In this document: positions 1 to 64,000 of the stretch, piece after piece
How the letters are laid out: every line of letters starts with the position of its first letter
Position numbering within the stretch: position 1 is the stretch's first letter
Assembly (NCBI RefSeq): GCF_030295325.1
Contig: NZ_AP027059.1
Location: 62,001-126,000, forward strand
DNA length: 64,000 bases
Origin: Haliovirga abyssi
Lineage (GTDB): Bacteria > Fusobacteriota > Fusobacteriia > Fusobacteriales > Haliovirgaceae
Direction of reading: 5' to 3'
Made by a program: the position numbers and the translations under genes
The notes under the pieces: model-generated
What the model saw: only the letters and a program-made list of their open reading frames with translations
Told to the model about the DNA's origin: nothing
Databases searched by the model: none

Positions 1-1
1 A

Positions 2-2833
2 GGACGAACATTAATAAAATCTACAAAAGCTGTATTGGATAAAGATGGTGTAAAATTAGATGCTAAATTTATTGTAGATGGAGTTGGGGAATTTGAAGGA
101 AAAGATATATTAATAAAACCAGATGGAACGTATGAAGGAGAATTAACAGCAAAAGATATAAAAGTAAGAGGATATAAATTAGATGTAGTTTCAGTAAAAT
201 TAAACAATAATGGATTTGCAATTAATGGACAATTGACAATTCCAAAAGAGTATGGAGCAGGAGTTATAGCATTAAATAATTTACAATTAGATTATAATGG
301 TGGATTTGAAGAGATTGCAGTAGCGTTAAATAATATAGAGGTTAGTGGATATAATTTAAAAAATGCAACATTCTATTTTAATAGAGATAATGGAATGGTA
401 ATAAATGCAACATTAAAAGTACCAAATAATGGATTGGTTTCAATAGAAAATATTGAATTAACATCAGATATGAAATTAAGAGGTGGAAAAGCAGCAGTAA
501 AAGATATAAAAGTTGGTAGTAGTGTAATAAAAGTTGTATCAATAAACTTTGTAAAAGAGGGGATTGAGTTAGCAGGGGATTTTGAGAGAGAAAATAGTGA
601 TGGAACTAATTTAAAAATAGGTGTAGAAAAAGTACTTGTAGCTAAATCAGGAATAGATGTATCAGGAGCCTATATTAAAAATGCCAAATTGGGAGATTTC
701 ACTGTAAGTATTGATAAATTTGATTTTACAGATAAAGATGGAATGATATTAGATGGAACAATAGTATTACCTAAATCAGCAGGAAATGGAATTGTAATGG
801 TAAAAGGGATAAGAATTGATGGAGCTAAAAACTTCTCTATTGATGAGATATCAGCAGGACACATTACAATAGGAAATTATGTAATAAAAAATGTGAAATT
901 AACATTTATAAATAATGAATTGAATTTAGCAGGAGATGGATATGTAGAAACAGGTAATGGAACAGTTACATATGGAGTAGATAATATATTAATATCTAAA
1001 TCAGATATTGCAATAGATAAACTTACAATACAAAATGTAGATATAGATGGGTACCATTTTGATGTAAATAATTTTTCATTTAAAGAGAATAAACTTTATT
1101 TGAGTATTAAAGGTGGATTGCCATATGGAGTAGTAATTGGAGTTAAAAACCTTATAATAGGAAAAGATAGTTTTGATTTAGATGGAATGAGTGTGGAGAA
1201 TTTAAAAGTTGGAGATTGGAAAGTTGACGTAAAAGAGATAAGCTATATAAAAGGTAAATTCTTATTGGATTCAAGAATAAAATTACCAAAAACAGTTGGA
1301 GGAAACACGGCTAAATTAAAAATTGAGTTATCTAAAGAAAGTATGGCAGTAAATGCAGCAATTAATAAAATTACAGTTGGAGATTACAGTATAGCAATAA
1401 GAAATATTGGGTATAAAGATGGAGAATTTATATTAGCTGGAACAGTTAAAATACCTGGAAGTTACGGATATTTAACAGGAAATATAGACAATATGATAAT
1501 CACAAAAGATGGATTTAGCAATGGAGTAGTAAGTATAGGAGCAGACTTAAATATCAAAGGGTTGAAACTGTACTTAAATCAAGCTAAATTAACAACAGAT
1601 GGAGTAGTTATAGAGTATGCTAAATTTGCAGTTGCACATATATCTGATATAGAACTTGGAGCAGGAATAGGAGTAAAAAATCTTGTGATAAACTATAATG
1701 GAGATATAGATGGAGAATTAGTAGGAGCAAGTGTAAAAATAGGAGGATTTGCAGTAGGATTTGAGAACGCAAAATTAAAATCAACTGGTATATCTATAGT
1801 GAAAGCAGGAATAATGTTGCCATCGCCATTTAATACAGGTGTAAGTGTAAAAAACCTTATAATAAATGGAAATGGAATAACAATGCAGGGAGGAAAAGTT
1901 AGTTTACCAAATATAACAGTTGGTGGATATAATTTAAGCGGAATTTCAGCAGAGTTCGCATATACTCCAGTAGGATGGAGAGTAGTTGGAGATGGAGTCC
2001 TTGGAATACCTGGATATTTTGATGTAGAAGTAGGATTTATAGCAGAAAAAGATGGATTAAAACAATTATCAGCTAAGTCAAGTGCATTAATGATTCCATT
2101 AGGAAATACAGGATTTGAGATTTCAAATATGGGATTAGGAGTAGATTTGACAAAATATAGAGCAGTTGGAATAGTAAAAGTTTCAGCATATGGAACATTA
2201 GAACCAGTAGTAGATAAAGGGATAATAAAAACATTAGAAGGAGATTTAACACTTGATATTTCTACAAATGGAACAGCAAAAGGAACAAAACTAGAAGGTA
2301 GAGGAGATGTTACAATAGTAGGATTCCCAATGGCTGATGCAGGAGTTGCAATAGATTATTATGGAGTGTATGGAGATGGAGAATTAGACCCATTTGGATT
2401 AGGAGCATTATCAGTAAAAGGAGATTTTAAAGTATTATATACAGGGCAAGTATATATGAAAAATAGTGGAAATTTAACAATACTTGGTAGAAATTTTGTA
2501 AATACATCAATGGAATTAAAATATGATGATAGCTTTTATATGTTTGCAAAAGCAGGAATAGATGTGCCGTTAAAGGGAAAAGTTTTATGGAGTAGATTTG
2601 ATTTTTCTACTAAATTTGATGGAAAATTTGGGGTATATCCAAGAACGGAGTATAAAGGTGGATATGCTAAAGGTGATGCTCATGGAACTCAATATATGAG
2701 ATTGGGATTTATACATATGTCGCCTTCTATGAAGATGGATTTTTATGCAAATAGTAATAGGTTGGATTTTAATAGTAGGTTGGTTGATATAAGATGGAGT
2801 AGAGGACATTATCCGAGATTAAGTTTCTTTTAG
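2..2833 (+). CDS. Large repeat-built surface/envelope protein (3' part)
   Basis: The reading frame is open to the left window edge, so this is the C-terminal 940 or so residues of a longer protein; no in-window codon is a credible start. It is built from imperfect repeats of roughly 50-65 residues rich in Gly, Asn, Ile and Val. Units recur with a pattern like VKNLxI, a short GxxIxG turn, then LPxxxG and GGYxLxG, which predicts a long beta-rich solenoid. No Walker, catalytic or membrane motif is visible, and the last residue is Phe after an aromatic-rich tail, as in many outer-membrane proteins. An AsmA/autotransporter-like or adhesin-like envelope role is inference; the family is not recognised. 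A strong terminator follows at once. Confidence 0.75.
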   Translation, partial: GRTLIKSTKAVLDKDGVKLDAKFIVDGVGEFEGKDILIKPDGTYEGELTAKDIKVRGYKLDVVSVKLNNNGFAINGQLTIPKEYGAGVIALNNLQLDYNGGFEEIAVALNNIEVSGYNLKNATFYFNRDNGMVINATLKVPNNGLVSIENIELTSDMKLRGGKAAVKDIKVGSSVIKVVSINFVKEGIELAGDFERENSDGTNLKIGVEKVLVAKSGIDVSGAYIKNAKLGDFTVSIDKFDFTDKDGMILDGTIVLPKSAGNGIVMVKGIRIDGAKNFSIDEISAGHITIGNYVIKNVKLTFINNELNLAGDGYVETGNGTVTYGVDNILISKSDIAIDKLTIQNVDIDGYHFDVNNFSFKENKLYLSIKGGLPYGVVIGVKNLIIGKDSFDLDGMSVENLKVGDWKVDVKEISYIKGKFLLDSRIKLPKTVGGNTAKLKIELSKESMAVNAAINKITVGDYSIAIRNIGYKDGEFILAGTVKIPGSYGYLTGNIDNMIITKDGFSNGVVSIGADLNIKGLKLYLNQAKLTTDGVVIEYAKFAVAHISDIELGAGIGVKNLVINYNGDIDGELVGASVKIGGFAVGFENAKLKSTGISIVKAGIMLPSPFNTGVSVKNLIINGNGITMQGGKVSLPNITVGGYNLSGISAEFAYTPVGWRVVGDGVLGIPGYFDVEVGFIAEKDGLKQLSAKSSALMIPLGNTGFEISNMGLGVDLTKYRAVGIVKVSAYGTLEPVVDKGIIKTLEGDLTLDISTNGTAKGTKLEGRGDVTIVGFPMADAGVAIDYYGVYGDGELDPFGLGALSVKGDFKVLYTGQVYMKNSGNLTILGRNFVNTSMELKYDDSFYMFAKAGIDVPLKGKVLWSRFDFSTKFDGKFGVYPRTEYKGGYAKGDAHGTQYMRLGFIHMSPSMKMDFYANSNRLDFNSRLVDIRWSRGHYPRLSFF

Positions 2834-2844
2834 GGAGAGATGGG

Positions 2845-2875
2845 ACAGGACAGTTTAGGCTGTCCTGTTTTTTTG
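2845..2875 (+). terminator. Rho-independent terminator of the surface-protein gene
   Basis: Perfect 9-bp arms ACAGGACAG (2845-2853) and CTGTCCTGT (2860-2868) around a TTTAGG loop, followed by a run of T, 12 bases after the stop codon. Confidence 0.9.
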
Positions 2876-3209
2876 TGTGGGAAAAAAGGGGGGGAGTAAT
2901 TGGAGATAATATTTTAATAGTGGCAGTATCAACAATTACAGAAGGTGTGTCAGAAGTTAAAGAGGGATATTTAAATATTTTAGTTCAAGACATAAAAGGA
3001 TCTATTTAAGTCATAAAAGTGACTGTTCAGGTCGGGAAAATATCTATTGGGGACAAAAGTGAGGTTTGACAAAAGATTAATGGAGGAGTACAATAAATGA
3101 TTAATAGAAATTAATCACACGAAATAGGTGACCCCACCGTCTGTTTTTGATTTTTGGGGGGAGATAGATTGAAAACAGCTCTCCTGTGGGTTGGCTGTAA
3201 TATAATGAT
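2876..3209 (+). other. Non-genic junction between chromosome and accessory region
   Basis: No complete gene. One stretch (2896-3009) reads as 37 plausible codons ending at a TAA, with an acidic, Val/Ile-rich translation but no start codon or ribosome binding site, so it may be a relic of a lost gene. A consensus promoter lies at 3066-3094. After it come short G-rich and T-rich tracts and a stop codon (3198-3200) immediately upstream of the recombinase fragment. The stretch looks like deletion scar. Confidence 0.45.
3066..3094 (+). promoter_or_regulatory. Sigma-70 promoter at left edge of cassette array
   Basis: TTGACA (3066-3071), 17-bp spacer, TACAAT (3089-3094). It points into the array and is a near-consensus promoter about 120 bases before the recombinase fragment. 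It could drive that fragment and the first cassettes, the role Pc has in integrons; this role is inference. Confidence 0.6.
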
Positions 3210-3770
3210 TTGATAGCAGAGAAAGATTACTGCTTAGATAAAAGCTTTGAAATAAATAATAATAATTTTAATTCAATTAGAAATATAAAACATAAAACAG
3301 CATTAATGCTCATATATTCATGTGGATTAAGAATTAGTGAAGCAGTAAATATAAAGACAGCGGATATAAACATTGACAGAGGATTAATAAATATAGTAAA
3401 ATCTAAGGGAAATAAAGACAGAGTGGTAACTTTATCAAAACAATTTTTAATAAAACTAGAAGAGTATAAAAAGATATATAAACCAAAAAAATATTTATTT
3501 GAAGGAGGAAATGGGGTTGAAAAATATAGTACAAGGAGTATTCAATCAGTATTTAAAAAAGCATTAAAAGATGCAAATGTAAAAAGAAATTATACTGTAC
3601 ATAGTTTACGGCATAGTTATGCAACACATTTGTTAGAAAAAGGAACAGATTTACGCATTATACAAGAGCTATTAGGACATAAAAGTAGTAAAACTACAGA
3701 AATTTATACTCATGTAAGTAATAAATTGTTGGCGAAGGTGGTAGCACCATTTGATGATATTGAATTGTAA
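3210..3770 (+). pseudogene. Tyrosine recombinase, catalytic domain only (XerC/D-like)
   Basis: Translation from a TTG at 3210 gives 186 residues that cover only the catalytic half of a tyrosine recombinase. The full active-site set is visible: R41 in GLRISE, K64 in the beta hairpin, H131xxR134 in HSLRH, H157 in LLGHK and Tyr166 in EIYTH. The N-terminal core-binding domain is missing and an in-frame TAA lies just upstream (3198-3200), so the gene is 5' truncated. The extra patch that marks integron integrases between the kinase-like hairpin and the second His box is absent; the spacing is that of XerC/D-like enzymes. It reads in the same direction as the cassettes. It could be the relic of the enzyme that moved this array, or an unrelated Xer-type recombinase. 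Confidence 0.75.
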
Positions 3771-3841
3771 AATACGAAGTGATTTGCGTATATACAAACT
3801 ATATGGATGGATATGCGAAGGTTTTATGCGTGTATAAACGA

Positions 3842-3860
3842 GTTAGGCGAAACTCAAGTC
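3842..3860 (+). other. attI-like or attC R' boundary, start of first cassette
   Basis: GTTAGGC (3842-3848) fits GTTRRRY, and recombination would fall after the G. The 19 bases from here are the reverse complement, with one mismatch, of 6188-6206, which ends with the GCCTAAC box of the next attC. That pairing is expected between a cassette's 5' end and its own distal box. No full attC can be folded to the left, so this may be the attI of the array or a worn attC. Confidence 0.55.
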
Positions 3861-3928
3861 TAGGCTTAGTTTATGGATAATTATTTGTTAGAAATTAATA
3901 TTTAAAAAATAAGAGGAGAGTGAATTAA

Positions 3929-4663
3929 ATGAATCAAGATTTAAAAAGTATTATGCTTTCTTATATTGCAGGACTTTTGACTTCTGGAACGGTTGCATTT
4001 ATATCAAGAAAATGTAATTCTTTTGAAGAGTGCATTATGGCTTTAAAAATATTAGTAAAAGCAAGAAAAGAAGTCAGACTTAGTGTTTCATACTTATTTA
4101 GGATAGAAATTGAAAACAAGTATTTATTGATAAAAGGGAATAGAATTGAACAGTTTCAACCTGTTGGAGGGGTGTATAAAGCCTACAGAAGTGCCGAAGG
4201 TTTGTTTAAAAAAATTGAAGTAAAAAAAGATAACGGAATAGATATAGATGGAGCTAGTGAAAATGATTTAAGAATAAAAGTAAAGAGTAAAAATGTATTA
4301 AGTTTTATAAGGTGGTTTAAAGAAAGAAAAAATAGAGAAATTAATGTAAATAGAGAATTTTATGAGGAACTTGTAGTATCTAATTTTATTGATAAAAGTG
4401 TTCTTGAGACTTTTAGCCCTGAATACTTAAAAACAGTATACACTGATTTAAAATATTCGACACATTTTAAATGTTATGAGATTTTAATTTATGATATATT
4501 TGAAATTAAATTAGATAGTCAATATGAAGAAATGTTAAAAAACGAAATCAACACAAAAAGAGGAAATCTAATATTAGCTACAGATGATGAAATTGAAAGT
4601 GAAAACATAAAAATAGATGGCATATCTAAAAAAATTGGAGAACATAGTAAATATATAATCTGA
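3929..4663 (+). CDS. CBASS effector: membrane-anchored SMODS-associated NUDIX-like protein (Cap16-like)
   Basis: 244 residues. A hydrophobic helix at about residues 9-26 is followed by a short loop and a NUDIX-like domain: a beta segment RLSVSYLFRI, then KYLLIKGNRI and the hallmark QPVGGVYK (77-84). The canonical NUDIX box with its REXXEE helix is degenerate or absent, as known for the SMODS-associated NUDIX family. The gene lies 16 bases before a CD-NTase gene, and the pair fills one cassette. In CBASS, TM-NUDIX proteins of this kind are membrane effectors that respond to the cyclic nucleotide made by the partner; that role is transferred from the family, not shown here. RBS AGGAGAG lies before the ATG. 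Confidence 0.7.
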   Translation: MNQDLKSIMLSYIAGLLTSGTVAFISRKCNSFEECIMALKILVKARKEVRLSVSYLFRIEIENKYLLIKGNRIEQFQPVGGVYKAYRSAEGLFKKIEVKKDNGIDIDGASENDLRIKVKSKNVLSFIRWFKERKNREINVNREFYEELVVSNFIDKSVLETFSPEYLKTVYTDLKYSTHFKCYEILIYDIFEIKLDSQYEEMLKNEINTKRGNLILATDDEIESENIKIDGISKKIGEHSKYII

Positions 4664-4679
4664 TAAAAGGAGGGAAAAG

Positions 4680-6158
4680 GTGTTTATAGAATATGAAGAT
4701 ATAAATGATTTCTTTAATGAAATATCAAATGATTTAGATATTCCAGATTCTTACTATGAAAAAGCAGACAAAAGTTATAAATCACTTGGAAGTTTTTTGT
4801 TAAGAGATGATTCGTTAATAAAAGAGTATGCTCCAGATGTATTTCTGCAAGGTTCATTTAAGTTAGGCACAATGATAAAACCTATTTCAGAAAATATTCA
4901 TTATGACATAGACCTTGTTTGTAAGCTATCAAATATAAATAAAAATGAAATTACACAAGAAGATTTGAAGAAAAAAATAGGAAAAGAAGTTAAACAATAT
5001 GTAAAAACAAAAAATATGATAAACGAAGCTATAGATGGAAAAAGATGTTGGACATTAAACTACCACGATGAAGCACAGTTTCATATGGATATTTTACCTT
5101 GTCTAAATAACAGAAGAACATTTGAGGAACTTTTAGAAAAATACAGTATGAATACTGATTACAAGGAAGAAGCTATTGCTATTACAGATAAAAACTCAAT
5201 ATATTATAAAGTTATAAGCGATGAATGGGAAACCAGTAATCCTAAAGGGTATTATAGATGGTTTATGAAAAAAATGAACTTTGAAGATAAAAAAAGGAAA
5301 TTTGCGGAACAATTAATGGAAAGTGTAGAAAACATTCCAGACTATAAAGTAAAGACACCTCTACAAAAGGCAGCTCAAGTATTAAAAAGACATAGAGATT
5401 ATAGTTTTAAAGGAAAAAAAGATAAGCCTTCATCAGTTGTAATAACAACGTTATTAGGATTGACATATAATGGTTCGGAAAACATACTTGACATTATAAG
5501 TAATATGATTGAAAATATACATTTATTTTTAATAGAAAAAGATGGAAGGTATTATCTAACTAATCCTGTTAATCCATTAGAGAATTTTACAGATAAATGG
5601 AATACAAACAAGAAAAGAGCTTTTTTTAGATGGATAAATACGGTTAGTGAAGATTTGCTTTTTTACAATAAAAAAATTAATTATTATGGTGATAATGTTA
5701 TTGATAAAATGAAAGAAATATATAATATAAAGAAAAGCAAATATATAAAAGGTAGTAGTGAGTTGATAAAAAAAGAAAAGCATATAAAAAGAACAAAGTG
5801 GAATATGCTTAACAAAACAGAAGTTGATATAATAGCTTATAAAAAAGAGTCAAAAGATATTATTTCGAAGAGGTTTAAGAGTGGAGAAATTGTAAAAAAA
5901 AGTTCAGATTTAAAGTTTAAGGCAAATGCTAAAAATATAAAAGATTATGAAATGTTTTGGCGAGTAACAAATACTGGTTATGATGCAGAAATTGAGAACA
6001 ACTTAAGAGGGGATTTTTATGAAAGTGAAATTATAGAAGGAGATAAAGTAAGAGAAGAAAAGGCAAAATATTTTGGAAGTCATTTTATAGAATGTTTTTT
6101 GATAAAAGATAATGATTGCTATGGAAAAAGTGATGTATTTGTTGTTAATATACTTTAG
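4680..6158 (+). CDS. CD-NTase (CBASS cyclic-oligonucleotide synthase) with AGS-C sensor domain
   Basis: 492 residues, GTG start with AGGAGGG nearby. The N-terminal nucleotidyltransferase core shows GSFKLGT (58-64), the metal-binding pair D76/D78 in YDIDLV and the third acid D137 in FHMDIL. The middle is an OAS-like helical domain. The last 90 or so residues (FWRVTNTGYDAE, RGDF, then GSHFIECF and a final VFVVNI) match the adenylate/guanylate/SMODS C-terminal sensor domain. The enzyme should make a cyclic di- or trinucleotide on phage infection and activate the adjacent membrane NUDIX effector. No Cap2/Cap3 or HORMA/TRIP13 genes follow, so this would be a minimal type I CBASS. Which nucleotide it makes cannot be read from sequence. 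Confidence 0.82.
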   Translation: MFIEYEDINDFFNEISNDLDIPDSYYEKADKSYKSLGSFLLRDDSLIKEYAPDVFLQGSFKLGTMIKPISENIHYDIDLVCKLSNINKNEITQEDLKKKIGKEVKQYVKTKNMINEAIDGKRCWTLNYHDEAQFHMDILPCLNNRRTFEELLEKYSMNTDYKEEAIAITDKNSIYYKVISDEWETSNPKGYYRWFMKKMNFEDKKRKFAEQLMESVENIPDYKVKTPLQKAAQVLKRHRDYSFKGKKDKPSSVVITTLLGLTYNGSENILDIISNMIENIHLFLIEKDGRYYLTNPVNPLENFTDKWNTNKKRAFFRWINTVSEDLLFYNKKINYYGDNVIDKMKEIYNIKKSKYIKGSSELIKKEKHIKRTKWNMLNKTEVDIIAYKKESKDIISKRFKSGEIVKKSSDLKFKANAKNIKDYEMFWRVTNTGYDAEIENNLRGDFYESEIIEGDKVREEKAKYFGSHFIECFLIKDNDCYGKSDVFVVNIL

Positions 6159-6199
6159 GTTAAATTTTTAGTGAGCGTTAACCTGTCGACTTGAGATTC

Positions 6200-6354
6200 G
6201 CCTAACCTCGAGGTACACGACATACGAATCGGCAAGCCCTAGCGGGACGTATCTAAGCTCGCTGGCTACGCAAAATGGGGAAAAGATATTGGGTACAGCT
6301 CTCTACGATACTCTAATGCCTCTCGCACGTCGTGTTACCTGAATACCGTTAGGC
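6200..6354 (+). other. attC site 1 (end of CBASS cassette)
   Basis: R'' box GCCTAAC (6200-6206), inner arms GGTACACGAC (6212-6221) and GTCGTGTTACC (6329-6339) that pair with one extrahelical base, R' box GTTAGGC (6348-6354). Length 155 bp with a long variable loop. The unpaired base in one arm and the box order are the standard attC features that set strand choice. R'' is the exact complement of the cassette's 5' box at 3842. Confidence 0.85.
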
Positions 6355-6548
6355 AAGATTGTTGAGCGCGGTCGCGCCCCCCAATCTTGCCTAACGCCGT
6401 GGCGGGCTTCCGCCCGTCAGTTAGCCACCGATTGTTCCGCTAACGCTCCACAACCGTCGCCTAACTGACGGGTAAACGAAATCAATTCGCCTAAGAAAAC
6501 TAAAGTTTTCTAAGACTCATTGACTTTTCGCTTACCCGCCACGGCGTT
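6348..6548 (+). other. Gene-less cassette and attC site 2 with nested palindromes
   Basis: The cassette starts at GTTAGGC (6348) and has only about 40 bases before its own R'' box GCCTAAC (6389-6395), so it carries no gene. Its first 14 bases are the perfect reverse complement of 6382-6395. Outer arms GCCGTGGCGGG (6396-6406) and CCCGCCACGGC (6535-6545) pair perfectly. Inside lies a second perfect 12-bp inverted repeat (6413-6424 with 6461-6472) holding further GTTAG/CTAAC boxes, and a small hairpin at 6493-6510. R' is cut after GTT (6546-6548) by a group II intron. Confidence 0.8.
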
Positions 6549-7919
6549 GTATGTCCAGCAAAGCTGGGCATATCCAGTGGGTGAAAGTCCCACCAGAGTA
6601 AAAGTCAAAGCTCTGTAGCATGAATGGCAATGTGGTGGAAAACCTAAACATTGAAGTCCATTGACAAAGGAAGTTTTTTAATCATCATAATTCTATAAAT
6701 ACTTCTGAGGTAATTAAAAAACTTCTTAGGTATCTAAAGGATATCGAGCAAGTATACAGACCGTAACATCAGTGAACGCATATTAGCTTCGAAAGCGGGT
6801 TAATTTGGTGGTTGAGCTTTTAGCGCCTAAGCGAAAACAGAATGAATAAATGAAATTGACTGATACATTTATTTACACCAACGGAGTATTAGCGATGGTA
6901 TGTATACAAGGATATACTTGGAACTGGAGAAGCCTTCCTTCTTCCTGTGAGAAATCACTTGAGCAATTAAATTCTATAACTGCAAACTAGAAAATGAATT
7001 GAAAAAGAAGATGGTGGCGGATGGGTTCGTAGTAGCAAAAATTATAAAGACAACATAACTTCATATAGCAAAGGGACTCTACTATTAATAAATTCTCTGA
7101 CATATAGGAGGTAAGGGTGAAATGATAAAAACATCCATAAATTTACAAGAGTTGAGAAAGAGAATATATTTTAAATCTAAAGAGGAAAAAGCAAAAGAAG
7201 TAACCAAGCAAAAAGGTAAATATTATGAGCTAGATTATGCTAGATTTGCAGATGATTTAGTAGTAACAGTATCAAGTCATTCAAGTATGAGAAGGTTGTT
7301 AAGTAAGGTAATTGAAAGGTTGAAAGAAGAATTTGAGAAAATAGAGGTAACAATAAATAAAGAGAAGTCAAGAGTAGTAGATTTGAAAAAAGGTGGAGTA
7401 ATAAACTTTTTAGGATTTACAATGAAAAGGCGAAGGAATAAAAGTGGGAAATGGGGAATACTGACAATACCACAATCAAAGAAGAGGAAAGGATTGTTAG
7501 AAAAGATAAAAGAATTAATAAGAAGACATAGAACACTAGGAATATTCCAAATACTGGTAAATGAACTAAATACAACATTAAGAGGTTGGGTAAATTATTT
7601 TTCAATAGGGAATTCATCAAAGTGTTTTTCATATGTAAGAAATTATGTGGAGAAGAAATTGAGAAGGTATCTAATGAAGCAACGAGGGAAAAAGGGATAT
7701 GGCTGGAAAAAATGGAGTAATGATTGGCTGTATAATGAAATAGGGTTATTTGATAACTATAAAGTAAAATATATACCAGAGTGAAAGTTAAACCAGAATA
7801 AACTTATATGATTTGAAAAGAAGTTAATAGGAAAGCCGTATGCGGGAGAACCGCACGTACGGTTTGAGGTGGCGGGTTCTGAAAACATAGTTTGGCTGTG
7901 CGTCAGAGCTCGACCCTAC
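6549..7919 (+). mobile_element. Group II intron 1, inserted inside an attC R' box
   Basis: The 5' end reads GTATGTCC, a variant of the usual GTGYG, followed by domain I hairpins. Domain V is clear at about 7833-7865 (CCGTATGCGG, GAGA-type loop, CCGCACGTACGG) and the element ends in a domain VI stem with CTAC at 7919. Both ends are fixed by an independent test: joining GTT (6546-6548) to the bases from 7920 restores a 19-base cassette start that is the reverse complement of 8378-8396 with one mismatch. About 220 bp of it (6806-7020) recur at 27830-28039. Its reverse transcriptase is truncated, so the copy is probably not mobile alone. Confidence 0.85.
7122..7784 (+). pseudogene. Truncated group II intron reverse transcriptase/maturase
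   Basis: 220 residues beginning inside the reverse transcriptase. The catalytic FADD box (RFADDLVV) is present near residue 46, followed by RT motifs 6-7 (INFLGFTM) and the maturase X domain (LRGWVNYF, then the basic KKLRRYLMKQ). RT motifs 0-4, including the first catalytic Asp, are missing although the intron RNA on both sides is retained, so this is an internal deletion. No HNH endonuclease domain follows. An RBS-like GGAGG precedes the ATG, but the product could not be an active polymerase; maturase help in splicing cannot be excluded. Confidence 0.85.
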
Positions 7920-7958
7920 ATATGACATTTTGGACAATTGATTATAAGGAGTAAAAAG

Positions 7959-8363
7959 ATGAATAAAAAATTACTTATTATCAAAATAACCCTTTGGTGG
8001 GGCATTGTAGCTGATTTATTTGAAACTATCAGAATGATTTTCCCACAACTCTTTATTAAAACTACAGGTGCGACTTTATCATTAAATGATGGAATTAGAT
8101 TTACATTATTATATGGTGCTCCTGTAATGTTAGGTTGGATAATTATCTTGTTTTGGGCAAGTCGGAAACCAATTGATAGAAGAGGTGTGTTTTTATGCCT
8201 AATGCCTGTAATTATATCCTATTTTATTGTTGAAATAATGAGTGTAAATTTAGGAAGACTAAGTTTAAATCAAACTATTCCAACATTCATACTTCAATCT
8301 GTATTATTGAGTTTAACAATAATCAGCTATATTTTTGCTCGAGAGATGTCAAAAAAAAGATAA
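7959..8363 (+). CDS. Small integral membrane protein in a cassette
   Basis: 134 residues from the ATG at 7959, which follows AAGGAG at a good distance; an earlier in-frame ATG at 7938 has no such site. Four hydrophobic segments are visible at about residues 7-27, 48-67, 77-97 and 108-128, joined by short charged loops. No catalytic motif and no family are recognised. It is the only gene of the cassette that begins at the intron-split box and ends at attC site 3. Small multi-pass proteins are common cassette cargo; no function is claimed. Confidence 0.75.
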   Translation: MNKKLLIIKITLWWGIVADLFETIRMIFPQLFIKTTGATLSLNDGIRFTLLYGAPVMLGWIIILFWASRKPIDRRGVFLCLMPVIISYFIVEIMSVNLGRLSLNQTIPTFILQSVLLSLTIISYIFAREMSKKR

Positions 8364-8389
8364 ATAGTACAGTGAAAGTCCAAAACGTC

Positions 8390-8488
8390 ATATAACAAGG
8401 AATATGAGATTACGCCTTCGGCTCCATCCAAATTGCCTTTGGTCGCAAGCTCCCGACGGAAACTTCTCATATTCCTGGAACGTTAGCT
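8390..8488 (+). other. attC site 3
   Basis: R'' ATATAAC (8390-8396), perfect 11-bp inner arms GGAATATGAGA (8399-8409) and TCTCATATTCC (8465-8475), R' GTTAGCT (8482-8488). The stretch ending at R'' (8378-8396) complements the intron-split 5' end of its own cassette at 18 of 19 positions. Confidence 0.85.
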
Positions 8489-8516
8489 ACAATTTCAAAC
8501 TGAATATGGAGGAACA

Positions 8517-9143
8517 ATGGAAAGAGATTTATTAATTAAAACGATTATTGAAAAAGCCAACAATTTGAACGATTCAGAAACTATTAAAAAATTCTATAAT
8601 AATGAATTTAATGATTATTACAAAATTAATTATCAAACACTTAAATCAGAACCGAAAATATATTCTTTAATTACTATTTCTAAACTTAACAGAGGTGGAA
8701 GAAGTAGAAAAATAAAAAATATTTCAATTAATTTAGGAGATACTATTACTGCATTAGTCGGATTTATATCTGGTGGAATTGGTTCCACACTAGATAATCA
8801 ATACGGCATATTTTTTAATATTTTCTCTGGTGTTTCTGTTTTATTAACTGCAATATCCACAATAAATAAAACTATTGATCTTAAAATAGGTGTTAAAGAA
8901 GGAATTACTATGTGGGTTTTACATTGCTTAAAATATAAACAATCTCCAGAAATAAAAGGTGATTTGACTGTCGATAATATCTTTTTAAACGTAAATATGT
9001 TACTAAAAAAATATGATATGAACGACCTAAAAATGGGTGATTTAGAACTCATTTTAGATAATTTGAAACTAATGAATTGTGTAGAAAAATCAAATAATAA
9101 CTGGATTCCTTGTGAAATAGTTATACTAGAAACGCCTAAATAA
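8517..9143 (+). CDS. Hypothetical protein with central hydrophobic hairpin, partner of metalloprotease
   Basis: 208 residues with GGAGG before the ATG. A central segment at about residues 78-120 holds two hydrophobic stretches (LGDTITALVGFISGGIG and FFNIFSGVSVLLTAIS), so the product is likely a membrane or pore-type protein with soluble N- and C-terminal parts. It is not recognised. Its stop is 20 bases upstream of a HEXXH protease gene in the same cassette, and a protease next to a membrane-hairpin protein suggests a release-by-cleavage pair; that is inference only. Confidence 0.65.
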   Translation: MERDLLIKTIIEKANNLNDSETIKKFYNNEFNDYYKINYQTLKSEPKIYSLITISKLNRGGRSRKIKNISINLGDTITALVGFISGGIGSTLDNQYGIFFNIFSGVSVLLTAISTINKTIDLKIGVKEGITMWVLHCLKYKQSPEIKGDLTVDNIFLNVNMLLKKYDMNDLKMGDLELILDNLKLMNCVEKSNNNWIPCEIVILETPK

Positions 9144-9163
9144 TATATAAGTGAGGTCTTAAC

Positions 9164-10186
9164 ATGAATTCCCTAGCAAAAAAACACTTTTTTGAAACAT
9201 TTCCAAATAAGCATTTTCAAGAAGAATTTTCTAATGTTTATGCATATGGAATTAAAGAACAGATTAATTCAGGTAAATTAACAGAGGAAGATATGTATGT
9301 AGATACACTAGAAAATTTCTATTTAAGAGTAAAAAATAGAAGTTTAAACTATAGTAATGATTATCTAACGGATATTTTACTTGAGAAAATCTTTCACAAC
9401 ATTCCTCAAGAAATTTCTAAAGAAATCACTAATACTTTTGTTGGAGTTAGTGTATTCGATTCTTCGCTTAACGCATATGCTTATCAACAATTTGACGACA
9501 GTAGTTATTTAATTGTGTATACGACTAGCTTGATGAATAAAATTTCAATAGTCTTATGCATTATAACTTGCTATATCTGTGAAAGAAATTATCATTTCAA
9601 TTTAAACACTTTAAAAGAGTTATTTCTAGAGCAATTAACTTCTGATTATAACGAAATGATTAATATTCAAGAAATTATCGACGACCTACTAAAAACTAGT
9701 TTAATTCATGTTAGAGAAGATTTTGACAGAATTTTTGGAAAATTACACGAATATTCAACTTGCTTTGTGTTAGGGCATGAAATAGGACATCATTTCTTTT
9801 TACATACTAAAAATATTGACTTAAAAGAGAATCTTAATATTTTATCAGAAAATATTAAAAATAACCACATTAATGAATTATATTGCGATAAATTCAGTGC
9901 TTTTATAACATTTGAGACTTTTGCTAAAGACCAAAAAAATTCTGCTTTGGAGATAATCGGAATCGTATCAGCACTCTTAGCATTAACTTTAGAAGAAAAT
10001 TTTTACGAACATTCTACAACACATCCATCTTTTAAAAATCGATTTGATATGGTTTTTAATTATTTTAATGAGCGTTTTCCAGATTATAAACTAAAAGAAC
10101 ATATAAGTGACTTTTTTCTTTGTTGTGATTTGTTTTATGATAAAGATTTTTTAGATGATAGATGGTGGGAAAATTACTACAGCTAA
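9164..10186 (+). CDS. HEXXH zinc metalloprotease-like protein
   Basis: 340 residues. HEIGHH (205-210) gives the two zinc ligands and catalytic Glu of a zincin, and E238 in NELYCDKFS, about 33 residues downstream, fits the third ligand in the ExxxD context of M48-like peptidases. A hydrophobic segment at 126-141 may touch the membrane. The His-box segment and the later THPSFKNRFD motif (T/S-x-HP-xxxxR) are typical of integral M48/peptidase-U49-like enzymes. It follows the membrane-hairpin gene in one cassette, and the R'' box of the attC overlaps its stop codon. Defence or toxin action is plausible but not shown. Confidence 0.72.
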   Translation: MNSLAKKHFFETFPNKHFQEEFSNVYAYGIKEQINSGKLTEEDMYVDTLENFYLRVKNRSLNYSNDYLTDILLEKIFHNIPQEISKEITNTFVGVSVFDSSLNAYAYQQFDDSSYLIVYTTSLMNKISIVLCIITCYICERNYHFNLNTLKELFLEQLTSDYNEMINIQEIIDDLLKTSLIHVREDFDRIFGKLHEYSTCFVLGHEIGHHFFLHTKNIDLKENLNILSENIKNNHINELYCDKFSAFITFETFAKDQKNSALEIIGIVSALLALTLEENFYEHSTTHPSFKNRFDMVFNYFNERFPDYKLKEHISDFFLCCDLFYDKDFLDDRWWENYYS

Positions 10187-10242
10187 CACAACATCAACTG
10201 ACATGAAAATCACACGTCAGTTAGGCTGAAATAACGTTATGT
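10181..10242 (+). other. attC site 4 (short)
   Basis: R'' AGCTAAC (10181-10187) overlaps the protease stop codon; arms AACTGAC (10196-10202) and GTCAGTT (10216-10222); R' GTTATGT (10236-10242). At 62 bp it is the shortest site. R'' complements the 5' box at 8482. Confidence 0.8.
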
Positions 10243-10292
10243 GCAAGACAAAGTCAAAATCTAGACATAGAATAATAATAAGGAGAAAAAAT

Positions 10293-11579
10293 ATGAAGAA
10301 AAAAGTAGATTTAAATATAAAAAGCATTTTTTACAAAGGAGAATTTTTGGTAATTAATGCAGAATTTATAAATAATGATAACATTATTGCCTTTAATTTT
10401 AAGGATATTTATATAAAAATAATAGGGAAAAATGGAGATGATGTTGTTACAACTATTATTAATGGAGAAAACTTAAATAAATTATTATTAAAAGCAAATG
10501 AGAAAAAAGATTGGATATTTGAAGTTGAAAACCCAAATTATACTGATATTAGTAAATATAAATGGGAAACTAATTTACAATTCCTTTTTAAGGAAAATAC
10601 GTCAGAAACAGAAGAAATTGAAAATGAAAATAGTCAGACAATAACTAATATAGAGAAAGAAGGGGAAAGTTTAATGGAAGAGGGAAAAAGCACAATAAAA
10701 AGTAAATTTGAATATGATGTTGCGTTTTCATTTGCAGGAGAAGATAGAAAATATGTAGAAAAAGTTGCAGAACAACTAAAAGATAAAATAAATATATTTT
10801 ATGATAAATTTGAAGAAATTGATTTGTGGGGGAAAAATTTATATACGCATCTTAATGAAATATATAGTAAAAAATCAAAATATGTTGTTATGTTTATTTC
10901 AGAGCATTACTCAAAAAAATTATGGACAAACCATGAGAGACAAAGTGCTCAAGAAAGAGCATTTAATGAGAATAAAGAATATATTTTACCTGCAAGATTT
11001 GATAATACAGAAATTCCTGGTGTCCTAAAAACAGTTGGCTATATAGACTTAAAAAAGATTGATGAAATTGAATTTTCTAATATAATTCTGAAAAAAATTA
11101 AAAAATACAAAGAAGAGGAAGTTCCTGAGAAAAATTCAAAAAAAAATGAGAAAAATATATCCTTAAATCAAAAAATATATAAATCAGATATTGAATTGTA
11201 TAATAAAATTAAAGAAATCATAAAAAATAGTGTGGAATTTTCTAAAGATTGGGATTTCGGGTCACCGCACAGGGATAATAGTTTGAATGGATTGTTCCAC
11301 ATAGAATTACAATTTGAATCGCCAGATTTTGAATTTATTAATGAAAAACTTGAAATTATTAAAAAAGAATTATTTGAGTCTATAAAAAAATTTATCTTAA
11401 GTGTTTCTATTAATACTTTTCCAAAAGGAAATGGTTTTCAAGAGATTCCTTATGAATGGAGTTATGAACAACCAGAATTATTTGAGAAAACTAGAAATGA
11501 AATAAATTCTTTAGCTGATGAAATGTGGAAGAAATACTGTAATTTTGTAAAAATGGGAAGAATTTGTTTAGAGCTATAA
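10293..11579 (+). CDS. TIR-domain protein
   Basis: 428 residues from the ATG at 10293, chosen because AAGGAG precedes it; an upstream ATG at 10239 overlaps the cassette boundary. Residues 1-100 form an unrecognised beta-rich domain. A TIR domain spans about 140-255: YDVAFSFAGEDR, FYDKFEEIDLWG, YVVMFISEHY and WTNHERQSA with E215 at the place of the catalytic NADase Glu, then ILPARFD. The C-terminal part (about 310-428) is charged and unassigned. It is the only gene of its cassette. TIR proteins in prokaryotes often degrade NAD or make NAD-derived signals in abortive infection, and TIR genes of this class are known as single-gene cargo; activity here is inferred. Confidence 0.85.
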   Translation: MKKKVDLNIKSIFYKGEFLVINAEFINNDNIIAFNFKDIYIKIIGKNGDDVVTTIINGENLNKLLLKANEKKDWIFEVENPNYTDISKYKWETNLQFLFKENTSETEEIENENSQTITNIEKEGESLMEEGKSTIKSKFEYDVAFSFAGEDRKYVEKVAEQLKDKINIFYDKFEEIDLWGKNLYTHLNEIYSKKSKYVVMFISEHYSKKLWTNHERQSAQERAFNENKEYILPARFDNTEIPGVLKTVGYIDLKKIDEIEFSNIILKKIKKYKEEEVPEKNSKKNEKNISLNQKIYKSDIELYNKIKEIIKNSVEFSKDWDFGSPHRDNSLNGLFHIELQFESPDFEFINEKLEIIKKELFESIKKFILSVSINTFPKGNGFQEIPYEWSYEQPELFEKTRNEINSLADEMWKKYCNFVKMGRICLEL

Positions 11580-11593
11580 AAAAAGAGTCCAGC

Positions 11594-11679
11594 ACATAAC
11601 ATATGATAGACTATATCTTTTCGGTGGTTCGCAAGCTCACGAATCTCAAAGACATCGCCTAATCATAGAGACGTTATGT
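11594..11679 (+). other. attC site 5
   Basis: R'' ACATAAC (11594-11600), arms TATGAT (11602-11607) and ATCATA (11662-11667), R' GTTATGT (11673-11679). The nine bases GCACATAAC complement the cassette's 5' end at 10236. Confidence 0.8.
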
Positions 11680-11711
11680 GTCATTAAAAAATTATTGGAG
11701 GAAATCACAGA

Positions 11712-12389
11712 ATGAATATTTTAGTATTTGTTAAGGAAATATTACCGTATGGAGTTTTTGTATTTTTAGCAATTTGGTTTGGTGATCAAATTAAAATTCT
11801 TATTCCAAAAATATCGAAACTGATATTTAAAGATAATCAAGTTGTTTTTGATCAAGCAAAAAAATCCGAACAAGATGTTATAAATAGGTATATTTGTAAA
11901 AAGTGTTCAAATCTTGTAAAAATGGGTAGCCTATGTGCTAAATGTGGAGAAAAAATAGGCGAAGAAAATACAATAGATTTATTAGTTTACACAAAAGCAA
12001 TTCATGCAATTGAAAAATGTGTTTGTCCTGTGTGTGGCAATGGAATTTTAGGAAAAACTACATATGTATGTCCAAATTGTGGGTTTGGATTTGAAGCAAA
12101 AGGAAAAAAATCATCTACATTTCAAGTATTAAAAAGAGAAATTGGAGTACTTGCAACAATATATTTACTATTAGGGGCTTTTATATTTCCTGCGATAATT
12201 TATATTTTAGTAGAAAAATATTTATATATAGATTTAACTAAAAATACATTTGGAGTTATAATTTATTTTGTTGGAGCAATTATTCCGGTATTATTGATAG
12301 CTATAAATTTGAATAAAGATGAAAGAAGAGAAAGAGGACTTTATAGAATTGTTAAAAAATATAAAAAAATTGAAAGTGATGCAAACTGA
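11712..12389 (+). CDS. Zinc-ribbon membrane protein
   Basis: 225 residues. An N-terminal hydrophobic helix (about 7-29) is followed by two zinc-ribbon-like Cys clusters, CKKCSNLVKMGSLCAKCG at about 65-82 and CPVCG...CPNCGFGF at about 110-132. Two more membrane segments follow at about 152-172 and 183-203, and then a basic tail. It is the only gene of its cassette, with GGAGG before the ATG. Similar ribbon-plus-membrane proteins exist in many accessory regions without known function. It is not recognised beyond that. Confidence 0.72.
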   Translation: MNILVFVKEILPYGVFVFLAIWFGDQIKILIPKISKLIFKDNQVVFDQAKKSEQDVINRYICKKCSNLVKMGSLCAKCGEKIGEENTIDLLVYTKAIHAIEKCVCPVCGNGILGKTTYVCPNCGFGFEAKGKKSSTFQVLKREIGVLATIYLLLGAFIFPAIIYILVEKYLYIDLTKNTFGVIIYFVGAIIPVLLIAINLNKDERRERGLYRIVKKYKKIESDAN

Positions 12390-12421
12390 ATAATAGTTTT
12401 ATTTTAAAGAAAATAAACGAC

Positions 12422-12589
12422 ACATAACAGCGTATAAATGCAATCCTTTCGCCGTGTGTGCTATCGCACATATTCTGCACGATCGGCAGTTCGCAAGCTC
12501 ATGCAAGTAAGCGTAAATATTGGGTATGCCTCTCTTTGCCATATCGGGAAGACGGCTCAAGGACTGCACTTATACGCGAGACGTTATAC
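12422..12589 (+). other. attC site 6
   Basis: R'' ACATAAC (12422-12428; ten bases GACACATAAC complement the 5' box at 11673), perfect arms GCGTATAA (12430-12437) and TTATACGC (12570-12577), R' GTTATAC (12583-12589). Length 168 bp. Confidence 0.85.
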
Positions 12590-12704
12590 AACAGTGCGAC
12601 CAGCCCTTGAAATAAAAGGGATAAGCTACATTTTAGGCTGTCTAAGTCGCTTTAAATAAATATAGACCTTTGGACTACCCTATCCATTTGGGGTAACTCT
12701 ACCT
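12590..12704 (+). other. Remnant cassette start without a gene
   Basis: Begins at the R' of attC site 6. Contains no reading frame with a start and RBS. It runs into the direct repeat AACTCTACCT (12695-12704) that flanks the miniature element. The cassette's own distal box (expected GTATAAC) is not found downstream, so its end has been lost. Confidence 0.5.
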
Positions 12705-12920
12705 CAATGTCATCAAGCTAAGGATTTTATAAAAACTCTACTCCTCCCTTGTTGTAGGTTTCTCTTATCTAAGAGAAACCTATAGCGTGGATATTTGGCT
12801 TTTTTAATGCTTTTTTCTCAATATTCTGCACTTTAGTTTTCTCTTAGCCAAGAGAAAACGCTAAGAAGGAAGGAGTTGGTCTTTTGATTTGCATTAATTC
12901 CCCTTAGCTTGATGACATTG
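12705..12920 (+). repeat. Miniature inverted-repeat element copy 1 (IS4/IS231-like ends)
   Basis: Perfect 19-bp terminal inverted repeats: CAATGTCATCAAGCTAAGG at the left and its complement at the right end (12902-12920). A 10-bp direct repeat AACTCTACCT flanks it (12695-12704 and 12921-12930). No transposase; the 216-bp interior has two hairpins built on CTCTTA/TAAGAG. The ends resemble those of IS231/IS4-family elements, which also make 10-12 bp duplications; that assignment is from memory of the family. Confidence 0.8.
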
Positions 12921-12934
12921 AACTCTACCTACAG

Positions 12935-15000
12935 GTGCGTGACTGGTAACGGTTGGGTGCTAAGCTGTAGGGACAATATGAATAATCTGTTAGCCTATAG
13001 GCGGAGGTTTTGTTAGAGTAAATATATTTCTATGGTTAACATATGTGAACTAATGCAAGCTTCGTTAAACGTGGGCAGTGAAATAAGGCTGATACACTGT
13101 GACCAAAAGGTGTAAGATGTGGTTGATAGTCTTTTTCGTACCTATCAACAAATGGACTAATATCTTCGGAGTAAAGTTAGAACCTAAGGAAATATGAATT
13201 GGCTAAAATGTAGAACTGGGTAAGCCCTACAGTCTCTCATTTGAGTAGGTTTTCTGTGAAGAGAATACAATGATTGGAGAGTAAAGGAACAGTAGAGAAA
13301 GCGAATGACATTTTGTAATGAAATGTATAGAGGTTCGAAATTTGCCTCATTCTGAAAGGAAGCATGGTTATCTAAGGCAGGAAAGGATTGAAACTTTATA
13401 AATATAACAAGCCAAATAACTCAAAATCATAAGGAGTGGGCGACTATAGACAGACCAGAAGCAACTTTCAAATGGGAAATAATTGATTGAACAGAAGCCG
13501 GAAGAAAAGTTAGTAAACTTCAATCACGGATAGCTAAAGCAATTATTAAAGGTAAAAATGCTCTTGTAAAGAAATTACAATACTTACTTACAAAATCTTA
13601 CTATGCAAAATTATTAGCAGTAAAGAAAGTAACATCAAATAAGGGAAAAAGAACATCAGGAGTAGATAAAGAAATATGGTCAACTCCAGCCCTTAAGTAT
13701 ATCAACGCCCAAAAATTAACTAACAAGAAATACAGGGCAAAACCTCTTAAAAGGATATTAATACCGAAATCCAACGGAAAAACAAGACCTTTGGGAATAC
13801 CAACTATGTTTGATAGAGCAATGCAAGCATTATATTCATTAGCATTAGACCCGATATCAGAAAGCACAGCAGATAAAAACTCTTATGGATTTAGAAAATG
13901 TAGAAGTACAAACGACGCAGCAGATCACATTTTCAAATGTTTAGCAAAAAAGGACTCTGCTCAATGGATTTTAGAAGGTGACATAAAGGGGTGCTTCGAC
14001 AATATAAATCATAAATGGATTATTGATAATATACCATTAAATAAGAAAATTTTAAAACAATTTCTTAAAGCAGGATTTATATACAAGAAAGATGTCTTTC
14101 CTACCAAAGAAGGAACACCTCAGGGTGGAATAATCTCCCCCATCTTAGCAAATATGACGTTGGATGGTATTGAAAAAATGATTAAACTAAAATATTGGAC
14201 AAGCCCAAGTGGAAATTCGATTAACAGAAAATATAACAGCAAAAATCGAATAAACTTTATTCGATACGCTGATGACTTTGTTGTAACTTCAAGAAGCAAA
14301 GAAATACTTGAAGACATAAAATCAATGATAAAAGAATTTCGTGAAACTAGAGGCTTGGAGCAATCAGAAACGAAAACTTTAATAACTCATATTGATATTG
14401 GGTATGACTTTTTAGGTTTTAATTTCAGAAAATACAAAGGGAAATTATTAATTCAACCATCAAAGAAATCAATTAAGAATATTGTTAAGAAGATAAAATC
14501 CGTTGTTAAAAAGCATACTACTTCAAATCAAGATGAATTGATAAAATCATTAAATCCAATAATAAGAGGCTGGTGTAACTACCATAATAGTATCTGCTCA
14601 AAATTAACCTACCAAAAATTAGATAGACACATTTTCTTTTATCTGTGGAGATGGGCAAAACGAAGACATCAAGATAAGTCTAAGCAATGGATAAAAGATA
14701 AGTACTGGAAGACTATTAGTACTAGAGATTGGATATTTTCTGATGGAGAAAACAAGTTAATGTTTGCAACAGAAACAAAAATAATCAGACATTGTTTAAT
14801 TAAAGGTAACGCAAATCCTTATCTAAGAGAATATGATGATTACTATTAAAAGAATTGCTGCGAAGATAAGAGCATATATTTAATTTATTATTGTTGCCAA
14901 TTTGAAAGTTGGTTTTAGATAGCTTGAGCTGTATGACGTGAAAGTGTCACGTACAGTTCTGATGGGGGAAGGGCGAAGTAATTCGCCTGACCTACCAGAC
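12935..15000 (+). mobile_element. Group II intron 2
   Basis: Starts with GTGCG (12935), the canonical 5' end, four bases after the flanking repeat of the miniature element. Domain V is clear at 14926-14959 (GAGCTGTATGACGTG, GAAA-type loop, CACGTACAGTTC) and a domain VI stem leads to CTACCAGAC at 15000, the likely 3' end. About 500 bases of ribozyme precede the reading frame. It encodes a nearly complete reverse transcriptase that carries one in-frame TGA. It differs from intron 1 in sequence and ORF type, and its insertion point is not an attC box. Confidence 0.8.
13443..14849 (+). pseudogene. Group II intron reverse transcriptase with in-frame TGA
   Basis: The frame is continuous from about 13443 to 14849 except for a TGA at 13488-13490, at the place of a conserved Trp in the N-terminal EIIDWTEAGRKV-like motif; no good ATG precedes it. 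Downstream are all RT blocks: GVDKEIWS, RPLGIPT, GFRKCRST, WILEGDIKGCFD (first catalytic Asp), TPQGGIISPILAN, FIRYADDFV (catalytic pair), DFLGFNF, then the maturase X domain with IIRGWCNYH. The protein stops at NPYLREYDDYY, where related proteins continue into an HNH domain, so that domain is absent. A product could only start internally (ATG 13800 or so), lacking RT motifs 0-1. Confidence 0.8.
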
Positions 15001-15111
15001 GAAGTTGTCTAGGTTTAATTTATAATGTAGTTTAAGTCATTCATAGTTTAAAAAAAGAAAAAAATATGTTAAAATGTAATAAGCTTTAAAATATGATTTG
15101 GAGGTTTATTT

Positions 15112-16530
15112 GTGATACCAAAATGTCAAATATTTACACCATTAGAATATGTAACAAAATTACTTGATATTGCTGAATATAAGGAGTTTTTATATGGTAA
15201 AAAAATATTAGAAAATTCTTGCGGAAATGGTAATATATTAGTTGAAATAGTAAAAAGGTATATAGCTGATTGTATTGAAAAAGGATTTTTGCTTGATGAA
15301 ATAAAGAATGGGTTAGAAAATGATATTTATGCTTTTGAAATTGATTTAGCTCATTCAGAAGAGTGCAAGAGAAGGCTTAATGAAATTGTTAATTTTTATA
15401 ACATATATGAAGTGAAATGGAATATAAATAATAATGATTATTTAAAAAATATAGATAATCAAAAATTTGATTTTATAATTGGAAATCCACCCTATATTAT
15501 GTACAAAGAGTTAGATAATGAAACTAGAAAATTTTTAAAAGAAAAGTATAAAGTTTGTGAAAATGGAAAATTTGATTATTGTTATGCTTTCATTGAGAAA
15601 AGTATAAAAGATTTAAAAACTAATGGAAAAATGTCTTACTTGATACCTGGAAGTATTTTTAAAAATGTTTTTGGTAAGAATTTAAGAAATTTTTTATTAC
15701 CCCATATTAATGAAATTTATGATTATTCAGAAAAAGCATTATTTACTAATGTTTTAACTTCATCAACGATATTAAATCTTGAAAAGGATAGCAATAATGA
15801 TGAAATTATTTATCATAATATTATTATGGAGAATTCAAAAAAAATTCAAAAAATAAAATTAGGAGAAAAATGGATATTTCATAATATAAAATTTTCTTCT
15901 TCTAAAAAGAAATTTGGAGATTACTTTAAAGTTTCTAATAGTGTAGCAACTTTGTCGAATAAAGTCTTTATAATAGATAAATATGAGGAAGTTGATGAAA
16001 ACTATATAAAAGTTGAGGAGTTTTTAATAGAAAAAACTTTATTAAAAAAAGCAGCAAGTCCAAAAGGGATGTCTAAAAATAAAAATGAATATATAATTTT
16101 TCCGTATTATTATACTAATGAAAATAAAATTAAAAGGTACTCAGAAGTTGATTTTGTAAAAAGATTTCCAGAAGCCAAAAAATATTTAATTAGTAGAATA
16201 GAAGAATTGGAAAAAAGAAAGTCTGATAAAAATTCTTCTTGGTTTGAATATGGAAGAAGTCAAGCTTTAAATCATTTAAATCAAGACATGTTAATATTAT
16301 CATCAATAATAACAGGAAATGCTAAAATATATGATATTGATAAAGAATATATTCCATATTCAGGATTTTATATTACTAAGAAAGATAAATATGGACTTGA
16401 AGTTGCAAAAGAAAATCTTATGAGTAAAGAATTTTTAAACTATGTTAAAGGTATTGGTATTAGTGCTAGTGGAAATTCAAAAAGAATTACAGTAAAGGAT
16501 ATAGCAGAATTTCCATTATTTAAAATATAA
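15112..16530 (+). CDS. N6-adenine DNA methyltransferase (Eco57I/type II-like)
   Basis: 472 residues, GTG start behind TTGGAGG. FTPLEYV at the N-terminus, motif I LENSCGNG (33-40) for SAM binding and motif IV NPPY (125-128) for adenine flipping are clear. The remainder has the mixed helix/strand pattern of a target-recognition domain ending in SGNSKRITVKDIAEFP. It lacks a fused nuclease domain. It is the first gene of a tight four-gene operon (14 bases to the GHKL gene) with an HNH nuclease at the end. Hence it is likely the modification arm, or a sensor of modification state, of a restriction-like defence module. Confidence 0.82.
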   Translation: MIPKCQIFTPLEYVTKLLDIAEYKEFLYGKKILENSCGNGNILVEIVKRYIADCIEKGFLLDEIKNGLENDIYAFEIDLAHSEECKRRLNEIVNFYNIYEVKWNINNNDYLKNIDNQKFDFIIGNPPYIMYKELDNETRKFLKEKYKVCENGKFDYCYAFIEKSIKDLKTNGKMSYLIPGSIFKNVFGKNLRNFLLPHINEIYDYSEKALFTNVLTSSTILNLEKDSNNDEIIYHNIIMENSKKIQKIKLGEKWIFHNIKFSSSKKKFGDYFKVSNSVATLSNKVFIIDKYEEVDENYIKVEEFLIEKTLLKKAASPKGMSKNKNEYIIFPYYYTNENKIKRYSEVDFVKRFPEAKKYLISRIEELEKRKSDKNSSWFEYGRSQALNHLNQDMLILSSIITGNAKIYDIDKEYIPYSGFYITKKDKYGLEVAKENLMSKEFLNYVKGIGISASGNSKRITVKDIAEFPLFKI

Positions 16531-16559
16531 TTTACGGCTTTATTTTGGGGAGGTTATTT

Positions 16560-18713
16560 GTGAAGAAATTATTATTTACTATAGAAGATAAAGCGATTGC
16601 AGAATTATTTGGAAGACAAAACTTTAGTACAAAAGAATCTGCAATATTTGAATTGGTAAAAAATTCATATGATGCTGGTTCAAAAGAATGTATTGTTGAA
16701 ATAAAACAAACTGAAAACGAAGAGTTTATAAAGATTATTGATTTTGGTTGCGGGATGAATGAAGAAGATATTAAAAAAAATTGGATGCATGTAGGAAAAA
16801 GTAATAAAGGTTACATTGATGAAAAAATATCTAAGAGAGTGCTAGCAGGAGCAAAAGGTGTTGGAAGATTTGCTTTAGCTAGATTAGGAGATGAAATAGA
16901 AATGACTTCTCAGAAATTAGATAGTTATCCTATTATTTGGAAAACAAATTGGGAGTCATCTTCAATTTTAAACTTACCTAATAAAATTAAGTCTGGAACG
17001 GAAATAAAAATTAAAACTTTAAGAGAAAAATGGAAAGAAAAAGATAAGGATAAATTAATTGAATTTTTGAGTAGAGCATATTATGGCAATGAAATGAAAA
17101 TTTCAGTTATTTATAACGAAACAAAGGAAGAAGTACAAGAATTATTTTCTAAATTAAAAATGGGGATAAATTATACAAGCAAAATTTTATTAGATTATGT
17201 ATCAGAAGATAATACTTTGAATATTGAAGTAGTATCAGATGAGTTTAAAAAAGAAGTACAAGAAATTTCTAATGATTTCAATATTTTGAATTTTAATATG
17301 ACTAAAGATATGAGTGAAGAGCTTAGTTCTAATATATTAAAAGAAGAATTTACAAAAGAAACTTTAACAGATGTAGGAAGTTTTAAAATGGAGTTATATT
17401 TTGCTATGGATAGAGTTCCAGTAGATGCAACAGAAAAATTTATGTATAAACATGGAACTTTAATTGATCCAATAAAGTCTGGGATAATTTTATATAGAAA
17501 TGCATTTAGTATTTCGTCACTAGAAGGAAAAAAAGATTGGATTGGATTAGGAGCAAGAGCAAGAAAATCACCTGCAGCAGCAACCCATCCTACTGGAGCA
17601 TGGAGAGTTCGTGCAAACCAATTATCAGGGTTCGTTCAAATTGATAAAAAGAGGAATAATTTTTTAATAGATTTAGCTAACAGACAAGGGTTAGAAGAAA
17701 ATGAATATTATGAATCTTTTTTAAAAATAATTGACTCAGGAATAAAAGAATTTGAAAGATATAGACAAAATATTATTCGTGTAATAGATAAAAAAAATAA
17801 ATCTTTGACTGAACTTGAACCCAAAAAGACAAAAATAATGGATCGTTTTATAAAAAATCCAAAGATAATTGAAAGATTACCTAAAAAAGATATAAAAAAA
17901 TTAGCTACTGAGATGGAAACTATAAAAAAGACAGTAACTCAGCAAACAAAAGAATCTAAAGAAAAAGAAGCAAGATATAAATATGATGTTAGAATATTAA
18001 ATTCTTTAGCAACTCAAGGATTAAAAGCTGGAGCAACTGCTCATGAATTTCATGCAGATAGAAATAAATTAGCTAAAGGGACAACTCTTATTATAGATGC
18101 ATTAAAAAAATATGAGTATTGGGAAGAATTAAAATCCCCAGATAAGACTAAATTTGCTTATGCTAATGTTCCACAATTGCTTTTAAGTCTTGATAAAATT
18201 AATAAAAAATTAGGTATTTTTTTAGATACAATATTAAAGAAAATGAAAAAAGATGCTTTTACTTCTCCAATAAAATCATTAGAAAAAGAATTAAAATTTA
18301 TTATTAATAATTGGAAAAAAGATTATGAGTGGTTAGAAATAAAATTAAATGGAAAAAACATAGAATTAGATAAATATTCTTTTACTGCAGATGTATTAGA
18401 TGTAATATTTGATAATTTAATTTTAAATAGTATACAAAATAATCAATTAAAAGATAAATTAATTATAGAAATAGATTATTTAATTAAAAATAATGTTATT
18501 AATTTTAGCTATAAAGATAATGGAATAGGATTAAATAAAAAGTACTTAAAAAATCCATTTAAAATACTAGAAGTACATGAAACATCTAGAAAAGATGGAC
18601 ATGGACTAGGGATGTGGATTATTAACAATACCCTTCAAATGTATGGAGGTCAAATTGATAAAATATTAAATGATGATGGATTTAAATTAGAATTTCAATT
18701 TATTGGAGGTTAA
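16560..18713 (+). CDS. Double-GHKL protein: MORC/Hsp90-like ATPase fused to histidine-kinase-like half
   Basis: 717 residues from the GTG at 16560 (GGGGAGG upstream). The N-terminal GHKL ATPase has its N box (E31, N35 in ELVKNSYDAG), DFGCGM (61-66) and GAKGVGRFA (97-105), as in MORC/MutL/Hsp90 relatives, followed by a transducer-like domain to about 360. A helical coiled linker (400-475) leads to a DHp-like helix with GATAHEFHADRN (H495 or H498 as possible phosphoacceptor). It ends in a second, histidine-kinase-type ATPase: FDNLILNSIQNN (N box), DNGIGL (653-658) and HGLGMWII (681-688). Three bases on lies a receiver-domain gene, the expected partner. Prokaryotic MORC-type ATPases are known to neighbour restriction-modification genes. 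Confidence 0.8.
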   Translation: MKKLLFTIEDKAIAELFGRQNFSTKESAIFELVKNSYDAGSKECIVEIKQTENEEFIKIIDFGCGMNEEDIKKNWMHVGKSNKGYIDEKISKRVLAGAKGVGRFALARLGDEIEMTSQKLDSYPIIWKTNWESSSILNLPNKIKSGTEIKIKTLREKWKEKDKDKLIEFLSRAYYGNEMKISVIYNETKEEVQELFSKLKMGINYTSKILLDYVSEDNTLNIEVVSDEFKKEVQEISNDFNILNFNMTKDMSEELSSNILKEEFTKETLTDVGSFKMELYFAMDRVPVDATEKFMYKHGTLIDPIKSGIILYRNAFSISSLEGKKDWIGLGARARKSPAAATHPTGAWRVRANQLSGFVQIDKKRNNFLIDLANRQGLEENEYYESFLKIIDSGIKEFERYRQNIIRVIDKKNKSLTELEPKKTKIMDRFIKNPKIIERLPKKDIKKLATEMETIKKTVTQQTKESKEKEARYKYDVRILNSLATQGLKAGATAHEFHADRNKLAKGTTLIIDALKKYEYWEELKSPDKTKFAYANVPQLLLSLDKINKKLGIFLDTILKKMKKDAFTSPIKSLEKELKFIINNWKKDYEWLEIKLNGKNIELDKYSFTADVLDVIFDNLILNSIQNNQLKDKLIIEIDYLIKNNVINFSYKDNGIGLNKKYLKNPFKILEVHETSRKDGHGLGMWIINNTLQMYGGQIDKILNDDGFKLEFQFIGG

Positions 18714-18716
18714 AAG

Positions 18717-19343
18717 GTGAATAAAAAAGAAATAATAAAAATATGTTATATTGATGATGATTTTGATGTTCAATTATCAAAATATTTAGTAGAAAATTAT
18801 ATAGTTGATAAAAAGGATAATATTGAAATAGATTATAGCGAATATAAATTTAATACAGAGGATAATTATAAAAAATTATTAAAAAAAGATATTGTAAAAC
18901 AAGCAAATATTATTCTTATTGATTCAAGGTTATTCGAAAATATGTCAAATAAAAAAACTAAATTCACAGGAGAAAAGTTTAAAATAATTTTAAGACAAAT
19001 TTATCCTTTTATTAAAACAGTTGTAATTAGTCAAAATGAAACAACTGAGGAATCTTCTGTTGTTAGTAAATTTAAACAAGCAGAGAGTAAAGGAATAAGT
19101 TTTGTTGAGCATTATGATGACAATTTAAAAAAAATATTAGATGAAAATATAAAGTTTATTTTAGAAGAAAGAAAAACTTTAGAAGAATTAAATGATGATG
19201 AATTCATTGATGAATTATTATTAGAAACAATAGATAAAACATTTAATGGATTAGAATCCTATTCTGAATTTGAAAAAAAGGAATTAGATAATTTGATAGA
19301 AGTTTTTGAAGAAGTGAGGTCTCATTATGATAATCAAAAATGA
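18717..19343 (+). CDS. Receiver-domain (response-regulator-like) protein
   Basis: 208 residues, GTG start three bases after the kinase-like gene, preceded by GGAGG. The receiver fold is legible: acidic cluster DDD at 13-15 in ICYIDDDFD, candidate phosphoacceptor D69 in ANIILIDSR, and S105 in TVVISQNE at the Ser/Thr switch position. The usual switch Lys before the last strand is not evident (KGISFVEHYDD). The C-terminal 70 residues are acidic helices with no DNA-binding motif. With the upstream histidine-kinase-like half it forms a candidate phosphorelay, perhaps gating the HNH protein, whose start overlaps its 3' end. Confidence 0.72.
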   Translation: MNKKEIIKICYIDDDFDVQLSKYLVENYIVDKKDNIEIDYSEYKFNTEDNYKKLLKKDIVKQANIILIDSRLFENMSNKKTKFTGEKFKIILRQIYPFIKTVVISQNETTEESSVVSKFKQAESKGISFVEHYDDNLKKILDENIKFILEERKTLEELNDDEFIDELLLETIDKTFNGLESYSEFEKKELDNLIEVFEEVRSHYDNQK

Positions 19344-19962
19344 TTATAGAAATACTTCATATACTTTGGTAGATTTTTCTATTGATGATAAAAAAGAAAA
19401 GTTTATGAAAGAATTTAGGAAAAAACATAAAAGGGCAAAAAATGTATATACAATAGTTAAAGAAAAGCAAAATGAATTTAATAGACCATTTAGAGAAATT
19501 TATAATAATAGATGTGTTTATTGTGGTGTTACAAATCAAATAATTACAGATTCTAATTTTGAAGTAGACCATATCTTTCCAAAATCAAAAGAAGGAGAAA
19601 CTTCAATTAATGTAAATGGAATTGATAATATAGCTTCAGCTTGTAAAACTTGTAATCGAGGAAAAAGTGATTATACTTGTAAGGATGAAAATTTTGATAA
19701 AATAAACCCTGATAAAAACTTTCTTCCACATATATTTTTTAGAGAAAAGGATTATTCGATTCAAATAAAAACTGATTATATTTTAAATGATGATATAAAG
19801 GCTTTATATAATGCTCTTGAATTTGGAACACAACTTAGAAGAATAGATTATTTAGTTATGCAGTTAAAAGACTTTTGTGAAAAATATTCAGAGGAATCTA
19901 TTATTGAAAAGATGAATAAAATTATTTCAAAATTAGAACAAAATCGTAGAGAAATATATTAA
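19327..19962 (+). CDS. HNH endonuclease
   Basis: 211 residues; its ATG lies 17 bases inside the previous gene, showing translational coupling. The nuclease core is complete: C63xxC66, DH at 81-82 in VDHIFPKSKEG, N101, then C106xxC109N and K113, so a zinc-knuckle HNH fold. The C-terminal 90 residues are helical, without a known domain. As last gene of the methyltransferase/GHKL/receiver operon it is the likely cutting arm. A strong terminator follows 16 bases after the stop. Confidence 0.85.
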   Translation: MIIKNDYRNTSYTLVDFSIDDKKEKFMKEFRKKHKRAKNVYTIVKEKQNEFNRPFREIYNNRCVYCGVTNQIITDSNFEVDHIFPKSKEGETSINVNGIDNIASACKTCNRGKSDYTCKDENFDKINPDKNFLPHIFFREKDYSIQIKTDYILNDDIKALYNALEFGTQLRRIDYLVMQLKDFCEKYSEESIIEKMNKIISKLEQNRREIY

Positions 19963-19978
19963 TATAGTTAAGATAAAA

Positions 19979-20001
19979 GCTGGCTTTTCTAGCCAGTTTT
20001 T
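19979..20001 (+). terminator. Terminator of the four-gene operon
   Basis: CTGGCT and AGCCAG arms (19980-19985 with 19991-19996) around TTTCT, followed by TTTTT. Confidence 0.85.
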
Positions 20002-20066
20002 ATAGATTAATGAAGACCAGGACAACTTCCTATCCTATAACATCAGGCTACAACGCAACTGCGATC

Positions 20067-20097
20067 GCCAAGCCCAGTTCTTAGCTTGATGACATTG
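20067..20097 (+). repeat. Miniature element copy 4, right end only
   Basis: GCCAAGCCCAGTTCTTAGCT followed by TGATGACATTG matches the right end of copies 2 and 3; the left end is absent. It sits next to a CTATAAC box (20034-20040) in what looks like a broken attC. Confidence 0.65.
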
Positions 20098-20104
20098 ATC
20101 CTTC

Positions 20105-20203
20105 CGCTAACCTTGAGGTATATAAGATATACAAATCGGCCTTAACGTGATAGGACTAAGCTCACCAAGCTCTTCGCATCATATTACCGTGGAACCATTA
20201 CAC
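20105..20203 (+). other. attC site 7, mutated R' box
   Basis: R'' CGCTAAC (20105-20111), then GAGGTATATAAGATATAC...AATCGGC, very like the left half of site 1, and ATCATATTACC as the right arm. R' reads ATTACAC (20197-20203): the invariant G is A. TTACACGA still complements the R'' of the next site (21333), which shows this is a true cassette boundary. Confidence 0.65.
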
Positions 20204-20222
20204 GAAAACTAGGAAGGAAGTT

Positions 20223-20488
20223 ATGGACAGATTAATCAAAGAAAATAATGACCAAAAGTAATTCTTGAAAATATAAACAATGAAATTTATGATGAAAACA
20301 TAGTACATGAATTAGATGCAATAAGAAATGGTTGTTATACAAATTCAAGTGAATTTTTAGGAGAAAGTTTATTGGTGTTGAGAAAAATAATAAAAAATAA
20401 AATGTGTTCAAATAATTATGTAACCGAAAGAATAAAAAAGGTTATTAAAGAAATCGAATATGTTTTTATAATTAGTAAGAGAGGTTGA
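20223..20488 (+). pseudogene. Frameshifted small cassette gene
   Basis: An ATG with a strong AGGAAGGAAG site opens a frame that stops at once at 20256-20258. Adding one base in the A-run at 20251-20256 joins it to a clean frame ending at TGA 20486-20488, for a product of about 88 residues (start MDRLIKENNDQ, end FIISKRG). It resembles small helical immunity-like proteins and precedes the SUKH gene by six bases. Either a true frameshift or a homopolymer sequencing error. Confidence 0.6.
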
Positions 20489-20494
20489 TATGGT

Positions 20495-21316
20495 ATGAAT
20501 AATATTGAATTATCTAATCAATTAGAAAGAATAAAAATTGATAGTAGTAGATTATTTATAAATAAAGAGGTCGACTGTTCGTATTGTTTAATAAAAAAAG
20601 GTAGAAAATGGATTTTTTTCTTTACAGAAAGAGGAGAAAGAAGAGAAGAAAAAACTTTTAAAGATGAAGATAGTGCTTGTAACTATGCTTTGAATTTTAT
20701 TAAAAATATGTATTTAGAAACAGATACAAAAGAAAGACTAAAAAATAATCCTGTTTTAATAAGGAATTGCATTGAAGCGATTAATTTATTAAGAAACAAT
20801 GATGTTATAATTGATGATGGATTATTAAAAAAAGAGATAAGTGAAATAGAAAATAAATATAATATTGTTTTTCCGCCAGATTTAAGAGAATTTTACTCAT
20901 ATGGTTTACCAGTTTCTAAAGGTTTTATTAATTGGAGAAATAGTGATCCTGAATATATTAAAACAATAAAAGAAAGGCTAAGTTGGCCATATGAAGGAAT
21001 TATTTTTGATATAAAAAATAATAAGTTTTGGATAGAAGAATTTGGAGAAGAACCAACAGAAATAGATGAAAAGATTCGCAAGTTTTCAGAATACTTTAAG
21101 AAAGTACCAAAACTTATTCCTATATACGGTCATAGATATATTCCGATAGAACCTTATGAAGAGAATAATCCAATCATATCAGTATATCAAACGGATATTA
21201 TATTTTATGGAGAAAATTTGTTTGATTATTTTAAAATAGAATTTGGTAAAAAAAATTATGAAGTTGATTATAATAAAGTTAAAAAGATTAGATTTTGGAG
21301 TGAAGTTGTTGAATGA
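20495..21316 (+). CDS. SMI1/KNR4 (SUKH)-family protein
   Basis: 273 residues. Residues 1-85 form a separate small alpha/beta domain (KKGRKWIFFF, ACNYALNFIK). From about 105 the SUKH signature appears: EISEIENKYNIVFPPDLREFYSYGLPVSKGFINW, and later LIPIYGHRYIP and VYQTDIIFYG, which match the conserved late strand. SUKH proteins commonly act as immunity proteins against polymorphic or contact-delivered toxins. No toxin gene adjoins it, so it may be an orphan immunity cassette. It shares the cassette with the frameshifted small gene upstream. Confidence 0.78.
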   Translation: MNNIELSNQLERIKIDSSRLFINKEVDCSYCLIKKGRKWIFFFTERGERREEKTFKDEDSACNYALNFIKNMYLETDTKERLKNNPVLIRNCIEAINLLRNNDVIIDDGLLKKEISEIENKYNIVFPPDLREFYSYGLPVSKGFINWRNSDPEYIKTIKERLSWPYEGIIFDIKNNKFWIEEFGEEPTEIDEKIRKFSEYFKKVPKLIPIYGHRYIPIEPYEENNPIISVYQTDIIFYGENLFDYFKIEFGKKNYEVDYNKVKKIRFWSEVVE

Positions 21317-21332
21317 AATTTGAGGAGCCATC

Positions 21333-21435
21333 GTGTAACACGGTGTATATTCCATCTTTTCACAGGTGCATAGCGTAAATTAGGAACAAATTAGGTACTG
21401 TTCAAAGACGGCATATTACACCGGGAACGTTATTA
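21333..21435 (+). other. attC site 8
   Basis: R'' GTGTAAC (21333-21339), perfect arms CGGTGTA (21341-21347) and TACACCG (21417-21423), R' GTTATTA (21429-21435). Confidence 0.82.
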
Positions 21436-21548
21436 GAGATTTTTTTATTTCTCTAGAGATTTAGTTGGCTTCCTGTCAACATTTAAAAATTATAATGTAA
21501 TGAGATGCTATCTAAATAAGAAAAGTAAAAGATTGGAGTGTGATATAA

Positions 21549-21986
21549 TTGAAAAATAAAATTATTATTAAAAAAATTTGGAATGATGATGATGTAATTG
21601 AGTTTGAAATTTATTTAATTGATGAAAATTTTAAATTTAGAACAACTGTATATACTGGGAATTTTGAAATATCTGAAACCTATAAAAAATTAATTGAATT
21701 TGGCAGTCTGATACCTAATAAGAAAAGCTTAATTGAACTTGGAGGATTTGGGGAGAAATATGCTAATGGAGCAATAAGTTTGGAATTACAATGCAATTCA
21801 CGAGGTATAATTCATTTGGAGATAGAAATGGAAACTGAGTTTTATGAATTTAATAAAAGAAATATTTCAGATAAATTATTATGCCATAAAAAAACTGATC
21901 CAGCACTATATGATAAATTTGTTAAAAATTTCAAAAGAATTGAAAAATTTGAACTTGGAGAAGAAATTGAGTTTGAATTAATCTAA
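21549..21986 (+). CDS. Hypothetical cassette protein
   Basis: 145 residues from a TTG at 21549, which follows GGAGTG. It is acidic, beta-rich and soluble, with NGAISLELQCNSRGIIHLEIEME as the central beta-hairpin region and no catalytic motif. The size and composition recall immunity-protein or small adaptor folds, but it is not recognised. It is followed 40 bases later by a second hypothetical gene in the same cassette. Confidence 0.65.
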   Translation: MKNKIIIKKIWNDDDVIEFEIYLIDENFKFRTTVYTGNFEISETYKKLIEFGSLIPNKKSLIELGGFGEKYANGAISLELQCNSRGIIHLEIEMETEFYEFNKRNISDKLLCHKKTDPALYDKFVKNFKRIEKFELGEEIEFELI

Positions 21987-22026
21987 AATTATATTGAAAG
22001 AATTATTATTTATTTGTGGAGGAAAA

Positions 22027-22563
22027 ATGTTTGAAATTAAAATTTTAGAAGACTTATCAAAGAGCGGTGAATATTCTGAATATAATTTTGGGAAGACTAA
22101 TGACTTGCTATGGATTTTGTTTTTAAATTTAGAGACAGGAGAAGAGTGGATAGGAAAATTTGATATTGGGATTAGAAATAAAAGTAAGATAAAAATTTTT
22201 CAAAATAATACTGCTATAATTTTAGCAAGGGGAAATATTTATATAGTAAATTGCAAAATAAAAAAAGTGCAATATATTTTTGAATATGATGATTATGAAG
22301 ATATTGAAATTGATCTTGTTAATAACTATATTATTATAACTGATGGACTTTATATTTCTGTACATGATAAAAATGGAAAATTTATCAAAAAAACAAAGCG
22401 AATTAGTTTAGATGGGATAGAATTTATAGAAATAAAAAATGGAAAGGTATATGGTAGGTTAAATGATCTAACTTTTGAATGGTGTGATTTTAAATATAAT
22501 ATTGTTGAAAATGAAGTTATCAGTAAATGGAGTTTTATAGCTAAAATATTGAGAATCGGATAA
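22027..22563 (+). CDS. Hypothetical beta-propeller-like cassette protein
   Basis: 178 residues from ATG 22027, behind GTGGAGGAAA; an upstream TTG in frame has no site. The sequence alternates short strands (KIFQNNTAIILARGNIYIVN, then NNYIIITDGLYISVHDKNG) in a pattern like a few blades of a WD or quinoprotein propeller, but the count is too low for a full ring. The R'' box of the next attC overlaps the stop codon, which is common at cassette ends. Function unknown. Confidence 0.65.
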   Translation: MFEIKILEDLSKSGEYSEYNFGKTNDLLWILFLNLETGEEWIGKFDIGIRNKSKIKIFQNNTAIILARGNIYIVNCKIKKVQYIFEYDDYEDIEIDLVNNYIIITDGLYISVHDKNGKFIKKTKRISLDGIEFIEIKNGKVYGRLNDLTFEWCDFKYNIVENEVISKWSFIAKILRIG

Positions 22564-22639
22564 CAATGTGCAGAAGCCATCATTTCGAGAAACGCTACGC
22601 TGACTCTCAATGACGGCTTCTGGCACTGAACCGTTATCT
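22558..22639 (+). other. attC site 9
   Basis: R'' GGATAAC (22558-22564) overlapping the stop, perfect arms AGAAGCC (22572-22578) and GGCTTCT (22615-22621) with GTGC/GGCAC extending them, R' GTTATCT (22633-22639). R'' matches its own 5' box only partly. Confidence 0.78.
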
Positions 22640-22658
22640 ACAACTTGGTCTTAAAAAA

Positions 22659-22762
22659 AATATGTACCTTTGATGGACATGTCAAGAGAATGTGGGCGTT
22701 TTTTTTATTTTTCTGGACCTATTTAAAAATATGGGCAAAAATGGTATAATTAGGTACATATT
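22659..22762 (+). promoter_or_regulatory. Promoter with flanking inverted repeat before the Fic gene
   Basis: TATAAT at 22745-22750 with a weak upstream TTTAAA at 22722-22727. The 11-mer AATATGTACCT (22659-22669) and its exact complement AGGTACATATT (22752-22762) bracket it, a likely operator pair for a dimeric regulator, possibly the Fic protein's own winged-helix domain. The cassette thus brings its own promoter. Confidence 0.55.
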
Positions 22763-22781
22763 GATTAGGAGGGATTTGAGC

Positions 22782-23867
22782 ATGAAAATAGATTTAGAGA
22801 AACCTTTTAACGAATTACCATTATTATCACCAAATATTCAATTAGAAACGATTAATATTTTAAAACAATTAGCAAAATCACATAAAGCTCTTGCTGAATT
22901 AAAAGGATATTCAGAACTTATACCTAACAAAGATATTTTAATAAACTCTATTATTTTAAAAGAAGCAAAGGTTAGTTCTGAAATAGAAAATATCGTTACT
23001 ACTCACGATTCAATATACAAAGCTTTAGTTTCAAAAGAAACTTTTATTGATAGAAATACAAAAGAAGTTTTAAATTATCGTTCTGCTATTTGGAAAGGAG
23101 TTTCATTAATTAAAGAAAATGATATTCTAACTACGAATATGATAATTGAAATTCAAAAAGAACTTGAAAAAAATGATGCAGGAATTAGAAAAGTTCCAGG
23201 AACATCGTTAAAAAACGATAAAACAGGAGAAGTAATTTATACTCCGCCAAGTGGTGAAGCTATAATTATGAACTTAATGTCTAATTTAGAAAAATACATT
23301 AATCAAGATTCTGATGTTGATGATTTAATAAATATGGCAGTAATTCACTATCAATTTGAATCTATTCATCCGTTTTATGATGGAAATGGTAGAACTGGAA
23401 GGATAGTAAACGTACTTTTCTTAGTTTTAAAAGATTTACTAGAAAGTCCTATTTTATATTTAAGTAATTATATTATTAAAAATAAGTTTGATTATTATAA
23501 GTTATTACAAGAAGTTAAAACAAATGGAAACTGGGAAGAATGGATTATTTTTATGTTAAAAGCAGTTGAAGAAACATCCATAGAAACATTAAGCATGATA
23601 AGAGGTATTAAGGATTTACTTGATAAGACAATTGAAGATGTAAAAGAAAAAGCACCTAAAATATATAAAAAAGAATTAGTTGAATTATTATTTTATCATC
23701 CGTACACAAAGATTTCTTTTTTGGTTGAAGAAGGCTTTGCTGCTAGAAAAACAGCATCATTGTATTTAAAAGAATTAGAAAGTATAGGAATATTAGAAGG
23801 AATAAAAATTGGAAGAGAAACAATATATATTAATAAAAAACTATTTGAATTATTGAGGCAAAGTTAG
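22782..23867 (+). CDS. Fic-family AMP transferase with winged-helix C-terminus
   Basis: 361 residues from the ATG at 22782, which has GGAGGG upstream; longer in-frame starts fall in the promoter. The N-terminus carries the inhibitory helix motif (S/T)xxxE(N) as S65-E69-N70 in VSSEIEN, making it a class II, self-inhibited Fic. The catalytic loop HPFYDGNGRTGR runs 196-207 with His196 and Arg204 in place, and the flap (VIYTPPSGEA) precedes it. The last 80 residues form a winged helix (KELVELLFYHPYTKI, RKTASLYLKELE). It is the only gene of its cassette. It should transfer AMP to a target protein and may bind its own promoter. Confidence 0.88.
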   Translation: MKIDLEKPFNELPLLSPNIQLETINILKQLAKSHKALAELKGYSELIPNKDILINSIILKEAKVSSEIENIVTTHDSIYKALVSKETFIDRNTKEVLNYRSAIWKGVSLIKENDILTTNMIIEIQKELEKNDAGIRKVPGTSLKNDKTGEVIYTPPSGEAIIMNLMSNLEKYINQDSDVDDLINMAVIHYQFESIHPFYDGNGRTGRIVNVLFLVLKDLLESPILYLSNYIIKNKFDYYKLLQEVKTNGNWEEWIIFMLKAVEETSIETLSMIRGIKDLLDKTIEDVKEKAPKIYKKELVELLFYHPYTKISFLVEEGFAARKTASLYLKELESIGILEGIKIGRETIYINKKLFELLRQS

Positions 23868-23874
23868 ACGCTAT

Positions 23875-24014
23875 AGATAACACATCGATATATGGCACTC
23901 CAATCGGCAAGCCTTAGCCGCGCGGGAGACAGGACTAAGCTCACTAACAGCAGAGCTAGTTTGCTACGTCCTTCTAATGCCTTTTCGCATCATATCATTG
24001 TGGGAACGTTATAC
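23875..24014 (+). other. attC site 10
   Basis: R'' AGATAAC (23875-23881) is the exact complement of the 5' box GTTATCT at 22633. Arms GATATATG (23887-23894) and CATATC (23991-23996); R' GTTATAC (24008-24014). Loop holds CGGCAAGCC and CTAAGCTC tracts seen in site 1. Confidence 0.82.
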
Positions 24015-24056
24015 AAAAGACTCAATTAATTTATTGAAGAAAATTGGAGGTATGTT

Positions 24057-24665
24057 ATGAAAGCAGTAATCTTAGATATGTATGGTGTGATATTAAAAGA
24101 ACCAGGAGAAGGCTTTATATCACATGTGCATAAGACATTTTCAGAATTAGACGAATCAGTGATTTTTAAGTATATAGATATGGCGGATGTGGGAACAATA
24201 ACATCATTAGAGATGTTTGAGGCACTTGGATACAAGGGAGACCTAGAAGCCATTGAGAAAGAATATTTAGATACAATTAAGATTGATGAATCATTTTATG
24301 ATTTTGCAAAGAACATTAAGAAGAAATATAAGCTAGGGTTAATCTCAAATGATTCCAGTAGATGGAGTGAGTATTTAAGATCAAAGTATAAGGTGAATGA
24401 GCTCTTTGACTCAATAAGTATAAGTGGTGATTTGAAATACAAGAAACCTGATCCACGGATTTTTAACCATTCACTTAGTAATCTTTCCTGTTTAGCTTCG
24501 GACTGTATTTATGCAGATGATAGAAGATACAATATGGAGGCTGCAAATGCAGTAGGAATTGAGAGTATTCTTTTTAATAGTAGGAAAGTTGAATATACAG
24601 GTAAGCAAGTAAGTAGCTTTCAAGAACTAACAAAACATATTATGTATGTGTTAAAAATTTTATAA
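24057..24665 (+). CDS. HAD-superfamily hydrolase
   Basis: 202 residues. Motif I is LDMYGVIL with the nucleophile D7, and the second Asp of DxD is replaced by Tyr9 (DMY), which argues against a normal acid/base step. Motif II is LISND, with Lys in GDLKYKKPDPRIF as motif III, and YADDRRYN supplies motif IV acids, so the fold is a class I cap HAD of the haloacid-dehalogenase/phosphatase type. RBS GGAGG precedes ATG 24057. Its cassette start and first 190 bases are duplicated at 28847-29083. The substrate cannot be told. Confidence 0.78.
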   Translation: MKAVILDMYGVILKEPGEGFISHVHKTFSELDESVIFKYIDMADVGTITSLEMFEALGYKGDLEAIEKEYLDTIKIDESFYDFAKNIKKKYKLGLISNDSSRWSEYLRSKYKVNELFDSISISGDLKYKKPDPRIFNHSLSNLSCLASDCIYADDRRYNMEAANAVGIESILFNSRKVEYTGKQVSSFQELTKHIMYVLKIL

Positions 24666-25114
24666 TTGTCAATTATCAAAACGGGGTGTTTATATTGAAT
24701 AAAAAGAGAAGGCTGGAAATGAATTATAATCTGATTGTGCAGGGGCAGGGTTTTTCTTTAGGCGAGAAGACCTCGCCCTTGCAAGCCATAAGTTATATAG
24801 TATATATATCGTGTAAGAGTTGTATTGCATTGAAGATAAAACAGGGTGGATTAAACTGTCTTGTTTTGGTTTTTTTTGAAGATAATTAGATTTAAATGAT
24901 GGAATAAGTGCATTTTAAAGAAAAAGGATGGTAAAAAAATAGACGAAGTGATATAATGCAATTCATTGATGGTACATAAAGTCTGATCATATAGTAGCAA
25001 TTTCTATTTTTTATACTCGAATACATTCAACCTGAAAATTAAAAAATATTTAATAGAAAAATTAAATCTGTATTCATAAGAAAACATCATAAAAAAATTA
25101 ATATTTATAAGGAG
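24666..25114 (+). other. 449-base gap with no supported gene
   Basis: No attC end for the HAD cassette is found here (expected GTATAAC). A 67-codon frame at 24686-24889 exists but has no family signal and crosses hairpin-rich sequence. Partly complementary tracts at about 24837-24878 followed by T8 may act as a terminator. A GAATACA/TGTATTC pair lies near 25018-25070. The gap looks like the junction where chromosomal-type genes interrupt the array. Confidence 0.45.
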
Positions 25115-26134
25115 ATGATGAAATTGATAGAAGTTAAAAACATTAAAAAAGAGTTTAAAACTTACAAAAGGAAACCTGGTTTTGTGGGAAGCTTAAAAGG
25201 GTTATTTAATAAAGAAGCAGTAATTACAAATGCAGTTGATGATGTAAGTTTTCATATAGCAGAAGGGGAAATTGTAGGATATATTGGGCCTAATGGAGCA
25301 GGGAAATCTACAACTATAAAGATTATGACAGGGATATTAACTCCAACTTCTGGAGAGTGTAAAATAAATGGAAAAATTCCATATAAAGAGAGAAAAGAGT
25401 ATACAAAAGATATTGGAGTGGTATTTGGGTAGAGAACACAGTTATGGTGGGATTTACCTTTGGAAGAATCATTTTTGATATTAAAAGAGATATATGAAGT
25501 TGAAGATGATTTGTATAAAGAAAGAATGGAATTTTTAGACAGTGTATTGGAACTAAATAAATTTATATCAAGTCCAGTTAGAACACTTTCATTGGGGCAG
25601 AGAATGAGAGCTGACTTAGCTGCAGCATTATTACATAATCCAAAAGTTTTATATTTGGATGAGCCGACAATTGGATTAGATATTATAGCAAAAGCAAACA
25701 TAAGAGAAGCTATAAAAGGTATAAATGCTAAGTATAAAACAACAGTAATTTTAACTACGCATGATTTAGATGATATAGAAAATTTATGCGAAAGAATGAT
25801 AATGATAGACAATGGAAAAAAGATTTATGATGGAGAGATAAAAGCTATAAAAGAAAAATATGGAGAGATAAAAAAAATAAAAATAGATGTTAAAAATATA
25901 GATGAGTTTGAAAAATTAGATTTTCGAAAAGAGTTTAATTTAGAAAAAGAGGATTTAAAATTAAATATAGAAAAAAATAGCTTAATAATAGAATTTAACA
26001 GAAAAAAAAGTTCAGTATCAGATATTATCTCTTATATTCTTAAAAAAATAGATGTTCTTGATATAAATATATTTGAAACAGAGATAGAAGAGATAATAAG
26101 AAAAATTTACAAAAATGAGGTGGAGATGAATTGA
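25115..26134 (+). pseudogene. ABC transporter ATPase interrupted by an in-frame TAG
   Basis: The first 105 codons hold Walker A ([10 protein letters not shown]) and stop at TAG 25430-25432. The same frame continues with the rest: WWDLPLEES, the signature LSLGQRMRADLAAALL, Walker B VLYLDEPTIGLD and the H-loop TTHDLDD. The broken place is the Q-loop, where relatives read VVFGQRTQLWWD, so CAG to TAG is the simplest cause. This removes the Q-loop Gln itself. The two permease genes behind it look intact. Loss of function, a sequencing error or stop read-through are the options. Confidence 0.85.
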
Positions 26135-26946
26135 AAAAAATAAAAATATATTTGCCATTTTTAACAAGTGTGTTTCAGAGAATGTTAAGTTTTAGAATTA
26201 ATTTTTTTATGTTTACTTTTGGTGGGTTTTTGGAGACTTTTATAATATTTTATCTTTGGAAAGCTATTTTTATTAGCTCTGGAAAAAATATGATAGAGGG
26301 ATTCAGTTTAAATGATATGCTTATATATGTTTTTATGAGTGGAATGATTGTTAGGTTGGTAAATTCAAGAGTTGTTAGAGATGTTGGAGAAGAGATAAGA
26401 GATGGTAGTATAGCTATGAATTTGATAAAACCAATAAGTTATAGAGGAAGACATCTATTTCAAGCAATTGGGCATTCTCTATTTCAATTTATTTTTATTG
26501 GAATACCTTTATGGATTGGAGTTGAACTGTATAGAGGGCTGGTTTTGAAAGAAAATATGATTGGCTTAGTAACTATTTTTTACTTTTTAATAAGTGTTAT
26601 ATTAAGTTTTTTATTGATGTTTTTTCTGAATTTCTGTGTTGGAATACTTGCATTTTTTGTAATAAATATTTGGGGATTAAATCATCTGAAAGGTACAGTT
26701 ATATCTTTTTTGTCAGGGGAACTGATTCCAATAGCCTTTTTTCCATTATGGGCAAAAGGAGTTATGAAATATTTGCCATTTAGCTCAATTAATTATACCC
26801 CTGTAATGATATATCTCGAAAAATATCAAGGGAATATAATGCTGGAAAAAATTTTTTTACAACTATTCTGGGTAATAATTATGTTTGTAATATCTAATCT
26901 GTTATGGAAAAAATCGATATCAAGACTAACAGTACAGGGAGGATAA
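26131..26946 (+). CDS. ABC-2 type permease 1
   Basis: 271 residues, TTG start overlapping the end of the ATPase gene by four bases. About six membrane segments (near 20-40, 58-78, 110-130, 140-185, 190-210 and 240-262), with the ABC-2 family layout of a conserved RLVNSRVVRDVGEEIRDGS loop after the second one. It forms a pair with the following permease for a heterodimeric exporter. The substrate is unknown; relatives are often listed as drug or polymer exporters. Confidence 0.78.
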   Translation: MKKIKIYLPFLTSVFQRMLSFRINFFMFTFGGFLETFIIFYLWKAIFISSGKNMIEGFSLNDMLIYVFMSGMIVRLVNSRVVRDVGEEIRDGSIAMNLIKPISYRGRHLFQAIGHSLFQFIFIGIPLWIGVELYRGLVLKENMIGLVTIFYFLISVILSFLLMFFLNFCVGILAFFVINIWGLNHLKGTVISFLSGELIPIAFFPLWAKGVMKYLPFSSINYTPVMIYLEKYQGNIMLEKIFLQLFWVIIMFVISNLLWKKSISRLTVQGG

Positions 26947-26951
26947 AATTT

Positions 26952-27743
26952 ATGAAAAAATATTTTAAATTATATAGAATGTTTTTAGCTCAATATTTAA
27001 AAGGGTTAATGGAATATAGAGTAGATTTTTTTATTGGACTATTGGGATTCTTTTTAGTTCAAGCTACAGGAATAATATTTATTTATTTGATTTTTCAAAG
27101 GATACCAAATTTAAATGGATGGAGTTTTTACCAAGTTATGTTTATTTATGGATTTGCACAACTTCCAAGAGGGTTAGACCATATGTTTACAGATAATTTA
27201 TGGGCATTAAGTGGTAGAATTGTAGCCAAAGGAGAATTTGACAAATATTTGTTAAGGCCAATAAATCCTTTATTTCATTTGATTGCAGAAGTTTTTCAGC
27301 CAGATGCTTTTGGAGAAATTATTGTTGGAATATTTTTAGTTGCAGTTGCAGCAGGAAAATTAGGAATAAGCTTTTCTATTTTAAATATATTGTTTTTTAT
27401 TTTAGTAATAGTTTTTTCAACTATTGTATATACATCAATTAAAATTATATTTGCTTCACTAGCGTTTTGGATAAAATATAGTCAGGCAATAGTTTATATG
27501 GTTTATTCGTTAAGTGATTTTGCGAAATATCCTATAAAAATATATGCAGGATGGCTTCAGAAAATTTTAACATTTATTATTCCATTTGCTTTTACAGCAT
27601 ATTTTCCAGCAGGTTATTTTATAGGTAAAATTAATTTTGTATATGCAGCAATAGGAACAGTTTTGGCGGGAGTATTATCATTTATGGTTGCATATTTGGT
27701 TTGGTTACAAGGAATAAAAGTGTATGAGAGTTCGGGAAGTTAA
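26952..27743 (+). CDS. ABC-2 type permease 2
   Basis: 263 residues from ATG 26952 behind AGGATAAA; the frame extends upstream into the previous gene, but without a site. Six hydrophobic segments with the loop NLWALSGRIVAKGEFDKYLLRPINP matching the equivalent loop of its partner. Ends in a basic tail. With the broken ATPase gene it makes a three-gene ABC export operon. Confidence 0.78.
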   Translation: MKKYFKLYRMFLAQYLKGLMEYRVDFFIGLLGFFLVQATGIIFIYLIFQRIPNLNGWSFYQVMFIYGFAQLPRGLDHMFTDNLWALSGRIVAKGEFDKYLLRPINPLFHLIAEVFQPDAFGEIIVGIFLVAVAAGKLGISFSILNILFFILVIVFSTIVYTSIKIIFASLAFWIKYSQAIVYMVYSLSDFAKYPIKIYAGWLQKILTFIIPFAFTAYFPAGYFIGKINFVYAAIGTVLAGVLSFMVAYLVWLQGIKVYESSGS

Positions 27744-27829
27744 AATATATAAAAAAATAGGAGAGTTAAGATGTTAAAAAAATGAATAGAATTAAAGGAA
27801 CAGATCTGTTTATTATTAAAATGGAAATG
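27744..27829 (+). other. Short broken gene start
   Basis: GGAGAG and ATG at 27771 open a frame of only four codons before TGA; the intron fragment begins 45 bases later. Probably the start of a fourth operon gene lost by deletion. Confidence 0.35.
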
Positions 27830-28039
27830 TGGTGGTTGAGCTTTTCTAAGCGAAAACAGAATGAATAAATGAAATTGACTGATACATTTATTTACACCAA
27901 CGGAGTATTAGCGATGGTATGTATACAAGGATATGCTTGGAACTGGAGAAGTCTTCCTTCTTCCTGAGAGAAATCACTTGAGCAATTAAATTCTATAACT
28001 GCAAGCCAGGAAATGAATTGAAAAAGAAGATGGTGGCGG
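27830..28039 (+). mobile_element. Fragment of group II intron 1 type
   Basis: Nearly identical to 6806-7020 of intron 1 (same order of TGGTGGTTGAGC, AACGGAGTATTAGCG, AAGATGGTGGCGG), with a six-base deletion near the left end and a few substitutions. It lacks both intron ends and domain V, so it cannot splice. It lies directly before the racemase gene. Confidence 0.88.
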
Positions 28040-28071
28040 GCTACAGTAAATTTTAGATAGGAGGATTAGAA

Positions 28072-28764
28072 ATGAAGACAATAGGTTTAATAGGTGGTAT
28101 GAGTTGGGAATCATCAGCAGAGTATTATAGAATAATAAATGAAATTGTAAAGAATCAATTAGGAGATTTACATTCTTGCAAGTCTATTATGTATTCTGTA
28201 GATTTTGCTGAAATCGAGAAGCTGCAACATGATGGAAAGTGGAATGAATTGACTAGCATAATGATTAAAGCAGCTCAAAGTCTTGAAAGTGCTGGAGCAG
28301 ACAATCTTATTATATGTACAAATACTATGCACAAAATGGCTAATGAAGTTCAAGAAAGTGTTAGAGTGCCTTTGATTCATATAGCTGATGCTACCGGCGA
28401 GTGTATAAACAAAAAGGGATATAAAAAAGTAGGGCTTCTAGGAACTAAATTTACTATGGGAGAAGAATTCTACAGGGGGAGACTTGAAGAGAAATTTGGA
28501 ATTGAAGTTCTTGTGCCATCTGAAGAAGATCAAAAGGTAGTTCATAAAATAATATATGATGAACTTGTTAAAGGTGTGATAAATGAACAATCAAGGAAAG
28601 AGTACAAAAATATAATAGATAAGTTTAGGAGTCAAGGAGCCGAAGGAGTTATACTTGGGTGCACAGAGATTCCATTGCTGATTAAGCAGGAAGACAGTAG
28701 TATCGAGATATTTGATACAACAATGATTCATGCTAAAGCTGCAGTTGAATCAGTTTTGAGGTGA
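28072..28764 (+). CDS. Aspartate/glutamate racemase family protein
   Basis: 230 residues. GLIGGMSWESS at the N-terminus, the first catalytic Cys82 in ICTNTMH and the second Cys197 in LGCTEIPLL, i.e. the two-cysteine, cofactor-free racemase fold of the YgeA/aspartate racemase group. It would interconvert L- and D-amino acids in the cytoplasm; Asp or Glu is the usual substrate. RBS GGAGG precedes the ATG. An attC follows, but the cassette's 5' end has been replaced by the intron fragment. Confidence 0.85.
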   Translation: MKTIGLIGGMSWESSAEYYRIINEIVKNQLGDLHSCKSIMYSVDFAEIEKLQHDGKWNELTSIMIKAAQSLESAGADNLIICTNTMHKMANEVQESVRVPLIHIADATGECINKKGYKKVGLLGTKFTMGEEFYRGRLEEKFGIEVLVPSEEDQKVVHKIIYDELVKGVINEQSRKEYKNIIDKFRSQGAEGVILGCTEIPLLIKQEDSSIEIFDTTMIHAKAAVESVLR

Positions 28765-28782
28765 ATCAAGTTTTTGTACGGC

Positions 28783-28853
28783 GTATAACAGCGAGTTGGC
28801 GACATGGACAGGAACAAGAATGTGATACGTCGTCAACACACGGAATGTTATAC
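28783..28853 (+). other. attC site 11
   Basis: R'' GTATAAC (28783-28789), arms GTTGGCGAC (28795-28803) and GTCGTCAAC (28829-28837), R' GTTATAC (28847-28853). Length 71 bp. Confidence 0.83.
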
Positions 28854-29083
28854 GAAAGACTCAAGTAATTTATTGAAGAAAATTGGAAGTATGTTATGAA
28901 AGCAGTAATCTTAGATATGTATGGTGTGATATTAAAAGAACCAGGAGAAGGCTTTATATCACATGTGCATAAGACATTCCAGAATTAGACGAATCAGTGA
29001 TTTTTAAGTATATAGATATGGCTGATGTGGGAACAATAACATCATTAGAGATATTTGAGGCGCTTGGATACAAGGGAGACCTA
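28847..29083 (+). pseudogene. Duplicated, broken copy of the HAD cassette start
   Basis: From the R' box GTTATAC onward this repeats 24008-24244 with few changes, including leader, RBS region and the start MKAVILDMYGVIL (ATG 28896). One T is lost in the ATTTTCAG tract (near 28976), shifting the frame after about 27 codons, and similarity ends at 29083. It is a 5' fragment of a second HAD cassette. Confidence 0.9.
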
Positions 29084-29269
29084 TAAAAGATATTATAATA
29101 TAGATAAAGTAAGCAAAGGGAAAGGTGATATTTATAAATATATATTTTGGAATTAAATATTATGAAAATCATAGCAATAAATTAAAAGTAAAAGAAATTA
29201 TGACTATATTTGAGAGATACGGACATAAAGGAATAGATTATTATAAAAAAATATGAAGGAGTTATTAAA
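29084..29269 (+). other. Junction with a possible 43-codon remnant
   Basis: A GTG at 29125 with AGGGAAAGG before it opens 43 codons to TGA 29254-29256; the last 18 codons (from ATG 29200) read MTIFERYGHKGIDYYKKI. No family is recognised. It may be the tail of a lost gene fused behind the HAD fragment. Confidence 0.35.
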
Positions 29270-30022
29270 ATGTATCCAATATTAGAATTTGATGAAGAAA
29301 GAAAATCGGTAATTAATCCTGAAGATTTTATCGAAAAATTAGAAAATTGTGAATATTGTGTAATTACTTTTTTTAAAGAAGTTTTGGATAAGTTAAATAA
29401 TGAAGGTGAACTAAAATTGAAAAGTATGCACTATAGTGAAATGGGAGAACATCCTCTTTATGAAATAGAATTTGAGGGCAAGAAAATTGGGGTTTATTTA
29501 TCTGGAGTTGGCGGCCCACTTGCAATTGGAATGTTTGAAGAAGTAATTGCACATGGGTATACTAAGTTTATTGCTTGTGGTTCTGCAGGAGTATTAGACA
29601 AAGAAATAGCAACAAATAAAATTGTAATACCAACTTCTGCAATTAGAGATGAAGGAATTTCTTATCATTATTTACCTGCTTCAAGAGAAGTTATAGGAAA
29701 TGAAGAAACAATTATAACAATAGAAGAAGTATTAAAGAGTAAAGGAATTAGTTATCTTAAAGGCAAAACTTGGACAACAGATGCATTTTTTAGAGAAACG
29801 ATAGAAAAAGTAAAAAAAAGAAAAGAAGAAGGAAGCGTTACAGTTGAAATGGAAGCTGCTTCATTTATGGCGGTAGCAGAATTTAGAGGAATAAAATTTG
29901 GACAAATTCTTTACGGGGGAGATGATGTAAGTGGAGAATATTGGGATACAAGAGAATGGAAGGATAAATCTGTAAGAGAAAAAATATTTTGGTTAGCTGT
30001 TGAAGCGTGTTCTAAAATATAA
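29270..30022 (+). CDS. Nucleoside phosphorylase (PNP/UDP family)
   Basis: 250 residues. KKIGVYLSGVGGPLA and FIACGSAGVLDKEI form the phosphate/ribose site, and VEMEAASFMAVAEFRGIKF carries the signature EMEAA of uridine/purine nucleoside phosphorylases. GGDDVSGEYWD resembles the uridine-phosphorylase-like tail. It should cleave a nucleoside with phosphate to base and ribose-1-phosphate. In an array rich in defence genes, a role in nucleotide depletion or salvage is possible; only the family call is supported. AAGGAG precedes ATG 29270. Confidence 0.82.
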   Translation: MYPILEFDEERKSVINPEDFIEKLENCEYCVITFFKEVLDKLNNEGELKLKSMHYSEMGEHPLYEIEFEGKKIGVYLSGVGGPLAIGMFEEVIAHGYTKFIACGSAGVLDKEIATNKIVIPTSAIRDEGISYHYLPASREVIGNEETIITIEEVLKSKGISYLKGKTWTTDAFFRETIEKVKKRKEEGSVTVEMEAASFMAVAEFRGIKFGQILYGGDDVSGEYWDTREWKDKSVREKIFWLAVEACSKI

Positions 30023-30032
30023 AAAGTACTTT

Positions 30033-30292
30033 TCATAACACATGATACATGCGAGATGGATTTAGCAACCTGGGTCGGGCCTAACGTCATCAAGTTAAGG
30101 ATAATTTATAATTTTATATCGGGTTTGCCAACGGAAAAACCCCTACATTATAAAATAAATTAATACTGTAGGGGCTTGCCGTTGGCAAGCCCAGTTCTTA
30201 GCTTGATGACATTGGAGTCGGGCCGCTACTAACAGCAGAGCTGGCTTCTCTATCTCCTGTAAGTCTCATCCACCTCTTGCGGAACGTTATGT
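30033..30292 (+). other. attC site 12, split by a miniature element
   Basis: R'' TCATAAC (30033-30039), arms GAGATGGA (30053-30060) and TCCACCTC (30268-30275, one mismatch), R' GTTATGT (30286-30292). Taking out 30082-30224 restores a site of about 117 bp whose loop has AACAGCAGAGCT like site 10. Confidence 0.75.
30082..30216 (+). repeat. Miniature inverted-repeat element copy 2 (inside attC)
   Basis: Left end TAACGTCATCAAGTTAAGGA, right end TTCTTAGCTTGATGACATTG. Flanked by the direct repeat GTCGGGCC (30074-30081 and 30217-30224). Interior has a GTAGGGG/CCCCTAC hairpin and no reading frame. Confidence 0.78.
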
Positions 30293-30331
30293 AACAGTTG
30301 GGACAAACTGTAAAAAAGAGGAGGGAAAACG

Positions 30332-31276
30332 TTGAAAATATTGGTATTGGGTGGAACTCAATTTGTCAGTTGGTATTTTGTTAAAAGATTTCTTGAAAAT
30401 GGAAATGACGTAATTACCTTGAATAGAGGCACAAAAAAAGGTGTACATGGACATAAAATCGAAGAAATATATGCAAATAGGCATAATGCTGAAGAATTAA
30501 ATACAGCACTTGAAAAAATAGAAGCAGATTATATTATAGATGTTTCCGGTTATACTGTTTCAGATGTAAAAAATAGTTATGAAGCAGTTAAAAATAAAAA
30601 TATCGAAGGTTATATATTTATTAGTTCAAGTGCAGTTTATAAGGAAAGTGAAATATTCCCCATATGTGAGGATTTTTCTGTAGGCGAAAATAAATTTTGG
30701 GGAAAGTATGGAACAAATAAATTGGAAGCAGAAACTTTTTTAATTGATAAATTTAAACAAAATGAGTTTCCTGCTGTAATTTTAAGACCACCATATATTT
30801 ATGGGGAGGGAAATAATATTTACAGAGAAGGATTCATTTTTGATAGACTAAAAGAAGAAAAAACTGTTGTAATTCCAAATAAAGGAAAAACATTGATTCA
30901 ATTTATACATATTGAAGATCTTTTTCAAACTGTATGTAAAATTATTGAAAGAAAAATCAAAGGGGAAATATTTAACGTTGGGAACTATGAAGGGATAACT
31001 TTTAAAGGATGGGTTGAAAGCTGTATGAATGCTTTTGGAAAAGAGACAAAAATAATTGAATTAGACTATGAAAAGTACAAATATAATCCAAGAGATTTTT
31101 TTCCTTTTTATGACTATCAGTATTATCTGGATATAAGAAAAATTTCTGATATATATACTCCTCAAATATCAATGAAAGAAGGCTTAGAAAAATCTTTAAA
31201 ATGGTATTTGGAAAATGAAGATAAAGTTATGAAAAGAAATCATTATTATGAAAATAGTGAAAAAATAATAAAGTAG
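30332..31276 (+). CDS. NAD-dependent epimerase/dehydratase (extended SDR)
   Basis: 314 residues from a TTG at 30332, behind GAGGAGGG. LVLGGTQFVSWYFVKRF is the Rossmann glycine motif (GGTxF form as in atypical SDRs), FISSSAVY gives the catalytic Ser region, and YGTNKLEAE the YxxxK catalytic pair. RPPYIYGEGN and FIHIEDLFQTV are typical of sugar-nucleotide epimerases and 3-beta-HSD-like enzymes. It is the last intact cassette gene. The distal box (ACATAAAAC at 31293-31301) is imperfect and the attC beyond it is missing. Confidence 0.83.
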   Translation: MKILVLGGTQFVSWYFVKRFLENGNDVITLNRGTKKGVHGHKIEEIYANRHNAEELNTALEKIEADYIIDVSGYTVSDVKNSYEAVKNKNIEGYIFISSSAVYKESEIFPICEDFSVGENKFWGKYGTNKLEAETFLIDKFKQNEFPAVILRPPYIYGEGNNIYREGFIFDRLKEEKTVVIPNKGKTLIQFIHIEDLFQTVCKIIERKIKGEIFNVGNYEGITFKGWVESCMNAFGKETKIIELDYEKYKYNPRDFFPFYDYQYYLDIRKISDIYTPQISMKEGLEKSLKWYLENEDKVMKRNHYYENSEKIIK

Positions 31277-31310
31277 CTAAAATAAGCCTGTCACATAAAA
31301 CACTGCATAT

Positions 31311-31592
31311 ATGTTGGGTGTCATTCGGAATGATAAAAGTTATGTATTAATTCCTTTTAAAGATATAAATAAAGATGGGAAATATGAATTAAAAGAAATT
31401 ATAAAATACAGAGATATTATTAAAAAAGCTAGAAAGGCAAAAATTGATTTTGATAAAAGAATTAATTGGAGCAGAAAAAATAAAAAAATAGAAGGAATTA
31501 TCAATTTTAATAATCCGAGATATCCTGCTATTTTCCAATTTATTGCTGTTGATTCAAATGATGGAATAATAAATGTAAATATGAAAGAGTAA
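31311..31592 (+). pseudogene. 3' fragment of a lipoprotein-type gene at array edge
   Basis: 93 codons with SYVLIPFKDINKDGKYELKEI, an EF-hand-like loop that closely matches FPFYDINGNGKVDREDI near the end of the next gene. No RBS or signal peptide. It looks like the C-terminal end of a neighbouring paralogue whose 5' part was replaced by the array, so it marks the right edge of the inserted region (about 31,300). Confidence 0.65.
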
Positions 31593-31610
31593 AAAAGGAG
31601 AGTGGAAATT

Positions 31611-33446
31611 TTGAAAAAAAATTTAAATTTAGTAACAGGATTGGTATTAGTATTAATGGCATTTGGATGTTCAAATGTAAAAAAACAGGCAATAACTAAA
31701 GAAAAAAAAGCACCTAAGGTAAAGAAGGTAATAACACAAAAGGTAGATTTGAAAAAATATCGTATAGATAATATTGAAGGAATGAAATTTGATGACTTTG
31801 TAAAAATTTTAAAAGGAAGTGAAATAAAAAACAGACAAAATATTGTAGATGCAAATTTTGATTTATTATTAAAAAGTAATAGTTTTCCTATAATAAAAGG
31901 AGAATTAGTAACTTTTGTGTACAAAGGGAAAACAAATAAAGTTGATGTAACAGGAGATTTTACAAATAATTTTAGTGGAAAGATACCTTTAGAAAAGATA
32001 AAAGGAACAAATTTATTTTATAAAACTATAAAAATATATATTAATTCTGCAGTAGAATATAAATTTGTTGTAAACGGTTCTTATGTAAATGATAAATTAA
32101 ATCCTAATGTTTCGAATAATAGTTATAAAAATTCAAGGCTTCTAATGCCGGAGTATCAATTAGTTTCAGAAAGAAAAAACAGGGATAATATAAAAAAAGG
32201 AACAATTGTTAAAGAAATTTTTGAAAATAAAAGTTTGATTAGTGATAAAAATCTAAAAAGAAGAGTACAGATTTATTTGCCATATAATTATACTGAAGGA
32301 AAAAAATATAAAGTAATTTATTTTACTGATGGAAAAGAGTATCTAAAAGATGGAAATGCTAAAAATATTTTGGATAATATGATTTTTGATGGAGAGATAG
32401 AACCGGTAATTGGAGTTTTTGTGGATTCTATTGAGAGAGAGTCGGAATATATATATAATACGAGAGATGAATACATAAAATATTTTGTTGAAAATATGAT
32501 GCCTAAGATAGAGAATAAATATTCTGTATCTAAAAATAGAAATGACAGAATTTTAGTTGGAGATTCTTTTGGCGGAGATTTTGTAGTTTATTTGTCATAT
32601 AAATATTCGGATAAATTTAAAAATGTAATATGTCAATCGGGAAATTTGATGAGTTTATATGCAAAAGGATTTAATAGTGCAACAACTGTAGGAAAATTTG
32701 CAACTAAAGAGAGTATATATAATGAAATTTCACAAAATAGTAACTATCCTGTAAAAATGTTTATTACATATGGAGATTATGAAATAATTGGTAAAAACTC
32801 AAAAGTTTTATATAATTTATTGAAGAAAAATAAGACGGTGGATTCAGTAAAGCTTGTTTCATATCCACAAGGACACGGATTTTCATTATGGGGTGATACA
32901 TTAAAAGAGGGGCTTATTTGGATTATTAATAATAAAAATATAAATAAAAAAGTTGTAGAAAAAAAGGAAGAGAAAAAAGTAGATGTTAATATAGAATGGT
33001 ATACTCAAGAAAAACAAAATAAAATTAGAGATAAAAAGAAATATTATTTTGCAATAGGAAAAAGGTCGAAGGAGTTGTTTAAATACAGTTCTGGAGATGA
33101 AATTGTGGCTGATATTTTAAATAGTGATAGATATATTGAATTAAAACCAGAGGTAGATAATAAAATAACAATAGAGTTTCCAAATGAAGATTATTCTAAA
33201 TATTTTATTTTTCCATTTTATGATATAAATGGTAATGGAAAAGTGGACAGAGAGGATATTTTACAACAATCTTATACTAAGGAGCATATATTAGGTGCAG
33301 GTTTTTCTTATTTTACAATAAAAGATTGGTTGTATTATGTTGGACTTACTGTTTTTAAATATGAGGATAAAGTAGTCCCATTTTTTGATTATAATTTTAT
33401 AGATACAGAAGAAAATTCATGGATATATATATATCCGTTTTTTTAA
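31611..33446 (+). CDS. Lipoprotein with carbohydrate-binding-like and esterase domains
   Basis: 611 residues from TTG 31611 (AAGGAG 9 bases upstream; the GTG at 31602 is too close to it). Signal peptide with lipobox: LVLMAFGCSN, Cys near residue 22. Residues about 95-165 form an immunoglobulin-like E-set domain of the glycogen-binding/CBM48 kind (VDVTGDF...YKFVVNG). Residues about 205-440 are an enterochelin-esterase-like alpha/beta hydrolase with GDSFGG as nucleophile elbow and PQGHGFSLW as the His region. A C-terminal domain with an EF-hand-like DINGNGKVDRED loop follows. Probably an outer-membrane-associated esterase; substrate unknown. Confidence 0.8.
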   Translation: MKKNLNLVTGLVLVLMAFGCSNVKKQAITKEKKAPKVKKVITQKVDLKKYRIDNIEGMKFDDFVKILKGSEIKNRQNIVDANFDLLLKSNSFPIIKGELVTFVYKGKTNKVDVTGDFTNNFSGKIPLEKIKGTNLFYKTIKIYINSAVEYKFVVNGSYVNDKLNPNVSNNSYKNSRLLMPEYQLVSERKNRDNIKKGTIVKEIFENKSLISDKNLKRRVQIYLPYNYTEGKKYKVIYFTDGKEYLKDGNAKNILDNMIFDGEIEPVIGVFVDSIERESEYIYNTRDEYIKYFVENMMPKIENKYSVSKNRNDRILVGDSFGGDFVVYLSYKYSDKFKNVICQSGNLMSLYAKGFNSATTVGKFATKESIYNEISQNSNYPVKMFITYGDYEIIGKNSKVLYNLLKKNKTVDSVKLVSYPQGHGFSLWGDTLKEGLIWIINNKNINKKVVEKKEEKKVDVNIEWYTQEKQNKIRDKKKYYFAIGKRSKELFKYSSGDEIVADILNSDRYIELKPEVDNKITIEFPNEDYSKYFIFPFYDINGNGKVDREDILQQSYTKEHILGAGFSYFTIKDWLYYVGLTVFKYEDKVVPFFDYNFIDTEENSWIYIYPFF

Positions 33447-33797
33447 AATGGTAGTGTCAAAAGTTTATGAAAACTATAGCGTGGATATTGGGTTTGCTGT
33501 TTTGCTCCCTTCTCCTAAGATAGGAGAAGGCTGGGGATGAGGTTAATTTCATCAAGTTAAGGATAATTTATAATTTTATATCGGGTTTGCCGTTGGCAAG
33601 CCCAGTTCTTAGCTTGATGATATTGGGAGTAAGGGAATGTATCGAAAAATTCTCGTTAATTCCGCCACATAACAGCAAAAACTTATTATTTGTCCTGCAA
33701 AATGGAATTTAAATGTTGGTATTTTTAGAAGTGAAAATATACCTGAATATTATTTGAAAATTAGAAGTTCTATTTTTCTTTTTCTTTAAAAATGCTT
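33447..33797 (+). other. Intergenic scar with repeats
   Basis: No gene. Contains CTATAGCGTGGATATT, also present inside miniature element copy 1, a CCTTCTCCTA/TAGGAGAAGG hairpin (about 33509-33533), element copy 3, and an isolated ACATAAC box (33667-33673) that may be the last trace of a cassette end. Confidence 0.5.
33544..33626 (+). repeat. Miniature inverted-repeat element copy 3
   Basis: Left end TTAATTTCATCAAGTTAAGG and right end TTCTTAGCTTGATGATATTG, same family as copies 1, 2 and 4. Internally deleted relative to copy 2: the shared interior runs from TAATTTATAATTTTATATCG to GCCGTTGGCAAGCCC. Confidence 0.75.
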
Positions 33798-33854
33798 TTG
33801 ACAAACAAAGATATTTATCTTATTTTAGGCTAAATTACAAGTTTAGCCTTTTTT
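33798..33854 (+). promoter_or_regulatory. Promoter followed at once by a terminator hairpin
   Basis: TTGACA (33798-33803), 17-bp spacer, TATTTT (33821-33826). The hairpin AGGCTAAA/TTTAGCCT (33827-33834 with 33842-33849) plus T-run starts right at the -10 end, so a transcript from this promoter would end within about 30 bases. The hairpin may simply terminate upstream transcription, or the unit may be an attenuator. Confidence 0.5.
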
Positions 33855-33898
33855 ATATCCAAACTTTAACCATTGCTATTTTTTAATTTTTTTATTAC

Positions 33899-33927
33899 TT
33901 GAAAAAAATTAGTTTTTATAGTACAAT
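33899..33927 (+). promoter_or_regulatory. Promoter of the flavodoxin-like gene
   Basis: TTGAAA (33899-33904), 17-bp spacer, TACAAT (33922-33927), 48 bases before the ATG. Confidence 0.6.
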
Positions 33928-33975
33928 TTAATGTATTTATATTCAAAAAAATATTTTTTTAGGAGAGATATAATA

Positions 33976-34551
33976 ATGAAAATAGCAATAATAAATGGTA
34001 GTCCAAGAAGTGATGAAAATAGCGGGTTTATAGCAAAAAAAGCAAATGAATACCTAGAAAAATTAGGAGCAGAGAGTTCAATTATAAATGTAAACGAAGT
34101 TTTAAAAGATTTAGAATTTCCATTTTGTACCGCATGTACCACTCCTTGTATACAAAAGTGTGAAAATAATAGTCCTAAGTTAAAAGAAGCATTTGATATA
34201 TTAAGAGAATCGCAAGGGGTAATAATGATATCTCCAGTTTACTTTGGAACAGTTACAGGGCAACTAAAAGCGTTTTGGGATTTAGGAAGACATCTTAGAA
34301 ATGAAAAAGCTCTATATAAAAAACCTGGAATAGCAGTGGCAGTTGGAGCAAGTAGATTTGGTGGTCAAGAAACAACAGTTAGGACAATGATAGATATGAT
34401 GTTAATACAAGGGATGAGTGTTACAGGAGATGGTTTTGATGATAATCTAGGGCATCAAGGTGTATGTTTTCAAAAAAAATCATCTGATGATTTAGAAGGA
34501 GTAAAAAGTTTAGAAAGAGGAACTAAAAGATTATTAGAAATATTAAGCTAA
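33976..34551 (+). CDS. NADPH-dependent FMN reductase/flavodoxin-like protein
   Basis: 191 residues from ATG 33976 (AGGAGAG upstream). KIAIINGSPRSDENSG is the FMN phosphate loop, and CTACTTPCIQKCEN is a Cys-rich stretch that suits a metal or redox site in the iron-sulfur flavoprotein group. MISPVYFGTVTGQLKAFWD and GASRFGGQETT are the second and third flavin-binding loops. It is likely a cytoplasmic flavin-dependent electron-transfer enzyme. It opens the run of ordinary chromosomal genes. Confidence 0.82.
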   Translation: MKIAIINGSPRSDENSGFIAKKANEYLEKLGAESSIINVNEVLKDLEFPFCTACTTPCIQKCENNSPKLKEAFDILRESQGVIMISPVYFGTVTGQLKAFWDLGRHLRNEKALYKKPGIAVAVGASRFGGQETTVRTMIDMMLIQGMSVTGDGFDDNLGHQGVCFQKKSSDDLEGVKSLERGTKRLLEILS

Positions 34552-34586
34552 TAAAATAATTAATCATTTTAGGGAGGGGAATAAAA

Positions 34587-34952
34587 ATGGGAAATAAAGT
34601 ACTGATTGTTGATGATATGTTATTTATGAGAGTAACTTTAAAAAAAATGTTAGAAGAAGTAGGATTTGAAGTTGTAGCTGAAGCTGAAAATGGAGAAGAT
34701 GGAATTGCAAAATATAAAAAGTTTCTTCCAGATATAGTAACTTTGGACATTACTATGCCTGAAATGAATGGAATAGAAGCATTAGAAGAGATAAAAAAAA
34801 TAAATCCAGATGTAAAAGTAGTAATGATTTCAGCAATGGGACAACAACCAAATGTTATAAAAGCAGTTAAACTTGGAGCAAAAGGTTTTATTGTAAAACC
34901 ATTTAAAATAGAAAAAATAAAAGAAGCAATGTTACCTTTAATGGAAAAATAG
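34587..34952 (+). CDS. CheY-like single-domain response regulator
   Basis: 121 residues, all receiver domain: acidic pair in LIVDDMLF (residues 8-9 region), phosphoacceptor Asp in TLDITMPEMNG at about 53, Ser in MISAMG and the switch Lys in FIVKPFK. AGGGAGGGG precedes the ATG. No chemotaxis genes are nearby; the TLDITMPEMNG form is common in CheY proteins of clostridia and fusobacteria. The output partner is unknown. Confidence 0.88.
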   Translation: MGNKVLIVDDMLFMRVTLKKMLEEVGFEVVAEAENGEDGIAKYKKFLPDIVTLDITMPEMNGIEALEEIKKINPDVKVVMISAMGQQPNVIKAVKLGAKGFIVKPFKIEKIKEAMLPLMEK

Positions 34953-34971
34953 TAAAAAATAGGAGGAATGG

Positions 34972-35931
34972 ATGGAATTAAAAATATATAGGGATAGTAA
35001 TTTTACTATACATATTCAGCTAAAAGAACAATTAAAAGGATTGATACTAAACAATATACTTGAAAATGGGATGCAGCTTCCAACAGTGAGACAACTAGGG
35101 GAATTTTTAAGAATAAATAAAAATACAGTCTCAAAAGTGTATAAAGAATTAGAAGTTGAAGGGTATGTTTATTCTGTAAAGGGAAGAGGAACTTTTGTAA
35201 GTAATACAGACAAACCTCAAAAAACAAGAGAATTTTTGAAGGTTGTGGACAGTATGTTGAATATGGGGATAAAAAATAGTATCTCTTTAGAAGAAATTTG
35301 GGGAATTGTATATTCTAGAAGTCAACATTATAAAGTGTTGCAAGGAGATATAAAAAAGAGGAAATTTGCTTTTATAGAATGTAATGATATTTCAACAAAA
35401 GATTTTGAAAAAATGTTAAAATTAGAACTTCCAGATGTAGAGATGGATGGAATTTTAATAGAAGATTTACAAAATAATTATGAGAAGGTAAAAAAAGAGG
35501 TAGAGGATATTCAATTGATAGTAATTCCTTATATTCATTATGAAGAAGTAAAAAAAGAGTTAAAAAATCTTGGTAAGGAAGTTATAATTATAGGTACAAA
35601 TCAAACTTTAAAAATATTAACATCTAGCAAAAAAATAAAAAACAAAATAGTTGGGGTTATTGGATTTTCAGCAGATGATGAGATTGCAATATCTAGACAA
35701 TTTAATAAGATAGATGTAAAGGAATTTAACTATTACGGAGGATTAGATGAAGTTGGCGAAGATAAATTAAGACCTTTTTTAAGGAAAGTTGATTCGTTAA
35801 TAATTTGTTCAAGTATAATAGAGGATATTGTAAACAAATTAAAACCCAAAAAACCATATGTTCTTTTTGAAGGAAAATATGACAAAAATGATTTTAAGCC
35901 GTTAGTAGAGATATTTTCGCATAAAAAATAG
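34972..35931 (+). CDS. GntR-family transcriptional regulator
   Basis: 319 residues. The N-terminal winged helix (about 10-75) has the YtrA/GntR signature ILENGMQLPTVRQLGEFL, INKNTVSKVYKELEVEGYV and GRGTFV. The C-terminal 230 residues are alpha/beta with no aminotransferase or UTRA motif and may bind a small ligand in a periplasmic-binding-like fold; unassigned. GGAGG precedes the ATG, 19 bases after the CheY gene, so they are probably co-transcribed. Confidence 0.82.
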   Translation: MELKIYRDSNFTIHIQLKEQLKGLILNNILENGMQLPTVRQLGEFLRINKNTVSKVYKELEVEGYVYSVKGRGTFVSNTDKPQKTREFLKVVDSMLNMGIKNSISLEEIWGIVYSRSQHYKVLQGDIKKRKFAFIECNDISTKDFEKMLKLELPDVEMDGILIEDLQNNYEKVKKEVEDIQLIVIPYIHYEEVKKELKNLGKEVIIIGTNQTLKILTSSKKIKNKIVGVIGFSADDEIAISRQFNKIDVKEFNYYGGLDEVGEDKLRPFLRKVDSLIICSSIIEDIVNKLKPKKPYVLFEGKYDKNDFKPLVEIFSHKK

Positions 35932-35959
35932 AAAAAAAGATAAAATTTCTAGAATAAGG

Positions 35960-36047
35960 AACGTTTAAAAAATAATGTTCTCATATTTTGTTATAAAAAC
36001 GTTTAAAACATTGCGTATTTTATAACAAAATGGGAATGTTATTTTTA
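35960..36047 (+). promoter_or_regulatory. Repeat and hairpin region upstream of recA
   Basis: Two copies of AACGTTTAAAA (35960-35970 and 35998-36008) lie 38 bases apart. The stretch from TGTTCTCATATTTTGTTATA to TATAACAAAATGGGAATGTT folds into a long imperfect stem. GAACGTTT and GTTC pieces recall a LexA-type operator but do not match a full GAAC-N4-GTTC box. It likely contains the recA promoter and damage-response operator; the repressor is not identified. Confidence 0.45.
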
Positions 36048-36082
36048 AGCCATTCCTAACTTAATACAGGAGGAAACAAAAA

Positions 36083-37153
36083 ATGGCAAAAAAACCAAGT
36101 AAAGTTGATAGTAATAAAGAAAAAGCATTAGATGCTGCTATAAAACAGATAAGAAAAGGCTTTGGTGACGGAGCAATTATGAAGTTGGGTGAAAACACAA
36201 AGATGAATATAGATGTTATACCAACAGGAAGTATAAATTTAGATTTAGCATTAGGGATTGGTGGAGTGCCAAGAGGAAGAGTTGTAGAAGTGTATGGTCC
36301 GGAATCATCTGGAAAAACTACATTGGCATTGCATATAATAGCAGAAGCACAAAAAAAGAATGGAGTAGCTGCATTTATAGATGCAGAACATGCCTTAGAT
36401 CCTGAATATGCTAAAAATCTTGGAGTAGATATAGAAGAACTTTTAATATCTCAACCTGATACAGGAGAACAAGCTTTGGAGATTGCAGATATGTTAGCTA
36501 GAAGTGGAGCAGTGGATATAGTAGTTATAGATTCAGTAGCTGCATTAGTTCCTAAAGCAGAAATTGATGGAGAAATGGGAGATTCTCATATGGGGCTTCA
36601 AGCTAGATTAATGTCTCAAGCGTTAAGAAAACTTACAGGAACATTGTCAAAATCACAAACTTTAATGTTGTTTATAAATCAAATTAGAGAAAAAATAGGT
36701 GGATTTGGAAGTTTTGGACCAAATGAAACAACTACTGGAGGAAGAGCATTAAAATTTTACGCTTCAGTTAGGTTAGATGTAAGGAGAGTGGGGAGAGTAA
36801 AACAGGGTGAAGATATAATTGGGAGTGAAGTAAAAGTAAAAGTTACTAAAAATAAAGTAGCACCTCCATTTAAAGAAGCAAGATTTGAAATTATGTATGG
36901 AACAGGAATATCAAGAGCTGGAGAAGTTTTGAATATGGCAATTGATCATGATATTGTATCTAAAAGTGGTTCTTGGTTTAGTTATGGAGATATGAGATTG
37001 GGGCAAGGTAGAGAAAATGTAAAAGCTAGATTTATAGAAGAAAAAGAGCTATTTGCAGAGATAGAAAAAAAAGTATATGAAAAGCTTATGCCAATAGAAC
37101 AGGAAGAAGTGAAAGATGAATTGCTTGAAAATAACGAAGATAATAAAGAATAA
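36083..37153 (+). CDS. recA: RecA recombinase
   Basis: 356 residues, the usual length. Walker [10 protein letters not shown] (about 70-78), Walker [13 protein letters not shown]2-region [30 protein letters not shown], and an acidic C-terminal tail. It polymerises on single-stranded DNA, catalyses strand exchange and activates SOS-type autocleavage. GGAGG lies before the ATG. Its last 38 bases overlap recX. Confidence 0.98.
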
Positions 37154-37700
37154 AGTTTATTTTACAAATGAAGAGAAAGAAGAGATATTAAATTTAAATA
37201 AATATTTATTGTATAAATATAAAATAGTAATAGGAAAAGAGATTAGTATAGAAGATTTTGATAAAATGGTAGAAGAGTTAATTAGAGAAAAGGCAATTTA
37301 TCTGTTATCTAGAAGAGATTACAGTGAAAAAGAGTTAAAATTAAAATTAAAAGAAAAGTATAATTATAGCGAAAAAATAGATAAAGTAATGTCAGTTTTA
37401 TTGGAAAGAGGATATATTGATAATTTCAGATATGCAGTTAATTTTATAGAAAACAAGAAATTTGGATATATAAGAATGAAATATGAATTGAATTTAAAAG
37501 GAATATCGGAAGATATGATTTCAAAAATATATGAAATTTCTGATTTTGATGAAAAAGAGTTTTTAAAATATCATTTAAAAAAAGTTAAAAATAGAGATAG
37601 AGAAAAAAAGATAGCATATTTAATGAGAAGAGGATTTAAATTTGAAGATATAACAAAAATGATAGGTCGTGATGAAGATGAATATTCGGACTCAATATGA
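37116..37700 (+). CDS. recX: RecX regulatory protein
   Basis: 194 residues of three-helix repeats: [57 protein letters not shown] and [16 protein letters not shown], which match the RecX tandem pattern. RecX limits RecA filament growth. The start overlaps the recA 3' end by 38 bases in another frame, and its own 3' end overlaps dgt by 32 bases, so the three genes are translationally linked. A later start inside the frame cannot be excluded. Confidence 0.9.
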
Positions 37701-38655
37701 AGAACTAGAATTGAAAATATTATCAAAATACGCTTCAAAATCAAAAGATTGTAAAGGGCGAGAAAAAGAGGAAGAACTTTGCGAAATAAGAACGATCTAT
37801 CAACAGGATAGAGATAGAATAATTCATTCTAAAAGTTTTAGAAGATTAAAACATAAAACACAAGTTTTTATATCAGCTTATGCAGGAGATCATTATAGAA
37901 CTAGGCTTACGCATACATTAGAAGTGTCTCAAATAGCACGAACAATAGCAAGAGGGTTAAGGTTAAATGAAGATTTGACAGAAGCGATAGCTTTAGGACA
38001 TGATTTAGGACATACACCATTTGGACATTCAGGAGAGTCAATTTTAAATAAATTGGCTTCTTTTGGATTTAAACATAATGAACAAAGTTTAAGAGTGGTT
38101 GAAAAATTAGAAAGAAAAGGAAAAGGGTTAAATTTGAGTTTTGAAGTTAGAAATGGAATATTAAATCATACAGGAGATATTACTCCTCAAACGTTAGAGG
38201 GGCAAATTGTAAAAATTGCAGATAGAATGGCATATATAAATCATGATATAGATGATGCAATAAGGGCAAAGCTATTAAAAATAGATGAAATTCCAAAAGA
38301 GTATTTAGATATTTTGGGGTATAAACATAGTGATAGGATAAACACATTGGTAAAAGATATGATATTTAGTAGTTATGAAAAAGGGGAAATAGCACAAAGT
38401 AAAACTATAAAAACAGCTATGCTGGGGCTTAGAAGTTTTTTATTTTCAAATTTTTATTTAAAAGATGAAATAAGAGGAAAATTTAAAAAAGCAGAAAAAA
38501 TCGTAGAGTTATTATATGATTATTATATGGAAAATCCAAATAAAATAGAAATAGGTTTTGAAGATGGAGAAATTGAAAGAAAAGTAGTAGATTATATCTC
38601 TGGAATGACAGATATTTATGCGATAAATAAATTTAAAGAGATATATTTACCATAA
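37669..38655 (+). CDS. dgt: dNTP triphosphohydrolase (dGTPase-like, HD domain)
   Basis: 328 residues. RIIHSKSFRRLKHKTQVF, then H in RLTHTLEVSQIART, and the HD pair in ALGHDLGHTPFGHSGE, followed by NGILNHTGD and IADRMAYINHDIDDA. This is the short, type-2 dGTP triphosphohydrolase-like family. It hydrolyses dNTPs to nucleosides and triphosphate, affecting replication fidelity. The start overlaps recX; ATG 37669 and 37675 are both possible. Confidence 0.9.
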   Translation: MMKMNIRTQYEELELKILSKYASKSKDCKGREKEEELCEIRTIYQQDRDRIIHSKSFRRLKHKTQVFISAYAGDHYRTRLTHTLEVSQIARTIARGLRLNEDLTEAIALGHDLGHTPFGHSGESILNKLASFGFKHNEQSLRVVEKLERKGKGLNLSFEVRNGILNHTGDITPQTLEGQIVKIADRMAYINHDIDDAIRAKLLKIDEIPKEYLDILGYKHSDRINTLVKDMIFSSYEKGEIAQSKTIKTAMLGLRSFLFSNFYLKDEIRGKFKKAEKIVELLYDYYMENPNKIEIGFEDGEIERKVVDYISGMTDIYAINKFKEIYLP

Positions 38656-38669
38656 AGGAGTAGAAAGAT

Positions 38670-39761
38670 ATGAAAACTTTAAATATAGATAATGTAGAAA
38701 AAGGGATGGATATAGGAGAGAGCATTTTTGATGATAAAGGGAAATTACTTATAAAATCAGGGACTACATTAACAGATAGAATAATAAAAAAATTAAAATT
38801 AGAAAATAAAAAAACTATTAAAATACTTGAAGAAGGAGAAAAGGGGGCTGAAGAAACTGATTCTGTAGGTATGAGTTTTTTAAATGGATTAAAAAATAGA
38901 TATGGAAGTATAAAAAATATAAAAGATAATAAGAACTCTAGTAAAGAGAAAAAAAACAGTTTAAAAAATAAAACTTCATTAGTTAGTAATAAAAGAGGGT
39001 CAACTGATAAAAATAAAAAAGCTCCAATAGTTTCAATTATAAGAAAAGATACAAAAGTATCAGAAGATGAAGTTAAAATTTTAAATGAATTTTTAAAAGA
39101 GTTGAAAAAAGATTTAAAAAAAATAGTTTTAGAGATAAAAGAAGAAGGAACAATAATTAAATTTAATTTAAATGAAAAAATATTAAAAATATTTAATAAT
39201 ATTATTACTAAAAAAACTGTTTTAAAAGCTCTTAAAAATTTAAAAAAATATGATGAATACTTATATTTACATGCCATATATGTATCATTAGTATCAATGG
39301 TTACAGGGGAAAAACTAGGGTATGATATTAGAATATTACAATCAATAGGAATAGCAGGATTGTTTTTAGATACAGGGATGTCTTCTGTTCCAAAAGAGAT
39401 AATTAATAAAAAAGCACTACTAAAGCCAGAGGAAAGAGAAATTGTAAATAAACATCCAGCTAAATCTTATGCAATATTATCTAAAGTTTCAATAGCTACA
39501 GAAATTGCAAAAGAAATTGTTCTAAATCATCATGAAAGAGTTGATGGAACAGGGTATCCTAAGAAAAAAAATAAAGAGAAATTGTCTGAATATGTAAAAT
39601 TGGTAACAATAATAGATGTTTATCACGCTTTGAGATCGGATAGACCATATCATAAAGCTAAAAATAGTAAAGAAGCTTTTTTTACAATATTTATGTATAA
39701 AGGAAAACAATTTGATGCAGATATATTAGCAGAATTAGTAAAATTACAAGGAGGAAATTAA
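38670..39761 (+). CDS. HD-GYP-type protein with degenerate metal site
   Basis: 363 residues. An N-terminal DUF3391-like segment (GMDIGESIFDDKGKLLIKSG) is followed by a long Lys/Ser/Asn linker (75-125). The HD-GYP domain starts near 195 with H201. The HD dyad reads LD (L233, D234 in GLFLDTGMSSVP) where the family has HDIGK, so one metal His and the Lys are lost. HHERVDGTGYP (287-297) and the later DVYHALRSDRPYHKA are intact. Cyclic-di-GMP hydrolysis is therefore doubtful; a binding or regulatory role is possible. RBS AAGGAG; ends overlapping plsC. Confidence 0.82.
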   Translation: MKTLNIDNVEKGMDIGESIFDDKGKLLIKSGTTLTDRIIKKLKLENKKTIKILEEGEKGAEETDSVGMSFLNGLKNRYGSIKNIKDNKNSSKEKKNSLKNKTSLVSNKRGSTDKNKKAPIVSIIRKDTKVSEDEVKILNEFLKELKKDLKKIVLEIKEEGTIIKFNLNEKILKIFNNIITKKTVLKALKNLKKYDEYLYLHAIYVSLVSMVTGEKLGYDIRILQSIGIAGLFLDTGMSSVPKEIINKKALLKPEEREIVNKHPAKSYAILSKVSIATEIAKEIVLNHHERVDGTGYPKKKNKEKLSEYVKLVTIIDVYHALRSDRPYHKAKNSKEAFFTIFMYKGKQFDADILAELVKLQGGN

Positions 39762-40498
39762 TGTTAAGAACGATATATGTTTATACAGCGGGAATATTAT
39801 ATTTAATTATGACTTTTTTAATACAACTGCCTATAGTTTTGTTTGTATATTATTTCGTTTCGAAAGAAAAAGGGATAAAGGTTGCAAGGAAATATGCAAA
39901 AAAATGGGGAAAAAATTTAATAGGGAGTACAGGTTGTGAAGTAGAAGTTATAATGAAAGATAAAAACTTAAAAGAGAAAATAGAAAATGAGACAATTGTA
40001 GTAGTCTCAAATCATCAAAGTAATTTTGATATACCGTTATTATTAGAATATTTCCCTAAAGATATTGGGTTTGTAGCAAAAAAAGAGATGGAGCATTGGC
40101 CTATATTAGGAGCTTGGATGAAAATGATACAATGTGTATTTTTAGATAGAAGTAATCCAAGAGAAGGAATAAAATCAATAAAAGAAGCAGTGAAAAAAAT
40201 AAAAACTGGATATTCTATTGTGATTTTTCCAGAAGGAACAAGATCAAAAACTGGTGAAATTATGGAATTTAAAAAAGGTAGTTTTAAATTAGCTACTGAT
40301 TCTAAAGTGAAATTAATACCTGTTACAATAAAAGGAACGAATAATATTCAAGTAAAAGGAAGTATGAAAATACAAAAGGCAAAAGTAAAAATTATAATAG
40401 ATAATCCTATTGATGTAAAAGAGTTAGATAGAACAGAACTAAAAGAATTAAATGTAAAAGTAAAAGACATTATAGAAAAAAATTATAGAGGTAATTGA
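39761..40498 (+). CDS. plsC: 1-acyl-sn-glycerol-3-phosphate acyltransferase
   Basis: 245 residues. N-terminal membrane helix (about 8-33), acyltransferase motif I NHQSNFDIP (HX4D with HQSNFD), motif II around VFLDRSNPREG, motif III IFPEGTRSKTGEIMEFKKGSF and motif IV VKLIPVTIKG. It makes phosphatidic acid at the inner membrane. The ATG overlaps the stop of the preceding gene by one base, behind GGAGG. Confidence 0.93.
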   Translation: MLRTIYVYTAGILYLIMTFLIQLPIVLFVYYFVSKEKGIKVARKYAKKWGKNLIGSTGCEVEVIMKDKNLKEKIENETIVVVSNHQSNFDIPLLLEYFPKDIGFVAKKEMEHWPILGAWMKMIQCVFLDRSNPREGIKSIKEAVKKIKTGYSIVIFPEGTRSKTGEIMEFKKGSFKLATDSKVKLIPVTIKGTNNIQVKGSMKIQKAKVKIIIDNPIDVKELDRTELKELNVKVKDIIEKNYRGN

Positions 40499-40564
40499 TC
40501 AATAAAAAATTAAGGAGTATTAAAAAAATGGGATATTTTTATTCTATTTTTTTTAATACTCCAA

Positions 40565-40598
40565 TTGACTAATCGGTCATAATGTGGTACATTATGAC
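40565..40598 (+). promoter_or_regulatory. TetR-family operator over the efflux-operon promoter
   Basis: Promoter TTGACT (40565-40570), 17-bp spacer, TACATT (40588-40593). The palindrome GTCATAATGT, 3 bases, ACATTATGAC (40576-40598) covers spacer and -10, so a bound TetR dimer would block initiation: autoregulation of the regulator and its efflux operon. Confidence 0.8.
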
Positions 40599-40619
40599 TA
40601 TAGAGTCATAGGAGGAGAG

Positions 40620-41237
40620 ATGAAAATCACAAAAAAAGAGTTGCTTTTAAATGCATCAGAAAAATTAATGTCAAAGAAAGGTTACGAAAAAACAACGGTG
40701 GAAGAGATTACAAATGAAGCTGGAGTAGCAAAAGGTACATTTTATATTTATTTTAAATCAAAAGAAGATGTACTATTTGAATTATTAGAATCAAGATTGG
40801 TTTTATACAAAGAACAGTTTGAAAAAGTTAGAGATAAGGGGGTGACGTTATATGAAAAAATATTAAATTTAACTATATTTAATATAGAAATAGCTAAAAA
40901 ACAAAGTGATTTTTTTATGATTTATGTAAGAGAGATATTTAAAGCGGAAGAAAATGAGTTTAATAATAAATTAAAAAAAGAGTTGTTTAAGTTAGAAAAT
41001 AGCGGCTCTAAATTAATGATAGGAATATTTGAAGATGCTATAAAAAAAGGGGAAATAAAAATAAAATATGAAGAAAGATTAGAAGATATAGTTTCTATTT
41101 TTAATTTTATGAGAAATCATATTATTAGAAAAAGATTTTTTATAGAAAAGAAAAATTTAACTTTAGAAGAGGTGGAAAGTGAAGCTAAATTTTTAATTGA
41201 TATATATTTTAATGGAATAATTGAGGAGGTGCAGTAA
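40620..41237 (+). CDS. TetR-family repressor of the efflux operon
   Basis: 205 residues from ATG 40620 behind GGAGGAGAG. The helix-turn-helix is canonical: LLLNASEKLMSKKGYEKTTVEEITNEAGVAKGTFYIYFKSKEDVLF. The C-terminal helical ligand domain is divergent. It directly precedes the TolC gene with no spacer and lies behind a palindromic promoter, so it should repress TolC/HlyD/RND until a substrate binds. Confidence 0.92.
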   Translation: MKITKKELLLNASEKLMSKKGYEKTTVEEITNEAGVAKGTFYIYFKSKEDVLFELLESRLVLYKEQFEKVRDKGVTLYEKILNLTIFNIEIAKKQSDFFMIYVREIFKAEENEFNNKLKKELFKLENSGSKLMIGIFEDAIKKGEIKIKYEERLEDIVSIFNFMRNHIIRKRFFIEKKNLTLEEVESEAKFLIDIYFNGIIEEVQ

Positions 41238-42602
41238 ATGAAAAAAATTTTTATGGTATTAGGAATAGTCATAGTTTCATTTAATACGTTTGCAATGGAA
41301 TTAAGTGTAGAAAAGGCAGTAGGTATGGCTTTGAAAAAAAATATAGAGATAAAAAAAGCAGAAATCGATGTAGAAAACGCAAAATTACAAGTAAAAGAAG
41401 CTATAAAAGGGAGTTTGCCAAAAATAGGATATTCGTTTATTTATAATAAACAGCAAGATAAGATTAGTATGAATCAGCTTGTAGGAGGGACAAAATTTGT
41501 AGGGAATACATTAACAGGAATTCCAGTATATTCTGATGGTACTGTTAAAAATTTAGAAATAGCAAATTCAGATAATATCTATATGCATACTTTAACATTA
41601 ACACAGCCTATTTATAATGGGGGGCTAGAAATAGCAGGTATAAAAAATTCTAAATTAGCAGAAAATATGAGTAAATATAATTTGACAAAAAAAGAACAAG
41701 ATTTAAAAGTTCAAATAATAGAAGAATATATAAATATAATAAAATTAAAACATCAAAAAAACATTTTAGAAAACTCTATAAAAGAGATGAAAGAAAACAG
41801 AGAAAAATTAAATGAAATGTATAAAGAAAAAATGATAACAAAAACTCCAATATTAGATATTGAGTATGCTGTTATAAATTTAGAAGGGAATATGATAGGT
41901 GTAGAAAATGGGATAGAAATTTCTAAAGAGAAATTAAAAAATGATATTGGATTAGATGAGAGTGAAGATATTAAAGTTAGTGAATTATCAAATATATCAG
42001 TTGATTTTGATAAAATAAATTTAGAGGATGATATACAAAAAGCACTAGACAAAGGAATATCAGTAAAATTAATAGAAAATATGACAAAGCTTCAAAAAGC
42101 AAGTGAAGCTATACAAATGGCAGGGTTGTTACCTAAAATTAATTTTCAATTTAAATATAGTTCTCCAACTGGAGCTTTTAAAATAAGTGATTCTGTAAAA
42201 TTAGAAGACTGGAATTGGAGTGCTGGAGTTTCATTTAATATGGATGTTTGGGATTGGGGTACAAATCTTAGTAAATTAAAAAGAGCTAAAAATGAAACTA
42301 AAAAGAAAAAATATGATGAAGAAAATGCAAAAGAAAATATAAAACTAGGAATAAAAAGTAAGTATCTTGAATTGAAAAAATTAAAAAAAATGTTAGAATC
42401 GAAAAATAAAGCAATGGAAAGTGCAAAAGAGAATTATCAATTGGAAAAACAAAAATTTGAATATAGTATTATATCAACTACAGATTTAATATCAGCAGAA
42501 AATAAATATAGAAGTTCAGAAATAGATGTAGATAATACAAAATTAGATTATTATTTAGCAGATTTAAAATATAAAAATATGATAGATGGGGAGGTAAAAT
42601 AG
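41238..42602 (+). CDS. TolC-family outer-membrane efflux protein
   Basis: 454 residues with a signal peptide (MKKIFMVLGIVIVSFNTFAME). Two tandem OEP repeats of long coiled-coil helices, with AVGMALKKNIEIKKAEIDVENA in the first and the SAGVSFNMDVWDWGTNLSKL strand/turn opening the hairpin in the second. Forms the trimeric outer-membrane channel of the RND pump encoded just downstream; abuts both neighbours. Confidence 0.9.
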   Translation: MKKIFMVLGIVIVSFNTFAMELSVEKAVGMALKKNIEIKKAEIDVENAKLQVKEAIKGSLPKIGYSFIYNKQQDKISMNQLVGGTKFVGNTLTGIPVYSDGTVKNLEIANSDNIYMHTLTLTQPIYNGGLEIAGIKNSKLAENMSKYNLTKKEQDLKVQIIEEYINIIKLKHQKNILENSIKEMKENREKLNEMYKEKMITKTPILDIEYAVINLEGNMIGVENGIEISKEKLKNDIGLDESEDIKVSELSNISVDFDKINLEDDIQKALDKGISVKLIENMTKLQKASEAIQMAGLLPKINFQFKYSSPTGAFKISDSVKLEDWNWSAGVSFNMDVWDWGTNLSKLKRAKNETKKKKYDEENAKENIKLGIKSKYLELKKLKKMLESKNKAMESAKENYQLEKQKFEYSIISTTDLISAENKYRSSEIDVDNTKLDYYLADLKYKNMIDGEVK

Positions 42603-44015
42603 ATGAAGAATATAAAGAAAATTTTAATTGGAGTAATGGCTATAAATCTATTATTTGTATATGGATGTGGGAAAAATGCAAAAAAAGAAGGGGTGAAAAC
42701 AGAAAAAATAGTAGTTGTGAGAACAGTGGAATTGAAAAAAATGGAGCTATCTAAAAGAATAGAGGTTGGAGCAGAAGCGAAACCATTTAAAGAGGTAGTT
42801 CAAATAACAGAAACAGGTGGAGATGTAAAAAAAGTAGATACAATAAATGGAAGATGGGTAAAAGAGGGGGAAACAATTGTAGAACTTGAAAATACTCAAA
42901 TAGAAGCCAGTTACATGCAAGCAAAAGCAGCATATTTAAATGCAAAAGCAAACTATGAAAGAACAGAAAAATTTGCAAAAGATCAGCTTTTAAATAGATT
43001 AGCACAAGCTAGATTTGCACTTACATCTGCAAAAATGAATTTAGAGAAAGTAACTAAAGGGGCGAGACAAGAGGATTTGGATAGAGCTACATATGGAGTA
43101 GAAACAGCTAAAAAAAATTATGAAGTGATGAAATCAACTTATGAAAAAAATAAAAAATTATATGAAAAAAAATTGATTTCAGAACAAGCATTTTTAAATA
43201 TAGAAAATGGTTATAAGTCATCTGAAAATGGATATAAATCAGCAAAAAAAGGGTTAGAACTGTTAAAAAAGGGAGCTCAAGTAGAAGATAGAAATACATT
43301 GAAAGAAGCAGTAAAAAATGCAGAAGATGGATATAATTTAACAAAAAAAATGGTAGATGGCAAGTCATGGAAATATGATATTCAAGCAGCAAAATCAGGA
43401 TATATTCAAGCAGAAGCAATGTATAAATTAGCCAAAAAAAATTATAATGATTTAACTGTAAAAGCTAAAATATCAGGAGTTGTTATAAATCTTGATCTAA
43501 AAGAGAAAAATAGAGTTAATCCAATGACACCATTGTTTAGAATTGTTAATAATGATGATATGGTGCTAGAGGTTGGATTGGCGGAAAGTGAAATAGAAGG
43601 CGTTCAAAAATTTAATAAAGTAAGAGTGAAAGTTAAAGCTGTAAACAGCGAGTATGAAGGTCAAGTGTATGAGATAAATCCAGCAGCAGACCCTAAAACT
43701 AAAAAATTTAAAGTAAAAATTAAATTTAAAAATGTAGGACATAAAATAAAAAAGGGTATGTTTGCAAATGCTATAATTTTAGCAGGAAAACATGAAGCCT
43801 TAGTAGTTCCAAAAGCAGCAACAGTAGTAGAAAATTTATCTACTTACATATTTAAGGAAGAGGAGAATAGAGCTGAAAAAATTAAAGTTAAACTAGGAGA
43901 CTCAAATGATAGATATCAAGAGATTATCTCTGATAATATTTCAGAAGGAGACAAAATAATAGTAGAAGGACAATTTATATTAAATGACAAAGACAAGGTG
44001 AAAGAGGTGAAATAG
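42603..44015 (+). CDS. RND membrane-fusion (adaptor) lipoprotein
   Basis: 470 residues. Lipobox INLLFVYGCG puts the lipidated Cys at about 22. Then come a split lipoyl domain (GGDVKKVDTINGRWVKEGETIVEL, and KAKISGVVINLD at about 285), a long alpha-helical hairpin between them and beta-barrel and membrane-proximal domains (VKVKAVNSEYEGQVYEINPAADPKTKKFKV). The hairpin is longer than in AcrA, with repeated helical units. It links the RND pump to the TolC-like channel. Confidence 0.92.
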   Translation: MKNIKKILIGVMAINLLFVYGCGKNAKKEGVKTEKIVVVRTVELKKMELSKRIEVGAEAKPFKEVVQITETGGDVKKVDTINGRWVKEGETIVELENTQIEASYMQAKAAYLNAKANYERTEKFAKDQLLNRLAQARFALTSAKMNLEKVTKGARQEDLDRATYGVETAKKNYEVMKSTYEKNKKLYEKKLISEQAFLNIENGYKSSENGYKSAKKGLELLKKGAQVEDRNTLKEAVKNAEDGYNLTKKMVDGKSWKYDIQAAKSGYIQAEAMYKLAKKNYNDLTVKAKISGVVINLDLKEKNRVNPMTPLFRIVNNDDMVLEVGLAESEIEGVQKFNKVRVKVKAVNSEYEGQVYEINPAADPKTKKFKVKIKFKNVGHKIKKGMFANAIILAGKHEALVVPKAATVVENLSTYIFKEEENRAEKIKVKLGDSNDRYQEIISDNISEGDKIIVEGQFILNDKDKVKEVK

Positions 44016-47000
44016 ATGAAGTGGTTATCAAGTTTATCAATAGAAAGACCAGTTACAACAATTATGCTGATAGTTACAATGATTGCATTAGGATTAGTAT
44101 CTTTAGTAGGTTTACCAGTAGAATTAATGCCAAACTTAAATTTCCCAGTAATAACAGTTGCTACAGGGTATTCTGGTGTTGCACCTCAAGATATGGAAGA
44201 GTTAGTTACCAAGCCCATAGAAAATGCAATTGAAAGCATAGAAGGTGTTAAAACTATGACTTCTTCTTCGAAAGAAGGGATGTCCCATGTTGTTGTAGAA
44301 TTTGAGTGGGGAACTAATTTAGATTCGAAATCGATAGATATAAAAGATAAAATAAATTTGATTAAAAGGATGCTTCCAAGTGATATAGATGATCCAATAG
44401 TATCTAAGAGGAATATAATGAAGAATGAAGTAGCTATGAAATTAAATTTATCAGGAGGAAATTTATCAGATTTAAAAAAAATAGCTGATGATGTGTTAAA
44501 ACCTAAATTTGAGAGAATTCCAGGAGTAGGCTCAGTTGATATATATGGTGGATTAGATAAAGAAATATTAGTAAAAGTAGATCCGTACAAATTAGAGAGT
44601 TATGGATTAACAGTTGATTCATTGATAAATTTATTAAGGACAGCAAGTGTAAATATGCCAGCTGGAAATATAAAAGAGGGCGGGAAAGAGTTTCTTGTTA
44701 GAATTTTAGGAAAAGCGGAATCTGTAAACGATATAAAAAATATTGTTATTTCGAATAAAAATGGTAATACTTTATATTTAAAAGATGTAGTAGATATTAT
44801 GTTAGGGACAGAAGATAGAGATAACTATAATAGGTTTAATGGTAAAGAATCAATATCTCTAAATTTAATAAAAGAATCTGGTGGGAATACTGTATCAATA
44901 GCAGATAACGCAAAGAAAATGATGAAAACTTTAAAAAATGAATTGCCAGAAGGAGTAAAGCTTACAATAGGTCAAGATAAATCTACATATATAAAAGACT
45001 CGATGAGTATGGTAAGAGATAGTGCATTAATGGCGCTAGTTTTAGCGGCAATAATTTTATTTATATTTTTAAAAAATATAAGAGCAACATTAATTATATC
45101 TACTGCAATACCAACTTCTATAATTTTTACTTTTGTATTAATAAAATATAAAGGTATATCAATGAATTTATTATCCCTTGGTGGATTGGCACTTGGAGTA
45201 GGAATGCTTGTAGATAATTCGGTAATTGTACTAGAAAATATATATAGACACTTAACAGAGTATAAAAAGCCAGTAATAGAAGCAGCAAGAGATGGAGCAG
45301 CTGAAATGGGGTTGCCAATTTTAGCTTCAACTGCAACAACAGTAGCAGTATTTTTACCAGTAGCATTTACTAAAGGGATAGCAGGAGAAATTTTTAGAGA
45401 TTTTTCATACACAGTTGCCTTTTCTCTATTAGCATCTATGATAGTAGCATTAACATTTGTGCCTATGATTTCTTCAAAAATATTAAAAGAGGGCAGAGAA
45501 ACAAATAAAGAAGGAAAATTATTTGTAAAATTAAAAGAAAAATATTCAAAATGGATTGGGATAGCGTTGTCAAATAGATGGAAAACATTAGGAATAGCAG
45601 TTTTTATATTTGCAATAGTTATAACTGCAGGGATTAAATTTGTTGGATTAGATTTTTTCCCAAGTACAGATAGTGGAGAATATACAGTTACAGCAACTTT
45701 GCCAACAGGATTTGATTTAGAAAAAGCAAATAAGATAGGCAAAAAAATAGAAAAAATAGTAAAAGCAAATAAATATACTAAAAAATATATAACACAAGTA
45801 ACAAAAAAAACAATAATAGTAGATGTAGAAACACCATCTAAAGATTTGAGAAAAGTGAGTATAGAAGATATAAGTTCAAATATTAGAGAAAAAATGAAAA
45901 ATATACCTGACATAACTTATACAGTAAAAGGGTCATCCAGAGGTGGTGGCGGAGGTGGAGCTGCGATACAGGTTTCTATACAAGGTGACAATTATGTAAT
46001 TCTAGAAAAATTGTCAAATAAAGTAAAAGAAAAAATAAAAAGTTTAAAAGGTATTGTAGATGTAGAAAGCTCATTTGAAGGTGGAAATCCAGAAGTGAGA
46101 ATTAAAATAAACAGAGAAAAAGCAGAATATTATGGATTGAATATAAGTTATATATCTTCTATAATTAATTCGAAAATGGCGGGGATAGTACCTTTAAAAA
46201 TTCAAAGTAGTGGACAAGATATAAAAGTTAAATTAATATTAAAAAAAGAATATAGAGACTCTATAAAAAAATTAGAAGATATATTAATATCTACCCGAAA
46301 TGGAGAAACAGTTAGATTAAAGGAGATTGCAAATTTTGAACAAGGAGAAGGACCAACTCAAATACTTAGAGAAGATAAAAGGAGAGAAATAATAGTTTCG
46401 GCAAATAATTCAGGAATATCACTAGGAAATGCAACTAAGGAGATTACGAAAGCTATTAATGGTATAAAATTCCCAAGTGGATATTCATATAAGTTTGGTG
46501 GAAGTCAAAAAAGTATGATGGAAGCTATGCAAAGTTTAGTAGTAGCATTTTTAATTGCAATATTTCTTGTATATATGATTTTGGCTTCACAATTTGAATC
46601 ATTTATATTACCGGCAATTATAATGATAAGTGTGCCGTTTTCATTAGTTGGAGTATACTTAGGGCTTATGATAACAGGATTTAGCTTAAGTATAACGGTA
46701 ATGATAGGAATTATAATGCTAGCAGGAATCGTTGTAAATAATGCTATAGTTTTAATTGATTATATAAATTTATTAAAGGCGAGAGAAATAGATAGACATG
46801 AAGCTATAAAAAAAGCGGGTAAAACTAGATTAAGACCAATATTAATGACTACAACAACTACTGTTTTTGGAATGATTCCATTAGCAATGGGAATAGGTGC
46901 AAGTTCTGATTTTTATCAACCACTTGCAATATCTGTAATATTCGGATTAAGTGTTTCTACACTTTTAACTTTAATAGTAATACCGGTATTATATTCGCTG

Positions 47001-47051
47001 TTTGATGATTTTCATATATGGTATATGAAAAAAAGAGGAAAAGCGGAATAA
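44016..47051 (+). CDS. RND efflux transporter (AcrB/HAE1 family)
   Basis: 1011 residues. The N-terminal SIERPVTTIMLIVTMIALG and SLVGLPVELMPNLNFP are typical. Twelve membrane segments are arranged around two large periplasmic loops. TM4 carries the proton-relay Asp in LALGVGMLVDNSVIVLENIYRH, and the second half repeats it as IMLAGIVVNNAIVLIDYINLLKAREIDRHEA. A glycine-rich SSRGGGGGGA linker sits in the second loop. Proton-driven export of hydrophobic compounds, probably drugs or lipids. Last large gene of the TetR-controlled operon. Confidence 0.95.
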   Translation: MKWLSSLSIERPVTTIMLIVTMIALGLVSLVGLPVELMPNLNFPVITVATGYSGVAPQDMEELVTKPIENAIESIEGVKTMTSSSKEGMSHVVVEFEWGTNLDSKSIDIKDKINLIKRMLPSDIDDPIVSKRNIMKNEVAMKLNLSGGNLSDLKKIADDVLKPKFERIPGVGSVDIYGGLDKEILVKVDPYKLESYGLTVDSLINLLRTASVNMPAGNIKEGGKEFLVRILGKAESVNDIKNIVISNKNGNTLYLKDVVDIMLGTEDRDNYNRFNGKESISLNLIKESGGNTVSIADNAKKMMKTLKNELPEGVKLTIGQDKSTYIKDSMSMVRDSALMALVLAAIILFIFLKNIRATLIISTAIPTSIIFTFVLIKYKGISMNLLSLGGLALGVGMLVDNSVIVLENIYRHLTEYKKPVIEAARDGAAEMGLPILASTATTVAVFLPVAFTKGIAGEIFRDFSYTVAFSLLASMIVALTFVPMISSKILKEGRETNKEGKLFVKLKEKYSKWIGIALSNRWKTLGIAVFIFAIVITAGIKFVGLDFFPSTDSGEYTVTATLPTGFDLEKANKIGKKIEKIVKANKYTKKYITQVTKKTIIVDVETPSKDLRKVSIEDISSNIREKMKNIPDITYTVKGSSRGGGGGGAAIQVSIQGDNYVILEKLSNKVKEKIKSLKGIVDVESSFEGGNPEVRIKINREKAEYYGLNISYISSIINSKMAGIVPLKIQSSGQDIKVKLILKKEYRDSIKKLEDILISTRNGETVRLKEIANFEQGEGPTQILREDKRREIIVSANNSGISLGNATKEITKAINGIKFPSGYSYKFGGSQKSMMEAMQSLVVAFLIAIFLVYMILASQFESFILPAIIMISVPFSLVGVYLGLMITGFSLSITVMIGIIMLAGIVVNNAIVLIDYINLLKAREIDRHEAIKKAGKTRLRPILMTTTTTVFGMIPLAMGIGASSDFYQPLAISVIFGLSVSTLLTLIVIPVLYSLFDDFHIWYMKKRGKAE

Positions 47052-47070
47052 CAAAAAGGGGGTTATAAAT

Positions 47071-47367
47071 ATGTATAAAGGAATAAGAATAGTGTATGAT
47101 TCAGTAATAGAAGATAGAATATTAAAAATATTAAAAAGTGAAAATATAGAAAAATATATAAAATTTCCTAAACTTGAAGGAGTTTGGGGAAAAGAATTAA
47201 GACATTTAAATTCTCATATATGGCCTGGTACAGATGGAATAATTTTTTTAATGTTACCAGAAGAAAAATCTGTAACTGTGTTAGATAAATTTAGAAACTT
47301 TAAGAAAAAATTGGAGATAGATGTTCCGTTTATGATAGTAGTATCGCCAATAGAAGAGATAATATAA
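47071..47367 (+). CDS. Small PII-like protein after the RND gene
   Basis: 98 residues, GGGGG before the ATG, 19 bases after the transporter gene. YDSVIEDRILKILKSENIEKYIKFPKLEGVWGKELRHLNSHIWPGTDGIIFLMLPEE looks like a ferredoxin-like PII-superfamily fold without the T-loop tyrosine. Small PII-like proteins are known next to some RND and metal-efflux genes, where a sensing role is suspected. Assignment is by fold pattern only. Confidence 0.55.
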   Translation: MYKGIRIVYDSVIEDRILKILKSENIEKYIKFPKLEGVWGKELRHLNSHIWPGTDGIIFLMLPEEKSVTVLDKFRNFKKKLEIDVPFMIVVSPIEEII

Positions 47368-47374
47368 AGAATGT

Positions 47375-47408
47375 AAAAAAGGGCAGATTTAAATATCTGC
47401 CCTTTTTT
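47375..47408. terminator. Bidirectional terminator between RND operon and metX
   Basis: Arms GGGCAGAT (47381-47388) and ATCTGCCC (47395-47402) with A6 before and T6 after, so it serves the plus-strand efflux operon and the minus-strand metX. Confidence 0.92.
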
Positions 47409-47439
47409 GATTTTTATCTTTGTGTTGAACTGTTTTTTA

Positions 47440-48618
47440 TTAATCTTTATTAATAAAATTATCAATAATTGGATTTATCTTGTCATATTCAATTAAAAAT
47501 GAATCATGACCAGAGTAGGTATTTATCTCGTGATATTCTACATTTTTTTCTTTTTCTTTTAATATATTTGACATCTCTTGAGATTGGTAAGATGGAAATA
47601 ACCAGTCAGATGTAAATGACATAATTAAAATTTCTTTTGCCTTTATATTATCTAAAGCGTCCTCTAAAGAATTAAAATCTCTGCTAATATCAAATAGATC
47701 CATAGCCTTACTTAAATATAGATATGAATTAGCATCAAATTTTTTTACAAATTTGTATCCTTGGTGATCTAAATAATTTTCTACTTCAAATTTTTCGTCA
47801 AAGTCAAAATATTCAGTAATATTTGCATGCTTTCTTCCAAATTTTATTTGCATAGCTTCGTCGGAAAGATATGTAATATGAGCAACCATTCTAGCTAATG
47901 CAAGGCCGTCTAATAGTCGCTTTTCCTTATAATAATTACCACCATTCCATTTGGGATCAATCATAATAGCATGCCTTCCAATTTTATTAAAAGCTATAGA
48001 TTGTGGAGAGAGCTTACTAGTAGCAGCAATAACAACTAGTTTATCCATAAAATCAGGATATGTAACACCCCATTGTAATGCCTGCATTCCTCCAATAGAA
48101 CCACCAATTACAGATTTTAGATGGTAGATTCCAAAATGTTTTTCCAAAAGAATTTTTTGAGTTTCTACCATATCTTTTATTGTTATTGTAGGAAATTTCA
48201 TTGCGTATGGTTCTTTTGTTTCAGGATTTATAGAATTTGGGCCTGTAGACCCACTACAACCACCTAAAATATTAGAACAAACAATAAAATATTTGTTAGT
48301 ATCTAATGGTCTTCCTGGACCTATAATAGGATCCCACCAACCTGTTTCAGAATCTTTATCCAATCTGCCTGCTACATGAGAATTTCCAGTTAGAGCATGA
48401 CAGATTAAAATTGCATTATCTTTATTTTTGTTAAGGGTACCATAAGTTTCGTAATCAAGTGTTATGGGCCCGAATTTCATTCCAGATTCTAGTTTTAAAA
48501 GAGGAAATTCGCTATTGCCTGTAGCGAATGTAAATTTTCCATGTTTTAAATTTATAGTTTCAGGTAAATTAGGAGGAAATTTCTCTTCTCTCAATTGTTT
48601 TCCAGTTAAATTTTTCAT
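47440..48618 (-). CDS. metX: Homoserine O-acetyltransferase
   Basis: 392 residues from the ATG whose complement is 48616-48618, behind GGAGGTG; a longer frame to 48690 has a hydrophobic leader without a binding site and is rejected. Alpha/beta-hydrolase: LICHALTGNSHVAG (oxyanion region), nucleophile Ser in GGSIGGMQALQWG, Asp region in FTSDWLFPSYQSQEM and His in YSGHDSFLIE. It acetylates (or succinylates) homoserine with acyl-CoA, opening methionine synthesis. It is the only clear minus-strand gene. A TATAAT-like box lies about 48735-48740 on the minus strand; no SAM riboswitch was seen. Confidence 0.93.
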   Translation of the reverse strand: MKNLTGKQLREEKFPPNLPETINLKHGKFTFATGNSEFPLLKLESGMKFGPITLDYETYGTLNKNKDNAILICHALTGNSHVAGRLDKDSETGWWDPIIGPGRPLDTNKYFIVCSNILGGCSGSTGPNSINPETKEPYAMKFPTITIKDMVETQKILLEKHFGIYHLKSVIGGSIGGMQALQWGVTYPDFMDKLVVIAATSKLSPQSIAFNKIGRHAIMIDPKWNGGNYYKEKRLLDGLALARMVAHITYLSDEAMQIKFGRKHANITEYFDFDEKFEVENYLDHQGYKFVKKFDANSYLYLSKAMDLFDISRDFNSLEDALDNIKAKEILIMSFTSDWLFPSYQSQEMSNILKEKEKNVEYHEINTYSGHDSFLIEYDKINPIIDNFINKD

Positions 48619-48844
48619 AATGCACCTCCATAAAATCGTAAAATATATAGAAAACAGCACTGCTTGCAATAAGAAAGTTATAATTTTCAAAAATTTCAGT
48701 TGCTAAAAATAAAAACTGTTCTTTTGTATTGTTAATATATTATACATTAATAAAAAAAAATCTTCAAGAACAAAAAAAAGTTGAAAAAAAATTATAAAAA
48801 TGTTATTATATAGAAGAAAGTGTTTAAATATTGGAGGTGCGGTC

Positions 48845-50254
48845 GTGGAAAAGACATCATTGCTTGTAATTTCAACAAATAAGGAGTTACAACAAAACTT
48901 GAGGAAAGAATTAAAAGAGGATTATGAGGTAATAACATTTGATAATCTTTTAGATGGACTGGATATGTTAAGAGAGAGCGATTTTGAAGTTATGCTATTA
49001 GATGAGAACTTAAATTGGTTTACTTTTGATGAAGCTATGAAAAAAGTTAAAGGTATAGGAAAAGATATTTTTGTATTAGGATTGTTAAGTGATGAAAATC
49101 CAGCTAGAATAAAAGAGATAAAAATGGCAGGTATATATGATTATATTTTGAAACCTATTAATAAAAGAGAATTTGACAGATTAATAGATCATGTTTTAAA
49201 TAATATAGAAATATTAAAAGAAAAAAGAGATTTGGAGAAAAAACTTCTTATTATTGAAAAAGAAGAAGAGATGATAGGTCAAAGTAATTCTATAAAACAA
49301 TTAAAACAAATGATAGAAAAAGTAGCTTTAGGAGATACTACAGTTTTAATATTAGGAGAAAATGGTGTTGGAAAAGAATTAGTAGCAAAAGAGATCTATA
49401 GAAGAAGTCCTAGGTATAGAAAACCGTTTATAACATTAAATTGTGCAGCAATATCTAGTAATGCTATAGAAGCAGAACTATTTGGGTATGAAAAAGGAGC
49501 TTTTACAGGAGCAAATTTATCTAAAAAAGGGATAATAGAGGAAGCGCATACTGGAACTCTATTTTTAGATGAAATAGGTGAACTTGATGTAAAAACTCAA
49601 GCAAAACTATTGAGAGTGATAGAATATGGAGAACTTAGAAGAGTTGGAAGCAGCAAAACTTTAAAAGTAGACGTGAGATTTATAGCTGCTACAAATAAAA
49701 AATTAGAAGATGAAGTTAGAAGAGGTAATTTTAGAAAAGATTTGTATCACAGACTAACTAATTTTCCTATTTATGTAATGCCTTTAAAAGATAGAAAAGA
49801 AGATATTCCATTATTGGTAAACTACTTTTTAAATAAAATTGTGGAAGAACTACATAAAGATATGATTGTGTTTTCAGGCGAAGCAATGAAATATTTGATA
49901 GATTACAATTATCCTGGAAATGTAAGAGAATTAAGAAATATTATTGAGAGAATAGTTATTCTTTCAAATGATAGAGTTATTTCAGTAGAGGATTTGCCAT
50001 TAGAATTAAAAATGAAATCAGATACACTTGAAAATAAAGTTGTAATTGGATTAGGGCCTTTAAAACAAATTTTAGAAAAAGAGATATATGAATTAGCAGA
50101 AGTAGAGAGAGTTGTAATTGGAATGGCTCTTCAAAGAACAAGGTGGAATAAGCAAGAAACTGCTAAGGTTTTAGGAATAGGAAGAACGACTTTATACGAG
50201 AAAATAAAAAGATATAATTTGGATAGAAGATTAATAGAAAAAGAGATGATGTAA
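48845..50254 (+). CDS. Sigma-54-dependent transcriptional activator (NtrC family)
   Basis: 469 residues from GTG 48845, with GGAGGTG upstream. The N-terminal receiver-like domain keeps an Asp in VMLLDENLNW but lacks the usual acidic pair (it begins LLVISTNKELQQN). The AAA+ domain has Walker A GENGVGKE, the sigma-54 contact loop GAFTGA, Walker B GTLFLDEIGEL and the R-finger region FRKDLYHRLTNFPI. The C-terminus has a Fis-type helix-turn-helix (TRWNKQETAKVLGIGRTTLYEKIKRY). Three bases before the SelA-like gene, so one operon. Confidence 0.92.
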   Translation: MEKTSLLVISTNKELQQNLRKELKEDYEVITFDNLLDGLDMLRESDFEVMLLDENLNWFTFDEAMKKVKGIGKDIFVLGLLSDENPARIKEIKMAGIYDYILKPINKREFDRLIDHVLNNIEILKEKRDLEKKLLIIEKEEEMIGQSNSIKQLKQMIEKVALGDTTVLILGENGVGKELVAKEIYRRSPRYRKPFITLNCAAISSNAIEAELFGYEKGAFTGANLSKKGIIEEAHTGTLFLDEIGELDVKTQAKLLRVIEYGELRRVGSSKTLKVDVRFIAATNKKLEDEVRRGNFRKDLYHRLTNFPIYVMPLKDRKEDIPLLVNYFLNKIVEELHKDMIVFSGEAMKYLIDYNYPGNVRELRNIIERIVILSNDRVISVEDLPLELKMKSDTLENKVVIGLGPLKQILEKEIYELAEVERVVIGMALQRTRWNKQETAKVLGIGRTTLYEKIKRYNLDRRLIEKEMM

Positions 50255-50257
50255 AAA

Positions 50258-51658
50258 ATGGATTTCAATTTAGTTCAATCATATATTTTAAAACTTCCTA
50301 AAATTGAAGAGCTAAAAGATATTCCTCAAATAAAAATATTAATAGAAGGATATTCTGAAAGAATAGTAGACGAATATCTTTCTAAGATATTAGAAGAGCG
50401 ACATAAAAAAATTGTTAAATCAGATGTAGAAGAAGATTTAAAAAAAATGGATTTTTCTATTGACTATTATATAAAAGAGTTGAAAAAAGGGATTGAGATA
50501 GAAAAAGGAAAATCATTAAAAAAAGTTATAAATTGTATGGGAACGATCTATTCTGATTATATTGGGAATAGATTTTATTCTAAAGAGGTTTTGGATAATT
50601 TTAGTAAGGTTTTTTTTGAGTATACAAATATGGAGCTAGATGAAGAAAATGGAAAAAAAACAGATATAGATAGTGATTTTGAAAAATTGTTAGTTCAACT
50701 TTTTGCACAGAAGAACTGTTTATTGGTGAATAATATGGGGAGTGCATTTTATTTACTTGTGGATACTATTTTTAAGGATAAAAATATAATACTTAGTAAT
50801 TCTGATTGGCTATATTTTTCGGAATTAAAATATGGGATATCGGATGTAATAAAAAATGCAAATGGAAAAATAAAAATAGCAGGTTATTTAAATGATATTA
50901 ATATAGAAAATTATATTGAATTAATTGAAGAAAAAGATGATTTATGTTTATATAGTGAAATGTTTAATGGGAAAAAAGAGTTTGTTTCAAATGTAAAAGA
51001 AGATGAATTCCAAGCTTTAAAAGAAAAATCTAAGACAGTTTATATTACAGATAAAGTGTATATAGAAACTGAATCAAATGCGATAAAAAAAATAGGATAT
51101 GATATAAAAACTGTTTTAGAGAAAAAATATGATTTTTATATATTGGAACTTTCTAAATTAGGGAATTTCCCGCCTGTAGGAATAATTTTTGCAGATGAAG
51201 AAAGTATAGAAAAGATGAAAAAGAACTTTATATATTCTTTGATATCTTTAAATAAAGAGATGAAGGTACTTTTATATTTTTCAATAAAGTTATATTTAGA
51301 AAAAAAAGTAAATAAAGTTTGGATTAATGAAACTCTTGCAGAAGATAGAGTGAAAGATAAAAATATAAAATTTATAAAAAATATAGAAGGAAAATTATTT
51401 GAAAAAGCTGAAATAGAGCTAGTAGAAACTAAACAGTTTTCGTTCTTTGAATCAATGGGAGATTCTAAAAATGAAAATAGAGAATTTATAAAAATATATC
51501 CTCTGAAAAAAGATGTTTATGAAGCTGAAAAAGAGTTGAGAGTGGGATATCCAATTGTATTATGTTGGGTAGTTGAAGATAGTTTGCTTTTGAATATAGA
51601 TTTGTTAAAAAACGAAGAGATAGAAATATTAAATAAAAAGCTATTGGAAGTGTTATAA
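50258..51658 (+). CDS. Divergent SelA-like PLP-dependent protein
   Basis: 466 residues. The layout follows L-seryl-tRNA(Sec) selenium transferase: an N-terminal helical domain (LKLPKIEEL), KVINCMGTIYSD where SelA has INATGVVLHTN, EYTNMELDEENGKKTD for YSNLEYDLEtGKRG, and LLVNNMGSAFYLLVD for the NNNAAA segment. Lys300 in LELSKLGNFPPVGII is at the place of the PLP lysine of SGDKLLGGPQAG. Many conserved Arg, His and Asp residues of SelA are replaced. Selenocysteine synthesis is therefore uncertain; it could be a neofunctionalised paralogue. No selB or selD is in the window. Confidence 0.65.
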   Translation: MDFNLVQSYILKLPKIEELKDIPQIKILIEGYSERIVDEYLSKILEERHKKIVKSDVEEDLKKMDFSIDYYIKELKKGIEIEKGKSLKKVINCMGTIYSDYIGNRFYSKEVLDNFSKVFFEYTNMELDEENGKKTDIDSDFEKLLVQLFAQKNCLLVNNMGSAFYLLVDTIFKDKNIILSNSDWLYFSELKYGISDVIKNANGKIKIAGYLNDINIENYIELIEEKDDLCLYSEMFNGKKEFVSNVKEDEFQALKEKSKTVYITDKVYIETESNAIKKIGYDIKTVLEKKYDFYILELSKLGNFPPVGIIFADEESIEKMKKNFIYSLISLNKEMKVLLYFSIKLYLEKKVNKVWINETLAEDRVKDKNIKFIKNIEGKLFEKAEIELVETKQFSFFESMGDSKNENREFIKIYPLKKDVYEAEKELRVGYPIVLCWVVEDSLLLNIDLLKNEEIEILNKKLLEVL

Positions 51659-51676
51659 ATCTTCTGATAGCTTTTT
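51635..51676 (+). terminator. Terminator overlapping the SelA-like gene end
   Basis: AAAAAGCTATTGGAAG (51635-51650) pairs with CTTCTGATAGCTTTTT (51661-51676) with small bulges, followed by ATTTG. The stop codon is in the loop. Confidence 0.65.
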
Positions 51677-51751
51677 ATTTGATGCTTGGAAAAATATTTA
51701 TACTTCACCACCTGAAATGTAACCTTATTTTTCTATGTAATAAAATTTTAC

Positions 51752-51780
51752 TTGACAATTTTCTATTAATTTGATAATAT
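51752..51780 (+). promoter_or_regulatory. Promoter of the str operon
   Basis: TTGACA (51752-51757), 17-bp spacer, TAATAT (51775-51780), 58 bases before rpsL. Likely the main start for rpsL-rpsG-fusA and perhaps tuf. Confidence 0.8.
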
Positions 51781-51837
51781 TATTAAGCTAAAATGGCATA
51801 AAGTTTATTTTTATATATATTGAAAGGAGGTGCACAG

Positions 51838-52206
51838 ATGCCTACTATAAATCAGTTGGTAAAAAAAGGTAGAAAAAAAATTGAAAAAGCAAAAGCTACA
51901 CCAGCTTTACAAAGCAACCCACAAAAAAGAGGAGTTTGTGTAAGAGTTTACACTACTACACCAAAAAAACCAAACTCAGCGTTAAGAAAAGTTGCGAGAG
52001 TAAAATTGACAAATGGGATAGAAGTTTCAGCGTATATTCCAGGAATCGGACATAACTTACAAGAACATTCAATAGTACTTGTAAGAGGAGGAAGAGTTAA
52101 AGATTTACCAGGAGTTAGATACAGAATAATAAGAGGAACATTAGATGCAGCAGGTGTTTCTGACAGAAAACAAGCAAGATCAAGATACGGTGCTAAAAAG
52201 AAGTAA
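51838..52206 (+). CDS. rpsL: 30S ribosomal protein S12
   Basis: 122 residues from ATG 51838 behind GAAAGGAGGTG; an in-frame ATG 18 bases upstream precedes that site and is rejected. [12 protein letters not shown] and [13 protein letters not shown] surround Lys43 and Lys88, the streptomycin-sensitive residues, so the protein reads as drug-sensitive wild type. Sits in the decoding centre. First gene of the str operon. Confidence 0.97.
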
Positions 52207-52225
52207 ATTAGGAGGTGAATAATAG

Positions 52226-52699
<474 letters not shown>

Positions 52700-52719
52700 A
52701 ATAAAAGGAGGACAATCTA

Positions 52720-54795
52720 ATGGCTAGACAAGTTTCTTTGCAAAAAACAAGAAACATAGGGATAATGGCCCATATAGATGCCGGTAAAACAACAACAACA
52801 GAAAGAATTCTTTTTTATACGGGGATAACTCATAAAATTGGAGAAGTTCATGAAGGTGCAGCTGAAATGGATTGGATGGAGCAAGAAAAAGAAAGAGGTA
52901 TAACAATTACTTCTGCAGCTACTACTTGTTTCTGGAAAAAACATAGAATAAATATTATAGACACACCAGGGCACGTGGACTTCACAGTAGAGGTTGAAAG
53001 ATCTCTAAGGGTTCTAGATGGAACAGTTGCTGTTTTCAGTGGTGTTGACGGGGTTCAACCACAATCAGAAACAGTTTGGAGACAAGCAGATAAATACAAA
53101 GTTCCTAAAATGGTATTTATTAATAAAATGGATAGAGTTGGGGCGGATTATTTTATGTGTATGAATGACATAAAAGAAAAGCTTGGAGCTAATCCTGTAC
53201 CTATTCAATTGCCGATTGGAGCAGAAGATTATTTCGAAGGAATAGTTGATCTTGTTACAATGAAGGAAATTGTTTGGGAAACAGAAGATATGGGAGCTAA
53301 TTACACTGTTCAAGATATTAGAGAAGATTTGAAAGAACAAGCTGAAGAGTATAGAGATAAATTGCTAGAATCTATTTCAGAAGTTGAAGATGATTTGATG
53401 GAGAAATATATTGGCGGAGAAGAGATTTCAGAAGAAGAGATAAGAGCTGCTTTGAGAAAAGGAACTATTGACAATACATTAGTACCAATGCTTTGTGGAA
53501 CTGCTTTTAAAAATAAAGGTGTTCAAACATTGCTTGATGCTGTAGTTGAATATATGCCTTCACCTCTTGACATAGGTGCAGTAAAAGGAACTGATCCTAA
53601 AACAGAAGAAGAGATAGATAGAGAACCATCTGATGACGCAAGTTTTTCAGCTTTGGCTTTCAAAATAATGACAGATCCTTTTGTAGGGAAATTAGCTTTC
53701 TTTAGAGTTTACTCAGGAGTGTTAGACAAGGGAAGTTATGTATTGAATTCAACAAAAGGTAAAAAAGAGAGAATTGGTAGAATTTTACAAATGCATGCTA
53801 ATAAAAGAAATGAAATAGATAAAGTGTATGCTGGAGATATTGCAGCTGCCATTGGATTAAAAGGAACTACTACAGGGGATACTTTGTGTGATGAATCTAA
53901 TCCTATAATTCTTGAAAAAATGGAATTCCCAGAACCAGTTATATCGGTTGCTGTAGAGCCTAAAACAAAAAAAGATCAAGAAAAAATGGGTATTGCACTT
54001 CAAAAATTAGCAGAAGAAGATCCTACATTTAGAGTGAAAACTGATGAAGAAACAGGTCAAACAATCATATCTGGAATGGGAGAACTTCATTTGGAGATTC
54101 TTGTAGATAGAATGAAAAGAGAATTTAGTGTAGAAGCAACAGTTGGTAAACCACAAGTTGCTTATAGAGAAACAATTAAAGGAAATGCAAGAGTAGAATC
54201 TAAATATATCAAACAAAGTGGAGGTAAAGGACAATACGGACATGTATGGATTGATGTTGAGCCACTTGAAAGAGGTAAAGGATTTGAATTTGTAAATAAA
54301 ATTGTTGGTGGAGCTATTCCTAGAGAATATATTCCAGCAGTAGAAAAAGGTATAGTAGAAGCTTTAGAAGGCGGAATTTTAGCTGGATATGCAATGCAAG
54401 ATGTTAAAGTAGTGTTATTTGATGGTAGTTATCATGATGTGGATTCATCTGAAATGGCATTTAAAATTGCAGGATCAATGGCAATAAAAAATGCAGCTAA
54501 AAAAGCAAATCCAATAATTCTAGAACCTATATTTGATGTTGAGGTTGTTACTCCTGAAGAATATATGGGAGATATAATAGGAGATCTTAATTCAAGAAGA
54601 GGAAGAATAGAAGGAATGGAAGATAGAGCAGGAGCTAAAATAGTAAAAGCAAAAGTAGCTTTATCAGAAATGTTTGGATACGCAACTGATTTGAGATCTA
54701 AATCTCAAGGAAGAGCAACTTATGTATACAGATTTGATCATTATGAAGAGGTTCCAACAAATATTGCTAAAGAAATAATAGAAAAAAGAAGTTAA
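52720..54795 (+). CDS. fusA: Elongation factor G
   Basis: 691 residues. GTPase motifs G1 AHIDAGKT (17-24), G2 in [10 protein letters not shown]3 DTPGHVD and G4 NKMD; domains II-V are present with [11 protein letters not shown] in domain IV. Catalyses translocation on the ribosome. GGAGG precedes the ATG. The str gene order rpsL-rpsG-fusA is standard. Confidence 0.98.
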
Positions 54796-54852
54796 ATTTA
54801 AATTGAAAACTGATATATTAAAATAAAAATTAATTTTTTAGGAGGTAAAAAA

Positions 54853-56037
54853 ATGGCAAAAGAAAAATATGAGAGAACAAAACCCCATGTAAATATAGGT
54901 ACAATAGGTCATGTCGATCATGGTAAGACAACAACAACAGCTGCTATATCAAAAATATTAGCAGATAAAGGGTTAGCAGAAAAAGTGGATTTTGAAAATA
55001 TAGATCAAGCTCCAGAAGAAAGAGAAAGAGGAATAACAATAAATACAGCTCATGTGGAATATGAAACAGAAGCAAGACATTATGCGCATGTGGATTGTCC
55101 AGGCCATGCTGATTATGTAAAAAACATGATCACAGGAGCAGCTCAAATGGATGGAGCTATATTAGTAGTATCAGCAGCAGATGGTCCAATGCCTCAAACA
55201 AGAGAACATATATTACTAGCAAGACAAGTAGGGGTTCCTTACATAGTAGTATACTTAAATAAAGCAGATATGGTAGAAGATGAAGAACTATTAGAATTAG
55301 TAGAAATGGAAGTAAGAGAACTATTAAGTGAATATCAATACCCAGGAGATGATGTACCAGTAATAATAGGATCATCATTAAAAGCATTAGAAGGGGATAA
55401 AAAATATGAAGATAAAATAATGGAATTAATGGCTGCAGTGGATGAATATATTCCAACACCAACAAGACCATTAGATCAACCATTCTTGATGCCAATAGAA
55501 GATGTATTTACAATAACAGGAAGAGGAACAGTTGTAACAGGAAGAGTAGAAAGAGGAATAGTAAAAGTAGGAGAAGAAATTTCAATAATAGGAATAAAAG
55601 ATACAGTAAAAACAACAGTAACAGGAGTAGAAATGTTTAGAAAACTGTTAGATCAAGGTCAAGCAGGAGATAACATAGGAGTATTATTAAGAGGAATAAA
55701 AAAAGAAGATGTGGAAAGAGGACAAGTATTAGCAAAACCAGGAAGTATAACACCACATACAAAATTTAAATCAGAAGTATATGTATTGAAAAAAGAAGAG
55801 GGTGGAAGACATACACCATTCTTCGCAGGATATAGACCACAATTTTATTTCAGAACAACAGATATAACTGGATCAATCAAATTACCTGAAGGAGTAGAAA
55901 TGGTAATGCCAGGAGATAATATAGAAATGGAAATAGAATTAATTCATCCAATTGCAATGGAAAAAGGATTAAAATTTGCAATTAGAGAGGGTGGAAGAAC
56001 TGTAGGAGCTGGAGTAGTTGCTACTATAATGGAATAA
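54853..56037 (+). CDS. tuf: Elongation factor Tu
   Basis: 394 residues. P-loop GHVDHGKT (19-26), effector [24 protein letters not shown] and NKAD, with the C-terminal barrel ending [16 protein letters not shown]. Delivers aminoacyl-tRNA to the ribosome. Codon use is notably uniform (AGA, GAA and CCA dominate), as expected for a very highly expressed gene. GGAGG precedes the ATG. Confidence 0.98.
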
Positions 56038-56043
56038 TTAAGT

Positions 56044-56063
56044 GAAGAGGCATTTGCCTCTTC
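56044..56063 (+). terminator. Hairpin between tuf and rpsJ
   Basis: GAAGAGGC, ATTT loop, GCCTCTTC: perfect 8-bp stem 6 bases after the tuf stop, but without a T-run. A partial terminator, processing site or pause site. Confidence 0.6.
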
Positions 56064-56108
56064 ATAATCTTAGAGGTGCATAATTAATCAGGAGGTGGAA
56101 AAAGTTTA

Positions 56109-56420
56109 ATGAGTTCTGGAAAAATAAGAATATATTTAAATGCATATGATCATAAATTGTTAGATCAATCTGCACAAAAAGTTGCAGAAACAGCAAAAAA
56201 AACAGGAGCTAAGATAGCAGGGCCTTTGCCTTTGCCTACAAAAACAAAACGATATACAGTACTTAGATCTGTTCATGTAAATAAAGATTCAAGAGAACAA
56301 TTTGAAATGAGAATTCACAGAAGAATGGTAGAACTTTTAAGTTCTAATCAAAAAACAATTGCAGCTTTAACTGCTCTTAGCCTACCATCAGGTGTAGGAA
56401 TAGAAATAAGACAAGCGTAA
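56109..56420 (+). CDS. rpsJ: 30S ribosomal protein S10
   Basis: 103 residues, standard. RIYLNAYDHKLLDQSAQKVAET, then GPLPLPTKTKRYTVLRSVHVNKDSREQFEMRIHRR, the exposed loop that also joins the NusB antitermination complex. First gene of the S10 operon; AGGAGGTGG lies upstream. Confidence 0.98.
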   Translation: MSSGKIRIYLNAYDHKLLDQSAQKVAETAKKTGAKIAGPLPLPTKTKRYTVLRSVHVNKDSREQFEMRIHRRMVELLSSNQKTIAALTALSLPSGVGIEIRQA

Positions 56421-56466
56421 TAATATAAGTTGACATTTTAGTCAACCAATATATGGAGGTGTAACA

Positions 56467-57096
56467 ATGTTAGGATTATTAGGAAAAAAAATTGGAATGA
56501 CTCAAATATTTGAGGATGGAAAAACTATTCCAGTTACAGTAGTAGAAGCAGGACCAAATTACATATTACAAAAGAAAACAGAAGAAAAAGAAGGATACAA
56601 CGCAATTCAAGTTGGTTTTGGAACAAAGAGTGAAAAAAATGTGAATAAACCAATGATGGGTATTTTTAAAAAAGCTAATGTAGGACCTTTAAGATTTGTA
56701 AAAGAATTTAAAGTTGACAATGTTGACGAATTTGAATTAGGACAAGTAGTTAAAGCAGATGCATTAAGTGAAATAAAATATGTTGATGTTGTAGGAACTT
56801 CAAAAGGAAAAGGGTATCAAGGTGTAATGAAAAGACATAACTTTGGTGGAAATAGAAAAACACATGGTGTGTCAAGAGCACATAGATCACCAGGTTCAAT
56901 AGGTCAAAGCTCATCTCCTTCAAAAGTTTTAAAAGGACTAAAAATGGCAGGACAACTTGGAGGAGTTCAAGTAACTGTTCAAAATTTAGAAGTAGTGAAA
57001 GTAGATGTAGCAAATAACTTATTATTAATAAAAGGGGCTGTACCAGGACCTAAAAACGGTTTATTAGTTATTAAACCAGCTGTAAAAAAATATTAG
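56467..57096 (+). CDS. rplC: 50S ribosomal protein L3
   Basis: 209 residues. LLGKKIGMTQIFEDGKTIPVTVVE at the N-terminus and the central extension GVMKRHNFGGNRKTHGVSRAHRSPGSIG that reaches the peptidyl-transferase centre. Early 23S-binding assembly protein. GGAGGTG site. Confidence 0.97.
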   Translation: MLGLLGKKIGMTQIFEDGKTIPVTVVEAGPNYILQKKTEEKEGYNAIQVGFGTKSEKNVNKPMMGIFKKANVGPLRFVKEFKVDNVDEFELGQVVKADALSEIKYVDVVGTSKGKGYQGVMKRHNFGGNRKTHGVSRAHRSPGSIGQSSSPSKVLKGLKMAGQLGGVQVTVQNLEVVKVDVANNLLLIKGAVPGPKNGLLVIKPAVKKY

Positions 57097-57119
57097 TGGC
57101 CAGGAAGGAGGAGTAAATA

Positions 57120-57755
57120 ATGCCAATATTGGATTTGTATAATATGCAAGGAGATAAAACAGGAACTATTGAATTAAAGAATGAAGTATTTGGAATAGAA
57201 CCTAACAAAACAGTCTTGCACGAAGTATTACTTGCAGAACTTGCCGGTTCAAGACAAGGAACTGCAGCAACAAAAACTAGAGCAATGGTAAGAGGTGGAG
57301 GAAGAAAACCACTTAAACAAAAAGGAACAGGAAGAGCTAGACAAGGGTCAATAAGAGCTCCTCATTGGGTTGGAGGAGGAGTAACATTTGGACCTCAACC
57401 AAGATCATATGAACAAAAAATAAATAAAAAAGTTAAGAAATTAGCTTTAAGATCAGCTTTGTCTGAAAAAGTAAATGAAGGAAATTTAGTTGTTGTAGAT
57501 GAATTTAATTTTGATGCACCTAAAACTAAAAGTATAATAGCATTTAATACAAAAGTTGGAGCAGATAAAAAACAATTATTCGTATTAAATGATTTAGCAG
57601 GTGATAAAGATTGGAATACATACTTATCAGCTAGAAATTTAAAAGATGCAGTAATATTACAACCAAATGAAATGGGTGTATATTGGTTATTGAAACAAAA
57701 CAAAGTAATAATTACAAAAGATGCAATTAGCACTATAGAGGAGGTGCTAGCATAA
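57120..57755 (+). CDS. rplD: 50S ribosomal protein L4
   Basis: 211 residues. The tunnel loop [32 protein letters not shown] is intact, so no macrolide-resistance change is visible there. L4 lines the exit tunnel and in some bacteria represses the S10 operon. GGAGGAG site; its stop overlaps the rplW start. Confidence 0.97.
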
Positions 57756-58042
57756 TGACTATTTATGAAATGATAAGAAAACCAATAATAACAGAAAAAA
57801 GTGAATTATTAAGAAGAGAATTTAATAAATACACATTTGAAGTAGATAAAAGAGTAAACAAATTGGAAATTAAAAATGCAGTAGAAAAAATATTTGGAGT
57901 TACAGTAGAATCAGTAGCTACAATAACTTCAAAACCAAAGACAAAAAGACACGGAATGAAATTATATAAAACACCTTTAAAGAAAAAAGCAATTGTAAAA
58001 TTAAAAGATGGAGATAATATAAAATATTTCGAAGGTGTGTAA
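57755..58042 (+). CDS. rplW: 50S ribosomal protein L23
   Basis: 95 residues. IRKPIITEKSELL and the basic hairpin loop KPKTKRHGMKLYKT. Forms the docking site for trigger factor and SRP at the tunnel exit. One-base overlap with rplD; GGAGGTG lies inside the rplD end. Confidence 0.97.
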   Translation: MTIYEMIRKPIITEKSELLRREFNKYTFEVDKRVNKLEIKNAVEKIFGVTVESVATITSKPKTKRHGMKLYKTPLKKKAIVKLKDGDNIKYFEGV

Positions 58043-58069
58043 AATTAAGCGGAATGGAGGGTAGAATCG

Positions 58070-58903
58070 ATGCCAATTAAAAAGTTTAAGGCAATGACTA
58101 ATGGAACTAGACATATGACAATGTTAGTTAATCCTGATTTAGATAAAAATGTAAGACCAGAAAAAAGTTTGACTGTGCCTCTAAAGAGTGCATATGGAAG
58201 AGATAATTATGGTCATAGAACAGGAAGAAACGTACAAAAAGGTCATAAAAGATTATATAGATTAATAGATTTTAAAAGAAATAAATTAGATATACCAGCA
58301 AAAGTAAAAACAATAGAATATGATCCAAACAGAACAGCAAATATAGCTTTACTTGTATATGCTGATGGAGAAAAAAGATATATATTAGCTCCAGAAGGAT
58401 TAAAACAAGGAGATACTGTATTAGCAGGAGCAGGTGCTGATATTACTCCAGGAAATGCTATGAAATTGAAAGACTTACCAGTTGGAACAAGAATTCATAA
58501 TATTGAATTACAACCAGGAAAAGGTGGGCAATTAGCAAGATCTGCAGGAGTATATGGAAGACTTGTAGCAAAAGAAGGAACTTATTGTCACGTAGAGATG
58601 CCATCTGGAGAATTAAGATTAATTCATAAAGAGTGTATAGCTACAATTGGTGTTGTTGGAAATGGAGAACATCAATTAGTAACAATAGGTAAAGCAGGAA
58701 GAAACAGACATATGGGAAGAAGACCTCACGTAAGAGGATCAGCAATGAATCCTGTAGATCATCCACATGGTGGAGGAGAAGGTGGAGCTCCAGTAGGAAG
58801 AAAGAGTCCTGTGACTCCTTGGGGGAAACCAACTCTTGGTAAGAAAACTAGAGGAAAAAAACTTAGCGATAAATTTATTGTAAGAGGAAGAAAGAAGAAA
58901 TAG
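58070..58903 (+). CDS. rplB: 50S ribosomal protein L2
   Basis: 277 residues, standard. GRNNxGHRTGRN-like N-terminus, and the conserved C-terminal [15 protein letters not shown] with the functionally important His close to the peptidyl-transferase centre. GGAGGG precedes the ATG. Confidence 0.98.
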
Positions 58904-58920
58904 TTGAGAGGAGGTAAATA

Positions 58921-59193
58921 ATGGCACGTTCATTAAAAAAGGGACCTTTTGTAGATGATCACTTAATGAAAAAAGTGGAAATTTTAAATAAAGAGAGCAA
59001 AAAACAAGTTATAAAAACATGGTCTAGAAGATCAACAATATTTCCTGACTTTATAGGCCATACTTTTGCCGTTTATAATGGTAAAAAACATGTCCCAGTA
59101 TATGTTACTGAGGAAATGGTTGGACATAAATTAGGAGAATTTTCACCTACAAGAACATTTCGTGGGCATGGAAAAGACGCAAAGAAAAAATAG
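58921..59193 (+). CDS. rpsS: 30S ribosomal protein S19
   Basis: 90 residues. [19 protein letters not shown] and [18 protein letters not shown] are diagnostic. Binds the 30S head next to S13. GAGGAGG site. Confidence 0.97.
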
Positions 59194-59208
59194 AGAGGAG
59201 GCATTATT

Positions 59209-59550
59209 TTGGAAGCGAAAGCAATAGGACGTTATTTTAGAGTTAGTCCTCAAAAAGCAAGATTAGTGGCTGACTTAGTAAGAAATAAAAACGCTGAAGA
59301 AGCTTTAAATATACTTAAATTTACAAATAAAAAAGCTGCTCCATTAATAGAAAAAGTACTGAAATCAGCAATAGCTAATGCAGTAAACAATTTCGATATG
59401 GATGAAGAGAAATTATATGTTTCTACAATTTATATTGATAAAGGGCCTTTTTTGAAAAGAATAAAGCCAAGAGCTATGGGTAGAGCAGATAGAATATTAA
59501 AGAAAACTAGTCACATTACAGTTTGTGTAGGTGAGAAAAAGGAGGGATAG
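59209..59550 (+). CDS. rplV: 50S ribosomal protein L22
   Basis: 113 residues from a TTG at 59209 (AGAGGAGG 10 bases upstream; no ATG nearby). [17 protein letters not shown] and the tunnel hairpin [25 protein letters not shown] are intact. Confidence 0.96.
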
Positions 59551-59554
59551 TTAA

Positions 59555-60211
59555 GTGGGCCAAAAAGTAGATCCTAGAGGATTGAGGTTAGGAATTACTA
59601 GAACTTGGGATTCTAACTGGTATGCAGACAAAAAAAGTTATGCAAACTATTTTCATGAAGACTTAAAAGTTAGAAACTTTATAAAGAAAAATTATTATCA
59701 TGCAGGTATTGCAAAAATATTAATTGAAAGAACTTCACCTTCTCAAGTGGTGATTGCAATTTATACAGCAAAAGCTGGGATATTAATTGGAAGAAAAGGT
59801 GTCGAAATAGAGGCATTAAAGAAAAAACTTGAAAAATTAACTGGTAAAAAAATCATAGTTAAGGTTCAAGAAGTAAAACAACCTAATAGAAATGCTCAAT
59901 TAGTAGCAGAAGGTGTAGCTTTCTCTATAGAAAAAAGAATAGCATATAAAAGAGCAATGAATCAAGCTATAAGAAGAGCAGAAAAATCAGGTGCACAAGG
60001 AATAAAAGTTTCAGTTTCAGGAAGACTAAATGGTGCTGAAATTGCAAGAGCAGAGTGGAGTTTATCAGGAAGAGTTCCTTTGCATACATTAAGAGCAGAT
60101 ATCGACTATGCAACAGCAGAAGCAGATACTACTTATGGAAAAATCGGAATAAAAGTTTGGATTTTTAATGGAGAAGTTCTTCCAAAGAAAGCGGAAGGAG
60201 GGCAAAAATAG
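59555..60211 (+). CDS. rpsC: 30S ribosomal protein S3
   Basis: 218 residues, GTG start with GGAGGG overlapping the rplV end. N-terminal [24 protein letters not shown] domain with [18 protein letters not shown], and the C-terminal [21 protein letters not shown]. Helicase-like role at the mRNA entry. Confidence 0.97.
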
Positions 60212-60217
60212 ATGTTG

Positions 60218-60643
60218 ATGCCAAAGAGAACAAAATATAGAAAACAAATGAGAGGCAGACTAAAAGGAAAAGCTCATAGAGGAAATTATGTGGCTTTTGG
60301 AGACTTCGGACTTCAAGCATTAGAACCTCATTGGATAACTAATAGACAAATAGAAGCTTGTAGAGTTACAATTAACAGAACATTTAAAAGAACAGGAAAA
60401 GTATTCATAAGAATATTCCCTGACAAACCTTTTACTCAAAAACCAGCTGAAACACGTATGGGAAAAGGAAAAGGAAATGTTGAAGGATGGGTAGGAGTTG
60501 TTAAACCTGGAAAAATATTATTTGAAGTTTCAGGAGTAACAGAAGAATTAGCAAGAGAAGCAATGAGAAAAGCAGCTCATAAATTACCTATAAAAGTTAA
60601 ATTTGTAAAAAGAGAAAATGGTGGTGATGTAAATGAAGGCTAA
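60218..60643 (+). CDS. rplP: 50S ribosomal protein L16
   Basis: 141 residues counted from ATG 60218 ([17 protein letters not shown]); an ATG two codons upstream is also in frame, but the conserved start is [24 protein letters not shown] and [11 protein letters not shown] near the A-site tRNA are intact. Its 3' end overlaps rpmC. Confidence 0.96.
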
Positions 60644-60836
60644 TGAATTGAAAGCTTTAGCAGCAGAAGAATTAGTAAATAAAGAAAAAGAATTAAAAGA
60701 AGAATTATTTAACTTGAAGTTTCAACTTTCTTTAGGACAGCTTACAAATACAACAAGAGTAAGACAAGTAAGAAGAGATATAGCAAGAATAAAAACAATC
60801 TTGGGAGAGAGGGAATTGGTTAATAAGGAGGGATAA
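60633..60836 (+). CDS. rpmC: 50S ribosomal protein L29
   Basis: 67 residues: [21 protein letters not shown] then [31 protein letters not shown], the two-helix L29 fold near the tunnel exit. Starts 11 bases inside rplP, behind GGTGGTG. Confidence 0.96.
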
Positions 60837-60840
60837 ATAA

Positions 60841-61098
60841 GTGGAAACTCGTAATGACAGAAAAGTCAGAGAAGGAGTAGTTGTATCTGACAAAATGGAT
60901 AAGACAGTAGTGGTAGCAGAAGTTAGAATGATTATGCATCCATTATATAAAAAAAGAGTAAAAAGTACAAAAAAATATAAAGCTCATGATGAAGAAAACA
61001 TTTGTAAAACAGGAGATAAAGTAAGAATAATGGAAACAAGACCTCTAAGTAAAGATAAAAGATGGAGAGTCGTAGATATTCTTGTAAAAGCTAAGTAG
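60841..61098 (+). CDS. rpsQ: 30S ribosomal protein S17
   Basis: 85 residues from a GTG at 60841 (AAGGAGG upstream). [14 protein letters not shown] and [23 protein letters not shown] are the OB-fold signatures. Confidence 0.96.
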
Positions 61099-61117
61099 CG
61101 AGAGGAGGAAAATTTAA

Positions 61118-61486
61118 ATGATACAACAACAAACTGTCCTTAATGTAGCTGATAACTCTGGTGCAAAAAAAATAATGTGTATAAGAGTATTAGGAGGATC
61201 AAAAAGAAAATTCGGAAGAATTGGAGATGTGATCGTAGCAAGTGTTAAGGAATCAAGTCCAAATGGAAATGTAAAAAAAGGTGAAGTGATAAAAGCTGTT
61301 GTAGTAAGAACAAGAAAAGAAATAAGAAGAGCAGATGGGTCATATATAAAATTTGATGACAATGCAGCTGTTATTATAGATGAGAATAAGAATCCAAAAG
61401 GAACTAGAATTTTCGGACCTGTGGCAAGAGAATTGAGAACTAAAGATTTTATGAAAATAGTCTCTCTTGCACCAGAAGTATTATAG
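61118..61486 (+). CDS. rplN: 50S ribosomal protein L14
   Basis: 122 residues, standard. [27 protein letters not shown], with [26 protein letters not shown] and [13 protein letters not shown]. First gene of the classic spc block, here continuous with S10. GAGGAGG site. Confidence 0.98.
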
Positions 61487-61503
61487 GAAGGAGGTAAATA
61501 ACC

Positions 61504-61848
61504 TTGGCAAAGCCTAAAATTAAATTCGTACCAAATAAATTACATGTAAAAACTGGAGATACAGTTTATGTGATATCTGGGAAAGATAAAGGAAAAGTAG
61601 GGAAAATAGTAAAAGTTTTTACTAAAAAAGGTAAAGTAGTAGTTGAAGGGATAAATATTGTAACTAAACATATGAAACCAACTCAAATGAACCCACAAGG
61701 GGGAGTTGTAGAAAAAGCTGCACCAATTTATACTTCAAAAGTAATGTTATATTGTGATAAATGTGGAAAACCAACAAGAATATCAAAAAAAGTGTTGGAT
61801 GATGGAAAAAAAGTAAGAATATGTAAACACTGTGGTGAAGTGTTATAA
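61504..61848 (+). CDS. rplX: 50S ribosomal protein L24 with C-terminal zinc ribbon
   Basis: 114 residues from a TTG at 61504 (GGAGG upstream). KOW motif [19 protein letters not shown], then [13 protein letters not shown]. The C-terminus carries C84xxC87 and C107xxC110, a four-Cys zinc site found in only part of the L24 family. Confidence 0.96.
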
Positions 61849-61865
61849 GAAGGGAGGAAAACGTA

Positions 61866-62420
61866 GTGGCGGAAAAATACGTTCCTAGATTAATGGAAAA
61901 GTATAATAAAGATGTAGTACCTGCTCTTATGAATAAATTAGGAATAAAAAATATAATGGCGGTACCAAAAATAGAAAAAATTGTTGTAAGTATTGGAGTT
62001 GGAGAAGCAACTCAAAACTCAAAATTAATAGATGCAGCATTAAGTGATTTGAGAACTATTACAGGTCAACAACCTATTGTGGCAAGAGCAAAAAAATCAG
62101 AAGCTGGATTTAAATTAAGAGAAGGTGTAGCAATAGGAGTAAAAGTAACATTAAGAAAAGAAAAATTATATGAGTTCTTGGATAGGTTAATAGCAATTGC
62201 TTTACCAAGAGTTAGAGATTTTGAAGGTGTTAGTGCAAATTCATTTGATGGAAGAGGAAACTATACTCTAGGACTTAGAGAACAATTAGTATTCCCTGAA
62301 ATTGAATATGATAAAGTTGAAAAAATCTTCGGTATGAGTATTACTGTAGTAACATCTGCAACGACTGATGCTGAAGCAAAGGCTTTACTTGATGAATTTG
62401 GTATGCCTTTCAAGAAATAA
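61866..62420 (+). CDS. rplE: 50S ribosomal protein L5
   Basis: 184 residues from a GTG at 61866 behind [41 protein letters not shown] and the loop [21 protein letters not shown]. Contacts 5S rRNA and P-site tRNA. Confidence 0.97.
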
Positions 62421-62436
62421 GGAGGTAATTTAAAAG

Positions 62437-62619
62437 ATGGCTAAAAAGTCTATGATAAACCGTGATGCTAGGAAAAAGCAAAGAGTTCAACATAGAAATA
62501 GATGTAAGATTTGTGGAAGACCAAGAGGATATATGAGAGAATTCGAAATATGTCGTATATGTTTTAGAAAGCTAGCTGGGGAAGGTAAAATCCCTGGTGT
62601 AAAAAAAGCGAGCTGGTAG
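62437..62619 (+). CDS. rpsN: 30S ribosomal protein S14, zinc type
   Basis: 60 residues, the short zinc-binding form: C23xxC26 and C39xxC42 in [28 protein letters not shown] site. The zinc-independent long form would be about 89-101 residues. Confidence 0.97.
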
Positions 62620-62638
62620 AAAGGGGGAAAGAGAATAA

Positions 62639-63037
62639 ATGTATTTTACTGATCCAATAGCAGATATGCTAACAAGAATAAGAAATGCAAATTCAGCTTC
62701 ACATGAAAAAGCAGACATGCCTTTTTCAAAAGAAAAAGAAGCTATAGCTTCTGTGCTAAAAGCAGAAGGATATATATTAAATTATAAGGTTATTGAAAAA
62801 AATAATAAAAAAGATTTAAGAATATATTTAAAATATGGAGTAAATAACGAAAAAGTAATAAAAGGAATAAAAAGAATTTCAACACCTGGAAGAAGAGCTT
62901 ATTCAGGGGTTAAAGAGATGCCAAAAGTTTTAGGTGGACTTGGAATTGCAATAGTTTCAACACCAAAAGGAATAATTACTGGGAAAGAATGTAAAAAAGA
63001 AAATGTAGGTGGCGAAGTATTGTGCTACGTATGGTAA
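62639..63037 (+). CDS. rpsH: 30S ribosomal protein S8
   Basis: 132 residues. [16 protein letters not shown] and the C-terminal [31 protein letters not shown] bind 16S helix 21; in enterobacteria S8 represses spc translation. GGGGG site. Confidence 0.97.
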
Positions 63038-63062
63038 AAAGTATGTTAGGAGGTGCCAATTA

Positions 63063-63596
63063 ATGTCAAGAGTAGGAAGAAATCCTATAACAGTTCCAGA
63101 AGGTGTAACTGTGGAGATAAATGGTTCAAATGTATCAGTAAAAGGACCAAAAGGAAAATTAGAAAATGCATTTAATGAAAATATATCTATAAAACAAGAA
63201 GCTGGACAAGTAATAGTAGAAAGACCAAATGATACTCCTCAAATGAGATCATTACATGGAACTACAAGAGCTTTAATTGCAAATATGATAACAGGTGTAA
63301 ATCAAGGATTTACTAAAACTTTAGAATTAATCGGAGTGGGATATAGAGTAGCTGCAAAAGGTAAAGGACTTACTTTAGCACTAGGATATTCTCATCCTAT
63401 AGAAATTCTTCCAATAGAAGGTATTACATTTAAATTGGAAGGAAATACAAAAATTAATGTTGAAGGAATAGATAGAGCCCTTGTTGGACAAGTAGCAGCA
63501 GATATTAGAGCTAAAAGAGCACCAGAACCTTACAAAGGAAAAGGTGTTAAATACTCTGATGAAGTAATAAGAAGAAAAGAAGGAAAAAAAGCATAA
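63063..63596 (+). CDS. rplF: 50S ribosomal protein L6
   Basis: 177 residues from ATG 63063 ([15 protein letters not shown]) behind AGGAGGTG; an in-frame ATG at 63009 lies inside rpsH and is rejected. [24 protein letters not shown] and [23 protein letters not shown] are diagnostic. Confidence 0.97.
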
Positions 63597-63615
63597 AGTA
63601 AAGGGGTGAAAAAGA

Positions 63616-63984
63616 TTGTATAAGAGAATAGACAGAAATGCTAACAGGCTTAAAAGAAGATATAGAATAAGAAAAATAGTATCTGGAACAGCCGAAAGAC
63701 CAAGATTAGCTGTTTTTAGAAGCTTAAATAATATATCTGTCCAATTAATAGATGATATAAAAGGACACACATTATTATCTGCTTCTACAATAGATAAAGA
63801 ACTAAAATCAGAAGTTAAAAACGGTTCAAATGTAGAAGCTGCTAAATTAGTAGGAAAGAAAATTGCCGAAAGAGCATTAGCAAAAGGGATGAAAGTAGTA
63901 GTATTTGATAGAGGTGGATATTTATATACAGGTAGAGTAAAAGCCCTAGCTGATGCTGCAAGAGAAGCAGGATTGGAATTTTAA
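63616..63984 (+). CDS. rplR: 50S ribosomal protein L18
   Basis: 122 residues from a TTG at 63616 (GGGGTG upstream). [33 protein letters not shown] and the end [28 protein letters not shown] bind 5S rRNA. A fresh GAGGGAGGG site at 63985-63996 shows the operon continues, presumably with rpsE. Confidence 0.97.
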
Positions 63985-64000
63985 AGAGGGAGGGAAATAA

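Follow-up and report, generated by a model that had tools for sequence, protein, structure and literature searches.

The integron-like array of Haliovirga abyssi carries a group II intron that splits the R' box of an attC site, which raises the question of what class this intron belongs to and whether its position reflects a preference for such sites. The window analysed here is a stretch of 64,000 nucleotides from a genome of 2.73 Mb (two contigs, G+C 28.7%) that is the sole member of its family in the order. The array begins at about 3.2 kb of the window with a recombinase gene, followed by cassettes with attC-like palindromes between them (Table 1). Its sites have R'' and R' boxes, an imperfect palindrome and a cassette 5' end complementary to the cassette's own R'' end. 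This complementarity reaches 18/19, 16/19 and 18/19 positions in cassettes 1, 2 and 3, and only 12-13/19 over the same length in the later cassettes tested, where the assignment rests on the R'' core. More attC-like sites were read by eye at 21.3, 22.6, 28.8 and 30.0 kb. The cargo between 3929 and 11579 includes a CBASS-like nucleotidyltransferase with its NUDIX partner and a TIR-domain protein, and a family search with the product of the cassette 3 open reading frame returned no family.

The recombinases of these arrays fit the NF040815 model and miss TIGR02249 as well as the model stretch around 180-235, and thus "integron-like" is the safer word; the arrays may not be classical integrons. 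In none of the five genomes did TIGR02249 reach its cut-off, and a gap remained around model positions 180-235. For instance, the recombinase of the Halonatronum genome (G098) scored 237 bits with NF040815 (cut-off 220) and 213 with TIGR02249 (cut-off 265). XerA-type recombinases without the IntI-specific stretch were observed at window 3210-3770, G098:C8:84519-85331 and G100:C12:59188-60006, the latter two with an additional N-terminal region.

Table 1. Positions of the array, intron and exon-pairing features in the window.
Feature	Position	Strand	Description
Tyrosine recombinase	3210..3770	+	Beside the array, truncated at the N-terminus; "integron integrase" of XerA type (NF040815), full IntI model absent
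attI-like site	3842..3848	+	GTTAGGC; its 19-mer pairs 18/19 with 6188-6206
Cassette 1	3929..6158	+	SMODS-associated NUDIX gene (3929-4663) and SMODS/DncV-like nucleotidyltransferase (4680-6158), CBASS-like
attC1	6200..6354	+	R'' GCCTAAC 6200-6206, R' GTTAGGC 6348-6354
attC2	6389..6548	+	Intron lies within its R' box; basal stem of 14 bp reaching to GTT
IBS1	6543..6548	+	GGCGTT
Group IIB (g2) intron	6549..7919	+	1371 nt
Rfam RF02003 match	6575..6771	+	Part of domains I-IV, 92 bits
EBS2	6795..6799	+	GCGGG, 3/5 pairs with -9 to -13
EBS1	6822..6828	+	AGCGCCT, 6 pairs with GGCGTT, one G.T
EBS3	6889	+	T, pairs with +1 A (7920)
Intron-encoded protein	7122..7784	+	220 aa; N-terminal part followed directly by RT5 (FADD) and the maturase domain
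Domains V and VI	7831..7919	+	Rfam RF00029, 44.6 bits, model end exactly 7919
ATAT	7920..7923	+	Remainder of the R' box of attC2, also the beginning of cassette 3
Cassette 3 open reading frame	7938..8363	+	141 aa
Cassette 3 end	8378..8396	+	R'' ATATAAC 8390-8396; 18/19 complement of rebuilt R' side
attC3	8390..8488	+	R' GTTAGCT
Second group II intron	12594..15000	+	Protein groups with CL1 Tel4h, YADD; 8 nt after GTT of attC6 R' (12583-12585)
Internal fragment of first intron	27834..28039	+	95% identical

The original prediction placed a group II intron at 6549-7919, took both of its ends as fixed and located it between GTT and the rest of an attC R' box, and all three points were borne out. 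Both Rfam matches, to domains I-IV and to domains V-VI, lie on the + strand, the strand of the cassettes. The 3' end is given by the end of the RF00029 model and also by another copy in the genome, truncated at its 5' end (C1:1740978-1741712), whose last base is the same one. At the 5' end, GTATGTCCAG can be aligned with GTGYGTCCAG, the sequence with which the relatives start, in every case directly behind an exon matching the EBS1 of that relative. Damage is an unlikely origin of the GTATG start, as the clade has GTATG or GCATG in common. Excision of the intron joins GTT to ATATGAC and rebuilds the R' box GTT|ATATGAC of attC2. The rejoined 19-mer, GTT (6546-6548) plus ATATGACATTTTGGAC (7920-7935), is the complement of 8378-8396 at 18/19 positions; an equally good match was present in 8 of 3000 random 160-nt stretches of the window, and the chance expectation for the exact 19-mer, with up to three mismatches allowed, is 0.01 occurrences in the window. 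Folded as single-stranded DNA, attC2 gave -54.1 kcal/mol (z -10.9) for the bottom strand and -42.8 kcal/mol (z -8.6) for the top strand, better folding of the bottom strand being usual for attC, and the intron lies at the foot of the basal stem. The further claim that insertion followed cassette integration is likely, and was worded too firmly. It is supported because the EBS1 partner GGCGTT spans the cassette junction, with GGCG from attC2 and TT from the next cassette; it is less firm because the downstream cassette begins 2 nt before the intron, and a recombinase could carry both together.

The same prediction had left the class of the intron in doubt and had proposed a phylogeny of the reverse transcriptase. 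Both the pairing with the exons and the protein now settle the class as IIB. A scan of 84,980 species genomes yielded 80 relatives of the intron protein, and those with readable ends have a fixed stretch of domain I complementary to the last 6-7 bases of their own 5' exon. When every intron column was compared blindly with every exon position across 59 distinct introns, seven columns covaried with positions -1 to -7 (EBS1), five with -9 to -13 (EBS2) and one with +1 (EBS3). An EBS1, an EBS2 and a single-base EBS3 in domain I are the IIB scheme, and the intron is thus of class IIB; domains D1-D4 and D5/D6 of the group II core are present. Most Halanaerobiales copies have the EBS1 AACGTC, which pairs 6/6 with GACGTT, and an EBS3 T against A. 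In the window copy, AGCGCC faces GGCGTT, a compensating change at -5 (A-T to G-C). The EBS2 pairing is poor across the whole clade.

The RT5 motif of the window protein is YARFADD. FADD occurs in 79 of 94 sequences, and YADD is found only in the references and in the second intron of the window. According to Toro and Martinez-Abarca (2013; PMC3552965), FADD in RT5 marks group g2, which belonged to the former class F, and class F is described as having IIB RNA. The intron-encoded protein is accordingly assigned to group g2 (ex class F) on its FADD motif. In a quick tree the proteins of the attC-inserted introns form one clade (SH-aLRT 99), and the IIC references fall outside the family.

These results bear on the idea that the element is a IIC-attC intron like those already known, merely turned around. 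The position in attC would suit such an intron, and a top-strand IIC insertion was reported once, in Enterobacter cloacae (cited in PMC7923331). However, IIC introns have no known EBS2 (PMC7923331), and here an EBS2 and a one-base EBS3 covary in domain I, EBS1 extends over 6-7 nt and the FADD-type protein lies outside the IIC references, which rules out the IIC class. Neither a class C protein, nor a IIC ribozyme, nor a bottom-strand insertion was found at this locus, and we regard a reversed IIC-attC intron as extremely improbable.

The closest relative outside the genome, with 72% identity, belongs to Halonatronum saccharophilum (L023), and the closest relatives are in Halanaerobiales. At the Halonatronum intron, too, GTT stands in front and the remainder of an R' box behind; the 3' exon begins with ATCCGACATTCTAGAC, the cassette ends GTCTAGAACGATCGGATAAC, and the rebuilt R'' is found 972 nt downstream. 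A search of the order of Halonatronum gave close homologues in three further genomes (G099, G100 and G105) and fragments in others, and in the wider class around it (59 genomes) full or long proteins were confined to the same four genomes. No further copy was found in 98 genomes of other Fusobacteriota at the threshold used, viral contigs contained no relative, and plasmid DNA searched with the intron gave short domain V matches only.

The sublineage that includes the window intron offers 18 readable 5' junctions, 13 of which are at the GTT| of attC sites whose two arms can both be seen (window 1, G099 1, G100 4, G102 1, G103 1, G105 4, G106 1), all in cassette orientation. Another two (G098:99283 and G106:C60) end GATGTT or GACGTT with a left arm that is not clear, two lie at one locus outside attC in Halonatronum, ending GGTGCT, and in one a tandem copy stands directly behind another copy. 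These calls were made by reading both arms, because a hairpin-arm score poorly separates junctions from random CGTT sites: 9/18 junctions scored above the 95% level, and some of the random CGTT sites are themselves attC. The 3' exons that were read start with A, except that of the first tandem copy, where the G of the next intron follows. Besides the window, a complementary R'' at the cassette end was found for three further 3' junctions (one in G098, two in G105). The Halonatronum locus ending GGTGCT (L126, G098:C8:608500-612500), which counts against homing to attC, holds two partial intron copies, and the EBS1 of one of them pairs with two G.T wobbles.

An ordinary IIB intron without any preference for attC could have arrived at this site by chance. 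The sister g2 introns point in this direction, as they occupy many kinds of site, each matched by the intron's own EBS1. However, the nearest relatives share the same attC position in several Halanaerobiales genomes and in the clade EBS1 is almost invariably directed at GACGTT, which makes a chance insertion very unlikely. The complementarity of EBS1 alone does not explain the choice of sites, since G105 has 116 GACGTTR sites and yet its intron copies are confined to two cassette regions; contributions from the hairpin, from the protein or from selection against damage at other places are possible.

Recurrence could also be only apparent, if a single old insertion in a cassette had been multiplied by recombinase-driven shuffling or homologous recombination and not by repeated homing. 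Many copies do lie in the same arrays, and the intron sits just inside the downstream cassette, so that a recombinase would move both. The integron crossover is at G/TT, and an intron downstream of it stays with its own 3' cassette. At most copies, however, the 3' exons differ (ATAAGAC, ATATGAA, ATCTGAC, AGGTGAC, AGGTGAA, AGCCGAC, AAACGGC, ATCCGAC and ATATGAC), and different 3' cassettes mean separate insertions, an outcome that shuffling cannot yield. The tandem copy, moreover, fits re-insertion at an occupied GTT. Multiplication of one insertion is in our judgement very unlikely.

We consider it very likely that the window element is a copy, with its protein gene partly deleted, of a IIB (g2) intron from a lineage that homes to attC on the top strand. 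In such a lineage the intron RNA would recognise the R' side of attC on the top strand, which is sense to the cassettes. EBS1 would pair with six bases ending GTT (GACGTT in Halanaerobiales, GGCGTT here) and EBS3 (U) with the first A of the next cassette, with a small contribution of EBS2. Reverse splicing, presumably during retrohoming, would then leave the intron between GTT and the remaining R' box, sense to the cassettes, an orientation from which it could splice out of cassette transcripts. After insertion GTT is followed by the intron start GTATG, which is near the GTTRRRY core of R', and the interrupted attC may retain its function.

The window copy itself is probably not autonomous, judging from its coding sequence: RT0-RT4 are missing from its protein through an in-frame internal deletion. 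In the close relatives L023, G099 and G105 the protein is complete and likewise ends after domain X, and the absence of RT0-RT4 here is a secondary loss. The genome contains three other group II proteins, namely that of the second window intron, that of a truncated copy and one that is 43% identical, and no intact close homologue that could serve as a helper was found among them. Copies with a deleted open reading frame are common in Halonatronum too. The window copy may have moved in trans or may have lost its protein after insertion. Its internal fragment at 27834-28039 lacks the EBS1 bases and lies directly upstream of a gene (28072-28764), behind which comes an attC-like site.

The IIC-attC introns (S.ma.I2 type; Quiroga, Centron, Roy, Leon) also land on the attC sites of integrons and CALINs at a GTT motif adjacent to the stem. 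They differ in being of class C, in having an IBS1 of 3-4 nt and a stem-loop that replaces IBS2, and in inserting at TTGT/T of the bottom strand, against the direction of the cassettes (PMC7923331), whereas the window intron combines a IIB ribozyme and a g2 protein with top-strand insertion and a 6-nt EBS1 pairing. Other IIB introns are known from the cassette arrays of halophiles (Sonbol and Siam 2021; PMC7923331): UHB.I2 (CL1, IIB1), which lies in cassette orientation just after an attC, and H.ha.F1/F2 (class E), whose protein is broken as here. These are single cases with other protein classes, for which no conserved exon, fixed position or recurrence was shown (PMC7923331), as opposed to the clade described here, with its repeated base-exact insertion and an EBS1 that explains it. 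The g2/class F introns, M.xa.I1, W.e.I5 and Sg.ce.I1 among others, share FADD in RT5 and IIB RNA with this clade; their reverse transcriptase/maturase has no endonuclease domain, as appears to hold here as well, and the part of the source describing them that we used (PMC3552965) reports no attC insertion.

We found no report in the open-licence literature of a IIB lineage with repeated base-exact insertion into attC. The targeting of attC was previously known as a speciality of one class C lineage, plus isolated IIB cases, and the present data point to a second kind of intron that targets attC, on the opposite strand. Access of a IIB lineage to attC through the other strand, with ordinary EBS pairing, suggests that group II introns repeatedly find a safe haven in integron-like arrays. 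The lineage is also a natural source of an attC-specific IIB intron for targeting work, and with it the role of hairpins for IIB introns becomes directly testable.

In the wider family, where starts were sought with a pattern requiring GTGYG and GTATG starts could be missed, 26 of the 57 introns whose junctions could be read are inserted in a domain V belonging to another group II intron, and the 3' strand of that domain also ends GGTT. Several of them (L032, L039, L046, L083 and others) are inserted after ...ACGGTT in domain V of other group II introns and form twintrons. Since domain V and attC are both stable hairpins with a 3' strand that runs up to the insertion point and has GTT as its last bases, one tentative possibility is that attC homing arose from domain-V-homing g2 introns through a few EBS1 changes. 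If so, the use of structured targets, thought to be special to IIC introns, would extend to IIB introns; GTTGTAT might be a usable R' box, which would keep the cassette movable with the intron as a passenger at its 5' end, and the second intron (GTT+8), an unrelated IIB intron of CL1-like type, could be a parallel case.

In G098, three introns of the same type as this second one have their start 8 nt behind GTT, within the 5' end of the first intron (GTT GTATGTCC|), and the Halonatronum relative is thus a twintron. In G105 such an intron starts 8 nt after the 3' end of the first intron, and a sixth start, in G098, does not follow this pattern. The EBS1 of the second window intron does not match its own 5' exon. 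Examined by eye, one of its loops, TTTTCGTA, has no fit to that exon, ATACAACA (12583-12593), and would fit GTTATACGAAA at the attC-like site near 28.85 kb (about 28847-28860). Inside the second intron, upstream of its Rfam-matched part, a short element (12705-12920) is bounded by the terminal inverted repeats CAATGTCATCAAGCTAAGG and shows AACTCTACCT as a target duplication of 10 bp; ends resembling these were seen near 20.08 kb and at 30.08-30.21 kb, beside attC-like sites.

Follow-up and report, generated by a model that had tools for sequence, protein, structure and literature searches.

Gene content and surroundings of the locus

Four co-directional genes on the forward strand occupy positions 15112-19962 of the window, the 64,000-nucleotide stretch of Haliovirga abyssi DNA analyzed here, and an open reading frame check assigns them to a methyltransferase (MTase), a 717-aa kinase, a receiver and an HNH nuclease. 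The first gene (15112..16530) encodes a 472-aa N6-adenine DNA MTase of the Eco57I class (PF07669) with motif I and NPPY. It is followed by a soluble dual-GHKL sensor kinase of 717 aa (16560..18713; PF13589 and PF02518), by a stand-alone divergent receiver of 208 aa with a C-terminal helical extension (18717..19343; assigned from a family profile and an AF2 model), and by a 211-aa HNH nuclease with zinc-ribbon cysteines (19327..19962; PF01844). A TTG start for the kinase gives 722 aa and an MTase-kinase gap of 14 bases, the value given in the initial annotation. The GTG at 16560 sits behind GGGGAGG and produces an N-terminus that agrees with those of relatives; with the start placed there (717 aa), the gap becomes 29 bases, and only the other two reported spacings, 3 bases between kinase and receiver and -17 between receiver and nuclease, stand as given. 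A Rho-independent terminator-like hairpin with a T run (19979..20000, forward strand) comes right after the nuclease gene, where the initial annotation had placed a terminator; the terminator search found 2 such sites versus 0.5 expected. No promoter rose above chance level at the four-gene locus. Just 3' of the terminator lies an element of about 30 bases (20070-20105), with 12 further dispersed near-copies on both contigs of the genome.

A tyrosine recombinase and then a CBASS pair are found upstream (3210-6158), the pair comprising a CBASS 2TM/SMODS-associated NUDIX effector (3929-4663) and an SMODS/AGS_C cyclase (4680-6158). Between these genes and the cassette are a 340-aa protein with a HEIGHH metalloprotease-like motif and weak matches to CapP and peptidase U41 (9164-10186), and a 446-aa TIR-domain protein (10239-11579; PF13676 2.9e-18; PADLOC PDC-S66), which is probably a further defence gene. 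A group II intron (12908-15000; Rfam D1-D4 and domain V) ends about 110 bases 5' of the MTase gene; its maturase open reading frame (13791-14849) starts late, and the intron may therefore be truncated. Downstream lies a Fic protein of the SoFic family (22692-23867; PADLOC SoFic 6e-118). The four-gene locus lies in a defence island (CBASS, TIR, SoFic, integrase). The enrichment in such islands that the initial annotation had proposed to look for is seen among relatives in its direction: at 1e-15, 191 PADLOC models are matched by 133 cassette neighbours versus 22 by 133 recA-region proteins (20 genomes), and as these are redundant counts of models (one HsdS triggers dozens), the comparison gives a direction only.

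The sensor kinase and the receiver

The window kinase matches HATPase_c_3 (PF13589, 9.7e-18) and HATPase_c (PF02518, 2.4e-15) in Pfam, and both domains are present in all 59 aligned kinase relatives. The structure prediction that the initial annotation had called for (AF2; pLDDT 83.7, pTM 0.61) shows a head, a middle domain, a long helical stalk, a DHp-like hairpin and a C-terminal ATPase. The N-terminal GHKL ATPase head (aa 1-200; 16560..17159, forward strand) carries E31, N35, D61, G63, G65, K99, G100 and G102, which are invariant in 57/57 aligned kinases. The S5-like middle domain (aa 200-380; 17157..17699, forward strand) is recognized by conserved E228, R313 and R375 and by the fold search. 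The stalk and DHp-like hairpin (aa 382-561; 17703..18242, forward strand) are defined by the structure model, with helices at 382-419, 442-500 and 537-561. The C-terminal HATPase_c catalytic domain (aa 570-715; 18267..18704, forward strand) contains N and G boxes (N619, N623, G655, G680, G682, and G684) that are likewise invariant (57/57). Two GHKL sites in a single 717-residue protein, as first read from the letters, are thus borne out by both the Pfam matches and the invariant residues.

Two histidines in the DHp-like region, H495 and H498, had been put forward as candidate phosphorylation sites. In the alignment, H495 (18042..18044, forward strand) is a histidine in 57/57 kinases and is the predicted phospho-acceptor, and the residue after it is always acidic (Glu in 54, Asp in 3). 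Position 498 is a histidine in only 8 of the 57, so H498 is not the phospho-acceptor. Residues 497-505, just after H495, have a pLDDT below 50, and nowhere is the model less confident than in the DHp stretch. The features of a canonical two-component kinase are present, namely the predicted phospho-His with its adjacent acidic residue and the N and G boxes of the CA domain.

The head had also been described as MORC-like, and this label is withdrawn. The MORC S5 motif GhXhhpXXRhl (PMC2292703) occurs in 0/76 family members, and membership of MORC proper was rejected on that ground; the nearest solved folds to the kinase model are the N-terminal and middle domains of Hsp90. The features of paraMORC in the broad sense are present: an S5 domain behind intact GHKL motifs, in a restriction-modification (R-M) neighbourhood.

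The receiver is recognizable mainly through its family. In single-sequence searches, the window receiver has no significant match in Pfam, NCBIfam or PADLOC and nothing convincing in the PDB, and Response_reg (PF00072) is matched weakly by 39 of 82 aligned receiver relatives. The family profile matches receiver structures that include PhoP and VraR (best natural match PhoP, 5.6e-7). In the AF2 model (pLDDT 85.4), strands and helices alternate and a helical extension comes after them; among solved folds it is closest to the response regulator VraR (E 1.4e-4), with low overall TM-scores. D69 (18921..18923, forward strand), the predicted phospho-aspartate, is Asp in 80/80 receivers, positions 13 and 14 of the 80-member alignment are Asp or Glu, and position 105 is Thr or Ser in 80/80, in agreement with the D69 and S105 singled out in the initial annotation. 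K118, the Lys of β-5, is Lys or Arg in 80/80, which rules out the loss of this residue that a 5-sequence alignment had suggested for fusobacterial receivers. The canonical receiver features (receiver fold, acidic pair, Asp, Thr/Ser, and Lys) are thus present. Beyond the receiver fold there is only the helical extension, and no DNA-binding domain is recognized by Pfam, among relatives or in the AF2 model.

These residues bear on a reading in which a GHKL-driven DNA clamp forms a complex with the nuclease, in the manner of MutL or MORC, and the His-Asp chemistry is vestigial, serving as a timer or scaffold. The strong conservation of the N-terminal GHKL-S5 region would suit such a clamp, and GHKL ATPases are known to act with nucleases: in VcSduA, activity is lost when either the ATPase or the nuclease is mutated (PMC12137116), and a similar partnership has been deduced for R-M operons (PMC2292703). 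However, H495, E496, D69, the acidic pocket, T/S105 and K118 are all fixed across phyla, which would be unexpected of vestigial chemistry, and we regard this reading as quite unlikely.

A conserved cassette with an exchangeable methyltransferase

At least 215 kinase relatives were found (one genome per species), of which the best 80 were taken; 32 relatives came from viral contigs. Loci were scored with family profiles built for the kinase, receiver, HNH nuclease and MTase, as the initial annotation had suggested for the four-gene neighbourhood. There are 84 distinct loci with a full-length kinase and a family HNH, and 76 of these are complete; each of the 76 has its kinase, receiver and nuclease genes consecutive in that order with the MTase abutting. 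The other 8 miss a scored gene, and judging by coordinates most of them are cut off by the end of a contig or carry a frame break. Where scored, the MTase is upstream in 34 loci and downstream in 44. The overlap between the receiver and nuclease genes has a median of 4 bases. Neither receiver-HNH nor kinase-receiver fusions were seen among the relatives, so it is gene order, gene overlap and co-divergence that connect receiver and nuclease, and the HNH could act by itself.

If the two-component pair does control the nuclease, a stand-alone receiver beside an effector fits an inhibitor equally with an activator. Under an inverse logic, a resting kinase would keep the receiver phosphorylated and the HNH restrained, and infection would let the phosphate decay and free the nuclease; loss of ATP, host shut-off or a phage inhibitor could be the trigger of such an abortive or guard-type response. 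The conserved parts would be identical in both cases, but the inverse logic leaves the ever-adjacent MTase unexplained and is considered unlikely.

The window nuclease matches HNH (PF01844) in Pfam at 1.9e-10. C63, H82, N101, C106, N110, K113 and R139 are invariant in 62/62 nucleases, which confirms the full HNH core noted at first sight (H82, N101, N110, C63, and C106). The family profile resembles the HNH domains of Cas9, PtuB and retrons, and there is no evident recognition domain in the protein. Five viral HNH proteins fall in the score range of the family (184-215 bits), and all five adjoin a kinase and a receiver; the kinase-based search had also found these five contigs. The other viral HNH proteins listed score at most 51 bits, and none adjoins a kinase and receiver.

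The window MTase matches Eco57I (PF07669) at 1.8e-23, and NPPY is kept in 49/50 aligned MTases. Its family profile gives full-length alignments with the structure 7lni (1.1e-51), which we take to be CamA, and with M.BseCI (7qw5, 3.8e-41). The C-terminal and catalytic halves of 31 close MTases are about equally conserved; the enzyme carries its own target-recognition half. Pairwise identities of kinase, receiver and HNH correlate with one another at 0.92, 0.88 and 0.84, versus 0.43 for the MTase. Of the 241 pairs whose kinases share at least 45% identity, 44 (18%) have MTases that are at most 30% identical, and none has HNH proteins less than 22% identical. Conversely, MTases up to 63% identical accompany kinases that are only 25% identical. 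Kinase, receiver and nuclease co-diverge and the MTase does not, which makes the triad a unit and the MTase its exchangeable part. Such an exchange should be harmful if the HNH had a fixed target site. The simplest inference places the sequence specificity in the MTase, and its specificity is probably the sole sequence recognition in the four-gene set.

R-M systems need their expression timed, and this need counts in favour of a reading in which the two-component genes control how an ordinary type II R-M pair is expressed, with the receiver acting in transcription or timing and the HNH as a sequence-specific enzyme. HEF_HK/Response_reg_2 pairs have indeed been proposed to control R-M systems (PMC8011034). 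On the other hand, the receiver is without a recognised DNA-binding domain, and the MTases are exchanged and the HNH is not, which a restriction enzyme of fixed specificity would not tolerate. These data make control of expression very unlikely.

The hosts of the cassette belong to the Bacillota, the Bacteroidota, the Pseudomonadota, the Fusobacteriota (the order of the window) and others, with one spirochaete, and copies also occur on plasmids and viral contigs. The order kinase-receiver-HNH-MTase is found on a Bacteroides and a Salipiger plasmid, and two genomes from the same order as the window share the order MTase-kinase-receiver-HNH, with kinases 44-46% identical. Within the phylum, 3 of 98 genomes have the cassette and the other 95 gave no match. 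A role in housekeeping or epigenetic regulation, such as repair or phase-variable methylation, might be suggested by the closest solved MTase, CamA, which is a solitary enzyme with regulatory roles; but the patchy distribution, the carriage on plasmids and viral contigs, the defence-island context and the constant nuclease partner make such a role highly improbable.

Known systems and a proposed mechanism

The association of two-component pairs with R-M genes has been described before. HEF_HK kinases and Response_reg_2 receivers were linked in 91.6% of 644 regions and are enriched beside R-M genes, conspicuously C5 MTases; a paraMORC origin and a direct or indirect control of R-M systems were proposed (Bellieny-Rabelo et al., 2021; PMC8011034). 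Like the present kinase, HEF_HK (PF19191) combines HATPase_c_3, a DHp-like region with a His-Glu-Phe-type motif and HATPase_c, and it is accompanied by an adjacent divergent receiver (PF19192) and by R-M neighbours that include HNH proteins and MTases. This architecture (HATPase_c_3, DHp His, HATPase_c, adjacent receiver, and R-M genes) is present here. The published pairs differ in that their main partners are C5 cytosine MTases and Vsr, and that paper describes no fixed set of four genes in which an N6A MTase and a dedicated HNH take part. PF19191 has no match at the locus in the window genome and is absent from the families of 59 kinase relatives; the record of one relative holds a weak match (16.8 bits versus a cut-off of 24.1). 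The curated cut-off of PF19192 is not reached by the window receiver or by any relative scanned. Membership of HEF_HK/Response_reg_2 was rejected because both Pfam models stay below their curated cut-offs in every member scanned. A relative with a C5 MTase on a C. jejuni plasmid is also below the cut-off for both.

ParaMORC ATPases were earlier placed in R-M operons, with HNH partners for paraMORC1 (Iyer et al., 2008; PMC2292703). paraMORC1 resembles the present kinase in its GHKL-S5 ATPase with a conserved C-terminal extension, its R-M context and its occasional HNH, and the MORC-specific motif is missing in both; in that account, by which the two are compared, no kinase module or receiver is described for paraMORC1. 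Detocs, an ATP-degrading defensive two-component system of three genes whose best-described effector is a PNP (PMC11249213), shares the anti-phage idea resting on two-component signalling, and no MTase, GHKL-S5 head or HNH is named in that description. The four-gene locus encodes no PNP or other ATP-degrading effector, and its sole effector is the HNH nuclease. VcSduA (GHKL Shedu/paraMORC3) also joins an N-terminal GHKL ATPase to a nuclease in defence, but it is a single protein with a PD-(D/E)xK nuclease, without kinase, receiver or MTase (PMC12137116).

Type II R-M and type IIG systems likewise have an MTase and a nuclease in one operon, and the present MTase is near M.BseCI and CamA. In contrast to these systems, an extra kinase and receiver are always present here, and the nuclease keeps constant partners while the MTases are exchanged; the HNH shows no recognition domain, and the exchange of MTases speaks against a fixed matching of specificities. 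The HNH nucleases of Septu (PtuB) and retrons, similar by HNH profile, have ABC-type ATPases as partners, whereas no such ATPase partner belongs to this four-gene set. PADLOC reports only generic MTase_II, REase_II (GHKL) and HNH at the locus and no model set of a named system, and no name for the set was found in the open-access literature, in keeping with the first impression that no named system has exactly these genes. A two-component pair with a GHKL head beside R-M genes was already published in 2021, and GHKL with HNH in 2008; the cassette is apparently a widespread, unnamed variant of this partly described theme.

We lean towards an R-M-like system against foreign DNA in which a cytoplasmic His-Asp phosphorelay gates the action of the nuclease, an account that is somewhat probable. 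From the sequences we infer the phosphotransfer, the contact between receiver and HNH, the sensed signal and defence itself. In the proposed mechanism, the MTase would mark host DNA at its own site. The kinase, a putative dimeric GHKL-S5 clamp (like Hsp90 or paraMORC) that a helical stalk connects to a DHp/catalytic kinase, would respond to a sign of foreign DNA, which is most likely to be either unmodified DNA or a stalled MTase. ATP-driven closure of the clamp could then lead to autophosphorylation on H495, and the phosphate would pass from H495 to D69 of the receiver, which, once phosphorylated, may activate its partner HNH nuclease via the helical tail. A more specific version, in which specificity resides in the swappable MTase, the clamp kinase reads unmodified or MTase-engaged DNA and the receiver turns on a non-specific HNH, is advanced tentatively as a possibility; it would allow new specificities to be gained simply through an MTase swap. 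The defence reading of the initial annotation persists through the conserved, mobile R-M-like module, the defence island and the intact His-Asp residues, and has shed its MORC wording and H498.

Restriction is usually viewed as hard-wired, with the enzyme cutting any site that lacks the mark. If the proposed mechanism is correct, a two-component relay would stand between sensing and cutting and make restriction a regulated decision. It would also explain how one nuclease tolerates many MTases, and give a role to the GHKL ATPases whose presence near R-M genes has long been puzzling.

In the kinase tree, a branch with an SH-aLRT of 99% sets apart the loci that bear the family HNH; the only two unlabelled rows on their side are a locus in which the HNH is split and another that breaks off within the receiver at the end of its record. 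The nearest kinase to that of the window is from Fontibacillus (Bacillota), ahead of the two genomes of the same order, which indicates horizontal transfer. On the other side of the branch, a C5 MTase and a longer receiver are often found, without the family HNH. These sister lineages (L012 and L101-L125, including plasmids and viral contigs) often combine a C5 MTase with a dual-GHKL kinase and a receiver, and their receivers are mostly 300-370 aa long, with a C-terminal half that forms an unrecognised domain and is possibly another effector.
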